Source: Acholoe squamosa
Taxonomy: Eukaryota; Annelida; Polychaeta; Phyllodocida; Polynoidae
Assembly: GCA_949317995.1 (NCBI GenBank)
Contig: OX439036.1
Location: 106,805,669 to 106,869,668 of the forward strand
Direction of reading: 5' to 3'
DNA length: 64,000 nucleotides
Made by a program: the position numbers and the translations under genes. Shown piece after piece: positions 1 through 64,000 of the stretch (position 1 is its first letter; each line of letters opens with the position of its first letter). The notes under the pieces were generated by a model that was not told where the DNA came from, did not search any database, and saw only the letters and a list, made by a program, of their open reading frames with translations.

Positions 1-26
1 CTACTTGGTCTCTGTCGTCATACAAG

Positions 27-976
27 TACCGTAATCTCCCGCGTATAAGGCGCGTCTTATACGTGAATCAGATCGTGTGCAGGTCTTATACGCGGGAGGG
101 TAATTGCCTTGAGTTGGGGGTGCGCCTTATACGCGGGGTACCTACAACTTCCAATCCAGAATGATGTACACAGACTCATGTATTTTCTTTAACCAAAGAA
201 AAGGTGTAGTCTATACCATGGTGCTCTGTATACCCTTAAACTGCTGAATGAAGCATAGCATTCTGCTCATCATAAAAGTGTTTGGCAATATCTGTTAACC
301 CAACTCACTGAGAGCTTTGTTAATTATATTATTGACCTTTTAATCAAGAGAATCCATGCAGCATTATAATCAATAATCCTTCCCTAGTGTGTGCTGCCAC
401 CTGGTGTAATGTTCTGATTCCAGAGATGGAAGTCTTCAGGGATTTTCAAGTCATAAATCCCTATACATTCATATACAAAATAATCTCTGTGATTCCTAGA
501 ATTACACCAGGTGGCAGCACACACTAGGGCAGGATTATTGATTATAATGCTGCATGGATTCTCTTGATTAAAAGGTCAATAATATAATCAACAAAGCTCT
601 CAGTGAGTGGGGTTAACAGATATTGCCAAACACTTTTATGATGAGCAGAATGCTATGCTTCATTCAGCAGTTTAAGGGTATACAGAGCACCATGGTATAG
701 ACTACACCTTTTCTTTGGTTAAAGAAAATACATGACTAGTTTGGGTGTTGGGTCTAAGTTGAAGTTGAATGTACCTAGGTACGGTCTACCCTGACACCCT
801 GGGGTGTGCCTTCTACGTGAAACGCACCCCAGCAGTAAGGGGTGCGCCTTATACGCGAGGTTATTCAAAAAACCCATTCAGAGGCAGCAGGTGCGCCTTC
901 TACGCGGACCTGCCTTCTCTGAGTTGTGGGTGCGCCTTCTACGCGGGCTGCGCCTTCTACGCGGGAGATTACGGTA
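27..976. mobile_element. Nested foldback element with TACCGTAATC ends
   Basis: The left end reads TACCGTAATCTCCCGCG (from 27). The right end carries the complementary GGGAGATTACGGTA ending at 976. Next to both ends are several copies of a motif like TGCGCCTTCTACGCGGG (about 90-140 on the left, 805-965 on the right), so the termini hold short repeats. A much more exact inverted repeat (177-734) sits inside. No transposase ORF is visible; the ORFs across 769-1197 simply read through the terminal repeats. It is probably a non-autonomous foldback transposon. The superfamily is not assigned, although the TACC...GGTA ends resemble those of the element at 16429-16612. Confidence 0.6.
177..734. repeat. 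Near-perfect 234-bp inverted repeat with 90-bp spacer
   Basis: Arms 177-410 and 501-734 are reverse complements of identical length. By eye I found only about three mismatches, near 307, 331 and 389 and their partners. The spacer (411-500) holds a fragment resembling the GGATGGAAGT / CAGGGATTTTC family. Such symmetry implies a recent origin or ongoing arm-to-arm gene conversion. A transcript would fold into a long hairpin. Confidence 0.85.
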
Positions 977-2355
977 CATGCAAGACGATAGTATGTATCC
1001 AGGGACTTCTTCACAAATATGAAATCTGCCGACAGGGGCTTAGTGGACTGTTCGTTGTCCAGAGGATGCTTTTAAATTATAAATTGTGGAGTGACCAGGA
1101 TACCAAGTTCCAAACTCCCATTTTCTCAGATTTCCTCTTCTATATGGCCAAACCAGTGAGCGCTGTCCATTCACTATGGGGAGAAGGTCACAGCTGACCA
1201 GCCGGCGTCACCGTGTCCGCTAGGACAGATGACAGCGCCACCCCCGGGAGTAGTTTGTATTAATTACAATCAACAGGAATCTAATAAATAAATTAAATAG
1301 TCTGAGTGACTGAAATATGGAGCATATCTTGATAATTGCTTCCGCCAGGTGAGTGACTAAGCACCTCACTTAATTACCTGAGGAATGTAGATTATGGATG
1401 CCCAACATTTTATTCATTTTATGGAGACATGGGAAGTGTTTGAGCCATGTTGCACCCAGCCTAGGTATACAGATATTGTTCAAGTGTTTCGTCAATTCAT
1501 AAATGGATGTCTTCACGTTTCTCCTGGTTTCAGAGATTTTTAGTTTGATAGGCCAATAGCTTTCTCTACAAAACCTATATTTCCAGAGATTAAATTGAGC
1601 ATTTCATATATATTTTAGCTCAGCAACCTTCATCTCTTTAATTCACTGTTGAAGGAAAACTGATCTGAAACAATAATACATGTATTGAATGATCAAGAAA
1701 CAATGAGAGAAAACGGCGTGTCCATGTACTACTTACGCAAAGGGACTGTGCGTAGCCAGCTGAATAGGACCTCCTCTGTATACTACTTACCTCTAGACAC
1801 TATTGTTATTTTGATTCTAAGTATATATGGCTCTAGTTCCTGAAATAGATGCCTAGAATGAACAAGATATCACAGAGAGAAACAGACAGACAGACAGATA
1901 GACAGGGAAGGAGACCGACAGAGACAGAGGTAAAAGAGATTGTCCCGATGCTGAGCCTTATTAGCCTCCATTAATTAATCAGACACCTAATTAAGTAGAC
2001 TGACCAGGACCTGACCCCGTGACATGTCTCATGTCCTGTCTGATGTATCAGATGTCTGACTAGAACTGGCAGCTTAAAGGCAGTTGGCAAAGCTGGTATT
2101 TACTGATTGGGGAAGGGTTCAGGGACTGGGAGGGGGGAGGAGCATATTGGGTTACAGTTAAACATTGTATGTAGCATGGTACCTCATGGCTTCACTGTTA
2201 TTTCTGTGTCACCCTGTCCATTTTTGTATAAGCTCTATGAACCAAGGCATCATTAAATAGCTGTTTAATTGATAGCTAATATTGTCCTTTTTTCACAAAA
2301 ATGAACAGAAGTGAGATACAACAGAATCCTAATAATTCTAGTAGGATATTACTTG
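977..2355. other. Non-coding stretch, no gene recognised
   Basis: I see no gene-like ORF. There is a short GACA-rich simple repeat near 1881-1930 and a degraded dispersed-repeat fragment at about 1525-1640 (TTTCAGAGATTTTTAG motif). The rest is AT-rich and unremarkable. Confidence 0.5.
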
Positions 2356-2576
2356 CGCTGTAAAGAAAATGTTGTCGAGAAAACAGTGCATTCCTTGTCC
2401 TAAAATTAACAGAGTTCTGTCGTTATTTTCAGAGATTCCTTGGACATTTGTGTACCACTGCACTGCCACCTGGGGCTTCTTGTAAAAACTACAGTGGTGC
2501 AATGCTTTTCAATTACGCTGGTCCACTGTTCAGTTTTACGAGGATCCCTGGTAGATTCTGCAGTTATTTTTACAGT
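2356..2576 (-). mobile_element. TA-type MITE with CACTGTAAAA ends, degraded copy
   Basis: Read on the minus strand this copy shows the family landmarks: CTGTAAAAATAACTG, then GAATCTACCAGGGATCCTCG, then AAAACTGAACAGTGGACC, and at the far end GACAACATTTTCTTTACAGC. It matches the copies at 4245, 14674, 28723 and 30114. It has no coding capacity, so it is a non-autonomous element. Both ends have drifted, so boundaries are good to a few bases. Confidence 0.7.
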
Positions 2577-3029
2577 CTGGTGTTCCGTTATACTGTGTAT
2601 ATAATTGCATTGTCCTAAGTAGACACAAGGTATTCTTGTTAATTTTATGTTTTATTTATATTATTCCAATTTCTATAATTTCAGGTGAGTAACGGTTGCC
2701 ATGGAGACGGCATGACTTTGACAAAGGATCAGGTTGGTCTTACACATGCTTGATGAAACCCCTTTATAAAGGGAAGGTATAACCACTCTCGTGGCATATT
2801 GGTGCATCACGATCATCATAAATGAGCATGAAGCAAAGTTGCATGTCTTGTCATTCTCATTGGGTTTTAAGATTGAGAATAGAGCACATGCCTTGTATTT
2901 TAGGTCATGCCCATCTTTCGGTAGGACTATAGGACTGTGTAGTCAGATTGGCACAAAGCCAACTCGGTCAGCATGCCCTGTCTACCAGGGCCCCACCACA
3001 ATGCCCAACGGGGTTAACCTCCAATTTAA

Positions 3030-3322
3030 CCCTTCCATGTCCATCATTTGCTATCTTGATGCAGTAATAAGAGTCATGGGGAGTAACTCGGCGGCACCAT
3101 TTCACTGCATCACCATCCTAAACCATAGGCCTGATGCATTGATCCACAATTTCCTAGCTCCAAGATTTCCTAGCTGGAAGTTGGTGCTGTACTCGTGCAT
3201 CATGGCAACAAATTGATGCATTGATGCATCGTGACACCAAAGTGCTGCATTGATGCATCATGACAATGCATCATGACAATAATAGGGCATGATGCCTTCA
3301 GGCATGATGCCGCCTGAAGAGG
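3030..3322. mobile_element. Two-hairpin (TTAA) MITE, degraded copy
   Basis: The stretch is flanked by TTAA (3026-3029 and 3323-3326) and is rich in the family motifs GATGCATCATG and TGATGCATTGATGCATC. The internal hairpins are scrambled and partly replaced by short duplications of TGATGCATCATGACA. Confidence 0.5.
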
Positions 3323-3326
3323 TTAA

Positions 3327-4244
3327 CATGGAGACAGCGCCCTGGCATACTGCCACCAGTGGTCCCCGTGTAAGTGGGTAGGTGACATTCTGGTGACAGT
3401 GAGGCGAGAGGTGAATCTGGACGTGCTGATGGTAGTCTAGTAGTATTGAGCTTCCCATGCATTTAACAACTTAAGTTCTTTGCTCATATCTCAAGATGTT
3501 CTATCTCTGAAATAAATACTGCAAGCCTATCCATGGCTAATCAAGTCTCTTTCCTGTTTTATGAGCACAGGAAAACATCTTATAGCAATTGGGGGAATTG
3601 CATTAAAATGCTGCCGGCCCCGCGATAGTTTCCTTGCATAGGGCTTTGTTCAAAGGCTTTCAAATACAAGTTCTAAGCATCCTGGTTAACCCAACACTCG
3701 AACTATAGACCTCTCTGGGGAACAGGAGCTTTGGACCAGTAATAAATCGCTACCCGTAGACACAATCCTGGTCCAATTACCCCAGCTGGAGGAGCTATCT
3801 TCATATTTAATCCTTGTATCAGGTATGGCTTACCAGTGGGGAATCCAGGATTGCAAACGAGGGATTACCCCCGTGTTTATTTTTTTGGGGGCGGGGACAA
3901 AAGGAGGGGTGCACCCCTTTTATATTTTAGCTATTCTCTTGATTTTAGGCCTAAGAAAGTTAAATGTACTCTTAAAAACGGTGTGTAGAAGGGATAAGGG
4001 GGCATACAGACAGTGACTAAAGTGTAGGGAGGGGGTATGCAGGGACGTGGATGAGACATAAGAGGGTAAGATTGTAGGGGTTGGAGTAGAATGAGTAGTG
4101 GCTCTGCAGACATATCGATCACCACTCTGTCTCTGACCCCCCCCCCTTCTCCACCACCACTAGTGCCACCAGCCTACTACACATCCACTGACCTGTCAGA
4201 CTAGCCAGGGTCCAAAAGCCCCCCCCCCCCAACACACACACACA
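3327..4244. other. Non-coding stretch with an old repeat fragment
   Basis: No gene is seen. Positions 3838-3930 resemble one end of the CAGTGGCGGAT-type element (GGATTGCAAACGAGGGATTA, later AAAAGGAGGGGTGCACCCC). A C-run and a short CA repeat (about 4220-4246) adjoin the next MITE. Confidence 0.45.
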
Positions 4245-4433
4245 CACTATAAAAATAACTGTTGAATCTACCAGGGATCCTCTTAAAACTGAGGAGCGGA
4301 CCACCGTAATTGACAAGCACTGAACCAGGTGGCAGTACCTTGGTACACAAATGTACAAGGAATCTCTGTGAAAATAGTGATGGTAACTTCAGAACGAGGA
4401 ATGCGGCGTTATTTCGGTGACATTTTTGCAGTG
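4245..4433 (+). mobile_element. TA-type MITE with CACTGTAAAA ends
   Basis: Starts CACTATAAAAATAACTG, carries GAATCTACCAGGGATCCTC and ACAAGGAATCTCTGTGAAA, and ends ACATTTTTGCAGTG. It has the same order of landmarks as the copies at 14674 and 28723. It abuts a CA microsatellite on its left. Non-coding. Confidence 0.75.
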
Positions 4434-5431
4434 CACCTCCATACATGTGCACCAAGTATATGAGAATGATACTACCTTTTCTGCTTTAACAAGGGCTCTT
4501 ACTATGTGTTTTCAACTGGAATACCTGTTTTGTCTAGATGTCTGAGGTATTGAGAAGTGTATGATGGTGAGTAGTATAGGCAAAGGCTCGTTATTCTGTG
4601 GATATAGCACTCCACTTGAGGCTTCACATTTAGATTTCAAACGCTTCTTTATCGTACTTTCCCATTAAGAGCAATGTTAATAGTTATGTATGAGGCGTCA
4701 GATTTGTAATTCAACGGATTCTTTGTCGTTTTTTCCTAAAGCAATGTTATTGGCATACAACCTTGTCCAATTCCTGATGCAAGGTTGGTGGGATATGTAT
4801 TGGGATTGCAGGGCTTTAGTTCATAGTACCGCCTTGGTCATCAATCCCAGATGCCCCAACCTTCAACTACCATAAGTCTATAAGGTATATAAGCCCCTCC
4901 CAACATGCTCTCCTGTCCCTAATCCTGACCGACCTCAGCACTCCCTGGTGGGGATTGAAGACACTAACAGCGTCTCTACTGCGTCTCAGACAACGCCATT
5001 AAACAAGGATCAATCTCCATGCATGGGAATATACCTCCGATCTCCAACCAGAGGTTTAGTCCCTGTTGTAGATCTATAGTGTGACCTACCAGAACTACAA
5101 GGAATTGCAATATGGCGACCTCACGAAGCTCAGCTCTACCTCAATGACATCTATTAGGTCTTTGAAAGAATACTCAGATTATCTTAATCTAAGAAATCTC
5201 ATGTTCTGCTCTAGAGATATCACTTCATAGCCTAGAGAGAAAAAGTACACGTTTTCACTCTCATTAGAACTGTAAAAAAACCCACAGAGGACATCTGAAG
5301 ATTCTACACCTATCGCATAATACCAGACCAAGGTGGTGCACTGCTACAACATTGCAAATAGTTGTGTGAATCCAGATAGATATAGTGGGCCCTATATCTA
5401 GATGAATAAAACACTATACATTAGTTTGGTC
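4434..5431. other. Non-coding stretch, nothing recognised
   Basis: I see no convincing ORF, hairpin or repeat family member in this kilobase. Confidence 0.4.
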
Positions 5432-5689
5432 ATTTTAATACACCAGATTGCGCTCCGGTAGCCCTGCTGCTCACATGGGCATGTCAAGCATCCACTCACA
5501 GGGCTCCGTAGCGTTACCCTTAGTGCCCAGACACCCCTGACAAAGGTGCCCACTTTCAATATAAAAAAGACATAAGGTAGACCCTTACAAACATATGGGC
5601 CTATAACAGGTACTGGAGTCCAAGTCAGCCATGCCCCTGTAGGAGGAGTAAATTGACTTGGTCAGCACTAGCGCCATCTGCTGTATCAT
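5432..5689 (-). mobile_element. Dispersed element with AGATGGCGCT ends
   Basis: This is a reverse-oriented relative of 26346-26688. It shares the end motif GCGCCATCTGCTGTATCA, the segment CAGCCATGCCCCTGT, and the segment ACCCTTAGTGCCCAGACACC. Both copies have similar motifs at both ends, so a short inverted-repeat DNA element is likely. No target duplication is clear. Confidence 0.55.
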
Positions 5690-5954
5690 GCTTATGAAAA
5701 GATTGTATACTAGTTCTAGATGTGCACAGGCCAGGCTACCTTTCTTTTCAACCAATGATACAAGCAGAACCCCCTACCTTGGCCCACCTCCCAATCTAGC
5801 ACCAGCTAACTAGCCGATTTCCTCACAAATTCCTCCGTATCAGCAGGTGATTGGATGTAGGATGCACGCCGCTGATTGGCTCCTTTGATCACCGGAAGTA
5901 AGTTGCCTGGGGCATTCTGGGTAGTCTCTGTGCACCTAATAGCCGCCAAATAGG

Positions 5955-6103
5955 AAGGTAATTGTATTTTAGAGGCAGGGGAGGGGGGGCTTGGGGCTAT
6001 TGTTGGCCTTGTGGGTAAAATTGTTGCTTTGTTAGTGGGCCTTTTTTTTGTCTCACAAACCCTTTGAAGGCCACCTAATGCATTAACGCAATTTGATTTT
6101 TTG
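5955..6103 (+). repeat. Dispersed repeat, partner of 7318-7446
   Basis: Shares the blocks GGGGCTATTGTTGGCC, GTTGCTTTGTTAGTGGGCC and TTTTGTCTC with 7318-7446, in the same order and spacing. Family unknown. An ORF read through on the other strand appears to be a by-product. Confidence 0.6.
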
Positions 6104-6255
6104 TCGCAATGACACATAGATGTGATTAACTTGAAAGGTGCTACAATCATACATGATGCTGACACTGTGGGGTTGATACACCTGTGAAGAATCTACATGA
6201 TGCACCAATGCAGTGCCTGTGAGTAGGCCTTCCAGCACCTAATTGATGCATCATA

Positions 6256-6437
6256 CAGGGATGGAAGTATTCAGAGATTTCCCTATATTCAGGGATTTTC
6301 AAGTTCTCAAGACCTGTACATTCATTCTTACATAGAATCTAGAATCAAGATTGAACATGTCGGGAAAACATGTGCCCTGATTTCTGATTCTGATTTAGGA
6401 ACTGAGGAACCTTTCTGTACGGTCACTTTCATCCCTG
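6256..6437. mobile_element. hAT-like MITE with CAGGGATGGAAGT ends
   Basis: Left end CAGGGATGGAAGT and right end CACTTTCATCCCTG (the complement is CAGGGATGAAAGTG) form a terminal inverted repeat. ATCAT occurs at both edges and may be part of a target duplication. The element interrupts a two-hairpin MITE fragment (TTGATGCATCAT). Related fragments occur near 421, 1525, 9640, 10765, 29740 and 54690. Confidence 0.6.
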
Positions 6438-7317
6438 ATCATGATGATAAAGGAACCTGAATCTGGAGGCACCATTCCCGCCTACCTAAAGGGCTATACC
6501 CCCTCAGGGTGTGTGTGTGTGTGGGGGGGGGGGTGGGCTGATGAGCTGAGGTCACTGTGTCAGTAGATTAACATGAACCGCGTGGGATAAGCCCCTTGGG
6601 GAAGGTTTGTATGAGGGGGGGGTGTGCGGGGGGGGGGGGAGAAAAGTGGGATAACTTCAGGGGTGGGATCAACTAACCCCATGCAACCCCCCCCCCCCAC
6701 TCAGCTGTCCCAAATCCTTCCATCTTAGGATCAGAATCTTTCAAGGCAAATAGTGGAGTAAGGATAAGAGATGCAAAGATGGGAATGTCCTATATATTGG
6801 TATGCCAGGGAGCATCTGTACTCCCATGTTGTGTGTTTTATAATTATGCACACCCATAACCCTGAACCCAATAGCTGCTGGTATAAGTAGGGAATTTATT
6901 CACAAAGAAAACTTCTCCCATTTGTTACTAGCCACCCACCCCCCCCCCTCCAGCAACCCTCCTGTTACATCATCACTGTCGCTGATACTGAGTCATCCCC
7001 ACCCCAGTCAAATACCCACCCTCACATAGGCGTGGTACCACTTGGGTATTGAGTGGTTAAGTGGGGGTGTCATATATAGGGGACAGAAAATGAAGCTGGA
7101 TGGGGTAAACAAGGAATAACAAGCAAAGAAGAAGTAAAAGGCACAAGATGAAACCCACAGGACGTTGGAACTTTCAGTATATAGAGGGAAAGGGTAATTT
7201 CAGCATTGCAAGCTCTTGGATGGGGAATAAAAGGCTACAGTGGTAACGGAAAGAAGTAGAAAGGCATTAACGTAAAAGGACATTCAGTGCGTCTCCCTCC
7301 CCCTACTTGTGCAACAC
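6438..7317. other. Non-coding stretch rich in G and C homopolymers
   Basis: No gene seen. Homopolymer runs of about 9-11 G or C occur near 6520, 6630, 6690 and 6940. The rest is not recognised. Confidence 0.45.
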
Positions 7318-7446
7318 ATATATTTGAGAGGCTGGGGCTGGGGGCTATTGTGGGCCATATGAGTAAGGTTGTTGCTTTGTTGGTGGGGCCTTTATTTTTG
7401 TCTCTATAGCCCTTTAAGTGCAACAAAATGCATTGGTGCAATATTT
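7318..7446 (+). repeat. Dispersed repeat, partner of 5955-6103
   Basis: Shares GGGGGCTATTGTGGGCC, GTTGCTTTGTTGGTGGGGCC and TTTTTGTCTC with 5955-6103. Confidence 0.6.
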
Positions 7447-7729
7447 TCACCTACCTACCCTATAGGATTTTCAACCATTTACTATGAGAAACTCGACATG
7501 ATGATTGAATTTGTATGGACAGAAAGAGACGAAGAGTGTAGGCTGCTGGGTTTAGATGAGGGCAGGGAAAGGCTACAATTAGTAGAATTATGGGTAGAAA
7601 GGTATTTAGGTAAATAGACATTCTGTGCATGTCCTCCTGCCTACATTGTGCCACATTGTGTGGTTACCGGCAGGCTGTAGGCCATTGTGCTAGTGTCCCA
7701 TGGGGGAGGCATTGTTACCCTTTAATCCT

Positions 7730-7910
7730 GGGCTTCCCTAGCCCTCTTAAAAGGGTCTATTTCTCCTCTTTCCTATCCCCTCGGGATGTGTGTGGTGCAC
7801 ATATGCGCGGGCATTGAAACATTCCCCTGTGAAATAGTGTAATGTAGTTCTTGCCATGAATATGACCTTAGCTGTCGAAATGGCGTTAAACATCTATTAC
7901 TCACTCACTC
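7730..7910 (+). mobile_element. SINE-like retroposon with TCAC tail
   Basis: The body runs from GGGCTTCCCTAGCCC to GGCGTTAAACATCTATTAC, followed by a (TCAC)n tail. A perfect 13-bp target duplication, ACCCTTTAATCCT, flanks it (7717-7729 and 7911-7923). This is the hallmark of target-primed reverse transcription. It shares its 5' start with the copies at 14166, 42541 and 54909. No tRNA A/B boxes are obvious in the head. Confidence 0.85.
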
Positions 7911-7923
7911 ACCCTTTAATCCT

Positions 7924-8068
7924 ATAAGGGGTGCATGGTGCCTCCAGGTTCATGTTCCTTGGTCGGCATGATGCACCATTGCAGTACTGGCGAGGCTGCT
8001 CGCCAGCACTGCATTGGTGCATCATGCCGACTCTTTGAGCACACACCGATCCCATAGGACCAGTAATC
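7924..8068 (+). mobile_element. Two-hairpin MITE, partial copy
   Basis: Holds one intact hairpin with core TACTGGCGAGGCTGCTCGCC between GCATGATGCACC and GGTGCATCATGCC. The second hairpin and the right terminus are missing. Confidence 0.7.
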
Positions 8069-9160
8069 AGAGATACAAATTTTAAGAATTCGCCTATAGG
8101 CTTACCCAGATTTCCTTTCTTGGACCAAAGCTTTGGAGAAATTTACAATGATTTGAGAAAGTTTATAGATTTGTATTTTCAGAATTATTAACACACCCTT
8201 ACTTAAATCATTGAATATTCATGACGCATAAATGCAGCTCTGGTGAGTTTCCTGCCAGACAAAAGATGAGCATAAGGCAGTGGGGTAGGCAGCACCTAGG
8301 AGGCTAAGTGTCTACTGGGGTGCTGGAGAAGGCATTGGGTATCAGTGGGTTGGTGGGGGGGGGTGGAGGAGGGGTTGTAGGGGTAAGAGAGGTGTGAAGG
8401 CACTTGAGTCTTTGTGAGTAGATTACCATTTTGATGGCTTTATGAGTGGTTCAGTCTCCCAGGGGGATGAGCTATGATGAACATGTCTACTTGTATGTAG
8501 GTCACACAGCGAGCTTCTCACAGCCTTATAGAGCAGCTCCCTCAGTTCCAGCTGTTTATGCCCTTTCACATGTTCCTAGATCATTAGAAAGGGCTGCTCT
8601 ACTCACTACAACTGCGTCCCCTTCATGACGTTCTTCGGAATGGCCGCAGACTTCATATTGGTTTGAGAACAGGTTTTCAGCTGCTTGGTGGAGGGCAGAA
8701 CTCCCAACCATTGCCTTAGTTAATGAAAATAGCTAACATAGACTCAGTTATTAGAGCCAATTAATACATATCGACCTTCAGTAGGATTTTTATCTCTTAT
8801 TAGATGGAGTACACACCTAGTAGGATAGGCTGACCCAGGCTATCAAACTGGTATTGATAAGAAAATAAACTCCAAAATTAGCATTGATAAACAAGAGGAA
8901 TTCAGAATGAATAGGAATGGGACCCCAACCTTTCCTATCTAAATCCGGCACTGCAGCAAGGATACCACAGGGGTAGGATGGTATATATAAGCTCCTTGAC
9001 TGTATCCTCTGCCGCCTCATGGTATATATAAGCTCCTTGACTGTATCCTCTGCCGCCTCAGTTGCCTCCAGACCTTCCACTGCTCATAATCCAATTCATT
9101 ACCCTATAACTGCCCTAAAATCCGGCCCCAGACTCCCCCTTATCACACCCTCATCCCTAA
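8069..9160. other. Non-coding stretch with a 41-bp tandem duplication
   Basis: No gene recognised. A segment containing GGTATATATAAGCTCC is directly repeated at 8978-9018 and 9019-9059 (period 41). It resembles two TATA boxes, but I see no transcription unit attached. A CTAAATCCGGCACTGC end of the CAGTGGCGGAT-type family lies at about 8938. Confidence 0.5.
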
Positions 9161-9390
9161 CCATCAAGGGGCTCCTGATGCAGGAGTGCATCATGCCCAT
9201 TGGTCGGCATGATGCACCAATGAAGTGCTAGTGAGACTGCTTGCCAGCACGTCATTGGAGCATCATGCCGACCCTCTGGGAGTGTATCGATTCGATAGGG
9301 TCAGCATGATGCATGAGTGCAGCCCTGACATTCATGCATCATGATGACCATTGGATATGACGCATTAATGAATCGGTGGCCCTCAAAGGG
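9161..9390 (+). mobile_element. Two-hairpin MITE, nearly full length
   Basis: Shows the left end, GGAGTGCATCATGCCCATT, the first hairpin (core AAGTGCTAGTGAGACTGCTT), a middle palindrome (CCGACCCTCTGGGAG), a shortened second hairpin, and a right end GGCCCTCAAAGGG. The flanking TTAA has decayed on both sides. Confidence 0.8.
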
Positions 9391-9588
9391 TTCATTACTT
9401 ACTAACCACCCTAAAACCCAGCCCCAGATATTCCTTATCAAATACTCATCCTGATTCAGGTCCCTGGGCCCCTCACCTCACCATGCGAACACTTCAGGGA
9501 CGCCAGAACAATGCAATGAGCAAATCAGAGCAGCTCATGGCGAGCAAATCAGAAGGGGTGGTAATAGTGAATGGGTTGAATTTATTAA

Positions 9589-9975
9589 ACCTTTAAAGCC
9601 TGCCTAGTGCATTGTCACCAGTGGTAGGCCTTCAGAGGTTTTTTCTCTTATTTCAGAATTTTTTTTAGTTCCAAAACCTTTACATTCCTACATATTAGAA
9701 TGGTTTCTAATGAGCATTTCATGAATATTTGTGCTGGGTCACTTCCATTGCTGCATGATGCATGAATGCAGAAATGGTGAGTAACTCACCAAGAATGCAT
9801 TCATGCATCATGCTGAGACTATGTGAGTTGATGCACTTTTAATGTGTCTGCATGATGCACCAATGCACTGAGTTGATACATAAACTAGCGGGTTAGTACT
9901 AGTATTGTATTGGGGCATCATGTTGACCAAGGAACATGGACCTATAGAGGCATCACGCATGCAGCCCTTAGAGGG
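9589..9975. mobile_element. Two-hairpin MITE, divergent copy with insertion
   Basis: TTAA precedes 9589 and follows 9975. A GATGCATGAATGCAG hairpin lies at about 9765-9815, and a broken second hairpin follows. The left third carries a fragment of the CAGAGATTTTT family, probably a nested insertion. Confidence 0.55.
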
Positions 9976-10194
9976 TTAAAATGAGTTGGTGAAAGGGAGG
10001 GTTTATCTAATAACAGAACACAAGAAGAAGGGAGAACTCCCAGGTTGATGTTAATAGTGTGAGCTGCTCAGAGACACGTGTGGAGGGTGTGATAATAATA
10101 GAGGTGGTTATAGAATGTCAGATGGAAATTGGGGATGTGCAGTTAGAAGATTGCTGGGGAAGAAAATGGATGTAGGACAGTCATACTCCAACCC

Positions 10195-10479
10195 TTAAAA
10201 GGCAGTATGATGTCCTATTCAGGGATTGATGCAAAATTCATGTCATGATACACCGATGCATGTGGTGGGAGTGTATCAGCATGATGCATTAATGCAGCAC
10301 TGGCGGGTATCAGGGATGCAGTCAAGCATTATTTTGACACAGGAGCATCATGCCGTCCCAAAGGTTGTTATAACACTGCTGGGGGAAGTCAGAGTGCATT
10401 ATCCTGAATGCTGCATTCTGATTGGTTGATTTACTGTGCATTATCTAGATGGATAATGCACTCCTGGCAAAGGAGGTTA
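10195..10479. mobile_element. Two-hairpin MITE, degraded
   Basis: Bounded by CCCTTAAAAGG on the left and GGAGGTTAA on the right, with scattered GATGCA motifs and a palindrome at GCATTATCTAGATGGATAATGC (about 10439-10460). Confidence 0.45.
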
Positions 10480-10561
10480 ACTTCATCTCACCTTTAGACT
10501 TCATGATTGCTATTCATGTGTTGTCAAGCCGCTGATGGGTGATTTTTCTGTGTTATAACGG

Positions 10562-10641
10562 GAATAATGCACTTGGTCATGGCTGTGGGCGTGCTCTAGA
10601 CTGTATTTAACATGCCCACAGCCATGACCCGTGCATTATTC
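10562..10641. repeat. 30-bp stem hairpin
   Basis: The arm from 10562 (AATAATGCACTTGGTCATGG onward) is complementary to 10612-10641 (ending GACCCGTGCATTATT). The stem is about 30 bp around a 20-bp loop. It is not part of a recognisable two-hairpin copy. Confidence 0.7.
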
Positions 10642-11106
10642 TCTGAATAGTGCATTAATGCATACTGCACATTGTTGCAGGCTTACTGGTAAATACCTCA
10701 TCAAAGCTACATCCATGCATCATGCTGACCCTATAAGGCTGGTACCCTCCTGGAGGATTCATGTCACCAGGGATCTACATTTTCAGAATTTTGTATGATT
10801 TCAGAATTTTCTCAGTTCCTCATGCCTATAGAATCTCTCAGATTTCTTCATGACATCAAAGTTTTGTAGTATTTTACAATGAATTCAAAACCTATATCCT
10901 TGAATGTCTGATCTGTCTTAATGAATAAAGGATTAAAATAGCAATTAAAATCGCATGTGGTCTTTAAAGGGTTAAACAAGATATTAGATCCCACTCCCTG
11001 TCCCTCCCTAAGTGTCGGTATGCACCAGTTGATTAGCTCTTCACCCTCGAGGGACACCTTGTCATGGATGAATCATACCCATCTTTGTAAACCCATCTTC
11101 ACTCCT

Positions 11107-11108
<2 letters not shown>

Positions 11109-11176
<68 letters not shown>
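11109..11176. repeat. TC microsatellite, 34 copies
   Basis: Perfect dinucleotide run of 68 bp. The ORF through it (Leu-Ser repeats) is an artefact. Confidence 0.97.
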
Positions 11177-11179
<3 letters not shown>

Positions 11180-12068
11180 TGGGAAGTATTCCCAGTGGGT
11201 ATAATAGCAGTTTAGTTGACAATCATGACTGCTTCTTCAGTGTTGTTCAACTATAACTAGCAATCCAGGATTGGAATTTATCCATTCCCATTTGGTACAA
11301 CCTAAAACAAAAGATGATACTTTTCGTTAAAATTTGAAGAGTTAGATTAATAAAATTCTTGTTTTTCATTACACCTTTCCTGACAATAATAATCTTCAGA
11401 TATTCAGTCCTGTTGAAATCACTCTGGGCCTGACTGCGAAGGGAAAATCTTTTCATATCTATAGACTGTCAATGGCGGTGTTTGTATGATGTAAAATGCT
11501 GCACCAGAACCAGTAGAGTTCTACAATTACAGACTAGGGATATAATGCATGGAGGGGTACAGCACAGAATTCCTTGCTTTATCCTTTTCTTCTTCATAAC
11601 AGAATCCATGTATTCTGCAGACCAGAAAGAACCACCAAGACCAACCAGGGTCCCCAGACTTAGATTAGAAGTTAGGAGTCCTGAATAGATGTATGCACCG
11701 ACCGGTGGGTAGATTGCATGTCTGTACCCTGCCAATCCTATAGGGCTGACCCGGGATACATTACCAACCAATGAGATAACTCCCTCCATTCACTGCAGAA
11801 TCTTTTGGGTACATTATGTAACACCTGGTACCTCATGCTGGTTGTTATCAGTGTTTATCTTACCAGGTGCCAGATCAGGCAATGGCGGATCCACACAGCG
11901 TCCATACTAAACTCTATAGGGATGATATAGCTCTCCACAAGGGTTGACGTGGTGTGTAGACATAACCCTGTTAACTCCACAAGGGTTGCCTTTGTGCATT
12001 ATGACCTATGAGTATGATGCACACCTGCAGTTAAAGGTCCCCTTTACCGGGTCAGAGAAGCGCTGAAT
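11177..12068. other. Non-coding stretch, nothing recognised
   Basis: Short ORFs on both strands show no recognisable domain. No repeat family member was identified. Confidence 0.4.
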
Positions 12069-12324
12069 CAGGGGTGTGAAATCTCAGTCTAAAGGCGGAT
12101 TTCAGCCTTTTTTAAGCTCACCAGAAAAATAACATCATCCAAAATTCACAAATTCTAGTATCCCAAAGGTGATTTTTGGCCACCCTGTAGATCAGAAAGT
12201 GTGATACTGTTACTATTAGACCATTTGAATCACTATTTTGTAATGTAAAGATGGTATTTACAAATCTTTACAAGGCTGCTCAGTGCACTTCCGCCTTAAT
12301 GGGTTTTGGTATTTCACACCCCAG
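12069..12324. mobile_element. hAT-like MITE with CAGGGGTGTGAAAT ends
   Basis: The left end CAGGGGTGTGAAAT pairs with the right end ATTTCACACCCC. The flanks read GCTGAAT (left) and GCTGATG (right), a plausible decayed target duplication. The interior is AT-rich with no ORF. CAGGG ends suit the hAT superfamily. Confidence 0.65.
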
Positions 12325-12594
12325 GCTGATGTATCCCTCAATGTGTGCTCCAGTGAAGTAATAGCAAGTATACTACGTTTTTGCATTATGCTGACCAATG
12401 GGCACAAGTGCCAGAACTGGATCTAGAAATCGGGAAGGAGAATGAAGCTATATATAGTAAGAGTGGCGACTTGGCAGTTAGCACCAAACCCGATGGGCTC
12501 AAAGCAAACATGAGACTTTACTGACTCAAGCTTTTCTAACCTTCTCTCCACAACCTCTGCATGGAGACTGACTCAGGTTTGTGTGCGTGAATTG

Positions 12595-12645
12595 GCATGA
12601 TGCACTCCTACATTAGCGGCCCTTAAGCTTTTTAAAGGGTTAAAC
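12595..12645. mobile_element. Two-hairpin MITE, right-end fragment
   Basis: GGCATGATGCACTCCTACAT followed by AGCGGCCC and AAAGGGTTAA is the family right terminus. The remainder of the copy is missing. Confidence 0.55.
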
Positions 12646-13116
12646 ATCCCCCAAGCCGTGATGTGAAGTAATATAGAGGGACGGGGAGTCGTGATGCATC
12701 ACAGGGCGCGTGTTAAAATGGGAGCCAATATTTGGTGTAGGGATGAAGTAAAGTAAGAGTCCTGCTCCCTCCACTGTCACAGTGATGGATCACGTGACGT
12801 GCTGGTAGAGGGAGTGGTGTGTGAGGGGGAGGTGCAGGAGATTGGGGGGGGTGAGGGGCACTCAGATAAGATGAGAATAGGGAAGCCACCAGAGATAGCC
12901 TGCACTTAGTATTATAATTATTATTATTATTAGAAAAATAGCAACTGCAAATGATATTGAGCACTTGTCACATCTTTCAGTTCCATTTGGCAGTAGTTAA
13001 AACATATAAATTGTAAGGGCTTTAACACCCCTTTTTTTCTTTAGGCCTATAGTATATTTCATGGTTAATCTCTGGCTGCATCTTATGGTTATGGCATGGC
13101 AAGCGAAGGCGCTTAA

Positions 13117-13342
13117 CCTCATGAGGGCCGCTGATGCATTAATGCATCATGCCCATTGGTCGTCATGATGCACCAATGAAGTGCTGGCAAGACTACTTGC
13201 CAGCACTTCATTGGAATATCATGCTGACCCTTCGGGAGTGTATGTATCAACCCCGTAGGGTCGGCATGATGCTCCAATGAAGTCTCGTCACCACTTCATT
13301 CATGCATCATGATGCATTCCTGCATCAGCGGCCTTTGAAGGT
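13117..13342 (+). mobile_element. Two-hairpin MITE, full length
   Basis: Flanked by TTAA on both sides (13113-13116 and 13343-13346). It has the left terminus GAGGGCCGCTGATGCATTAA, a first hairpin around AAGTGCTGGCAAGACTACTT, a middle segment with GGGAGTGTATG, a second hairpin of the same GAAGT type (shortened), and a right end GCATCAGCGGCC. Confidence 0.88.
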
Positions 13343-13794
13343 TTAAGGAGAGGAGGGGTTGTAGGCAGGAGTACAAATGAGGACCTGACTGAATGGAGAA
13401 ATGACCAGGACAGCTAGAAGCCTAAGGGGGCAAGTGAGCAGGGAAGTTACCAGAAGCATTCATATTGATACACTATTCTACCCTAAAGGGCTCAAAGAGA
13501 TAACAACTAGTGACACAGACAGAAGAGGCAGAGTTAGTTTGTGAGTTAAGGTTGAGTAGGATTGATGTAGCTACTGCGTGCTGTCTGAATACTGAACAGC
13601 TTAGAATTGGGGTATGGGCTGCTGCTTAAAGACCACATATCAGGATGGAGGGAATTTATCCAAACCGAATGATTATTCACGAGTAAGCATCAAAGCCGCC
13701 TTTGGAGAAACAGAACCGAGTCAACTGCTTGTAGGCTAACAAGTGAAAAGAATTTCAGTTTGTAGCAATTCAATTGAATCCTAATATTTTTTGC

Positions 13795-13876
13795 TCGAGT
13801 CACTCGCCAGCACTGCATTGGTGCTGAATAGTTGAACATAAATATGGAGGCTTCATGCAACCGCCCTTAAGGGGTT
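13795..13876. mobile_element. Two-hairpin MITE, partial copy
   Basis: A half hairpin (GTCACTCGCCAGCACTGCAT) and a right end CCCTTAAGGGG followed by TTAA remain. Confidence 0.5.
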
Positions 13877-14165
13877 AAAGTACCACAGCCTACACTGCAT
13901 ACGTGAGCAGCTCAGCCATGTATAGAGTGAGTAGCTCCCCATCTACTCTGTACTATATCACACTATTACCCTACACCAGTCCTAACAGTCTTATATATGC
14001 CACCCTGTAACAAGCTGAATAACCTCTCATGGGCTGATGCCATTTACCATGCAAAGCTCACGCCCCACCTGTCCAGTCCTCTGTAGTTCTCTCCTGGTAT
14101 CATATGTAAAACAGGTATACAGCAAATTATGATTATACAACAAACTCCCAGGACTTTCCCTTAAT

Positions 14166-14340
14166 CGGGCTTCCCTAGCCCACTTAAAAGGGTCTATATC
14201 TCCTCTTTCCTATCCCCTCAAAGATGTGGTGCACATATGCGTGGGCACCAACACATTCCTCTGTGAAATTGTGTAATATAGTTCTCGCCATGAATATGAC
14301 CTTAGCTGTCGAAATGGCGTTAAACATCTATTACTCACTC
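14166..14340 (+). mobile_element. SINE-like retroposon with TCAC tail
   Basis: Same body as 7730-7910, starting GGGCTTCCCTAGCCCACTTA and ending ATCTATTACTCACTC. A perfect 13-bp duplication, ACTTTCCCTTAAT, flanks it (14153-14165 and 14341-14353). Confidence 0.85.
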
Positions 14341-14673
14341 ACTTTCCCTTAATTCCTGGATATCTTTATGAGTTGTCTGTAATGGTAGATGGGCCCATTA
14401 CCTACCCTCACTTAGCATTTATTCCTCCTACTTTCCTACCCCTTGACCCACCCTACCCGCTACTACCATGTGAAGTAAGTGGGTTTGGGGTTACATGTTT
14501 TTATTGTAGGGCCTAATGAATGCCTCGTCTAAAAACCAAGCTGCTCCTATCACATTGAGCTACTCCAGGACACTTTCTGACCCACTCCATGTCACATTCT
14601 GATACTGATGGATGGGCCATGGTGGTAGTGTATTAGTTAGGTTTTCACTACACCCATTCACCTTCATGATCTA

Positions 14674-14891
14674 CACTGTAAAAAATAATTGTTGAATCTA
14701 CCAGGGATCCTCGTAAAACTATACAGTGAACCACAGTAATTGTATTAAAGTGAACTAGTTTAGATTTTTCAAGAAGCTTTAGATGGCAGTATGGTGTTAC
14801 AAGGAATCTCTGTGAGAATAATGGCAGATCTCTGTCAATGTTGGGACAATGAGAGATTCCGCCGTTATTCTGACAACATTTTTTTACAGTG
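14674..14891 (+). mobile_element. TA-type MITE with CACTGTAAAA ends, full length
   Basis: 218 bp from CACTGTAAAAAATAATTG to TTTTTTTACAGTG with TA on each side (14672-14673 and 14892-14893). A TA target duplication and CACTG ends suggest the Tc1/mariner group. Non-coding. This is the best copy of the family here. Confidence 0.85.
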
Positions 14892-14979
14892 TACATGATC
14901 CCTCCTTCTGCACTGACTGCTTTGGAAAATGTTAGGAAAGCCTCTTATATTCCTCTCAGTAAGCCCCACTTACCCTGTG

Positions 14980-15020
14980 AACCCCCCCCCCCATTCATAT
15001 CTGCCCACCCCCCGTCCATG

Positions 15021-15066
<46 letters not shown>

Positions 15067-15250
15067 CATCTCTTTCTGTCTCTCTCTTTTTCTCTGTCTC
15101 TGTTTCTGTTTCCCTCTCTCTCTTCCCCCCGTCCCAATACCTCCTCCTGTTTTCTCCCGTCTCCCCTCTTTCTTCCCCTCTCAGACATCTTGCTCCATCC
15201 CCTCACATCCCCCTTTAACCCCTACTCCTCCCTACCACCCCTGCAGTCCT
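14980..15250. repeat. Pyrimidine-rich tract with TC microsatellite
   Basis: About 270 bp, nearly all C and T on the plus strand, with a TC run at 15023-15063. The open frames across it on both strands result from base composition, not coding. Confidence 0.9.
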
Positions 15251-15309
15251 GAGGTGTCAGTGTCTCTATGTGACAGTGATGGATGGGTAACTTGTAACTC
15301 ACCATATAA

Positions 15310-15543
15310 ACATCAAGGGCCGCTGATGCATCACGCCCATTAGTCATTATGATGCACCAATGAAGTGCTTGCCAGTACCTCATCGGAGCATCATGCCGAC
15401 CCTCTTGGAGTTTATGGATCAACCCCGCAGAGTTGGTGTGATGCGCCAATGAAGTGCTGGCGAGCAGTCTCGCCAGCACTTCTTTGGCCATCATGACGAC
15501 CAATGGGCATTATACAATCCAGCATCAACGGCCTTTAAAGGGG
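15310..15543 (+). mobile_element. Two-hairpin MITE, nearly full length
   Basis: Left terminus AAGGGCCGCTGATGCATCA, two hairpins (the second is well preserved around CTGGCGAGCAGTCTCGCCAG), right terminus CCTTTAAAGGGG. The flanking TTAA is decayed. Both hairpins are of the GAAGTGCT type. Confidence 0.82.
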
Positions 15544-16354
15544 TTTCATCTATAAGTTGGTTCTGTGACCGAGGGTGTTTGGGAGCTGGGTACTGAGGGA
15601 CTCATGTCTGTCTGCCAGGTGTCGTGTTGACCTCCTGGATCAGTAATTTTAGTTTTCTTGTTGCTATTCAGCAGGAAAGTCTACTGGATGCCTGTTTGGA
15701 AAGTCTAGACAGTAACTTGGCCATTTTATTGGTGATACCGTACGTAATACCATGCATATGACCCGCCTCGCATATGAGGTACGCTTTTTATGTGGCATAT
15801 CATAGCTGGAAATTACCTGTTCCTACCAGTATTCTCCTCTAGTTGTTCCTATCCACAATGCTTTGCAATTGTAGCTGCTTTCCTGCAGCATCACTTGTCA
15901 GATTGGTCTTAGAATCAAAATGTTCCATTTGACAACTATGGCCATTAAAGGAAAGAGATTGGGTAGGACAAGACCTTCTCCAATGCGTATCTGCTTCTGA
16001 GGGATGGCTAAGCTGATATGAATACTAGGGATACAAGGCCACTGTGCCACTCCATTTAAAACATGTAAATATAAGCAGTTTATTGCACTCATGTCACTCA
16101 GTATCAGTATGACAGCACATTACATGTTGAATTACTCCATGAACATAAGCCTGCACATGTAAACAAATAGCTCTATAGGCCAGCTGATTCATATCGGGCT
16201 TTATCCTTATATCCTCCATGTTTTATGAATATTTATTTTGGTGTTTGGATGGGGCTGGAGGGGTTGGACTAATAGGACATTAACCTAGTGCCTGCTGGTG
16301 GTGGAGCTGATATGGTGACCTATAATGCAGATGATATCCATGGGTCTGTTTTAA
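15544..16354. other. Non-coding stretch, nothing recognised
   Basis: No convincing ORF and no identified repeat family member. Confidence 0.4.
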
Positions 16355-16767
16355 CCCTAAAGGGTGGCTAATATATCATTGCATCATGACCATTGGTTCT
16401 CATAACACATAATGCGGCCTTGTTGACTTACCATATTCGACCTAATTAGCACACATACCCTAATAAGCGCACCCCCCTCTTTTTGCTTAGATTTCAAACT
16501 AGAAATTACCCAAACTTTTCGAATCTTTAAGCCCAATTACACTCTTAACTGCTGGACATACATTTTAGATATTTTTTAAGAGCACAGTGCGCTAATTAGG
16601 TCGAATACGGTATCCCCAAGGGCTACATTCATGCATCATGATAACCCTACAGGGTGCATACACTCCCATAGGATTGGTATGATGCTCCAATGAAGTGCTG
16701 GCCTGCTCGCCACATTGGTACCTCGTGCCCACAGTATGGCATTTCTGCATTAGGGGCTCTGAAAGGG
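16355..16767 (+). mobile_element. Two-hairpin MITE split by another element
   Basis: Begins after TTAA (16351-16354) with CCCTAAAGGGTGGC. The first hairpin is interrupted at 16429-16612 by a different MITE. The copy resumes with CAAGGGCTACATTCATGCAT and a second hairpin, and ends GCTCTGAAAGGG. Confidence 0.75.
16429..16612. mobile_element. MITE with TACCATATTCGACC ends, nested
   Basis: The left end TACCATATTCGACCTAATTA and the right end TAATTAGGTCGAATACGGTA are inverted repeats with one mismatch. It lies in the loop of a two-hairpin MITE, so it is younger than that copy. TA at each edge may be the target duplication. Confidence 0.85.
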
Positions 16768-16888
16768 CATCGTAGCTCTTTTGTATTGACGAATGGCGCC
16801 TTGATGAGTAACTGAACAAGGCTACTCTCCTGATTCATATACTTTGAACGGTGTAACTTCCTAAGCCCATATTTATGGAATGATGTCT

Positions 16889-16955
16889 AATGTAGTTCCT
16901 TCACCATGAATATAAGCTTAGCTGGCGTTAAATAAGGATTACTCTATATCACACA
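16889..16955 (+). mobile_element. SINE-like retroposon, 3' fragment
   Basis: TAATGTAGTTCCTTCACCAT and TAGCTGGCGTTAAATA match the 3' part of the TCAC-tailed retroposon. The 5' part and most of the tail are lost. Confidence 0.6.
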
Positions 16956-18821
16956 TAGGCTTGATGCACCAATAGCCGCTTACTAGCCAGACTATTGTAG
17001 AAATAAACATACTAAAAGGCATGATGCCATGCTGAAAGTGCTACTGCCAGACCCTGACATTTAAGAAATACCAACGAAAATGCAATTATGGAGAAATAAA
17101 AATGACAAATTTCATGATTGATTGATATAAAAGTAGATAATGTCACTTTGATAGAATCCATGTTGCAATAATTAATAATGCAGGAGTGAGTCACCAGAAC
17201 ATGCAACATTAGCAGCCATCTTTTAAAAAACGTTTTTTAGTCATCTCAAGATCTCCTAATTCCATTTTAAATGACTCTGATGATAAAACAAAGAGTTATT
17301 AATGACTCCTCTCAAACAAAGTGACATCAGTGAACCATTGGAATGATGGTGTGTTAGAATTTTGCCATAATTCCCAACATTGGTTTAACTGGTATTGAAG
17401 GAAGCCACTCTCACAGGAATTCAGGAATTTTAATGTTAAATTTATGGTGGTTACACTATATCAGCAGTCCTGTAAAGTTTAATCAAAATACTTGGAAAAA
17501 TAAAATCATTTCAAACATTGCTTTTGCATTAGCAACACTTTCAATGTATCTTTCCATGTTTCGGGATTAATAAGTCCCATGTTCCCAGGTAATTAATGCC
17601 AATACTGGGTGTAATCGTTAATTAAATAGAGGCAAACCTGATTTGTCGCTCGGGCCTTGACGCTCACAATATGTGTGACTGGCAGGATAATTGCTTATGA
17701 ATATTCTATTGGCATTTCTACATGGCGAGGACTCTGCCTAAACCCCCCCCCCTCCCTCCCACAAACACCCCCTCCATTATCCCACCAATCCCTCTCTCCC
17801 TACTCCCTCTCCCATCACCCTTCACAGCTATAAAAAAGGAAAGTGACAAGCTTGCTGTAGATTCACTGTGATTGGACTGCTTAACACTTAATAGCTGAGT
17901 GTTATGCTATATCAGAGGCTTAAAAGGGGTGTGCATTTTAATGGGGGACACATTTAGCCATTTGATTGTGTAATGGTTTGTTTTACCAGTTTGGTGGTTC
18001 GAGTCTCGTTATCAGGAAGAAAAAGGCAAGACAGTGATTCAAGTGTATGCCAACAGTTTATTAACACAAGCGGCTACCCGGAAGGTGTAGGGGGCAGCTA
18101 ATCTATACTTTTAGCAGTGTCCTATACAGAGGCCTGAAGGGCCTTTGGCGTAGCGACTGAGCCCAGGGCCTTATATAGTGGTTGTCGCCAGATGTCCCAT
18201 AGGTCCGGATCAGTGCTGCCACCTATCCGAAGCCTTAGGAACACCCAGCGACAGGTGTCACCCGCCACGCCAGATGACACCTTATAACAATATACGTACC
18301 AGTATACCTCTACAATTGTATGCCATCTTGATGGTACACAGTCTTGAAGGCTGATGTTGTGTGTGTATGTACATGTATGCAATGATTCCGATGTAAAATG
18401 AGTCATGTGTTTGTTTCTATGGATATTATCTAACAGCCATATTATAGCAAACATCGATTTCATATTTAAAGATAAAATCACAACAATGGGCATGGTTTGT
18501 TTTCCTATATATATGATAGCCGCAAAAGCGATTGTATTTTGATGAAAAAGGTATGGAATAATGTTGGAAATGGTACTTTGTAATGAAATATTGATTATAA
18601 GCCCATCTGGACCCCCCCCCCTCCTCTGACATATACATGACCACTATAACTTTTACTGACTGAAATGGAAACAAGCATATAGAGGACCAGATACACTGGT
18701 GCCCTTGGCCGACCCTGACAGTCACCTTTGCTGCCAATATAACAGACTGAGTATTAAGATAAATGACTAAAAGCCAGACCGGCTCTCAACACCAACCCCC
18801 ACCCACACACACACAGATGAT
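16956..18821. other. Non-coding stretch, nothing recognised
   Basis: AT-rich DNA with C-runs near 17743 and 18609. A B-box-like GGTTCGAGTCTCG occurs at about 17996, but no matching A box or tRNA fold is evident. No gene recognised. Confidence 0.4.
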
Positions 18822-20030
18822 TCTAGGACAAATGGCCACCTGGACCAGGGGCCTACGGACAAATGGCCACCAGGATCTTTAGCCCGCTGACAAACAGCCC
18901 ACGGACAAATAGCCCATGGACAAATGGCCCATGGACAAATGGCCCCTGGGACTGGGAGCCCCCAGGACAGGAGGCCCTTTTTTTCTCGCGTCTATCATCT
19001 TTACACGTCAGATTACCTCTATTCTATTCTTATACCCATCAGATATCCTATTCTGTGCCCACCAGATCCATCGCCCCCTTTACCCGCTAGTTCTCTTACC
19101 CATTAGACAGGTTTTGTCTCATGCCCGCTAGATTCTATCGCCCGCTACATGATTCTTTACAGATATCAGATGTATTCTATGCCTGCTAGATTCTAACATC
19201 TGTCAGATTTTGATTCTACGCCTACTAGATTCAACCCTCCGTCAGATTTCCATACTTGATGTATATCAGATCTATCCTATACCCTCTAGATTCTACCCAC
19301 CATCAGATTTTCATTGTACCCCGTAAGATTCTAACCTCCTTCATATTTTGATTCTACGCCCACTAGATTCTACCCTTTTCAGAATAATCTAGTGGGCGAT
19401 ATGATCTAGTGGGCGATATGATTTAGCGGGCGATAGAATCTAGCGGGCGATAGAATCTAGCGGGCATGAGACAAAACCTGTCTGACGGGTAACATAAACT
19501 AGCAGGTAAAGAATCATATAGCGGGCGATGGAATCTGATGATCATCTGACAACAGTTATAACCTAGCGGGCATTGAATAAAAAATCTGATGGAGGTTAGA
19601 ATCTAGTCGGTGTAGAATCGAAATCTGAAGGAGGTTAGAATCTAGTGGGCATGCAATCAAAATCTGATGGAGTTTAGAATCTAATGGGCATAGAATCAAA
19701 ATCTGACAGAGATTAGAATCTAGCAGGTGTAGGGTACATCTTGTATTTAAAAAGTATAGAAATCTGACAGAGATTAGAATCTAGTAGATGTAGAATGAAA
19801 ATCTAGTGGATACAAGACTGAATAGAGATAACTGTCGGGCATTAGACAATAATTGAGATAATCTAGTGGGTTTAGGCTGACGGGCGTTATAAAGAATGGC
19901 CTCTGGTCCTGGTGGCCATTTGTCCATGGGCTTCTTGGCCGGTGGCCATAAATCCTGAGGGATGTTCATCTGAGGGCCTCTCATCCTAGGGCCTCTGGCC
20001 AGGGGGCTACCAATCAAGGGGGGCCGTTTG
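18822..20030. mobile_element. Large foldback element built of short repeats
   Basis: The left part (GGACAAATGGCCACCTGGAC, then many TAGATTCTA and GTCAGATTT units) is mirrored by the right part (AATCTGAYGGAG, TTAGAATCTAG, then GGTGGCCATTTGTCC). The symmetry centre is near 19380. The right arm holds direct repeats of about 39 bp (AAATCTGATGGAGG plus TTAGAATCTAGTGGGCAT). The terminal segment repeats GGACAAATGGCC. No transposase ORF is present. This architecture resembles Foldback-type elements with repetitive arms; the exact ends are uncertain. Confidence 0.6.
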
Positions 20031-20079
20031 CCCTGATACCCACACGGTTATGTCTACCTGTGGCTAGCACTATAGGAGC

Positions 20080-20240
20080 CACATTTATAGGGTTTTAGTG
20101 CATCATAACTGTTATTCACCAGTATTTCATTGGAGCGTAATACTCACCCTCCATCAGTATATCAAATCAACTGGTTTGGCATAAAGCTAATGCTGCTCAG
20201 GCGAGTTACTCGCCAGAGCCATACATTACTTTTAGGAAAA
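20080..20240. mobile_element. Two-hairpin MITE, degraded
   Basis: Recognisable pieces are CACCAGTATTTCATTGGAGC and TCAGGCGAGTTACTCGCC. Termini are lost. Confidence 0.5.
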
Positions 20241-20299
20241 AAGGGATGCACCTCTTATCTTTGCTAAATTTTGGGCATAATAGAGCCCCCCCTGCCTGT

Positions 20300-21111
20300 C
20301 TAAATCTGCCACTGCATATTCATGCCTCGCCCTCATGACGACTGATAGGAACAATACATTATTGCACGATCAATCTATAGTCCTAGTGTAGTTGGGGTCA
20401 TACAACTTATGATTGTATAGCCTTGGGGTGGTGCCAACTGGTGCTGTATAGTAATAGTGATATATATCACTGCGTCACACTCTTCTGACACCACCTTACC
20501 CTCCACCTGCCCACAGGGAGGTAGGTAGAGAGAATGATAGACAGGATCTGTCTTTGTTGGCTGCTATCACTACTTTAAGAGAGATAGGGGTATTTCATGT
20601 GAGAGACGAAGAGACCCTCTGCTCTCTGACTCACCCCCGGCATACATCCATAGCCACTATTGTGCTACCAGGACACAGAGTCCTGGCAAGCCCTGCCTGC
20701 ATCTGACATTGCGCCTATAAAGGTCATACGGTGTTTCTTGTGGTCATTGGTGGCTACAGATGGTGGTTATATGGGCCTTGGACCTAAGTATAAGACAATA
20801 TTGTATGTTGTTTTTAAGTTATTTTCAAGTATTTTCCTGTGTACAGATCTTTATGGTATAGGTTATTGGGGTATAAATTAAATGGAATGACGGTTAGCCC
20901 CCTAACATAGACTTTTATATGGATTAACACTTTAATAGTCAGTGACTTACAAAGCTACATACCCCCAACTCAAATACAAGTTTCTATGCGATAATAATAG
21001 GCAAACAAATGTATAAGTGACAAATGACACAGTATCAAGTTATAGGCCCCATGTTACACAATGTGTATTTGGTAACTGTCAGTAACCAGACGCAATGTCC
21101 CCACTCCATAT
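20300..21111. other. Non-coding stretch, nothing recognised
   Basis: An AAATCTGCCACTGC end of the CAGTGGCGGAT-type family ends just before it. No gene or further repeat was identified. Confidence 0.4.
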
Positions 21112-21268
21112 CAGTGGTGGATTTAGGATTTTGAAAAGGAGGGGGCGCGCCCCTTTGTCGATACCAAAATTTTGCCTAAAAATGGAAGTAAAAAGGCCAA
21201 ATAAACTCTTAACTACTGACAAAAAGGAGGGGGCGCGCGCCCCCGCGCTGCTTCTAAATCCGCCACTG
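21112..21268. mobile_element. MITE with CAGTGGYGGATTTAG ends
   Basis: The left end CAGTGGTGGATTTAGGA and right end CTAAATCCGCCACTG are inverted repeats. CATAT flanks both sides (21107-21111 and 21269-21273), a 5-bp target duplication. Inside are two AAGGAGGGGGCGCGC blocks near the two ends. No coding capacity. Confidence 0.8.
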
Positions 21269-21707
21269 CATATACTACATACAGTTACACACATTGACTC
21301 ATACACAGAGTGTCTGTTTCAGGTCACCTGATGCAGTATACCTACCCAATATACTACTTACAGATGGAAAGCATAAAAGAAAGTTTATGTTACAGATAAC
21401 ATGGTTAAAGATATTAGGTAGGGTAGGTTAAATGTCACAGAAAGATGAGAATTGGCCCCAAAACATAACCATCCCCACTTCAGTACCGCATCAACTGAAC
21501 ATGGATCTATGAGGCACCATGTAACATGACAGGGTTAAACAAAGTTCTTTCCTATCCAGATTAAGTTATAACCCATCTAGATTAAGTCCCCACCCCCCAC
21601 CAACCGTGTTTCAGCACCTAACAGGTTATTTGTAGTGTTTGTTGTACACACACAGTGATGGACATGACTATTTTCACAACCCACTACCACAACATGTTCA
21701 GAATTAA

Positions 21708-21956
21708 CCCTTGAAGGGCCGCTGATGTAGGAGTGCATCATGCCGATTGATCGTCATGATGCACCAGTGAAGTGAGACTGCATGCCAGCACTTCATTGGT
21801 GCATCATACTGACCCTGTGCGGTTGATACATAAACTCCCGGAGGGTCGGCATGATTCTCCAATGAAGTGCTGGTGAGCAGTCTCGCCAGTACTTCATTGG
21901 TGCATCATGACGACCAATGGGCATGATGCAGTAATTCATCATTAGCCCTCAAAGGG
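21708..21956 (+). mobile_element. Two-hairpin MITE, reference copy
   Basis: The termini are CCCTTGAAGGGCCGCTGATG and AGCCCTCAAAGGG, with TTAA on both sides (21704-21707 and 21957-21960). TTAA target duplications and CCC...GGG ends are typical of piggyBac-type elements. The first hairpin centres on TGAAGTGAGACTGCATGCCA, a middle palindrome contains CCCGGAGGGTCGGC, and the second centres on GCTGGTGAGCAGTCTCGCC. At 249 bp it has no ORF and must have been moved by an enzyme from elsewhere. Confidence 0.9.
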
Positions 21957-22104
21957 TTAACGATCCTCACCTCTTCTGAACTTCAGCTCAGCCCCACCAC
22001 TGCCATATGCCAATTACCATGCCTAGAACAAATCCCCTCCCACAATCTCTAAAGTGCTCCTCACTGCATTTGGCCAACATTCATACCCAGAGAGATCCTC
22101 CTCA

Positions 22105-22190
22105 ACCCTTTAAATGCCGCTAATGCAGGAGTGCATCATGCCCCTTGGTCGTCGTGATGCCACTAAGGTATCAGCGAATTTCTAAATGAT
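22105..22190 (+). mobile_element. Two-hairpin MITE, left fragment
   Basis: CCCTTTAAATGCCGCTAATG and GGAGTGCATCATGCCCCTT match the left end. The rest is missing. Confidence 0.65.
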
Positions 22191-22555
22191 TCAACTCATG
22201 TGACCCATTAATGTCGAAAGATTTACGAAATAGATCATGATAGTGATTGCTTTTGCCAACTTCTCAGAGATGGAGTATACCAGGCTTTGACATGGTGGTT
22301 CGGGTTTTTATTTTCTTAATGTTTCTAATGTTTCCTCCTGTGGGTTCCAGTCTCCCCAGGTCTGACCTGAGAGAACCTTTCCTGCACTACCAGTAAGATG
22401 TAGAATGGTCCTAATGTTTCCCTTCTCCCCTACACCTTAAGGTGACTGGCGGGGATGAGAGACACATTCATGGGGCAGCTTTCGAGTGTACCCCTTCCAC
22501 ATCCTAGGAGGATAGGTAGATGACCATGCTAGTAAAATATCAGAGGATGGCATGA

Positions 22556-22615
22556 GTGGGATTTGAACCTGGGATCTCCTGCATGCGAGCCAAACATGTT
22601 ACCACTGTACCACAG
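22556..22615 (-). repeat. tRNA-like SINE head or tRNA relic
   Basis: On the minus strand the sequence contains GGTACAGTGGTAACATG (A-box-like) and GGTTCAAATCC (B box), separated as in a tRNA, with GGCTCGCATGCAGGAG in the anticodon-arm position. Acceptor-stem pairing is not convincing, so I favour a tRNA-derived SINE head or pseudogene over a working tRNA. Its tail would lie toward lower coordinates. Confidence 0.6.
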
Positions 22616-22997
22616 ATTCTAGTGGTATTCACAGATCATAGCCATTGATTCATTCATTGGCTCCATATTTTCTGATCATTTTTATTTCAATCATACAAAA
22701 CATTAGAAACATGGCCGGGACCATATGTCAGTATTGGATTTGCTTGAAAGATATGCTTATATTCTAAGTTCTGACAAAGTTATATAAAGATCTAATATCT
22801 TTTAAATATGAATCTGGGGATCAATGTGACATATAATACATAATCCTATGTAAGCTTGAGAGTTCTGTAGTTCAGAATTATGCCTGGGACCCCCACATTT
22901 TTATTGCATATCCATAGAGTACATGTCATTTTGGGGATCTGGTGAGAACATGGCGGAAATCTAATTACTTTTAGCCTATCCCCGCCAGCCACCTTAA

Positions 22998-23235
22998 TAC
23001 CTGTTAGAGGCTGATGATGCATTAATGCATCATGCCCGTTGGTCGGCATGATGTATGAATGTAGCCCTGGTGAGTTACTCACCAGGGCTACATTCATGCA
23101 TCATACGGGGATGATACACTCCCGGAGTGTCAGCATGATGCATCGATGAAGTGCTGCTGGTGAGCAGTCTTGCCAGGACTTCATTGGTGCATTATACCAA
23201 CATGATGGGCTCCTGAAATAGTGGCTCTTAAAGGG
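22998..23235 (+). mobile_element. Two-hairpin MITE, full length
   Basis: TTAA lies on both sides. Here the order of modules is swapped: the AGCCCTGGTGAGTTACTCAC hairpin comes first and the GAAGTGCTGCTGGTGAGCAG hairpin second. The right end is CTCTTAAAGGG. Confidence 0.88.
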
Positions 23236-23397
23236 TTAACTTAATCTATCCCAGGACAAATGGGTCTAAGCTCAGCGTGGTCCTAAATTACTCCAGGTCA
23301 TGCCATATAATGAATGTTCACCTTCCTCTGTACGTCCACCTATTTTTCACGTTTGAATGTATAGGAGACTTTCTCTGTGTACCAATTAAAGTGGCCT

Positions 23398-23615
23398 TTG
23401 CTATACCATCTTTCTAGCTATCATTTGCCTCACCCCATCAAGAAATATCCTCCCTTCAAACATGTTTCGCTTCATAATCAATACTTCCATTGAGAAGTTT
23501 ACATGTACATCGGCAATATGCATAGGTTCATCTATTCTCAGATGATCCTCAAATTTAGACTCAAGTGCAGTTTTATATGTTGAGAATTCCTCCAACTTGA
23601 AAAGTGTTCAAGGGT
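23398..23615 (-). other. Unassigned short ORF outside repeats
   Basis: The minus strand has an open frame of about 68 codons, rich in charged residues (KFEDHLRIDEP, MKRNMFEGRIFLDG), ending in TAG at 23398-23400. It is not inside a recognised transposon, and a TTTTAG acceptor-like site lies just upstream. It has no methionine at a natural start and no recognised domain. It could be an exon remnant or chance; I do not call it a gene. Confidence 0.15.
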
Positions 23616-23823
23616 CCTAAAATTCTAATAGTTTGGACCAATACCTAACTGAAACCTCTGCTGTTCTATCGATGATGAATGTGGTTCAAATTCTGCTCTT
23701 GCCATCCAGTCCTTCGGCCTGATGGTGCATGTGCACAAACAGAGCACCCCAAACGTCATGTTTGCCCCCCCCCCTTCCATCCCACCATACCTCCTAAAGC
23801 AAACCCCAAACCTGCCTCAGTAG

Positions 23824-23993
23824 ACCCCAGTAGGTGTCCATAGTAAATAGACCTCCTCCTGTCCATATCTGTCCTACATTGGGCACTGAAAACCCTGCTA
23901 GGACTGAAACCCTAGTAGGTGTCCATAGTAAATAGACCTCCTCCTGTCCATATCTGTCCTACATTGGGCACTGAAAACCCTGGTAGGACTGAA
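23824..23993. repeat. 85-bp tandem duplication
   Basis: Two nearly identical copies with period 85 contain TAGGTGTCCATAGTAAATAG and TACATTGGGCACTGAAAACC. Confidence 0.9.
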
Positions 23994-24719
23994 AGTCGTC
24001 AATGTAGACCACTTAGCTCCTCAGCCTGGCAATATCTGAACCTACAATCATAGGTGGTAGAATTCTTAAAAAAGATAAGCGCAAAAAGCCACAGACTAAA
24101 AGAATAATATCGAATTAGATCTTATTTCACTCACTTGCAACCTCTATTCTTCAGAAGTTATATGTTTAAATTAAATCTTAAACCTTTTCATTTGGTTTGA
24201 CTGTATAGCTTATACATGGTCTATTGACTAAATGTGTTTTCCTTTTTCAACCTTTCATGTGAGTGCTACAACTCTACACTGGTTAACAACCGACAGCAAA
24301 CACAAGGGCTCTTCTTTGTCAGCCAAAACATCGTATACATACTAGGCCCTTTAACAAATATTGCGTTCAGGTAATGGGGTTGAAAAAATTATGGTAGGAG
24401 GTAGGACAACTTTCTTTTGCTTAATTCTTTTAATGCCATCTGAAAATATTCTTACTTTTCTATGCAATTTTGACGCACAGGGTCCTAAAAAAGTTATTTT
24501 TCTCCGTAAGTGCCAAAATTCCAATTGCCCCCACCCCCCAAAGTTGGCATAACAAAGCTAGGGTAAGGGGTAAGATTTTTGCATTAAAATAATGTTTGAA
24601 CAACATTAAAATAATGTTGTACAAACATAATTTATATTGCTTAATATTCTGAAACCTGTTTGAGGTCCGTATGGTGTCCAAATAGTGACCTATTTGTCAC
24701 GATAGAGAAGCCCTCACGG
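23994..24719. other. Non-coding stretch, nothing recognised
   Basis: No gene recognised. The AT-rich DNA includes short repeats of AAAATAATGTT near 24585-24620. Confidence 0.4.
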
Positions 24720-24724
24720 GTTAT

Positions 24725-24825
24725 TCCAGGGCGTTACAGCAATTAGTATGATGCTTGTGCTTACCACAGGCGAGTCACTCACCAGCATTGCATTGTTGTA
24801 TCATGTCAACACTAAAGAGTTAAGT
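24725..24825. mobile_element. Two-hairpin MITE, partial
   Basis: Retains AGGCGAGTCACTCACCAGCA with ATTGCATTGTTGTATCATG. The termini are decayed. Confidence 0.5.
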
Positions 24826-25123
24826 ATGAGGCTTTAAGGAAAATAAAATGGTTTATTAAAGGGTTATTATCTATTCTTGATGACACTGGCCACAACCCCA
24901 TTCCCTGTACTCCTCCACACACAAGGTACCCTCATCCCTTTGTCACCCCTACCCCACCCCAAGTCCACAGGGGGGAGGGACTAACACAATATTTCTTGAG
25001 TCCTGACCCCCACAGTCGTCATTAGGGCAGTATTTTCCAGCAGGCTGACCAACAAGATGCTGACATTGTGTACTCCTGGTGATGTGCTTAATACAATAAC
25101 TGAGTCACCACTGCCCACTTTCA

Positions 25124-25427
25124 CACTGAAAACCTGGAAGATCCGAAACTAGTCAGCCGTGACCACTTTAGGTCCTCAAGTTGACGATACCTAAAACTAC
25201 AACTTTAGGTAGTCAAAATGACGACTTTAGGTCATCATCCTGACAACCTAAGTCATCAGTATGACAACTCTGTACTGTCAGTATTGTCATACTGACGACT
25301 CAAGTCGTCAGGATGACGACCTAAAGCCATCATTTCGACTACCTAAAGCTGTAGTTTTAGCTATAGTCAACAGGAGGACCTAAAGTCCTCACCGCTGACT
25401 AGTTTCGGATCTTCCAGGTTTTCAGTG
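25124..25427. mobile_element. Palindromic MITE with CACTGAAAACC ends
   Basis: The entire 304-bp element is a long imperfect palindrome with ends CACTGAAAACCTGGAAGATC and GATCTTCCAGGTTTTCAGTG. Many short mirrored units such as GACGACTTTAGGTCATC lie inside. It has CA on both flanks, and the sister copy at 29227 has TA. No ORF. Confidence 0.88.
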
Positions 25428-25540
25428 CACTGCCCCCAACCCTCTACCTACAACTCCTCCACTCTTACCCCCATCCATGACCCTTTCCAGTCCTACTTTG
25501 CACTGGTAGGTTGTGCTCTCGGGCTCTCCCTCGCCCTCCC

Positions 25541-25920
25541 TGTTTTTCTAACTTTAACCCCCCCCCCCACAAGAAAAAGAAGAAAAAAAAAGAAATCCCT
25601 TGTTCAGCTTTCCCAATCCCTGCATGCCTTCTCATATACCCCCCCCCCCCTGCCACACTTGTCTCTGGCCCCTCCCACCCCCCTCCTTCGCCTTTCTCTG
25701 TCTGTTCCCGTCTCTCACTCTCTGTCTCTCCCTGTCTCTCTCTCTCCCCCTGTCACTTTCAACTTCTCTGTCCCTGTCTCCTCCCCTCCCCTTCTCATCC
25801 TTTCTTCTCATATCTGTTCTCCCTCCCCTTCCCCACTTTTCATTTCCTTTCTTTTCCCCCACCCCCTGAAACTTCTAACTCAACCCCCACCCTATTCCCA
25901 CCCCCCCGACCCCCACCCCT
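25541..25920. repeat. Pyrimidine-rich tract
   Basis: About 380 bp of C/T-rich DNA with runs of 9-11 C, interrupted by a short purine patch (25570-25595). Long open frames through it on both strands reflect composition. Confidence 0.9.
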
Positions 25921-25927
25921 AATAGGG

Positions 25928-26345
25928 ATATCCCAGTTAATTATCCTGGCGTGTGATTGAGTTATTGGTCCCAAAGTGGATCAGGGAGTGATGAGGTGGG
26001 TCGGTGACTGTCTGTTCAGTGTCACGCTGAATGGGAATACTAAACAGTAATGCAGTTATGGGATCGTTATTAACTCCTATTATGATACTCAGAGTTAGGC
26101 TACTCTCACTGAATTTGTCATTTATTCAGTTGCTATTCTTCCTGCATTTATAAATAGGAATTCTAGTTGTCGCAATTTCTTCATTGAATTTGTTAGATTA
26201 TCTCTTCTTATTGACAAAGAACAACTTGTCTATTGATTACATGTGTATAGTTACAGATATAGCTTCACATGAAGAATTCAGAAGAAAAAAAGTAGAATAA
26301 ACCTGGTCCCTCTGCAAGGGTTGATAATACGACCATTTCATCAGC
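25928..26345. other. Non-coding stretch, nothing recognised
   Basis: No ORF or repeat of note. Confidence 0.4.
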
Positions 26346-26688
26346 TTTGATACAGCAGATGGCGCTAGTGGCGACCATGCCACTTTGCTACTCCCACAGG
26401 GGCATGGCTGGTTTGGACTCTAGTACTTGTAATATGCTCACATGTTTGTAATGATCTGCCTAATATTTTGCTCATTATTTTCTTTCAATGTTGATAGTGA
26501 ATAAAATAGCACTATTTCTATGTGTGCAGCTGTGATTTCTAAGACATGGAGTTATATTTTACATTGCAAATGGGTATTTTAGTAAGGGGTGTCTGTGCTC
26601 TAAGGGTAAGCCTATGGTGCCCTGGGAGAGGATGCTGGATGTGCCCATGTAAGCAGTGGCCTACTGAAGCACCATCTAGTGTATCAAA
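26346..26688 (+). mobile_element. Dispersed element with AGATGGCGCT ends
   Basis: The left end TTTGATACAGCAGATGGCGC and right end ACCATCTAGTGTATCAAA form an imperfect inverted repeat. The interior matches 5432-5689 in reverse (AGGGGCATGGCTG, GGGTGTCTGTGCTCTAAGG). Non-coding; superfamily unknown. Confidence 0.6.
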
Positions 26689-26888
26689 ATGGTAAAATTA
26701 ATGTTATAGGGGTATACTGATTTGGTATTTGAGAACCTCTCTCTGGGTCATAGTAGGTGAGAGATTTTAGATACAAATAAGAAAGAAGCTGAAATAAAGG
26801 AACTGTGTCTCTAGCTACAGGAACAGGGGCCATTAAGAAGATGAAAGTACACCGTACGTATGCATCATCCATTGATGGAATGTATTAA

Positions 26889-27043
26889 CCCTTTAAGGGT
26901 GGAATGTTGGCTCAAGTGCTCATTTCTCTTTATTGGCATTAGGAATCAAGCCTGAGGCTAGCTGGTGCTGCATCGACATTTATTCATCAGGGCTGCATTC
27001 GAAAAGCCAAGATATATTTAAGAACTATGCGGGCATTAAAGGG
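26889..27043. mobile_element. Short TTAA-flanked MITE, deletion derivative
   Basis: 155 bp from CCCTTTAAGGGTGG to GGCATTAAAGGG with TTAA on both sides. Only remnants of the internal hairpins (GGGCTGCATTC) remain. Confidence 0.65.
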
Positions 27044-27681
27044 TTAAAAGTCCAATCCTGGCTGTGAGTCAGGTTTAAGGTAAAATGATGCATTAAAATG
27101 GTAGCAATCTGGACTTTAAGGGGTTAATGCAAACAGTATTGCTTCTCAATTTAATCAGAAGCAATCATTCTATATATGTGTCCCTATGATCTATATTAAG
27201 GCAATTCAGTTATACCTACAAGAACGTGCCTCACTATCCCTCCATCAGTTCCCCCACTAGGAGCCCCCTCCCCTTAAGGCATAATTCAATTACAGCAAAT
27301 TAAGGAAATCGATACCAGACCTTCTGAGAAGATGATTTTATCGACTTAATGGAGATTCTCAGATCATGAAAAAGGGGTGTATTTGTGTGAGGAAAACATG
27401 TAGAGGGGGGAGTGGAGGGTGTTCTGATGGAGAGAAAAGTGGGGGATGTTCTGTTGGAGGGAAAAGATGCTGAAGACCTCACCTACTCTTTTCTCAGCTC
27501 TCTACTCCCCCCCCCCCACCCACCCCAACCAAAAGCTTGCCCCCTTCCCTTAAGATCCTACTATCTTATATGGTACGGCAAGGAATAATTCATTTTCATT
27601 AAATGCTCATTCGAAGTGAAGGAATTGTTATAGATTTTCAGTCTTATGAAAAGGTCTTATATGTACCACATATGAAGTCAC
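27044..27681. other. Non-coding stretch, nothing recognised
   Basis: Contains a C-run near 27508. No gene recognised. Confidence 0.4.
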
Positions 27682-28095
27682 TTTAATTCTATAAGCATAA
27701 AAGGAATATCTTTGGCTGTACACAATCTCTTTCCAGCCTAGCCCTACCCCTAGTCAGTCAGGACACTGATATTACACACATTCCAAACAGTGTCAAACAC
27801 CTTCCCCATCCTCCATGCCTTCCCCTTGTTAGGCCGTCCTAGATGGCTATACCCATAGCCCTTATCTGTACTTGATCTACCACATTAATATAATTCAATT
27901 AGTCACTTTCATTCTACGAGCATAAAGGGAATATCTTTGGCTGTAGATTATCTCTTTCCAACCAAGCCCAACTCCTAGTGAGGATATCAAGATATTACAA
28001 AGCTTTCATGTACAGCCCACCTCCCATGCCCTCTGCTTGTTAGGCTGCCTTATATGACTACACCCACAGCCCTTATCTGTACTTGGGTGTCTCAT
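27682..28095. repeat. Diverged tandem duplication, about 220-bp period
   Basis: Two copies share GGAATATCTTTGGCTGTA, then CTTGTTAGGC, then AGCCCTTATCTGTACTTG, in the same order. The second begins about 223 bp after the first. Confidence 0.75.
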
Positions 28096-28722
28096 ACTTC
28101 TTCCTTAAGTACATCCTACATAAAGATAAGGAGATGGTGGATTGATGTATGTTTTAGTACTACACACAATAGTTCTAGTGGATAAGACAGTCTGATGAGG
28201 CGATGTATATAAGATAAGGGATCGTGTGTAGCAGGGCCCTGGTACAGCTTCAGGTTCTCAAAACCAAAATGATGTAGTTTTGTCTACATGCATAAAGAAT
28301 TTACTAGATAAAGCATTTGGGATATATTTGTAGCAGTAATGAAGTAGGGTGCAAATAGATATTCATCACTTCATTAACCCACTAGAAAAAGCTGAGGACA
28401 TTTCTATGGCGGTATGGGAAATGTGAATATCAACTCCCAGGGGTAAAATAAGAAATGCATAATAGCAATATATATTAGGAGTACAGATACTATAGTTAAG
28501 TCAAGGTTTGCATTTCTTTGGCTCCACCTAACCTTGTGTGCAGCCAGCATCCCCATACACCACCCCTTTACCTTGTTATCATGACAGTTCCTGTCTTGGA
28601 TTGAGACCCAAGGATATGGGATTAAAGCCCAGGGTCTATGGGATTAAAGGATATAAGAGGATTAGAGATACACCTCCTTCTTCTGCCCCTCAAACAGCCT
28701 CAGAGGTGGTGGATGTGTCATG
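28096..28722. other. Non-coding stretch, nothing recognised
   Basis: No gene seen. A short direct repeat of TATGGGATTAAAG lies at about 28616-28650. Confidence 0.4.
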
Positions 28723-28943
28723 CACTCTAAATATTAACTGTTGGACTCTACCAGGGATCCTCGTAAAACTGAACAGTGAACTACTGTAACTAAAGTGTAG
28801 TTTTTACAAGAAGCCGCAGGTAGCACTACGGTGGTATGATGATGTAAAAGGAATCTCTGTGAAAATAATGATGAATCTCTGGCAACTTTGGCACGAGGAT
28901 TCTGTCATAATTTTGACGACTTTTTTTTTCTTTTTTTACAGTG
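28723..28943 (+). mobile_element. TA-type MITE with CACTGTAAAA ends
   Basis: Runs from CACTCTAAATATTAACTG to TTTTTTTACAGTG. It shares ACCAGGGATCCTCGTAAAAC, GGAATCTCTGTGAAAATAAT and CTTTGGCACGAGGATTC with its sisters. It is flanked by TG and CA, which could be TA changed by point mutation. Confidence 0.8.
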
Positions 28944-29226
28944 CAGGGGTGGATTACTCAGCACAAGCTTCACAGACGCCCCTGAAGCCATATATATATA
29001 TGAGGAGACAGCGATCTCAAACCAATTTTGGCAGCATAAAGGATTGGAGTGTGGGGGTAGGGGGGGGGGGGGCAAGCTAGTTGAGGCACAGGCAGAGGAG
29101 AGACATCCTTGTAAAGGGGTGGGGTAGGTATAGGTAAAGGAAAAGAGAAGCAGGCAGGATGCAAAACTGGTAGCTGCAGGTGGATGGAATGGAGTAACTA
29201 GCCATTGCTGCATTTAGGTACCACTA

Positions 29227-29521
29227 CACTGAAAACATGGAAGATCTGAAACTAGTCAGCGGTGACCACTTTAGGTGCTCAAGTTGACGATACCTAAAAC
29301 TACAACTTTAGGTAGTCAAAATGACGACTTTAGATCGTCATCCTGACGACCTGAGTCATCAATATGATGACTCTGTATTGTCATCCTGATGACTCAGGTC
29401 GTCATCCTGACGACCTTAAGTCGTCATTTTGACTACCTAAAGTTATAGTTTTAGGTATCGTCAACTTGAAGACCTAAAGTGGTCACCGCTGACTAGTTTC
29501 GGATCTTCCATGTTTTCAGTG
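29227..29521. mobile_element. Palindromic MITE with CACTGAAAAC ends
   Basis: 295-bp palindrome with TA on both sides (29225-29226 and 29522-29523). The ends are CACTGAAAACATGGAAGATC and its complement. It is highly similar to 25124-25427. The TA target and CACTG ends suggest a mariner-like mobilising enzyme. Confidence 0.9.
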
Positions 29522-30113
29522 TAGGAGAAAATAGTCTACTGTGTTAATCCTGTAAGAGTCACTATAGAATTGATACACCAATCCCATTGGTTTCATAAAT
29601 GTGGTGCTGAAATGTATGCCTGTATTGACAGGACTGTGTCAATAGAAGCCTTTAGGGCTTCTGAATACTGGAATTTTGAAGCTTCAAGGATCAATAAATT
29701 GTAAACCTGTATTCAAAGGGTTCTAATTAAGTAGTCAGGATTTTTTTGTCCTTAGTCACTTCCATCCCTGGGCTCCGAGGCAGGATGTGGAGGTTTAGTT
29801 CATGGCGTTGCTTGACCTTTTCCGTCCATCCCTCCAGGCTCAGTGTAGGATTAGGTTAACGTCCTACGGTAACAGCACACTAAATCCCTGAGCACCTTTC
29901 CATGTTCTCTACCCTCCCCACCCCCCCCCCTCCCCCCATACATGGCCCACCCCCCTCCACCCACCCGGTCAGCCCTTGCCTCAACTATCAGGCTTCATTT
30001 CCTCTGTCCTTAACTATAGGTCTACTACCTCCACTACACACACACCCTTTCCCCACCCAGGTCATTCCCCACCCTGGTCAATCCCCGACACCCCCATATA
30101 TACACCTTGTCTA
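29522..30113. other. Non-coding stretch with C-rich tract
   Basis: No gene seen. A GTCACTTCCATCCCTGGG end of the GGATGGAAGT family lies at about 29755. A strongly C-rich tract occupies about 29905-30110. Confidence 0.5.
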
Positions 30114-30190
30114 CACTGTAAAAAATAACTGGCAACTTTGGGACAAGGATTCCGTCGTTATGTCAACAATAATTTGTTTTTTTTTACTGT
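30114..30190 (+). mobile_element. TA-type MITE, internally deleted
   Basis: Starts CACTGTAAAAAATAACTG and joins directly to GGCAACTTTGGGACAAGGAT, skipping about 140 bp present in sister copies, then runs to a decayed ACTGT end. TA precedes it. Confidence 0.8.
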
Positions 30191-30717
30191 TCTACCCACT
30201 TCACTTTCCATTTAGCCTACTCTCCCTTCTCTACCTGTCTTACTTTTTCCCTTTTCCCTTCCCTCTCTCCCTCTAGGTATCCCCCTCCCTCTATCATTTC
30301 CATCATCTATATTCCCTCTCCATCCCTCTCCCAGGAACACCCTATTGTCTTATTACATCTTTTCCTCCCCCCCTCTGGTCTCACCCCGACCCACCTCCAC
30401 CTCCACCTCCATGGGCAGCCCACATACTGCCTTGTCTCACCTATCAGGGTTCATTTCTTCTGTCCTTCGCTCCCGTAAAACCTGGCATTTAGGGCACTCT
30501 GATCCCGTTCCCTCTACCCCTGCCCAGCTACTGCCCTAGTCTCGCCTGCCAGAATCCATATCCTTTAGGCTCTGGGTCCTCCCCAACCCCAACGCGCCCG
30601 CCAGAAAACGTGAGTAATCCTGTAAGGGCCAAATGATACTCATAATTTCCTATGGTGTGTAGATGTTGAATCTAATGAGCCTGCAGTATATTGCAGTCCC
30701 GAAGGCTATCTTATAAA
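30191..30717. other. Non-coding, pyrimidine-rich stretch
   Basis: C/T-rich to about 30600. No gene or repeat family recognised. Confidence 0.4.
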
Positions 30718-30955
30718 ATGATATTTATGGAAAAAGTCAGTTAAAAGTCAGTTAAAATTGAACTTTTGACTAAATTAGGGGGTAATTGTCAAGATTCCAT
30801 GCAAATTCACAAAATTTCTAAAATTCTCTCGCTCGAGAGTGGATACATTTTTTCATGAGCCCCGTAAATTATTCGCTATTTGGTCAGTTAAAAGGCGATA
30901 AATGTCAGGTAAAAGTGAGTTAAAACCATAATACATAAATAGTGGGAACCCTACT
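30718..30955 (+). mobile_element. hAT-like MITE, 5'-truncated
   Basis: Matches the 3' two thirds of 48053-48367, including GTCAGTTAAAAGTCAGTTAA, a CTCGAGAGTGGATA segment, and the end AATAGTGGGAACCCT. The left terminus is missing. Confidence 0.75.
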
Positions 30956-31025
30956 TAGGATATTAGTATTTCTGTGACTGAACTGGAACCTGCATGGAGG
31001 CACCCCGCCACCATCAAATGGTTAA

Positions 31026-34000
31026 CCCTTTAAGGACTGCTAAGTCAGGGAGTGCATTATGCCAATCAGTTGTCCTTAGGCTGGGAGTGCATCATGCCTA
31101 TTGGTTGTCCTCAGGCTGGGAGTGCATCATGCCCATTGGTTGTCCTCAGGCTGGGAGTGCATCATGCCCATTTGTTGTCCTAAGGCTGGGAGTGCATCAT
31201 GCCCATTGGTTGTCATAAGGCTGGGAGTGCATCATGCCCATTGGTTGTCCTAAGGCTGGGAGTGCATCATGCCCATTGGTTGTCCTAAGGCTGGGAGTGC
31301 ATCATGCCCATTGGTTGTCCTAAGGCTGGGAGTGCATCATGCCCATCGGTTGTCCTAAGGCTGGGAGTGCATCATGCCCATTGGTTGTCCTTAGGCTGGG
31401 AGTGCATCATGCCCATTGGTTGTCCTAAGGCTGGGAGTGCATCATGCCCATTGGTTGTCCTTAGGCTGGGAGTTCATCATGCCCATTGGTTGTCCTAAGG
31501 CTGGGAGTGCATCATGCCCATCGGTTGTCCTTAGGCTGGGAGTGCATCATGCCCATTGGTTGTCCTTAGGCTGGGAGTGCATCATGCCCATTGGTTGTCC
31601 TTAGGCTGGGAGTGCATCATGCCCATTGGTTGTCCTAAGGCTGGGAGTGCATCATGCCCATTGGTTGTCCTAAGGCTGGGAGTGCATCATGCCCATTGGT
31701 TGTCCTAAGTCTGGGAGTGCATCATGCCCATTGGTTGTCCTCAGGCTGTGAGTGCATCATGCCCATTGGTTGTCCTAAGGCTGGGAGTGCATCATGCCCA
31801 TTGGTTGTCCTAAGGCTGGGAGTGCATCATGCCCATTGGTTGTCCTTAGGCTGGGAGTGCATCATGCCCATTGGTTGTCCTTAGGCTGGGAGTGCATCAT
31901 GCCCATTGGTTGTCCTTAGGCCAGGAGTGCATCATGCCCATTGGTTGTCCTCAGGCTGGGAGTGCATCATGCCCATTGGTTGTCCTAAGGCTGTGAGTGC
32001 ATCATGCCCATTGGTTGTCCTTAGGCTGGGAGTGCATCATGCCCATTGGTTGTCCTAAGGCTGGGAGTGCATCATGCCCATTGGTTGTCATAAGGCTGGG
32101 AGTGCATCATGCCCATCGGTTGTCCTTAGGCTGGGAGTGCATCATGCCCATTGGTTGTCCTAAGGCTGGGAGTGCATCATGCCCATTGGTTGTCCTTAGG
32201 CTGGGAGTGCATCATGCCCATTGGTTGTCCTAAGGCTGGGAGTGCATCATGCCCATTGGTTGTCCTCAGGCTGTGAGTGCATCATGCCCATTGGTTGTCC
32301 TAAGGCTGGGAGTGCATCATGCCCATTGGTTGTCCTAAGGCTGGGAGTGCATCATGCCCATTGGTTGTCCTTAGGCTGGGAGTGCATCATGCCCATTGGT
32401 TGTCCTTAGGCTGGGAGTGCATCATGCCCATTGGTTGTCCTTAGGCCAGGAGTGCATCATGCCCATTGGTTGTCCTCAGGCTGGGAGTGCATCATGCCCA
32501 TTGGTTGTCCTAAGGCTGTGAGTGCATCATGCCCATTGGTTGTCCTTAGGCTGGGAGTGCATCATGCCCATTGGTTGTCCTAAGGCTGGGAGTGCATCAT
32601 GCCCATTGGTTGTCATAAGGCTGGGAGTGCATCATGCCCATCGGTTGTCCTTAGGCTGGGAGTGCATCATGCCCATTGGTTGTCCTAAGGCTGTGAGTGC
32701 ATCATGCCCATTGGTTGTCCTTAGGCTGGGAGTGCATCATGCCCATTGGTTGTCCTAAGGCTGGGAGTGCATCATGCCCATTGGTTGTCATAAGGCTGGG
32801 AGTGCATCATGCCCATCGGTTGTCCTTAGGCTGGGAGTGCATCATGCCCATTGGTTGTCCTAAGGCTGGGAGTGCATCATGCCCATTGGTTGTCCTTAGG
32901 CTGGGAGTGCATCATGCCCATTGGTTGTCCTAAGGCTGGGAGTGCATCATGCCCATTGGTTGTCCTCAGACTGGGAGTGCATCATGCCCATTGGTTGTCC
33001 TAAGGCTGGGAGTGCATCATGCCCATTGGTTGTCCTCAGGCTGGGAGTGCATCATGCCCATTTGTTGTCCTAAGGCTGGGAGTGCATCATGCCCATTGGT
33101 TGTCATAAGGCTGGGAGTGCATCATGCCCATTGGTTGTCCTAAGGCTGGGAGTGCATCATGCCCATTGGTTGTCCTAAGGCTGGGAGTGCATCATGCCCA
33201 TTGGTTGTCCTAAGGCTGGGAGTGCATCATGCCCATTGGTTGTCCTAAGGCTGGGAGTGCATCATGCCCATTGGTTGTCCTTAGGCTGGGAGTGCATCAT
33301 GCCCATTGGTTGTCCTAAGGCTGGGAGTGCATCATGCCCATTGGTTGTCCTAAGGCTGGGAGTGCATCATGCCCATTGGTTGTCCTTAGGCTGGGAGTGC
33401 ATCATGCCCATTGGTTGTCCTTAGGCTGGGAGTGCATCATGCCCATTGGTTGTCCTAAGGCTGGGAGTGCATCATGCCCATTGGTTGTCCTAAGGCTGGG
33501 AGTGCATCATGCCCGTTTTTTGTCATAAGGCTGGGAGTGCATCATGCCCATTGGTTGTCCTAAGGCTGGGAGTGCATCATGCCCATTGGTTGTCCTAAGG
33601 CTGGGAGTGCATCATGCCCATTGGTTGTCCTAAGGCTGGGAGTGCATCATGCCCGTTTTTTGTCATAAGGCTGGGAGTGCATCATGCCCATTGGTTGTCC
33701 TAAGGCTGGGAGTGCATCATGCCCATTGGTTGTCCTAAGGCTGGGAGTGCATCATGCCCATTGGTTGTCCTAAGTCTGGGAGTGCATCATGCCCATTGGT
33801 TGTCCTCAGGCTGTGAGTGCATCATGCCCATTGGTTGTCCTAAGGCTGGGAGTGCATCATGCCCATTGGTTGTCCTAAGGCTGGGAGTGCATCATGCCCA
33901 TTGGTTGTCCTTAGGCTGGGAGTGCATCATGCCCATTGGTTGTCCTTAGGCTGGGAGTGCATCATGCCCATTGGTTGTCCTTAGGCCAGGAGTGCATCAT

Positions 34001-34824
34001 GCCCATTGGTTGTCCTCAGGCTGGGAGTGCATCATGCCCATTGGTTGTCCTAAGGCTGTGAGTGCATCATGCCCATTGGTTGTCCTTAGGCTGGGAGTGC
34101 ATCATGCCCATTGGTTGTCCTAAGGCTGGGAGTGCATCATGCCCATTGGTTGTCATAAGGCTGGGAGTGCATCATGCCCATTGGTTGTCCTAAGGCTGGG
34201 AGTGCATCATGCCCATTGGTTGTCCTAAGGCTGGGAGTGCATCATGTCCATTGGTTGTCCTAAGGCTGGGAGTGCATCATGCCCATTGGTTGTCCTAAGG
34301 CTGGGAGTGCATCATGCCCATTGGTTGTCCTAAGGCTGGGAGTGCATCATGCCCATTGGTTGTCATAAGGCTGGGAGTGCATCATGCCCATTGGTTGTCC
34401 TTAGGCTGGGAGTGCATCATGCCCATTGGTTGTCCTTAGGCTGGGAGTGCATCATGCCCATTGGTTGTCATAAGGCTGGGAGTGCATCATGCCCATTTGT
34501 TGTCCTTAGGCTGGGAGTGCATCATGCCCATTGGTTGTCCTAAGGCTGGGAGTGCATCATGCCCATTGGTTTTCCTTAGGCTGGGAGTGCATCATGCCCA
34601 TCGGTTGTCCTAAGGCTGGGAGTGCATCATGCCCATTGGTTGTCATGATGCTCAAATGAAGTGCTGGCAAGCAGAATCAATAGAGCATCATGCCGACCTA
34701 TCACCCCTGAAGGGTCGACATGATGCATGAATGTAGCCTTGGCATGTTAATCGCCAGGGCTACATTCATGTATCATGCCGACCAATGGGCATGATGCATT
34801 AATGCATTAGCCGCCCTCAAAGGA
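31026..34824 (+). mobile_element. Two-hairpin MITE enlarged by an internal satellite
   Basis: TTAA flanks both sides (31022-31025 and 34825-34828). The left end is CCCTTTAAGGACTGC. After the array, the normal family body follows without a break: ATGATGCTCAAATGAAGTGC, a middle CCCCTGAAGGGTCGAC, the AGCCTTGGCATGTTAATCGC hairpin and the right end GCCGCCCTCAAAGG. Without 102 of the 103 repeat units the element would be about 229 bp, the usual length. The array therefore arose inside an existing element. Confidence 0.9.
31040..34644 (+). repeat. 35-bp tandem array, exactly 103 units
   Basis: The unit is AGTGCATCATGCCCATTGGT followed by TGTCCTAAGGCTGGG. Starts fall every 35 bp over 3605 bp with no net indel at the positions checked. 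The first, most divergent unit (31040-31074, CTAAGTCAGGGAGTGCATTA) is the element's own subterminal segment. Units vary mainly at CCTAAGG / CCTTAGG / CCTCAGG / CATAAGG. Higher-order blocks exist: the rare TCAGGCTGTG variant recurs at 31741, 32266 and 33806, and TTAGGCCAGG recurs in step. There are no unique spacers, so it is not a CRISPR array. Frames broken by TAA or TAG in most units argue against coding. Confidence 0.97.
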
Positions 34825-34828
34825 TTAA

Positions 34829-35614
34829 CCACCCAGCCCCTGGAGCTACTGTTTCCGGCGGGAGGAAACTTACGGCTACTTTGATGGCTGTGGCCTACAG
34901 TTGGTGGGAGAGGATAACTCTGATTGTATCCCTGGGTTTGTCATGTATAGGGATTTATGTAGCTTTGGTAGCAGGGGTGACGTGTTAGCTGCCTATATAG
35001 CAGTTGTATAATGGAGCTGAAAGATACCACCATCAGTACCCAAGAAGGAATATTAGCTATAGCAAATGCTACAATTCCACTATTCAGTGAGGAAAATTGG
35101 CAAATAGTGGAATATTTATCTCCCTGTTAGATGTACCTAGCCGACCGGGTTCATGAAAAACACTTAAAAGATTATGAATCATGATATTATTTGCATATCT
35201 AGGACCTTTACAATAGATGCCGCATGTTGAGAATTAAGAAAGCTATAAGACATACATGCAATGTTCAAGAGCCTTAATAGACCCCTATAGGATCTCGTGT
35301 ATTCTTTTGGCTCTTTCTCCTTATGGAATATGCCTTTACAGTGCTGCCAATAACACCGTACCACTTAGTATTCCATGCCAACATCCATATAAAGAGGGAA
35401 CCATATCACCCAAGTATAGACATCATCCACTCTTATACACTTATAGCCCTCCTCTATCCCTCAAACATAAAAGTCAGTGGCAAGGTAAGGGCCTTCTAAG
35501 TATACCAAGACCCTATACTATACTATCTGAATACGCTACGCCCTTTAATGCTATAAATAATCTGTGCTGCATTCATGCATTATTTTGAGCGACAGGGTTG
35601 ATACGCCGACAAAG
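34829..35614. other. Non-coding stretch, nothing recognised
   Basis: No ORF with recognisable content and no repeat family member was seen. Confidence 0.4.
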
Positions 35615-35866
35615 CTCCATCAGCCGGTGATGCAGGAGTGCATCGTGTCCAATGGTCAGCATGATGCACCAATAAGGTATTTGATTCTGCTTGCCAACAC
35701 TTCAATAATGCATCATGTCGACTCTCGGTGAGTGTACCAACCACATTCGGTTGGCATGATAAAATTATGCATGAATGTTGCCCTGGGACATCACTTGCCT
35801 GAGCTACATGCATGCATCATGACGAGCAATGGGCATGATGCATCAATGCATCAGCGGCCCTTGAAT
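35615..35866 (+). mobile_element. Two-hairpin MITE, degraded ends
   Basis: Contains GATGCAGGAGTGCATCGTG, a first hairpin, the CAACCACATTCGGTTGGCAT middle palindrome, a second hairpin and the right end GCATCAGCGGCCCTTGAA. The right TTAA has been replaced by the neighbouring MITE. Confidence 0.75.
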
Positions 35867-36008
35867 CAGAGATGCCACTTTTCCGGGTTTACCAGGAATT
35901 CCTGGTTTTGCTTACAGGATATCTGTATTAAATTCTGTTATATTCCTGGAAAAATGTCTCCAAAGTCTACTTTTCCTGGTTTTTGTCGGCCAGTGAGTGG
36001 CATCTCTG
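35867..36008. mobile_element. 142-bp MITE with CAGAGATGCCACT ends
   Basis: The perfect 13-bp terminal inverted repeat is CAGAGATGCCACT / AGTGGCATCTCTG. TTGAAT occurs on both sides (35861-35866 and 36009-36014), a 6-bp target duplication. The interior repeats TTCCTGG-type motifs. Only one copy is seen here. Confidence 0.85.
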
Positions 36009-36184
36009 TTGAATGGTGATAAGCCCTGTAAGTAGCAGTGTTGGTAAAGAGCCATGAGATATTGGATCTTGGATGTATTTTCTGGTTGCCAAACCCACTT
36101 TGGCTCCCCAGTGTTTTGTGTGTGGTGCCGCCCTGGGCTTAGTAAATTAGGTTAGTATGGACATATTGGAGGCTTCCCTGTTAA

Positions 36185-36463
36185 ACCCTTTGAGGGCCGC
36201 TGATGCATTAATGCATCATGGCCATTGGTCGGCATGATGCACCAATGAAATGCTGGCGAGACTGCTCACCAGCACTTCATTGGAGCATCATGCCAAACTC
36301 TGCGTTAGACATTTAAAGGCTACATAGTGCTTAGCAGCTTTGGTGTCCTTGTGTCACCATGATGCATGAATGTAGACCTGGTGTGTAACTCACCGAAACT
36401 TTGTTGGTGTTTTATGACGACAATTAGGCATGGTGCACCCCTGCATCAGCAGCCCTCAAAGGG
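36185..36463 (+). mobile_element. Two-hairpin MITE, full length
   Basis: CCCTTTGAGGGCCGCTGATG starts it and CCCTCAAAGGG with TTAA ends it. The first hairpin is well kept (AAATGCTGGCGAGACTGCTC); the second has decayed. Confidence 0.85.
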
Positions 36464-36467
36464 TTAA

Positions 36468-37160
36468 AAAGGACCACAGACACAGGAGAATCTAATAACC
36501 TATAGGCTGATATGATTACAGTTTGTAGGCCCCTAGTGCTATATATCCATATACACATAGAACAATATGGACTGTGTAATTAGGTTAGGTTATTGTATTG
36601 GGGCTAATAGAATGAAGTTTTGTGGTATATGGGTCTGAAGCCACTGGGGAAGCCAAGGTACCAATGAGGATTAGGGTCTGCACAGCCAGTAACACATTTT
36701 ATGTGAGTGGTATACAGTGTACATTGGCGCCATCATGTGGAGTTCATATTTTGGTATGCTTTCAAAGATGATATGTAGGATCTCAATATGCATGCCACTG
36801 TCAGATCCTTGCTCCAGTAATTCAATAAGCTGTACTATATAGTATATAGTTGAAACCGATCCAAGCATCTTATTCAATTTTAAAACCAATAATGAAAAAT
36901 AAGAAAGAAAAAGAAGTCCCTATGCCATCTTAGTTGGAACAGATGTGTATAGATAGATGGATGTTGAAGTGGTCTAATGAAAGCACTTGAGATTTGATAA
37001 CCAGAAAAAGAGAGACAATTACCAACTTTTGATTAGTGCCTTACCACATAATGAAGATAATGAAGAACAAAAAGAATGTGACATCCCTCTAAAGGGCTGG
37101 AGAATACATGATGAAGACCAGAAAAAGTGAGAAACCTGGAAGGGCAGCTTGGTGTTTGTA
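36468..37160. other. Non-coding stretch, nothing recognised
   Basis: No gene recognised. Purine-rich around 36895-37130. Confidence 0.4.
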
Positions 37161-37164
37161 TGCG

Positions 37165-37340
37165 CTTTACCCTTTGGTTTTCATGATGCACGAATGTATG
37201 CCTGGCGAGTTACTCGCCATGGATGAATTCATGTATCAGCCCAACCCCACAGGGTCATCATGATGCACGGAGGCAGTGCTGGCCATGGTGAGTTACTAGT
37301 CAGCTCTGCATCGCTGCAGCATGATGTCAAAGGAGCCCAC
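37165..37340. mobile_element. Two-hairpin MITE, partial
   Basis: Carries CCTGGCGAGTTACTCGCCA with GCACGAATG / GAATTCATG arms and a second, decayed hairpin. The right terminus is lost. Confidence 0.6.
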
Positions 37341-37528
37341 ATCTTGAGGAAATATGCAGCTCCTATTGTGTTAATTTGGTACCAGAGTACAGTAATGAGA
37401 GTATACAAAAAGATGCACTGTTAATGAGGCATATAAAAAGCTGTCTTGTAATCATCCCAGCATCATGTCTCTACCACAGTTATATATAGACAACAACCTT
37501 CCAGTCTGGTCAGCATATGATGCATTAA

Positions 37529-37794
37529 CCCCCAAAGGTCTACTAATGCAGGAGTGCATACAGAGTGCATCATACCTTTTGGTCGGTATCATATTACAAT
37601 AAAGTGATGGCGACAAGGCTTTGCCGGCACTCTCGGCCCCGTAGGGCTGGCATGATACTTGAATGTAGTCCTAGGCGAGTAACCCACAAGTAACGCGGCT
37701 GATGCACTGTGAGGAGTGCTGGCAAGCCACACTTCAATGGTGCATCATGATGTGCAATAGCATGATGCACTCCTACATCAGCGGCCCTAACGGG
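37529..37794 (+). mobile_element. Two-hairpin MITE, diverged full copy
   Basis: TTAA precedes CCCCCAAAGGTCTACTAATG. A small GAGTGCAT duplication lies near the left end (GGAGTGCATACAGAGTGCAT), which is the same segment that expanded at 31040. The right end is ATCAGCGGCCCTAACGGG. Confidence 0.75.
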
Positions 37795-38519
37795 TTCAGG
37801 TTTTGAGGCATCATGTCATCGTTAAAAGGTTGATATATGAATGTCACCATGGCTATTGGTCCTCTCATTGTCATGGAGTCAGAAATGTCACCTTACTTGA
37901 CCATTGTTATTGCCAGCATAGAGTACAAATGTCAGCAGTGTTCCTGCTCTGGTCTTATGGAGACAAATAACCAACATACTGCCATTATTGTCTTAAACCC
38001 CTTATAGGCCTCTAATGCATTATTGTACCATGTCCTCTATGTTTTGAATAGAGCATTGTATGATTCCTACATTACTATAGAGACATGCAGCAAGAAAGTG
38101 TCATTTTATTCATGAATAAATTAATTTGGTTTTAGTGAAATACTGAGACTGTCAATAGATATTTGCATTGATTCTGATTGGGTTAACATCAGAAAAGTCC
38201 AAAAGCTCTATCACCAACTTCTCTGAAAAGTCGCCCTTTCTTGCCATATTGATTTTTAGACGGTATAGACGTAGTTCTTTAATACCATTTTCTGCTTCAG
38301 AGAATAAGTCCCGAACCATCCTACATATGTTGAAATTCCAACCATTGCCTGCGCTGCCTTATAATTCAGCATTCACAGGTGGCCGTCACCCAATAACCAC
38401 TTAAACTGCAGTTTGACTTGGAAATCAATCAAAATCAATTAATTTCACAAAATCCCAAAACCACCCACTGAGCTTTTAAGATTGTGTTTAAAAATGATGC
38501 ATGGTGCCTGGAAACTTAA
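37795..38519. other. Non-coding stretch
   Basis: A decayed terminus (CCCCTTATAGGCCTCTAATG) lies at about 37998. Otherwise nothing is recognised. Confidence 0.4.
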
Positions 38520-38739
38520 CCCTTCAGAATTTAAGGGTCATATCATGCCCACTGGTCGCCATGATGCATGAATGAAGCGCTGGTGGGTAACTCGCCAGGG
38601 CTGTATATATGCATCGCAGTGATCCTTTGTGTTTGATGAGGAGTGGGTATGATGCATTTATACACTTGTCAGCAGTGCATTGGTGCATCATAATGACCAT
38701 GGGATATAAACACTATGGCGTCATGCAGCCCTTAATTGG
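38520..38739 (+). mobile_element. Two-hairpin MITE, diverged
   Basis: TTAA on both sides. It contains CGCTGGTGGGTAACTCGCCA in the first hairpin and CACTTGTCAGCAGTGCATTG in the second. Confidence 0.75.
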
Positions 38740-39116
38740 TTAAAATAGAAATCTCTTGGTGCGTTCAATTTCAATCAAACCTTGGTCTGTAAAACGGATT
38801 CTATCCTATCAGGGATCATGGCGGCCATACTGCGTAGTTACCCTATAATATAACTGTGTAGGGATTAACCCAGATAGGGACACAGTGACGTCATAGGCTG
38901 TAACCATGGTGACTGAGAACGAGGCTGTGGCAGGGGAGGGGATTATAGACCACTTAGTGTGGGGCTTCTTATACTATAGCAGACAGAGAACGCAGGGAAC
39001 AAGGTCTAAGATGGATAGTAGATTATCAACATATTGGGTACAGATCTATTTCTATACAGATTTCTTTTAATGATGAAATTGCATAAATATAATAGGGATT
39101 TTGGGTGTAATATAGA
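38740..39116. other. Non-coding stretch with a TGACGTCA site
   Basis: A palindromic TGACGTCA (CRE-like) lies at 38886-38893. Nothing else supports a promoter here. Confidence 0.35.
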
Positions 39117-39665
39117 TCCTTTGAGGGCAGCTAATGCATTGGTACATCATGCCTATTGGTTGTCATTATGCTTGAATATAGCTCTGGCAAGTAATTTGCC
39201 ATGGCGACATGCATACACAGGGTTCCCACTGGCCAGTTAAAAATCAGTTAAACCCATTTTTCTTTAAAGGTCAGTTAAAAGTTATTTAAGAAGATATTTT
39301 GGGGAAAAGTCAGTTAAAAATGATATTTTGACTATTCTCAGGGTGTGATTGTAAAGATTTCACACAAATTCGCAAACTTCTTTAACATCCTCGCTTCAGA
39401 GCTGATAACTTTTTTTCGCGGACCCCATGAATTATCCAATATCTGGTCAGGTAAAAGCCGATAAATGTCAGGTAAAAGTCAGTTAAAACCATGACCTTTA
39501 AATCGTGGGAACCCTGCATGATACATCATGGTGCCCCTTAATGGGTTGTTCCACTCCCTGAGGGTTGGCATGATGCATGAATGAAGTGCCCTTACAAACA
39601 CTTCATTCATGCATCATGCCGACCATTGGGCATGATGCACTGCTGCATCAGCAGCCATTAAAGGA
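39117..39665 (+). mobile_element. Two-hairpin MITE interrupted by a hAT-like element
   Basis: The left part (TTTGAGGGCAGCTAATGCAT to GACATGCATACA) and right part (CATGATACATCATGG to CAGCAGCCATTAAAGG) belong to one copy, split by 39218-39516. Confidence 0.75.
39218..39516 (+). mobile_element. hAT-like MITE with CAGGGTTCCCAC ends
   Basis: The ends are CAGGGTTCCCACTGGCCAGT and TCGTGGGAACCCTG. The interior repeats GTCAGTTAAA at least four times. CAGGG-type ends are typical of hAT elements. The 8-bp target duplication cannot be read cleanly. Non-coding. Confidence 0.8.
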
Positions 39666-40404
39666 TTCTAAGAATGTTCCCTGTTCAAATGACTAGAACT
39701 GAAATATCATGGACATGGCTTCTATAGACCTGACATGTAGTAGACGTGACATGGTCGGCCCTTACTATTGCAGCCACCGTAGTGCGGGACGCCCTCACTA
39801 GGGGCGTAACGTGATTGGTACAGACAGGGAGTAATGGACGTCATTCACTGTTAGAGAATTCTGGAATTGCATGGGAAAGAGATTGGGTGGGTGGGGTGGG
39901 ATGGGGCTTGCACTCATTTATCCTAAGGCCAGATAATGGTGAACCTAAAATATGTACTAGGAAAGGGGCCCTTATTCCCCCCTGCACTAAGGGCCTTTTT
40001 CGCAGATCGTGTCACGAAATATCTAAGCGTTTCACCGTTCTTTCTCTTCCCAAAGAACTAAAGGACACAACCCTGTGTGGGAGACCTCTATCCATGTATA
40101 CTTATATTATATCAGGTTTTCATTTTGTAATAAAGTGTCTCGTTTTGAATGGGAATTGCCAATATAATGATGGAAAATGTGTAATTTCCCTCCCATGCTT
40201 TAACCCTGTGTTTCCCAAATATAGTGCTATACCACTGCATATATGTGCAGTATAGGCAGATAAAGAGTTAATATGAAGACAGCAGTCCTGTTGTCATAGC
40301 AGGACTTTTTCTATATGACGGTGTGTTGGTAGGAGTGAAGTACCATATGACGGGGTCCTACGTTACCATCTGTGGAGGTAAATAGGTAGGAATGACCAGG
40401 GTAG
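39666..40404. other. Non-coding stretch with one long unassigned frame
   Basis: A 146-codon plus-strand frame (39815-40255) starts from TTG, shows no recognisable domain and has no supporting splice or promoter signals, so I do not call it a gene. Confidence 0.35.
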
Positions 40405-40947
40405 AGTAGCCTGATGGTAGAGTAGCCTGATGGTAGAGTAGCCTGATGGTAGAGTAGCCTGATGGTGGAGTAGCCTGATGGTAGAGTAGCCTGATGGTGG
40501 AGTAGCCTGATGGTAGAGTAGCCTGATGGTAGAGTAGCCTGATGGTAGAGTAGCCTGATGGTAGAGTAGCCTGATGGTAGAGTAGCCTGATGGTAGAGTA
40601 GCCTGATGGTAGAGTAGCCTGATGGTAGAGTAGCCTGATGGTGGAGTAGCCTGATGGTAGAGTAGCCTGATGGTGGAGTAGCCTGATGGTAGAGTAGCCT
40701 GATGATAGAGTAGCCTGATGGTGGAGTAGCCTGATGGTGGAGTAGCCTGATGGTGGAGTAGCCTGATGGTGGAGTAGCCTGATGGTAGAGTAGCCTGATG
40801 GTGGAGTAGCCTGATGGTGGAGTAGCCTGATGGTAGAGTAGCCTGATGGTGGAGTAGCCTGATGGTAGAGTAGCCTGATGGTGGAGTAGCCTGATGGTGG
40901 AGTAGCCTGATGGTAGAGTAGCCTGATGGTAGAGTAGCCTGATGGTA
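40405..40947. repeat. 16-bp minisatellite, 34 units
   Basis: The unit is AGTAGCCTGATGGTAG, with a GTAGAG / GTGGAG single-base variant, in exact 16-bp phase from 40405 to the last partial unit at 40933. The complementary strand lacks stop codons in all three frames, which explains two minus-strand ORFs of 201 and 205 codons with a 16-residue period. I regard these as by-products. Confidence 0.95.
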
Positions 40948-41023
40948 AGTTATGAGGGTACACATGGGTTTCATGTGCACAGGATGTGGATACTGTAGGT
41001 AGAGCTACCTCTTGGAATTCTAA

Positions 41024-41233
41024 CCCTTCAAAGACAACATATTGCCTTTATGTCGTCATGATGCACCAATGTAGTGCTGGCGAGTAACCCACTGACTGGA
41101 TCTGAATTTGATACCAGTGATCACAGTGATTGGAATGTATTAATCACATACACTGACATAATGCATGGATATATTCTCATCATGACAACCAATGGGCATG
41201 ATGCATTAATGTACTATGCAATCCCCATAAGGT
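41024..41233 (+). mobile_element. Two-hairpin MITE, diverged
   Basis: Keeps CCCTTCAAAG, CGTCATGATGCACCAATG, GTGCTGGCGAGTAACCCACT and GGGCATGATGCATTAATG, and ends AAGG followed by TTTAA. Confidence 0.65.
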
Positions 41234-41237
41234 TTAA

Positions 41238-42154
41238 GTAGACAGGACCCCATGGGTAGGTAAATAGATACACTTGTACCTAGTGCCATATATAGGCACT
41301 AGTGACTGCTACAATGTCCCTGAACTTTGCACTCTTCAACCCTATGTTTCAGACTAGAAAATTAAAACCTATGCTTGAAGAGTGAGCAGTATTTCCAGTT
41401 CCTGCCTACTTATGAGTGAGGCATAGTGGGAATGAAATTAGTGTTCTCCCACCAGACCTTTCTGCTTTCTATACTGCTTCCTGTATGGTGGTTCCCTGAG
41501 GGTTTATAGCTCAGGGCACCAGAGTAGTAAATAGAGAGAAATGATCATGTTTAGGGTAAAGTAATGGTAGGTTATGGGGTACATGGAGATGGGGGATCCA
41601 TAAGGTAGACCAGGCGGGATGGTAGTGAGTGGGGCATTACTGTAATGATGCCAGATTTACCGTGCATTAGGTATGTAGGGGCCAGGATTAGGCATATAGA
41701 GGAGGTGACTGTGGGAGGAGGGTCGTTGGGTCCTCGTATTCAGATATAGGTACTTGGGCCAATTCTTTGTAGGAATTCATGTTTTACCACGATTAATATA
41801 AACCTCAAAAGGTAATTAGAACCAAAATCCTACTTTCTCGTTGAGCTGATAATCATTTATAGCTGATAATAGGGATGGAATGCATCTCTTTGGGGGGGGG
41901 GGATGTAAAAAAGAAAGAAAAAGGGGGTGTCTATATAATGTACACCCACAGAAGGTAGTCAGAGAGGGTCTGGGGCTAGCTGCAACAGTCAAGTAAATGT
42001 AGGAAAGGGCCAGAAGGAGGTATTGAGGTGAGTAATAGCCTTGGTCTAGACACACAGGGATTGAGAGTATGGGGTAGTAGATGGGGGTGGAGTGGGATGA
42101 AGGTTGGCCTGGCCATCTTCCATCCAGTAAGCATGTCCCACTCCCTCACCTTAA
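41238..42154. other. Non-coding stretch, nothing recognised
   Basis: Contains a G-run near 41883. No gene recognised. Confidence 0.4.
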
Positions 42155-42394
42155 ACCTTTAAGGGCTACTGATACATTAATGCATAATGCCAATAGGTCG
42201 ACAAGATGCAACAATGAAGTTCTAGTGAGACTGCTCACCAGCACTTCATTGGAGCATCATGCCGACCCACCAGGAATACATGTATCAACTCTGTGGGGTC
42301 AGCATGATGCTCAAATGAACTGCTGGCAAGCAGTCTCACCAGCACTTCATTGGTGCATCATGACAACTGATGGGCATGATGCACTCTTAAAGGT
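42155..42394 (+). mobile_element. Two-hairpin MITE, nearly full length
   Basis: TTAA precedes it. Both hairpins are of the GAAGT type (TCTAGTGAGACTGCTCACCA and TGCTGGCAAGCAGTCTCACC). The right terminus is shortened (CACTCTTAAAGG). Confidence 0.82.
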
Positions 42395-42540
42395 TTCCCA
42401 GCCTACCATCACACTCTCCCACTACCTCCCTCCACAAATGCCACCCCACAGCACTAAGGATATCCCTAACCTTGCTCTTGTCACAGCTATATTAAGCCCC
42501 CCACCCCCCCCCCCACTTCTCCATCCCCATCCAAACCTGT

Positions 42541-42714
42541 TGGGCTTCCTACATAAAAGGGTCTATATCTCCTCTTTCCTACCCCCTCGGATGTGTTTGG
42601 TGCACATATATGCGGGAACTGTCACATTCCTCTGTGAAATTGTGTAATGTAGTTCTCGTCATGAATATGACCTTAGCTGTCGAAATGGCATTAAGCATCT
42701 ATTACTTACTCACT
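42541..42714 (+). mobile_element. SINE-like retroposon with TCAC tail
   Basis: Starts TGGGCTTCCTACATAAAAGG and ends ATCTATTACTTACTCACT. The flanking duplication is CCAAACCTGT / CCAAACCTAT (42531-42540 and 42715-42724), with one mismatch. Confidence 0.85.
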
Positions 42715-42857
42715 CCAAACCTATCACCATACACATCGAATTCCTCCTCAAACAGAGTCTTCAGGGGTTCCCCTGATTTCTGATGTCCTGATGAAGACCT
42801 TTGAACAAAGGTAAAACGTTGGTTGCTACATGTTAAACAATTAATTCTACATATCCA

Positions 42858-42860
<3 letters not shown>

Positions 42861-42929
<69 letters not shown>
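42861..42929. repeat. AT microsatellite
   Basis: Uninterrupted AT run of about 69 bp. Confidence 0.97.
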
Positions 42930-42931
<2 letters not shown>

Positions 42932-43779
42932 CAGTTCTAACATAGCATTTCAGGGATCTTTGTCCTAAGTTACATTCATCCCTCCTCTAATGCCATGCTC
43001 ATCACAGAACCTCAGAGGACATTATCATCCCCTGTGGATGCCGACTACTTTTCGCAAAGTTCTACTTTGTATAACTGCAATAGCATACCTGTAGATTTCC
43101 TTGGCATCTTCCTGTCTTTTATTCGGGGCCTAATCCGTGCTATGAATTAGCTTCCTGTGGGCCGTGAGGAGACCCTTTAGGCTATTTCCTGTCTTAAATG
43201 TCATCATCTCCCGAGAGACGATCCCTATACCATCTCTATCTCCTACTTCCTTTCCCCCAGTTACTCTTACCCTATCACCTCAATTCTAACCCCCGTCCCT
43301 CTCACTCCTACCCCACCCCCGCCCAAATGGGAAAGAGTACAGAATGGTCAGTGTGGTCCAGCGTGCCTACTACTAATCCTACACACCAATGCCGGGATAT
43401 CGGAATAGGGGGGCCAGCCCCCCCCCTCCAATCTCAGACCAGCGAGGGCAGACTATATCAAAATTTTGAAGCCAATACAAACCGTAATAGTAAAATTGGT
43501 CATTTACCCACAAATTGATCAAAATAGCATGCTTGTAAACGTGCATGAAGCGCGAGCCAACAAGCAATTTCCATACGTTTGAGCTCATTTAGTATAACTT
43601 ATTAGTTTGATGTCATTAAGTATAACTTAGTAGTATCGGTTCAGCAAGAGGAGGCGTGTCCATATTGGACCCAGCTCTTAAGACCACACGGTCAATTTTT
43701 CAATTCCTCCCGGAACCTTTTAGGACTCTCTCTCTCTGTGCCCCCTCCCTCCATATACCCATCCCTTTCTCCCATCACG
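42930..43779. other. Non-coding stretch
   Basis: No gene seen. A CCGGGATATCGGAATAGGGG fragment near 43392 loosely resembles the GGATTTAG..GGGGG type elements. Confidence 0.4.
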
Positions 43780-43900
43780 GACAAATAGTCCTACTTCCGG
43801 CTGCGCGCGCAAGGGACGCCATGACGTCACGTCCTGGTGCCAGGGGACGCTAGCGCCACCTATAGTAGCGCGTTCTTACAGACAGAGGGCCCTGAGGGCA
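43780..43900 (+). promoter_or_regulatory. CpG-rich patch with CRE site, possible promoter
   Basis: In an AT-rich window this patch is rich in CG dinucleotides (GGCTGCGCGCGCAAGGGACG, then GACGCTAGCGCC) and contains a palindromic TGACGTCA (43822-43829), the consensus for CREB/ATF factors. It lies about 5.7 kb upstream of the APC first coding exon on the same strand, so it might mark a 5' untranslated exon or promoter. No transcription start evidence can be read from sequence alone. Confidence 0.25.
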
Positions 43901-44718
43901 GTAGGTGTCGGTGTGGACGTTGGGTGGGTAGGTGGGGGGGGGGGTCCTTACTACCAGAACTTAGTTAAGGTCTTCTCATATACTTAAGGGTGTAAAACAC
44001 ACATAAACCCAACCAGACACAGTCAAATTCAATTTAAAGTTGCATTTATTGCAGTTGTTACAACAATGGATATGTAGAATTAATTGTTTAACATGTAGCA
44101 ACCAACGTTTTGCCTTTGTTCAAAGGTCTTCATCAGGACATCAGAAAATAATACCAGTTCCCACACAATTGAATTGAAACAAGCTGTGATCGCTGTACAA
44201 GAGTCACATGTCCTGCTTTTGCTAGATAATTATTCTCGCCTTCTGAAACTTGGCAAATATTGAGGAATGGATCCAACATTTGAGAAAGGAGGGAGCGCGG
44301 CTCAACAATATGGGTGTATCCCCTATTTTTGAGTAAATGTTGCATTCTAAAATAAACTGCTCTTAATTCCGAATGACATGGAGTGTGGCCATAAGGTGAA
44401 GGACGACCGCCGCCATATTGCTCTTACTGCCCCCCCCCCCCACCATGACATCTATTACAATATTGCCTGTATAAGCGAAAGGGATATTGGGTATTGAAAT
44501 TTCAAAATATGTGTATTGAAATTTCGAGATACGTTATGATTCAAGTCTTGAAGCGGTGTGGGTATAGCCTGGTTGAAATTAATGACCGTGTGAGTGCATA
44601 TACATAGGCAAATACGTCAAGAAGACCAACGGACATGATGCACTCCTGCATCGGCTGCCGTTAAAAGGTTACTGACACGACGTGTGATGAGAAGGTGACA
44701 TGCCATGACATCTGATAA
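43901..44718. other. Non-coding stretch
   Basis: A right-end fragment of a two-hairpin MITE (GACATGATGCACTCCTGCAT) lies at about 44633-44665. A C-run is near 44431. No gene recognised. Confidence 0.4.
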
Positions 44719-44938
44719 CCCTTTAAGGGCCGTTAATGCATTCATGCATCATGCCCATTGGTCGTCATGATGCATGAATGCAGCCCTGGGGACTAACTCG
44801 CCAGGGCTGCATTCATGCATCACGCCCATTGGTCGTCATGATGCATGAATGCAGCCCTGGGGACTAACTCGCCAGGGCTGCATTTATGCATCATGACGAC
44901 CGTACAGGGTAGATACACTGATACACTCCCGGGGAGGG
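44719..44938 (+). mobile_element. Two-hairpin MITE with duplicated hairpin module
   Basis: The left end CCCTTTAAGGGCCGTTAATG is followed by two tandem 71-bp copies of one hairpin module, then a middle segment. The second terminus is missing. Confidence 0.85.
44753..44894 (+). repeat. 71-bp hairpin module, two tandem copies
   Basis: Copies at 44753-44823 and 44824-44894 are almost identical. Each carries GCCCATTGGTCGTCATGATG and AGCCCTGGGGACTAACTCGC with its complementary arm. Confidence 0.92.
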
Positions 44939-45055
44939 TTTCTGTAGTTGACCGCAGCTTTCATTACGAGAGACATGGATATACCTAAGGGGACACGTGA
45001 CCTAAGGCACTAGTACTGCACCTGCTACTGGCTGTATTACTGTAAATAGGCCAGG

Positions 45056-45070
<15 letters not shown>

Positions 45071-45121
<51 letters not shown>
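45071..45121. repeat. TA microsatellite
   Basis: About 51 bp of TA, preceded by imperfect TATG units from about 45057. Confidence 0.95.
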
Positions 45122-45123
<2 letters not shown>

Positions 45124-47436
45124 GGGTCAACTATGGCCTAACTTATTACCCACTAAATACATGATATCATGCAGGATGTTCCATGTGTCTATAACCGCCC
45201 TGACCTATAAAGTTCTACATTTAGAATAGCATTATTATTCCATAGCTAGAAGGAAAAGGCCTGTTGGCTATGAGCTGTGACTAGCGTAAAGGATGTGCCT
45301 GAGTCATAACCTGTGAGTAGTATATGTACTGTGAGTAGTACAGGGCAAGTGGGTTTATAACCTGGGAGTACTGCTATTGGAACCAAGTGGTCCCCTTGGA
45401 TATTTATGTCAGGAGTAATTTTCTCTCTTCTTTTTTTTTTGAAAAGTAGAATGTAATTGAATATGATATTTGCATGCCGCGCTAGATTGTATGTATGAGG
45501 AGGTATGTAAGTTGGTAGTTGGTATTACTGTTAGAGGTATTTGGACAGAAGTAGTATATGGAAAGTGCAATTATATATACACTGGCAATACAAAAGCATG
45601 ATAATCCCAGCTTGTTTCAAAAACGAAATGATGCTTTCTTAATCCAATGATTCATATTCCTAAGGGTATCTGGAAGATAAGAATGTCCTTTGTTGATAAA
45701 GATTCTTTGGTAGCAAGAAGGAAATCCCAGTATGTTTGTACAGTGTACGAACGCCCGAATAAAAAAACACAACGAAAGCACTGCCAAAATATGGCTACAT
45801 AAACATGGTGGAGGGATCTAACAAAATAGTCACAATAGTAAGAGGAATTATTGTTGATGTGGATGTCATGTCTGAAAACAATAAGCCTGATTGTGGTGCC
45901 CCCTAGGGGACTATAAAGGTACTACTGTCTCAGACTTCCTATCAGGCACCCACCACTACCTCCCTATTCCTTCTACCAGAAATTGATCCTAGCTCTTTCA
46001 GGGCCGCATGATGCCTCAAGTTCTATGTTCCTTTGTAGGCATGCGACACTTAAACCTTGCACACAAGCCGCACCCTTTATATATATCACACCGATAACCT
46101 TTTGATGACAAGAGGGCCAAGCCGAGTCATGAAAATTTCATATCTAGTACTGCTGTATAGTATGGAAATCGAACCTATATGGCGCACCCTGAGTTCAGGA
46201 AGCTGTAGTAGACCTCTGAGATGATCTATAGGCTGCGGCTTATACACGGGACTTATGGTGCCATAGTCGTGCCACTTAGTAGGCTCATGAGATAGAGTGC
46301 AGCGCTGGTGTGGCTAGTCAGGACAGGGCTCCATCCTTACACATTTGCAAGGAATACTAAAGCATTATGCATCTATGGAGGGTTAGGAATGCCCATCCAT
46401 TCCTGATTCTAAATGGCCATGCATTACAAGTCCAGTCACAGTCCTAGGACGGTGGTGTAACTCCACTCATTGGACCCAGGGGGCGTCATGGTCTGCAGCC
46501 GCTACCACTACGCCCCTACTGGGACGCTGTGGAACTACATCTCTAATTCATCCACATTGAAGTATTCAAACTCTGAAAATATATAAAACTCTGCCTTAAC
46601 AAGAGCTAAATTTGCAAGTTTTGTTGGCGTTTGTGTGATAGCAGTCAATGGCCAATCTCGTAAGTGGTGTCATAGATCAACAGGCACTGGATGACCTCGA
46701 AACGACCTTCCGAAACAAGTCAAAGTCAAAGGTTAGCTCCGTGACAAATTATACTGCCAACAGTAAAAACCGAGCAATATTATGAGACCCAACCGTCCTA
46801 AATCTCCTACCAAACCCCGATATTACCCCAAACACCCGCTGCACCCCTGACCTTTGACCTTGACCTTTGTTATGTGAAGGACAATAATCATGATGTACCC
46901 CCAGGAGTGGTGGATATATTGGGGCAGGGTGGAGCTGGTGGCTAGCATAGAAGGCCCCATATCGATTAAATGCATCAACTCCATTTGTCTTCATGATGCA
47001 CAAATGCATACACCGTAGAAACATACAGGATTGCTTCGTTCCCTGGGAAATGGTATTCAGTTGATCCTTGGATCCCTGCACTTCATCAGGCAGGAGAATT
47101 TTACCCCCCCCCCCTACCCCCAGTATATTAAAACTTACTAAGACTTAAAACCTAGGGAAATATGCTTTATCACACATTTCCTTTCTTTTTTTTTGACAAT
47201 TTTGCACTAATGCCTTCCTTGGTGAGTTAAGGGTTAGGTTGGCAGGTCATGGTTCTTCGGGGGGGGGGGTCGGCTGATAGGGTTATGTGGTCCTATCAGG
47301 ATGCTGGTTTCTGATTGGCTGGTGGGATTGGGAGGGTGTAATACCTATTTCCGGTGGTGGTGTATGATGGGACAATGATAGGGACGCTGGGGTGTTATGA
47401 GATGAGTCTGGGAAGCTATGGTGAAGGTGCTGGCAA
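45122..47436. other. Non-coding stretch, little recognised
   Basis: No gene recognised over 2.3 kb. A fragment with GGCTGCGGCTTATACACGGG (about 46231) is shared with about 48570-48640 and 57150-57180, an old dispersed repeat. Short two-hairpin motifs occur near 46985-47010. Confidence 0.4.
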
Positions 47437-47720
47437 CCCTTTAAGGATCGCCAGTCCATTGATGCACCATACCCTTTGTGGTCTCCAGACCTGGCCAGCA
47501 CATCATTGGTGCATCATATCAACCCTAATCTAGTGTATCAATCCTCTAGGGTCAGCATGATGCACGGTCGGCCTTTAAAGGGATAAATGCTTAAGGGCTG
47601 CATAGTGCTTTAGTACCTTAAGCACATTGGGCATCAGGATGCATGCCTACAGCCCTGGCGAGTAACTCGCCACAGCTATTCACCAGGGACTAATTTAGTG
47701 CATCATGCCTATTGGTAAGA
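47437..47720 (+). mobile_element. Two adjacent two-hairpin MITE fragments
   Basis: 47437-47582 has a left end CCCTTTAAGGATCGCC and a right end GGCCTTTAAAGGG with most of one hairpin deleted. 47583-47720 holds CCCTGGCGAGTAACTCGCCA from a second copy. Confidence 0.65.
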
Positions 47721-48052
47721 CCAGAATTCTTGTTGGAGCTAGATTGTAGAAAAGCTAACCTCTACTCCGGGCTAATGGCAGCACGTGTGGTGCCCCCTAA
47801 CTTATACAGCGGGAACCTGATATGGGAACCGGAAATGACGTCCTGATGGACATGACGATGTGCTGCACGACGTGAAGTGACGGCAGGAGAGTGTACACTC
47901 ACCAACCATAGTCCTGGCCATAGGAGATGACATGCACTCCTAGTAGAGGTCTGGTTTGGAGACATTCTAGGTACATGAACCTAGGAAATGAGGAAGCAGC
48001 TTGTCTCTCAAAATAGTTCTTGTAGATTGGTATCTGCTGTAGGTCATAGATT

Positions 48053-48367
48053 CAGGCACGGTTCTAACTGGTCAGTTAAAAGTCAGTTAAACCTAATTTT
48101 CTTTAAAGGTCAGTTAAAAGTCAGTTAAAACAATATTTTTGGAAAAAAAAAAATCAGTTAAAAGTCAGTCAAAAATGAAATTTTAACTAATTTAGGGCGT
48201 TAATTGTCAAATACCATGCAAATTCACAAAATTTCGGAGTGTGCGAGAGTGGATAATTTTATTTTTTCGTGGGTGACATAAATCATCTGCTATTTGGTCA
48301 GTTAAAAGTCGATAAATGTCAGGTAAAAGTAAGTTAAAACCATGATCCATAAATAGTGGGAACCCTG
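48053..48367 (+). mobile_element. hAT-like MITE with CAGGGTTCCCAC ends
   Basis: The left end has decayed (CAGGCACGGTTCTAACTGGT); the right end is AATAGTGGGAACCCTG. It contains repeated GTCAGTTAAAAGTCAGTTAA units and matches 39218 and 60273 throughout. Confidence 0.8.
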
Positions 48368-49542
48368 TTCAGGTCTTCTAGGTAGCGTGTCAAGTTGGAC
48401 TAGGAATGTGGGCCAATCAGAGTTTATAAGGGAAGGTTGGAGATCTCTTACCAATGCCTAGTTGATTCCTGATACAGGTATCCCTAACTAAATGTATAAG
48501 CCACACCTGGGGCTTGATATGCCATGTCCTATAATTCAGTACATGGAACCCTCGCCTATAATCCGCACCCTGAGTTTAGGAGGATTCTGTAAGCCACAGT
48601 AGACTCTGAAATGGCCTACAAGCCATGGCTTATACACGTGTCTTTCATTATTGAACCCTTTTATGATCGTGGGAACTCAGAGATTACACCTTTCCTTCCA
48701 TTGCAAGAACTACTTCTTTCTCTGTGGGAACTGTTTTACATACCAAACACTGACCAGGATTTTCTACTTTCCCTTAGCGAGGGACTGTCACCTCTGGGTC
48801 AGGGTCGGAGAGTCAGGGTTGCTACATAGCGTTAGGGGAGGAGACTGGGGAATTGGGACATTGTAGGGAGGGGGCGGGGGAACTATACGTGGCAGATATA
48901 GGATGATGATAGGGAGGGGGATATACAGTACCAAGACATGCACGTCACGCATGTCTCCAGGTATCTTGTCATACCTGTACAGTCAAGGGGACTGGAAGGA
49001 TATTTTTTTTTTTTTTTTTGGGGGGGGGGGGCTGTCAGCATATATCAATGTAGCATGGGTCTGATGATGGTCACTTAAATCTCACATTGCACAGGGGAGC
49101 CTTGCCATATTCTCATCTCCCCTATAAGCTGTATTTGATGTTCTGTATGATATGAATATTGAGGGATCTGGGAAGAGTTATTGAAGAATCAGCAGATAAT
49201 ATTGACAAAACAACAAACTTTCCACACTGACGGATTTTGAAAATCATAAAATTAACTACTGTCAAAATGGGGGAGGGGCACATCCCCCCACGCCTGGTCC
49301 ATCTAAACCAGAGGTGAAGAGCTATCAATATCAAGCTATATAGCTATAGTCTTTCCAAAGATGCATTAGTTTTACCAGAAATAGGAATTCATTTCTCTTT
49401 CTGGTAACACTGATGCATCTTATTATTATTTATGGGTTTTCATCTAATTTGATGGTAAACACTACTCTTTCTGGCACATATTCAATCAACAGCATTTCCT
49501 AAACAACCTCCCTAATATCTTCTCTCTTTCCTCTTCTTTCAG
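48368..49542. other. Upstream flank or intron before the APC exon
   Basis: No exon recognised. A T17-G11-like homopolymer junction lies at about 49002-49031. A fragment of the GGCGGAT-type family (GGGGGAGGGGCACATCCCCC) lies near 49268. The final 40 bp are a strong pyrimidine tract ending in CAG, the splice acceptor for the next exon. Confidence 0.5.
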
Positions 49543-49552
49543 ACGTAAAGTG

Positions 49553-50318
49553 ATGTCGGCGGCATCATACGACGAGCTGCTGCGGCAGGTTGAGTCGCTC
49601 AAATCGGAAAATGGCGACCTCCGCAAAGAGCTGCAGGACAACTCGTCCCACCTCTCCAAACTGGAAATGGAGGCTGGGACTATGCGAGATGTCCTGTCCA
49701 ACCTGCAGACCTCGATGGCGGATGACACTGACGGGAATTACGCCTTAAACCTCAGTTTTGAACAGGAGCAAAATGATGCTAAACAGAAGCAAGGGGATGT
49801 CAGGCACAAAGAGGTGCAGCAGAGCAATTTGCTGGAGCAGGGGAATGATTTGAATGATATGCAAGGCAATTTAAGCAACAGCCAGCAAGAGAGTCATCTC
49901 TTGCTAGGCAATTTCAAGCTGGAACAAGGCAATGTGCTCTTGCAAGGCAATGCTAGCCAGCAGCAAGGCAACAATGACCAGCAAGGCAATGTCCAGCAGC
50001 AGGATAGCAATTTCCTGCAAGGCAACAACTTTCAGCAAGCTAATGAAGCCCTGCAAGGCAATAATACCCTGCAAGGCAATTTCCAAAAGGGGAATGCTAA
50101 CCAGGAGGCTGGTAATAATGCCCTTCACCAGCAGCAGAATAGCACCACCCAGGGGCAGGGTACAGGTGGAGAGGGACAGGAGGCTAATAGGAGCATTCAC
50201 ATTAAGGCCCCTTCTAACAACACTGGACTCCTGCTCACATCTGGAGGACCTGAGGTACTGGAACTGGACCAGAACTCCAACACCAGTTTTACAGGCTCCA
50301 ACAGCAGTTTCGATGGAG
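49553..50318 (+). CDS. APC: APC, first coding exon (partial gene)
   Basis: This is the N-terminus of the adenomatous polyposis coli protein, a scaffold that promotes beta-catenin destruction in Wnt signalling and binds microtubules. The first residues (MSAASYDELLRQVESLKSEN) closely match vertebrate APC as I know it, and residues 5-52 form the dimerising coiled coil. The exon follows a TTTCTTTCAG acceptor (exon base 1 = 49543). I choose ATG 49553 over the preceding GTG because of that match. It ends at a GAG|GTGAGT donor after one base of codon 256, and the frame meets TAG just beyond, as expected inside an intron. Residues 60-205 are Gln/Asn/Gly-rich with about nine QGN triplets, which vertebrate APC does not have here. 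The vertebrate exon stops near residue 45. Armadillo and later domains lie outside the window. Confidence 0.92.
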
Positions 50319-50944
50319 GTGAGTAGAAATTACAAAGAATATTTCAATTCTCATCATTCTCTATGACTTTCTATTTCAGGAAGCAGATTTATAGATGAAA
50401 TTTAGCATTTTCCCATGGTTAGAAAATTGTATGAATCCCACAAGTAGCCTATCAGATCAGAAAGGGCAGAGGATACCGGGCAGAGTGATATATTCCGATG
50501 AGATTTTCAAGGAGATGCTTAGAACTCTTGTCGATGGGGAGCTGGATGTCTAAGATGTCAACATATTCTCTTCCTCTTACATCAAAATCAATACAACTTA
50601 ACAGCTGTAGGGGGAGAGTGATTGACTAGCAGCTAGGATGAGATACCTAATAGATGCAGGGCCTTCCACCTCGCCTTACCCTACCTGGGGCTAGAGTTCC
50701 CAGGATGCCCTTGGGCGGTAGGCACTCAATGAGCGATAAATGATGCATGTGTCCGGCAGTAGGAGGGACATAAGGTCAAGGTCACGGGGACACTTCCTGT
50801 CTCACATGTCAACCCTATAGTCCAGTCCCAGATAGGACTTAATGGGTAAGGGTCCTTACAGTGGCCAAAGAATATGTTGCACAGCAATTTGGATAATTAT
50901 TTTGGTATTAGCAAGCTTATTTGAATGAGATAGTGAGTGCCCAG

Positions 50945-51105
50945 TTCCCCATGATGCATGAATGCAGTCCTGGCGAGTAACTCACCAGAGATGCATTCAG
51001 GTACCATACCGACCGTATGGGGTTGAAGTCCTGGCAGGTTACTCCCTAGAGCTGCATTCGTGCATCATGATGACCAAAGAGCAATGGTATATACTTGCCT
51101 TTAAA
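50945..51105. mobile_element. Two-hairpin MITE, partial
   Basis: Shows GATGCATGAATGCAGTCCTG with GCGAGTAACTCACCAG and a second hairpin of the same type. The termini are lost. Confidence 0.6.
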
Positions 51106-51456
51106 GTGATAAGGGCTAACCATTGAGGGTGGCATAAAGCATTAATACACAAACGTCATTTGTTTCCATGATGCATTTATGTGTTACAGAAACAAAAAGA
51201 CTTGTAGTAGGTAAGTAAGTGACTCTCTTACAATCTAAATTGACCACCCATTTGTGATTCTCACATTTCTCGTGAAAAGCTCTCTGCTTCCATATAGCCC
51301 ATATACCGGCCGTCCAGTGCACCATTCCCTATGTTAAGTCCTTGCTGTCTTTATGACCACCTTACACCCCATCTCATCCCCTTACACAGCTACCTACAGG
51401 CTACCCCTGACTGGGAATGGCTCCTTTATAGCCTCCCTGTTTACCTATGGCCATAA

Positions 51457-51612
51457 CCCTTTAAGGGCAGCTGATGCAGGAGTGCATCTTGCCCATTGGT
51501 CGTCATGATACACCAATGAAGTGTTGTTAAGACTGTTCGCCCGCACTTCATTGTTGCATCACGGGAGTGTATCAATTCTGTAGGGTTGGCATGATGCATC
51601 AATGCATCAGCG
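51457..51612 (+). mobile_element. Two-hairpin MITE, internally shortened
   Basis: The left end is CCCTTTAAGGGCAGCTGATG and the first hairpin is present. The second is deleted, leaving TGATGCATCAATGCATCAGC as the right end. Confidence 0.75.
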
Positions 51613-51844
51613 TCCATTGCACGGCTAGAAGGCCTACATAGTACTCTAACGTATCATGTCCATTTTGCCCTCATGATATTGATAGACCAATACAGCACTG
51701 GGGAGTCCATACTCTCTTGGAGTGCAGTCATTTTCCACAGATCCCTGCATTTCTGGTGTAAAGATTTTTGAATTTGGTTTTAATTTCCGTAGGAAATATG
51801 TCCAAAATCAGAATCCCTTGTTTTTTTACAGCAAGCGGGAAGTA

Positions 51845-51970
51845 CATCTGAAGGTTTATGCATACCCAAAGAGGTGGCATGATGCACCAAGGAGAGCAGA
51901 TTCGCCTGCACTGCATTGGTGCAATGTGGAGGAAAAAGGTACATGAACCGGGTACATGAACCGTAAAGGG
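51845..51970. mobile_element. Two-hairpin MITE, right part
   Basis: Contains GGCATGATGCACCAAGGAGA and a right end CCGTAAAGGG with TTAA. The middle is decayed, with a small duplication of GTACATGAACCG. Confidence 0.5.
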
Positions 51971-52261
51971 TTAAATGTATATAGCTGTTTAGGTCCAGCT
52001 CAGGGGGTCTTTGTAAGATTGACAGTTATTCACACTCACAGTAGGGGTAGTGGTATAGGTAGGTGTAGTACCACACAGGGGGAGGGGAATGGTATAGACA
52101 CTAGTGATATGGTTACTGAATAACTTGTTAGTGGATGAACCTCCATGGTAGAAAATGTAGGGACCTTGCGAAGAGACAATGATTTGCAATTTCAAATCTA
52201 GGGTTGAGAATGATTGCTATTCTGGTTATCCTCAGCAAAAAATACAAGGCGCCACCCCCCC

Positions 52262-52330
52262 CCAAAAAAAAAAAAAATAAATAAATAAATAAAATAAAAT
52301 ATAAAAAAATAAAATAAATAAATACATGAA
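52262..52330. repeat. A-rich simple repeat (AAAT type)
   Basis: Runs of A followed by about five AAAT units and variants, directly after a C8 run. Confidence 0.9.
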
Positions 52331-53329
52331 AAAAAGAAATGAAAGTGCCCCTTATAGGTGTCTATAATATAAAGTGTGTTGCCCCCTCCCCAAGTAACCG
52401 AGGGAACCTCTACTTAGATTCTAATAATCAATTGTTGGCAAAAATACTACGAAAATCTATATGGCCCAAACCGAAAAGTAAACTTGAAATCATGGCCTAT
52501 TTAACAGAATGGCTGAAAGCTTGACGTGTTTACCACTTTTCTGTAGCTAAAACTCTCTTACCACACTCGACCACTCACGTCAACAAAACCCTCCCCAAGC
52601 CCCAGCAAACCACTCACCATAACCCCACTCCCTCCTTCCCAACAACCAAACCACTCAGAACCCACACGCCTCTGGGATCCAAGACGATTATATAAGGATC
52701 AAATAGGGATCTAGTCCCTCAGATCCAGGATCCAAAACCTACTCCAGGGGGCATGGTGTGGGGGTGGTGGTGAGGGATGTGGTCGGGGGGGGGGGCACTT
52801 AGCCTAGGTTTGGGTACCAACTGCAGGGCGGAACCCAAGGGGCTGTGGCTGTTGATATAGAGGTAGGGGGGCGGAGGGCTGTCGATGAAATTAAAGTTAA
52901 GAATTAACTATAGGGTCTGTTACAACCTATACAGTCGTAAAACAACCAATGTATTACATATATCAATTTCCCAGGGAATTTCCCAGAAAATTCCTAAATA
53001 TCCTTACCACAAAAAAAGTAAATCAAGAGGATCTCAAACGAAAGGGGGGGGAGGTCTCTTAGATGACGTGACAATTGGGTGCTGTGAAATGTAAGCTGTT
53101 ATATAGCGAACTAAAAAATCACTAAGAAAGGTTGTAGTTTGCCAGTTATAACCTACCATTAAAGACTGACCCCCCCCCCTCAGTGGAAGGAGTCGTTTCG
53201 TGAGAGCAGGTAACCAGGGGCCGTGGGGAGCAACTCCAAACAGCTCATGTCCTCGTGTCCTACATTCTTGGAGCTGCTCGCGTCTGTGTGACCCAATTAC
53301 CTACACCCTGGGGTGGTATATATAGTAAT

Positions 53330-53565
53330 CCCTTTAGGGCCGCTGATTCCCATTGGTCGGCATGATGCACCAATGAAGTGCTGGCGAGACTGCTCGCCAG
53401 CACTTCATTGGCGCATCATGCCGACCCTTCGGGAGTGTATTGATTCTGCAGGGTCGTCATGTTGTATGAATGTAGCCCAGGCGAGTTACTTACCAGGGTT
53501 TCGATAATGCGTCATGAGGACCAATGGGCATGATGCATATAAATGCATTAGTGCCATTTAAAGGG
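53330..53565 (+). mobile_element. Two-hairpin MITE, nearly full length
   Basis: The first hairpin is near-perfect around AAGTGCTGGCGAGACTGCTC, the middle holds CCCTTCGGGAG, the second has AGCCCAGGCGAGTTACTTAC, and the right end is CATTTAAAGGG. TTAA is altered on both sides (TAAT and TTGA). Confidence 0.87.
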
Positions 53566-54908
53566 TTGATAAGAAAAAGAGGAGATTACAATGGGAGGAT
53601 TAGCTACATATAAGAGGAAGTCTTACCTGTATGGATAATATGACTAGTGTACACATATATAGGTGTGTACATGAACTTTCAGGTGAGCTGTAGGAACTAC
53701 GTCAGAAGTCATTTTAGGGACTTCTATCGACATATATTTACATACATTCTGTAAGTAGTTGAAATTGAGAATTTTAGATATTTGTGTGCTCAGACACTTC
53801 CATACCTTCCTCCATGTCCTATATAATTGAGTTGCTCCTTTCCTCGACCCAGTTCCAGTTCAGGGTCACTGCTGTGTGCTGCTAATGGTAGATGGTCTAT
53901 AGTGACTAAAGCGCCAAGTCTTTTGTGCACATATGTACACAGCCAGTTTCTTTGCAGGTAAACATTTGCTCTTAAAGGAGCAGCTCAGAACAGCACATGT
54001 CCCTGTGTCCCACATTTAGAGAAAACCCCACATACACAGGACCAAGAGTTGGTCATGTCCCCTGTGGTAGGAGGGACCACTGGGAGTACTGTATCGCCAT
54101 GTTGAAAAGCCGGGTCTTGAAAAAAAAGAGCACTGGGTCTTGAATATGTGCCAGTCTTGAATTATAAGCGCCTAGTGTATAGGGGTATTGAAATTCTACT
54201 ATATGCACTATAATCTGAGCCTTAAATAAGGGCCGTTCTTGGATAAGCGCTGGGATAGAGCCTTTTTGAAATCAATGAGCAATATGGTACTCTGGTGGCA
54301 TGTTGTACATCAGTACACGTGTTAAAAGGACAAACTGTGGGGTTTGAGTATACAGGGTGTGCCACTGTGTTTGAATGTAAATATGTGGGAGGAGCTGCTC
54401 AAAGGAACTGCTCCTGTCTCCCTACCCCTAATTTGTGAGCTACTCTAGGGACTTTTGTAAGCTGCTCTATGGTGTGGAGGTTCTGGTGGTATGTTGTGCA
54501 TGGGTTAAAAGGACAGACAGTGGGGTTTGTGTATACAGCGTGTGTCACTTTGTTTGTAGGTAAACAGGTGGGAGGAGCTGCTCAGAAATATCCCTGTCTC
54601 CCTACCCTACTTTGTGAGCTACTCCTGAATGTGACCTGATTAAGGAAGGGGGGCTCTTTGGTGGTATATTGTACATGGATTAAAAGGGTGGAAGTCTTCA
54701 GTGGTTCCCGCTGATATCAGAGATTTTTTGAGGTTGCAAGGTCCTATACACTCCCATACAATTCACAGATTTAGGGGGTTCTAATTTAGCATCTTTTTTA
54801 GCGATGTTTTTATTTTGTACTCGGCCACTTTTATCTCTGGGTTTTAAAGGAGATCAGGCATCAGTTTGGTTTCTATGTACAGAGGGGTGTGTCGCAATAT
54901 TTGTAGGT

Positions 54909-55126
54909 GAGTGAGTGAGTGAGTGAGTGAGTGAGTGAGTGAGTGAGTGAGTGAGTAATAGATGTTTAACGCCATTTCGACAACTAAGGTCATATTCATG
55001 GCGAGAACAACATTACACAATTTCACAGAGGAATGTGTCAGTGCCCGCGCATATGTGCACCACACACATCCTGAGGGGATAGGAAAGATGAGAAATAGAC
55101 CCTTTTAAGTGGGCTAGGGAACCCCG
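54909..55126 (-). mobile_element. SINE-like retroposon with GTGA (TCAC) tail
   Basis: Inserted in reverse. The tail is a (GTGA)n run at 54909-54956, followed by the body back to the 5' end at about 55126. A perfect 12-bp duplication, ATATTTGTAGGT, flanks it (54897-54908 and 55127-55138). It is the longest-tailed copy and probably the youngest. Confidence 0.9.
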
Positions 55127-55138
55127 ATATTTGTAGGT

Positions 55139-55754
55139 AAACATGAAGCTGTGAGAGACAAACCCTCTATATTTTGAACTTCTCCTGGGCCTGACCTGAT
55201 TAAACATGACCTTATGACCTTCACATTGTAGTAGTGGTATATGGATTATCTGGCAGTCCTTGCAGTGCCACATTTAGGGAATATTTTGAATTAAATGAAG
55301 TATAAATGATAGAGATGAAGACAGAATATTTCAGTTGGTATCAAATCGGGCTTTCTAGTGTAAGGAGCCCATTTCATCTGAAATTGGAGAATGGTAAAGG
55401 GGCCAACCCTTTCATTAGAAGCACATATTAATTTTAACTTTCCGAATATTCTCCTAGATATTTAACTGTGAAGAGAGAGGGGCATGCTTTAGTGGCTCGG
55501 ACTGCATAGTCATGATTTATTTATCAACAGACATATCAAACTTCACATGGACACTCCCCTTTCCATGAGTAATGATAGTTTCATGACTGTATGCCGAGCC
55601 TGTAGTAGACAGGCTAGCAGCATAAAACAGTTTAGGGTTAGGATATATGAGACAGGTAGGTGATAGAGTATGGAGGGTGGGTGTACATGTCCTATCTGTA
55701 CCCGTCCATAGAGGACTCATACATCAGGTAGCACGCCACAACCAGACACCACAT
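55139..55754. other. Intronic stretch, nothing recognised
   Basis: No exon or repeat family member recognised beyond the last tandem monomer. Confidence 0.4.
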
Positions 55755-56157
55755 TTAAGCATTGCATGGCGTTTTATGCTCCTAAGTCTTCATGGTGCAC
55801 CAGTGCAATACTGGTGGGTCTACAGTGTCGGATCCAGGATTTTGAAAAGGAGGGGGTACACCCCTTATTTAGCCACTAATTTTGGCTAAATTCTAGGCTG
55901 AAAAAGGGTAGATAAACTCATTTAGTATAGGGGAAAAGGAGGGGGCGTGCGCGCCAGCATCCTCCGTCTTAATCTGCCACTGGTCTACTAGTACTGGATA
56001 GCTGCATCATGATGACTTTCCCTGGTGTGTATCAATCCCGTAACGCAGGCATGAGGCATGCGTCCTCTATGCCCATGAGTTATTCACCAGGGCTGCATAT
56101 CTACATCATGAAGCAGAAGGGCTTTGTACTCCAAGGCAATGCCCTGCCTTTGAAGGG
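55755..56157 (+). mobile_element. Two-hairpin MITE interrupted by another element
   Basis: Outer parts CATGGTGCACCAGTGCAATA and CATGAGTTATTCACCAGGGC, with a right end CCTTTGAAGGG, belong to one copy. It is split in the first hairpin loop by 55823-55982. Confidence 0.65.
55823..55982. mobile_element. MITE with CAGTGTCGGATCCAG ends
   Basis: The left end CAGTGTCGGATCCAGGATTT and right end CTTAATCTGCCACTG are inverted repeats. The two AAAGGAGGGGG blocks match 21112-21268. GTCTA flanks both sides (55818-55822 and 55983-55987), again a 5-bp duplication. Confidence 0.8.
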
Positions 56158-57629
56158 TTTACCCACCCCCTCCAGGGTGGATACTACCTACAGGGTCTCC
56201 TATATCTACACAAGTAATCAGAAAGTGTCATCTATGTGCTATTAGTATCTACTCCGCTGAGATCTACCTATGTTCGATCCGTCATTAGCCAGCTGGGCAA
56301 GACTTTGACTTTACCTTTCCTAACCAATAATGGCAATGCCATAAGCTTGAGGAAAAACGCTTTATATCTGGTGATTTCCGAAGGTAACTGTCAGGAATTG
56401 GTGAACCAAGTAAGTTAACTGAAGTATGGTTGATGCCGAAAACAGACACTAGGTGAGGATCTGGCTCTGCTGCATGGAGCTGCTCATCTGCTCATGCCCT
56501 GGTTCTCTCGTCACACATCAGGGGGCGTCTGCACTATCCCTCTAGTTCTGGCCAGCTTCCCCAGGTGGCAGCACAGAGCCAGGGTCTGTATGGGTTGTGC
56601 AGGTTGTGCAGGAGTTGGGTAGAGATGACTCAGACAGGGGTTTACAAGATAGGTTGTGGTCATTCTAAGAGCATAAAAATAGTACTGAGTTTGCATTCCT
56701 GACATGCAGAGGAAAGAAAATACTCTGACAGACAGTAGGGGAAACCCCAAACCCTAGATTTTGAAATAAGTGAAAAGCTTTCACTAGAAGAGATGTGTTT
56801 CTGTATAGTGCTTGAAAAATGAGACAGTGATTCATCTATCAGAAAACTCGAACCCCACTTTGCCAAGTTGATGCTATATTTGCACAGGTAGCAATTGCTT
56901 TGGGTCAGCAGTCACAAACTGGGTTTTGGCAATGACTCAAAGTTCCCAAAGATAGCATGTCAGGATTATTCTAAAAGGTCGCCCAAGAAACCAACATCGC
57001 TTTATAAAATGTATTTATAAAAATAAAATACTCCTAGCAACACAAGGTTTTACGATATAAATCCTCAAGATAAATTTGATTCAAAGTGAAATTAAAATCA
57101 AAACCATTTATAAGCCTCATCCAATGCGAAAAGCGACTGTCAAAATGGTCTATAAGCCATGGCTTACGCACAAGTCTTATAGTACTGATACTCGATTGTT
57201 AAAGGACGACACATAAGTATGAAATACAACTTCAATATCAAAACAGCATCCCCTCTTCTGACAGATTTCTAGCTATGTAATTCTGCATTGGCATTAACCC
57301 ACCATTAAGCTAACAGGCAGTTGACAGTCAATCAGATTTGTCTGAACCCAGATGGCAATGGAACAGTTAGCTAAGTGGAGAGAACAGATCCACATCAAAT
57401 CATCATCATGAAACCCTATACGTCCATTTCTTATGTGATCTCAAATTTCAGCACGTGTGAAGATTAAGAAAATAAAGTGTTTGTATTTTCACCTCCCTGG
57501 GGCTTTAGCCAAATCCCAATCGGCTTCTAATAGACTTAATGTCAATCAACATTTCCCCCCCCCCTCCTCCCCTCCCCCCATCTACCTCCCCTGAGCCATT
57601 CTTAAGACAGCTTCATTCCCTCAATCCTT
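56158..57629. other. Intronic stretch, nothing recognised
   Basis: No exon recognised. C-run near 57556. A GGCTTACGCACAAGTC fragment of an old dispersed repeat lies at about 57161. Confidence 0.4.
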
Positions 57630-57887
57630 TAACTCTATAAGGATGGCATAATGCATCAAAGGATATGTGCATCTGCCATCATAATGATGCACCAATACAG
57701 TGCTGCATCGGCGCATCATGTAGCCTGTTCAATAGTGCATCAACCCAGTAGGGTGGGTATTAAGATAAAAAGTATCAAATCAATTAACGATTTACAGCCC
57801 TGGCGAGTTACTCACCAGAGCTACACTCATGCATCATGTTGACAAATGAGTATAGTGCATCTAAGCCCGATGTCGTCCTTAAGGATT
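57630..57887 (+). mobile_element. Two-hairpin MITE, degraded
   Basis: Contains AATGATGCACCAATACAGTG, AGCCCTGGCGAGTTACTCAC and a right end CCTTAAGGA before TTTAA. Confidence 0.65.
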
Positions 57888-58065
57888 TAATTGGAGCACT
57901 ATAAAGCCTGCAGGGTTTGATTTATGACTGGTTAAATTAGATTTCAAAGGCTCATTGATATTGATGATGTAAACGAGCATTGGAATGGAGAGAGAGGGAG
58001 GGGAGCTTGATGAGACCTGGTGCCCTAGATAGGGGAGGGGCCCTTGATGGGGGGTCCCCATGTCC

Positions 58066-58230
58066 CATGTCGATTTTAAGAAATGGGCATTTCACCATGT
58101 CGATTTTAAGAAATTGCCATGTCAGCATGTCGATTTTAAGAAATTGCTATGTCACTGTGTCGATTTTAAGGAATTGGCCATGTCTCATGTCACTAGGCCA
58201 AAAAATGCTCATGTCGCCATGTCGATTTTA
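58066..58230. repeat. 30-bp tandem repeat, about five units
   Basis: CATGTCGATTTTAAG recurs at 58066, 58096, 58126 and 58156 (the last with CTGTGTCG), and once more at about 58216 after a decayed stretch. Period 30. Confidence 0.92.
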
Positions 58231-60060
58231 GGGGTCTAGAGCCATAGGGGAGTTACTCAAGTGAGTCGAGAGCAGCTCAGTGGGGGTGAGAAGTGAGCGG
58301 AGAGGTTATCTCTTGAGGCTCCGGGCAGCCATAGAGAGGGCAAAGGAAGAGGAACTGTCCAAGACGAGGTCTAATTCAGTGTTTTTAAGGTGGTGATTTA
58401 TTCCTCAGGGAAATATCAGATTGTTTTTGTTAAAACATATGATGCTTGCAGGGATATGCCATGTGGTGATCTTCTTTTCTTATTGTTGAAACTTACACTT
58501 AGCCTCACTAAGCACTCCCTTCAGCTCAGGGTGCACCTTGTAGTCGAGGCTCTCCTTATACAGAAGGGATTACGTTCGATCTCTATACATGTATAGATTC
58601 TCTAACATGCAATTATTCTAATTTAATGACAGAACAAACTAAGTAGTTTTCAGGAAGTCTATCGGCACTCATAGAGCGAGATTTACAACCTTTTCGATAC
58701 TCATGTCCATCAGTCCATACCCATAACTCCCTGTTGGAGCCTGTAGTGGAGGAGCTCAGGTGGTGTTTGGGGAGGTTTATGGCCGATTCTACACAACCCA
58801 TGGTATACTTTATAGCCATGGATGTAATGATTAACCTGTCATGGTGAAGAAGAATTACTATTTTCAAGTCTGTATGAATGACCTAGGCACAGACGGAGGG
58901 CCTGAGTCCAGCGGTACCTACTCCAAACCCCTTCTTCTCAACTACCAAATAATCTATAGCTATAATTCAAGCCATTCCCTGATTGATAGACAAAGCAAGT
59001 CTATGTCCCAAAATATCTCAATACTTGAATATCTGAATCATCATATTCCAAGGTTGCAACATACAGCAAAACCAGAGAAAATGAGTTCAAATGAAATACC
59101 TTATTCATCTGTGTGATCTAATTCCACCACCCTCACCAATGAATATAAAAAACAGACTTTTGTACAGACAAAAAGGGAGAAATGATAAATAATACAAAAA
59201 TGCATCAAAACTGGGTGCATGTTAATAACGAGCTGTGAAGGTACCATTATGCATGACCGTCCTGGCTGATAATTCGCTTCATGCCCGGGTGGGGGCAGCA
59301 CAATAGATCTGTGGGCACGACCTCACTCTGATGTAAAGTCGTTATGACGTAGACGATGACGTCATGACGTGCTCGATGTCACGCATTCCTTAGGATGAAA
59401 TGCGGTGCTGGAGGTGTCTGTTCGTGTTAGATATGAATTGTGGTAGTTTTCTTTTGTATTAGCATATATAGAGAAATGAGGTATTTTCTTATCAGAAATG
59501 TAGGACTATATCTGAAGATCTTTGTCTATTTTTAAATCATCATATAAAAAATCTGAAAATATAAAAATATAATCGAATGAATTCCGCAGAGACATCTCTG
59601 AATGCAGTCACTCCTGTGGCCATCCTATCAATTTCAAGCCATATAATGAACTCATTTTATTGCGTTCAGAAGGAACATGTGTTTCCCTTAGAACAAACAA
59701 AGTCCCACCCAGAACTCTCAAGCAGTACATTGCCATGCCCCACTGCTGCACATCACATAAACGATGACTTCAATTGAGCTGCATAAGGGTCACCTCATAA
59801 TCTGACACACTCCCAACACCCACACACAAACCATTAACCCCCACATGACGCCCTCTTTTAAGGAAAGGGAGGGAGTGACCCCTACTATATTTGGTTGGAT
59901 TTTATGCATAGAGGAAAAATAAACTCTCAACAACATCCAAGAAGAAAGGGGGGATGGGCATTCCCCTGCAGCTCCAGTTTAAATAGTATGCACCCAGGCA
60001 ATTCTGAATACTCAAATATATCAGGTGAGAAGGACAGTTTTGAGACTAACAAAATGTAGC
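58231..60060. other. Intronic stretch, little recognised
   Basis: A CRE-like TGACGTCA lies at 59357-59364 in a patch with several GACG motifs. A fragment near 59860-59980 resembles the GGCGGAT-type element. No exon recognised. Confidence 0.4.
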
Positions 60061-60061
60061 A

Positions 60062-60606
60062 ACATAGCAGGTCACCATGATGCAGGAATGCAGCAGCTCT
60101 GGCGATTTACTCGTCTGATAATTGAACACGGTGCGGCCCTGAAAAGCCGTCAAAGGCCACCACTGTAACGCAGTATCATGCCGACCAACATGAGTGTATC
60201 AGACCCATATGTCGGCATGATACATGGCGGGTTACTTACCAGGGCTGCATTCATGCATCATGCCGACTAATGCAGGGTTCCCACTGGTCAGTTAAAAGTC
60301 AGTTGAACCTATTTTTCTTTAAAGGTCAGTTAAAAGTCAGTTAAAAATTTAAATTTTGACTAATTCAGGGGGTTACTTGTCAAATTCCAAGCGAAATCAC
60401 AAAATTTCAGAAACGCTCGTGTGCGAGAATGGATAAATCTTTTTCATGGGCGCTGTAAATCATCCGCTATTTGGTCAGTTAAAAGTTGATATGTCAGTTA
60501 AAAGTCAGTTAAAACCATGATCCATAAATAGTGGGAACCCTGCTAATTTGTATGATGCATAAATGTGGCCCCTAAAGGATAAATGCAATCTGCAGCCTTT
60601 AGAGGG
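60062..60606 (+). mobile_element. Two-hairpin MITE interrupted by a hAT-like element
   Basis: The left part (CACCATGATGCAGGAATGC to CATCATGCCGACTAATG) and right part (GTATGATGCATAAATG to CTTTAGAGGG, then TTAA) are separated by 60273-60542. Confidence 0.7.
60273..60542 (+). mobile_element. hAT-like MITE with CAGGGTTCCCAC ends
   Basis: The ends CAGGGTTCCCACTGGTCAGT and AATAGTGGGAACCCTG are well preserved. The flanks CTAATG and CTAATTTG look like a decayed duplication. The interior holds several GTCAGTTAAA repeats. Confidence 0.87.
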
Positions 60607-60904
60607 TTAAAGGTTTGAATGGAGCAGCTCATGGTGAGGGTTAGCTGCTTGGAGCTGCTCATCCAGACCAGATCAATACTAGAAGTGACAGGGGAATGAA
60701 TTGTTTCCATTAGAACCTCTAATGGACCATTTATTGGGGGAGGGAGGGGAATGGGGCCTAGTCTGGTGCCCAGTTCCCCACCCAGTCACCCCTACCCCCC
60801 CCCCTCAACCCACCCAGCTCACAAACTCTCACCCCTACATACCCTAGCCCTCCCACTGACTGATCCAATTTAGATGATTGGATGGCTAGATGAGAAGAGC
60901 CTTC

Positions 60905-61015
60905 TTTAGTTAGCTCTGAAGTGTTGGCGAACAGTGTCACCAACACTTCATTGGAGTATCATGACGACCAATGCACATGATGCATTAATGCATCAGCGGT
61001 CCTTAAAAGCTTAAT
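60905..61015 (+). mobile_element. Two-hairpin MITE, right half
   Basis: One hairpin (GAAGTGTTGGCGAACAGTGT with its complement) and a right end TGCATTAATGCATCAGCGGT. Confidence 0.72.
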
Positions 61016-62070
61016 AGCCACTCATATACTTGAATCATGCCTGAATGCAGCCCTGAAGAGTTGCTCACCAGCCCTGGTGTAAATGTATCATGACGACCAA
61101 TAGGCATATAGTGAATTAATGTACAAGCAGCCAATGACTATGATACACTCCTGTTTTAGTGGCCCAAAAAGGGTTTGAGGGTTCAATAATACGTCGGGCT
61201 GTCATAGCTGTCATGATACATGGCCAGGATTGCTTTCCTATACGGGGTTTTACATACCCACAGGGTCTATGACAGCGGTGTAGTGCGAGCAACTAAGAAA
61301 TTGGATCAAACATGAGACAACCCAATGGAAATAATGGAGCAATGCATCGACCTGGATCTTGATCGGCAATCAAAACATGAGGCGTCCATATGGAATCCAT
61401 ACTGTTCCTCAAACGTTCACATAAAGAACAGGGACCGCAGTTGTACATTGAGTCGAATCCAACATAAAAGGGTAGCCCGCCCTCTCTGTGGGCTCCATTA
61501 CTGGGTCTATCTTCATATGAACAGAACAAATCCTTCTGCCATTCTCTGTGTCTGTGAATAAAGAGCACTGTAAATCACCCTGCCTCTCTGTATTGAGCAA
61601 GCTATGGGTTGCATTGCATAGATCTCGAGGCTCCTCTGTGTGAGTGAGGGAGGGGGCAAGTTAGGGAGGGAGCAAGCAAGCAAGAGACCAAGCAGGCATG
61701 TGTGGAAAGGTGCGAGCAACTGAATGAGTGATTTCAGACATGCCACTTTTTTTTTTGGAATTCTTGCTAGAATTCCCTATAGGCATTTGAGAAAATTTGG
61801 ATAACAGTCGGATTTTCAGTGAATAATCTGTGACATCTCTGTTACTGGTTTTCATATTTATGGTGGGAAAACACAATAGATATCAGTTTGTGTCCGTGCT
61901 TGTGCACTCTGTGGTCTCTAAAGATTTCAAAATGATCAGACCAGTTGTGAGAAGAATTCACATAAAATCCAGGATGAAGTAAAGAAGAAAAAAAGGGGCC
62001 CAAACCCTGGTTGTTCCACAAATCAGAGGCTCACTTACACAGTGTAACAGGTGCGTGTAAAAACCCTTAA
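61016..62070. other. Intronic stretch with MITE fragments
   Basis: A decayed two-hairpin copy lies at about 61030-61180 (TGAATGCAGCCCTGAAGAG). No exon recognised; several overlapping short ORFs at 61290-61750 have no recognisable content. Confidence 0.4.
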
Positions 62071-62302
62071 CCCTTTATGGGCTGATAATGCATTAATGCA
62101 TCATGCCCACAGGTCATCATGATACACCAATGAAGTGCTGGCGAGTCTGCTCGCCAGCACTTCATTGGAGCATCATGACGACCCTCCGGGACTGCATCCA
62201 CCCTGTAAGGTCGCATTATGCATGATTGTAGCCCTGGTGAGTTACTCGCCAGGACTGCATTCATGCATCATGACGACCAGTGGGTAATGGGGCATTACAG
62301 GG
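62071..62302 (+). mobile_element. Two-hairpin MITE, full length
   Basis: TTAA on both sides (62067-62070 and 62303-62306). It contains both hairpin types, GTGCTGGCGAGTCTGCTCGC and AGCCCTGGTGAGTTACTCGC, in standard order. Confidence 0.88.
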
Positions 62303-62660
62303 TTAATGTGGGTAACATGCAAACCTCCCATCATGCATTGTGTTCACGTTTCCTGTACCAGCCGCTGGTTACGTCTTTTGGGGAGAAGCGCTAACGTGGC
62401 GCCATTTTCGCTTGTAAAATATGAGCAGTAGACTTTCACATTCCCACCGGAACCACTGACACACTTCCGATCATACCGTTTCTCCCCGAAAGGGTTCACG
62501 CCAGCCGCTAAGTGATCGCAGCTCCCCCTGGCGGAAATCAAGGCATCCATTTCTACTATTAAGGCCTACCAGTGCCACTGCAACTAGTGAGATATGACCA
62601 AGTGAAGACCCAATTCGTACCTATGTGTTCTCGGATTTAGTCTACAGATAAGTGTTCTAG

Positions 62661-63431
62661 ATGGCACTAGTTAATGTAGAATATCCCTGCGTCCACCCCA
62701 GGGAAGGTAAAGTCTTTTGGCAGGATAGATTTTGGACCAGTCAAATAATTCCCTTTATAGAAATGTACCTCTGGGTGTTTTGTCTGTGCCCACTGGGCAA
62801 TAGAGTTCACCCCTATAGACTTTGTCATTCTAAAGCGGTCTCAAGATTACCGGTTCCAAGATTATACATGGGTAACGCGCAACTCCCAGTTACTAATAGA
62901 GAATATGGCTACCTAGGTGTCGAACTAGATGGACCCCAGACCATCCAGCCACATATAATTAATATCAACAAATCATGCAAGCTGGCAAAAATCCGGAAGT
63001 TTACTGGGAAGGAAGACTGTCTCACAATTTATAAAAGCATGATTTGCCCCACCTTTGATTACTGCAGTTTCTATACTGGTGGAGGAAACAAGACAGAATT
63101 ACATATTTGCTGCAAGCTTCTGGTTAGGGGCAATGGCATTGAAGAGCTTCACCAAATGAATAATGTAGAAAAGCTTGAATCAAGACAGAAAAGACAACTA
63201 TTAACCCTGATGTGGAAAAGATCAAAGGATAATGCAAATCTACTTATTAGAGAGGTGAGGACAAGGGGAGATAGGAAGGTGCGTTTCAGAACCCGGCAAG
63301 GAAGAACATCATGCTACCAGAGAAGCCCGTTCCATGGGGGTGTAAAACTTTGGGATGAATTACCTGAAGGCCCACAAAAAAGCAAGACATTTGACATGTT
63401 CAAAAGGAACATCAGAATGTACATACAATAA
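62661..63431 (+). CDS. LINE reverse transcriptase, C-terminal part
   Basis: 256 codons without a stop. From residue 62 to the end it reads like the thumb and tail of a non-LTR retrotransposon reverse transcriptase: YLGVELD (84-90), then IYKSMICPTFDYCS (123-136), and the typical ending LWDELPEG...TFDMFKRN (230-250). The catalytic palm with its YADD-type motif is absent, and the first 60 residues are not recognised, so the element is 5'-truncated and the ATG at 62661 is not the natural start. I would place it near the CR1/jockey group, but the clade is uncertain. It lies in the same orientation as APC, inside its intron. The open frame suggests fairly recent insertion. The 3' end is not defined and no poly-A is seen. 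Confidence 0.8.
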   Translation: MALVNVEYPCVHPREGKVFWQDRFWTSQIIPFIEMYLWVFCLCPLGNRVHPYRLCHSKAVSRLPVPRLYMGNAQLPVTNREYGYLGVELDGPQTIQPHIININKSCKLAKIRKFTGKEDCLTIYKSMICPTFDYCSFYTGGGNKTELHICCKLLVRGNGIEELHQMNNVEKLESRQKRQLLTLMWKRSKDNANLLIREVRTRGDRKVRFRTRQGRTSCYQRSPFHGGVKLWDELPEGPQKSKTFDMFKRNIRMYIQ

Positions 63432-64000
63432 GAACTTTCCTGACTGCATTTCGTGCAATCTAACTACTACATTCACATTTCTTAGCTTTTCGGGCCTGTC
63501 ACACTAAATAATGACTCACTCCGTGCTATTTGATCATAATGTATTTAAACAATGTGTATATTGTACTTCCAAATCTCCACAAGACTAGTTTCATTCACTG
63601 TGGCTGGTTACTTTCTACCTTTATCTTCCGCTTGTATTGGCCAATTGTGCGCGGAAGAACGCCACTTTTAAGGTCGGTTCTGCACATTAAAAATGTCTAT
63701 CTATAAAGCCTATAAAACTCGGGGCCTCTCAGGTTCGAACCAAACAGTTGTTGCTTCATTTACCACGATGTATACAAATGTCTGCCTGAAATTATGAGAG
63801 CTGCCTATACTCTTTTCTTGGTAAAAGATATCTCCAGGCTATGTCAACAAAGGGGTTGAGGATCGAGGCTATGCACCAGAATGCAGACTGCCTGTTGCAC
63901 AGTAAAAACACTCTACTGACAAATCCTCTCTGATAGAAGATGAGTCAACAGGGACTAGGTTTGTCTCTTATGTACATAAAAAACCACCCCTTCCCTTCTT
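63432..64000. other. LINE 3' flank and intronic DNA
   Basis: The first part may be the LINE 3' untranslated region. No exon or other repeat family member recognised to the window edge. Confidence 0.4.

Follow-up and report, generated by a model that had tools for sequence, protein, structure and literature searches.

A 103-unit tandem array within a single TTAA-flanked, probably piggyBac-like MITE of Acholoe squamosa

Results

Structure of the locus

The DNA analysed here is a 64-kb stretch of the Acholoe squamosa genome, referred to below as the window. It is densely populated by a quasi-palindromic MITE family, one member of which (31026-34824) encloses a tandem array. The parts of this element, and two further family copies to which we return below, are the following:

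31022..31025, no strand assigned: left TTAA flank (target site), read directly
31026..31039, plus strand: left terminus CCCTTTAAGGACTG, which aligns with other family ends
31040..31074, plus strand: unit 1, the element's own subterminal segment (in-register cut, shared states)
31075..34644, plus strand: units 2-103 of the 35-bp array, without indels (TRF, in-register cut)
34645..34824, plus strand: remainder of the element, which runs collinear with other copies of the family and includes the right terminus and the remaining hairpin
34713..34783, no strand assigned: remaining right-hand hairpin (arms 34713-34743 and 34753-34783)
34825..34828, no strand assigned: right TTAA flank, read directly
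9176..9216, plus strand: single native module in another family copy, with exact TGATGCA at both ends and 1 mismatch to the family module
44716..44905, no strand assigned: family copy with an unrecognisable right terminus and a 71-bp tandem duplication at 44737-44893 (TRF, nhmmer)

With TRF we obtained a single array, which spans 31040-34644 (period 35, 103.0 copies, 95% matches, 0% indels), and its score of 6566 rules out a chance origin. The preliminary description of this DNA, made from the letters alone, had counted 103 units of 35 bp in exact phase over the same interval, and both its coordinates and its counts are correct. When cut in register the units fall into 20 types, the commonest of which is the consensus unit CTAAGGCTGGGAGTGCATCATGCCCATTGGTTGTC (39 of 103 units). 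The largest divergence is that of unit 1, which differs from the consensus at 6 of 35 bases as compared with at most 3 in the other unit types. Unit 1 also has more rare variants (four) than any other unit, a rare variant being one found in no more than two units; such variants are present in 8 of the 103. Unit 103 is identical to the consensus and unit 101 has one rare variant; decay like that of unit 1 is absent from the right edge of the array.

The element measures 3799 bp, and subtracting 102 units of 35 bp leaves the 229-bp element that had been proposed. So collapsed, it is short, non-coding and flanked by TTAA, with 30 further matches in the window, as expected of a MITE, and its inverted termini are imperfect. 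Aligned with its own reverse complement, it has 65.9% matches over 217 columns. The arms of the right-hand foldback are 90% complementary, and the remaining part of the element (34645-34790) folds strongly (z -7.73). The array lies within intact element ends and its unit most likely derives from the element, which are the marks of a MITE-borne tandem array. The earlier view that termini, flanks and hairpin are those of the normal family holds for family membership, the TTAA sites and the foldback, but the two termini agree at only 10 of their first 14 bases and the flanks are atypically intact.

Terminal sequences and superfamily

The left terminus reads TTAACCCTTTAAGG and the right one TTAATCCTTTGAGG, in which a T replaces the first C. 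The consensus of the other family ends is TTAACCCTTTAAGGGC and the family end motif is CCCTTTRAGGGC. The element thus combines a TTAA target with CCC...GGG termini, as piggyBac-like MITEs do, and its termini resemble those of published members of this group. According to excerpts of the published accounts, the termini of Acropora piggyBac-like elements and CMITEs include CCCTTTAAGCCCTA and CCCTTTAACGCCC (PMC2872659), and two piggyBac-like elements have TTAACCC at either end (PMC12324416). Kolobok elements are described, again in excerpt, by a TTAA target and a terminal RR, with AGGRR in T2 (PMC6004289). We rejected a Kolobok or T2-MITE assignment, since the termini here start with CCC and TCC. 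A Pfam scan of 15 of the 45 open reading frames listed in the window yielded no transposase.

The MITE family in the window

A search with the collapsed element (nhmmer, E <= 1e-6) returned 30 matches elsewhere in the 64-kb window. These overlap by at most about 20 bases, and at least one copy is split into two matches (44716-44824 and 44808-44917). An end search paired both TTAA ends in three other full-length matches (13113-13346, 21704-21960 and 62067-62306), and intact TTAA on both sides is the exception within the family. The consensus of 38 family end sequences, taken from the two ends of each of 19 copies or fragments and in some cases poorly aligned, starts with TTAACCCTTTAAGGGCCGCTGATGC.

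Other copies hold one module in the same place, at either end, in the form TGATGCA-GGAGTGCATCATGCCCATTGGTCGTCA-TGATGCA. Among the 8 fuzzy module matches listed, TGATGCA is exact at both ends in three (9176, 39650 and 35853); mismatches to the module number 1 at 9176 and 2 at 51472, and the listed match at 3307 belongs to a more distant element. The native module at 9158-9240 forms a hairpin whose stem has 11 pairs (z -2.70, equalled by 3 of 200 shuffles). A related-looking, TTAA-bounded element lies at about 3026-3326, with small tandem duplications (29 bp x 2.4 and 13 bp x 2.2) at 3196-3280.

The duplication at 44737-44893 comprises 2.2 copies with 97% matches and is bounded at both ends by TGCATTYATGCATCA, a common 15-bp direct repeat whose two instances are identical at 14 of 15 positions. 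This copy is an early-stage counterpart of the 103-unit array. Its duplication is independent and arose at a direct repeat, which makes it at least one further case of duplication at such a repeat in the family.

Origin of the unit

The first unit had been described as the element's own subterminal segment, and this is upheld by collinearity and by states that unit 1 and the array consensus have in common. Both have A at base 3 (found in 8 of the 27 other end rows with a base there), G at base 5 (only 1 of 28) and T at base 32 (3 of 34). Both also have an extra base, absent from all 38 other rows (in 28 of these the columns beside it contain letters); its exact placement is ambiguous, and row 37522 has a different, longer insertion close by. 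Past unit 103, the sequence runs on as in family copies. The sharing of states that are rare or absent in other copies indicates that the array most likely comes from the element's own end.

At five of the six bases that set unit 1 apart from the array consensus (6, 19, 25, 28 and 29), it is the array that shows the family state, which is the main point against this simple reading. The CA of unit 1 at 28-29 recurs in a copy ending near 42390, so that these two states may predate the array and need not reflect decay of unit 1. Taken together, the family states in the array and the recurrence of CA mean that the array units could come from another copy by conversion.

The family copy at 42152-42387 has CAGTTGTC in common with unit 1. 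It is possibly a nearer relative or a donor, though over its whole length it differs from the array element by 27.2%.

Timing and mode of growth

Against a consensus built from 12 other copies, the collapsed element shows 42 differences in 236 sites (17.8%), a figure that includes divergence acquired before insertion and therefore gives no insertion age. The 12 copies themselves lie 12.6 to 25% from their consensus, and the closest of these full-length copies is 23.7% from the array element. CpG is depleted in the window (o/e 0.33); since the element still differs from the consensus at 21 of 121 sites once CA, TG and CG sites are left out, CpG decay does not explain its divergence. The units, by comparison, differ from one another by a mean of 4.26% in pairwise comparisons (3.97% without unit 1, and 5.2% when the 19 sites that are not CA, TG or CG are considered). 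In a simulation of 103 independently ageing units, a pairwise difference of 4.25% is reached at 2.15% change per unit, and 17.8% change yields 31%. With units 4.3% apart in an element 17.8% from its consensus, the growth or homogenisation of the array is younger than the lineage of the element, although amplification may have preceded the last jump.

Long runs of units recur within the array: units 18-30 are identical to 77-89 (455 bp), 21-32 to 36-47 (420 bp) and 36-45 to 80-89 (350 bp). These runs of 13, 12 and 10 units overlap, so that all are copies of a single block; when the order of the units was shuffled 300 times, the longest identical run reached 9 at most (mean 5.0). At lags 15, 44 and 59 the mean unit difference falls to 0.033, 0.033 and 0.029 (the other lag classes examined gave 0.039-0.041), and it shows no increase with separation along the array. 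Identical blocks of 10 to 13 units suggest unequal exchange or a similar duplication of blocks.

The first base of the unit is C in 93 of 103 units and A in 10, and slippage between TGATGCA repeats predicts A. In addition, the array element's own left TGATGCA repeat is degraded, and just three of the eight listed modules keep both repeats exact. We therefore treat the first duplication step as hypothetical.

Other features of the window

The sole protein lead in the window is an exon for the APC N-terminal coiled coil: the open reading frame at 49448-50326 starts with this coiled coil (Pfam E 3.1e-21; PDB 1deb, E 5.7e-15) and continues into a QGN-rich low-complexity stretch. Together with the depletion of CpG, it gives the window the look of animal DNA. 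A protein search with this reading frame scored no match among 938 candidates, an outcome that length limits of the search may account for. A 256-aa open reading frame at 62661-63431, which we take to resemble the C-terminal part of a LINE reverse transcriptase, had no Pfam match at E <= 0.01. A second array, with a 16-bp unit repeated 34.2 times at 96% matches, occupies 40400-40947, about 80 bp from a family fragment (41031-41225); inspection by eye revealed no element ends around it. TRF consensus units also place clustered 38-39-bp repeats at 19163-19723, apparently in both orientations.

Discussion

We consider it likely that the 103-unit array grew in place, from one left subterminal module of a non-autonomous piggyBac-like MITE. 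The starting point would have been a piggyBac-like MITE with a TTAA target, CCCTTT ends, internal foldbacks and a single left subterminal module. Its first duplication may have occurred by replication slippage or template switching, of which slippage would be favoured by the direct repeats and the hairpin of the native module. Subsequent growth and homogenisation could then have proceeded through unequal exchange that did not reach unit 1 at the edge. The array itself is probably without function. A role as folded DNA or RNA is unlikely: the folding of three array units does not surpass that of shuffles (z +1.78), and the window had no Rfam match at gathering scores.

The array might instead have been present already in the source element, brought by transposition as in Xmix/Xstir and homogenised later. 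MITE families whose members hold variable arrays are indeed described in excerpts of PMC9659126 and PMC12628747. We nevertheless think this scenario unlikely, as the closest of the 12 full-length copies compared is almost a quarter different from the array element and no second site with two adjacent units was found in the window, a very small sample. When the remainder of the window was scanned without gaps for two adjacent units, the best site had 30 mismatches in 70. Outside the window, the exact 29-base core had 0 matches in viral contigs and 0 in prokaryotic genome contigs, and 34500-34828 had no match among plasmids; with collections of these kinds, the absence of matches says little.

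Long identical blocks are of the kind that assemblers mishandle. The blocks of 455, 420 and 350 bp could accordingly have been expanded or collapsed, making the length of the array partly an artefact of assembly. This concerns the count of units and fits the other readings too. We regard it as improbable, and an array that is artificial throughout is unlikely, given that 20 types of unit occur in mixed order. Less probable still is that the array was born elsewhere or in another copy and was moved in by template switching or gene conversion: the family states at the five bases where unit 1 lacks them speak for such a move, but unit 1 and the array have four states in common and the right junction passes directly into family sequence.

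The preliminary description had a mobile element seeding a satellite in place. Growth in place is retained here, on the evidence of the common states, the collinearity and the young units. The accompanying idea that the unit could spread with the element gains no support in the window. The word satellite is generous: satellite DNA is recognised by long arrays, many or heterochromatic loci and concerted evolution, and what we see is one 3.6-kb locus with homogenised units, for which minisatellite-like array is the safer term. Nor is the route from transposon to satellite new, as excerpts of PMC9659126 and PMC12628747 already review it. Besides listing arrays carried by MITEs, they present the models put forward by Hikosaka and Kawahara and by Scalvenzi and Pollet; microhomology at the edges of the unit is among the ideas included.

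Excerpts of the literature provide several parallels. Xmix of Xenopus (Hikosaka and Kawahara, 2004, via PMC6004289, PMC9659126 and PMC12628747) is a TTAA T2-MITE whose amplified internal segment represents the large repeat family Xstir (PMC6004289). Like the element described here, it is a TTAA-targeting MITE with an internal or TIR segment amplified in tandem; unlike it, Xmix is of the T2/Kolobok type with terminal AGGRR and gave rise to a large repeat family, whereas we see one locus. The miDNA4 MITE and satellite of Xenopus tropicalis (Scalvenzi and Pollet, 2014, via PMC9659126 and PMC12628747) likewise have a variable array grown from a single monomer inside a MITE, and direct repeats of at least 5 bp beside the unit were proposed as the trigger. 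That element is a Tc1/mariner type, and its authors are said to suggest that it captured a pre-existing repeat, whereas the unit here is the element's own subterminal sequence.

Tetris TIR-220 of Drosophila virilis is a foldback element with TIR-derived tandem repeats, the longer arrays reaching 66 copies, for which unequal crossing-over was proposed. It differs in its unit of about 220 bp, its target duplications of 8-10 bp, its beta-heterochromatic location and its long arrays, which are mostly separate from structurally complete copies (PMC4079207, in excerpt). BrickBuilt of Porphyromonas gingivalis has a 23-nt minisatellite of 1 to 22.8 units in a MITE, but is bacterial and has fewer units (PMC4596501, in excerpt). 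The Acropora CMITEs and piggyBac-like elements have the CCCTTT termini, such as CCCTTTAAGCCCTA, but are about 100 bp long, and the excerpts mention no internal array (PMC2872659). In Aedes aegypti it is whole piggyBac elements that form large tandem arrays (named in a reference of PMC2872659), a different thing. A limited literature search over titles and the beginnings of abstracts named no published array in a piggyBac-type MITE.

With Xmix/Xstir, miDNA4 and Tetris published, the array described here adds to a known kind whose principle is already established. The specimen is unusually clean: one window contains the element's ends, still in position, a seed unit that can be recognised, a long array with homogenised units and relatives that have a single module. 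It also makes the order of events readable: the lineage of the element is old and the amplification came later. As a probable piggyBac-type case, it joins the Kolobok-type and Tc1/mariner-type examples.

More tentatively, the palindromic ends of the family could be a recurrent generator of satellites, their repeats and hairpins leading to independent in-place duplications in many copies. Two family copies (at 31040 and 44737) have tandem duplications within this one 64-kb window. We think this doubtful as a general property of the family; if true, the genome would hold a staged series of arrays, from 2 to over 100 units.
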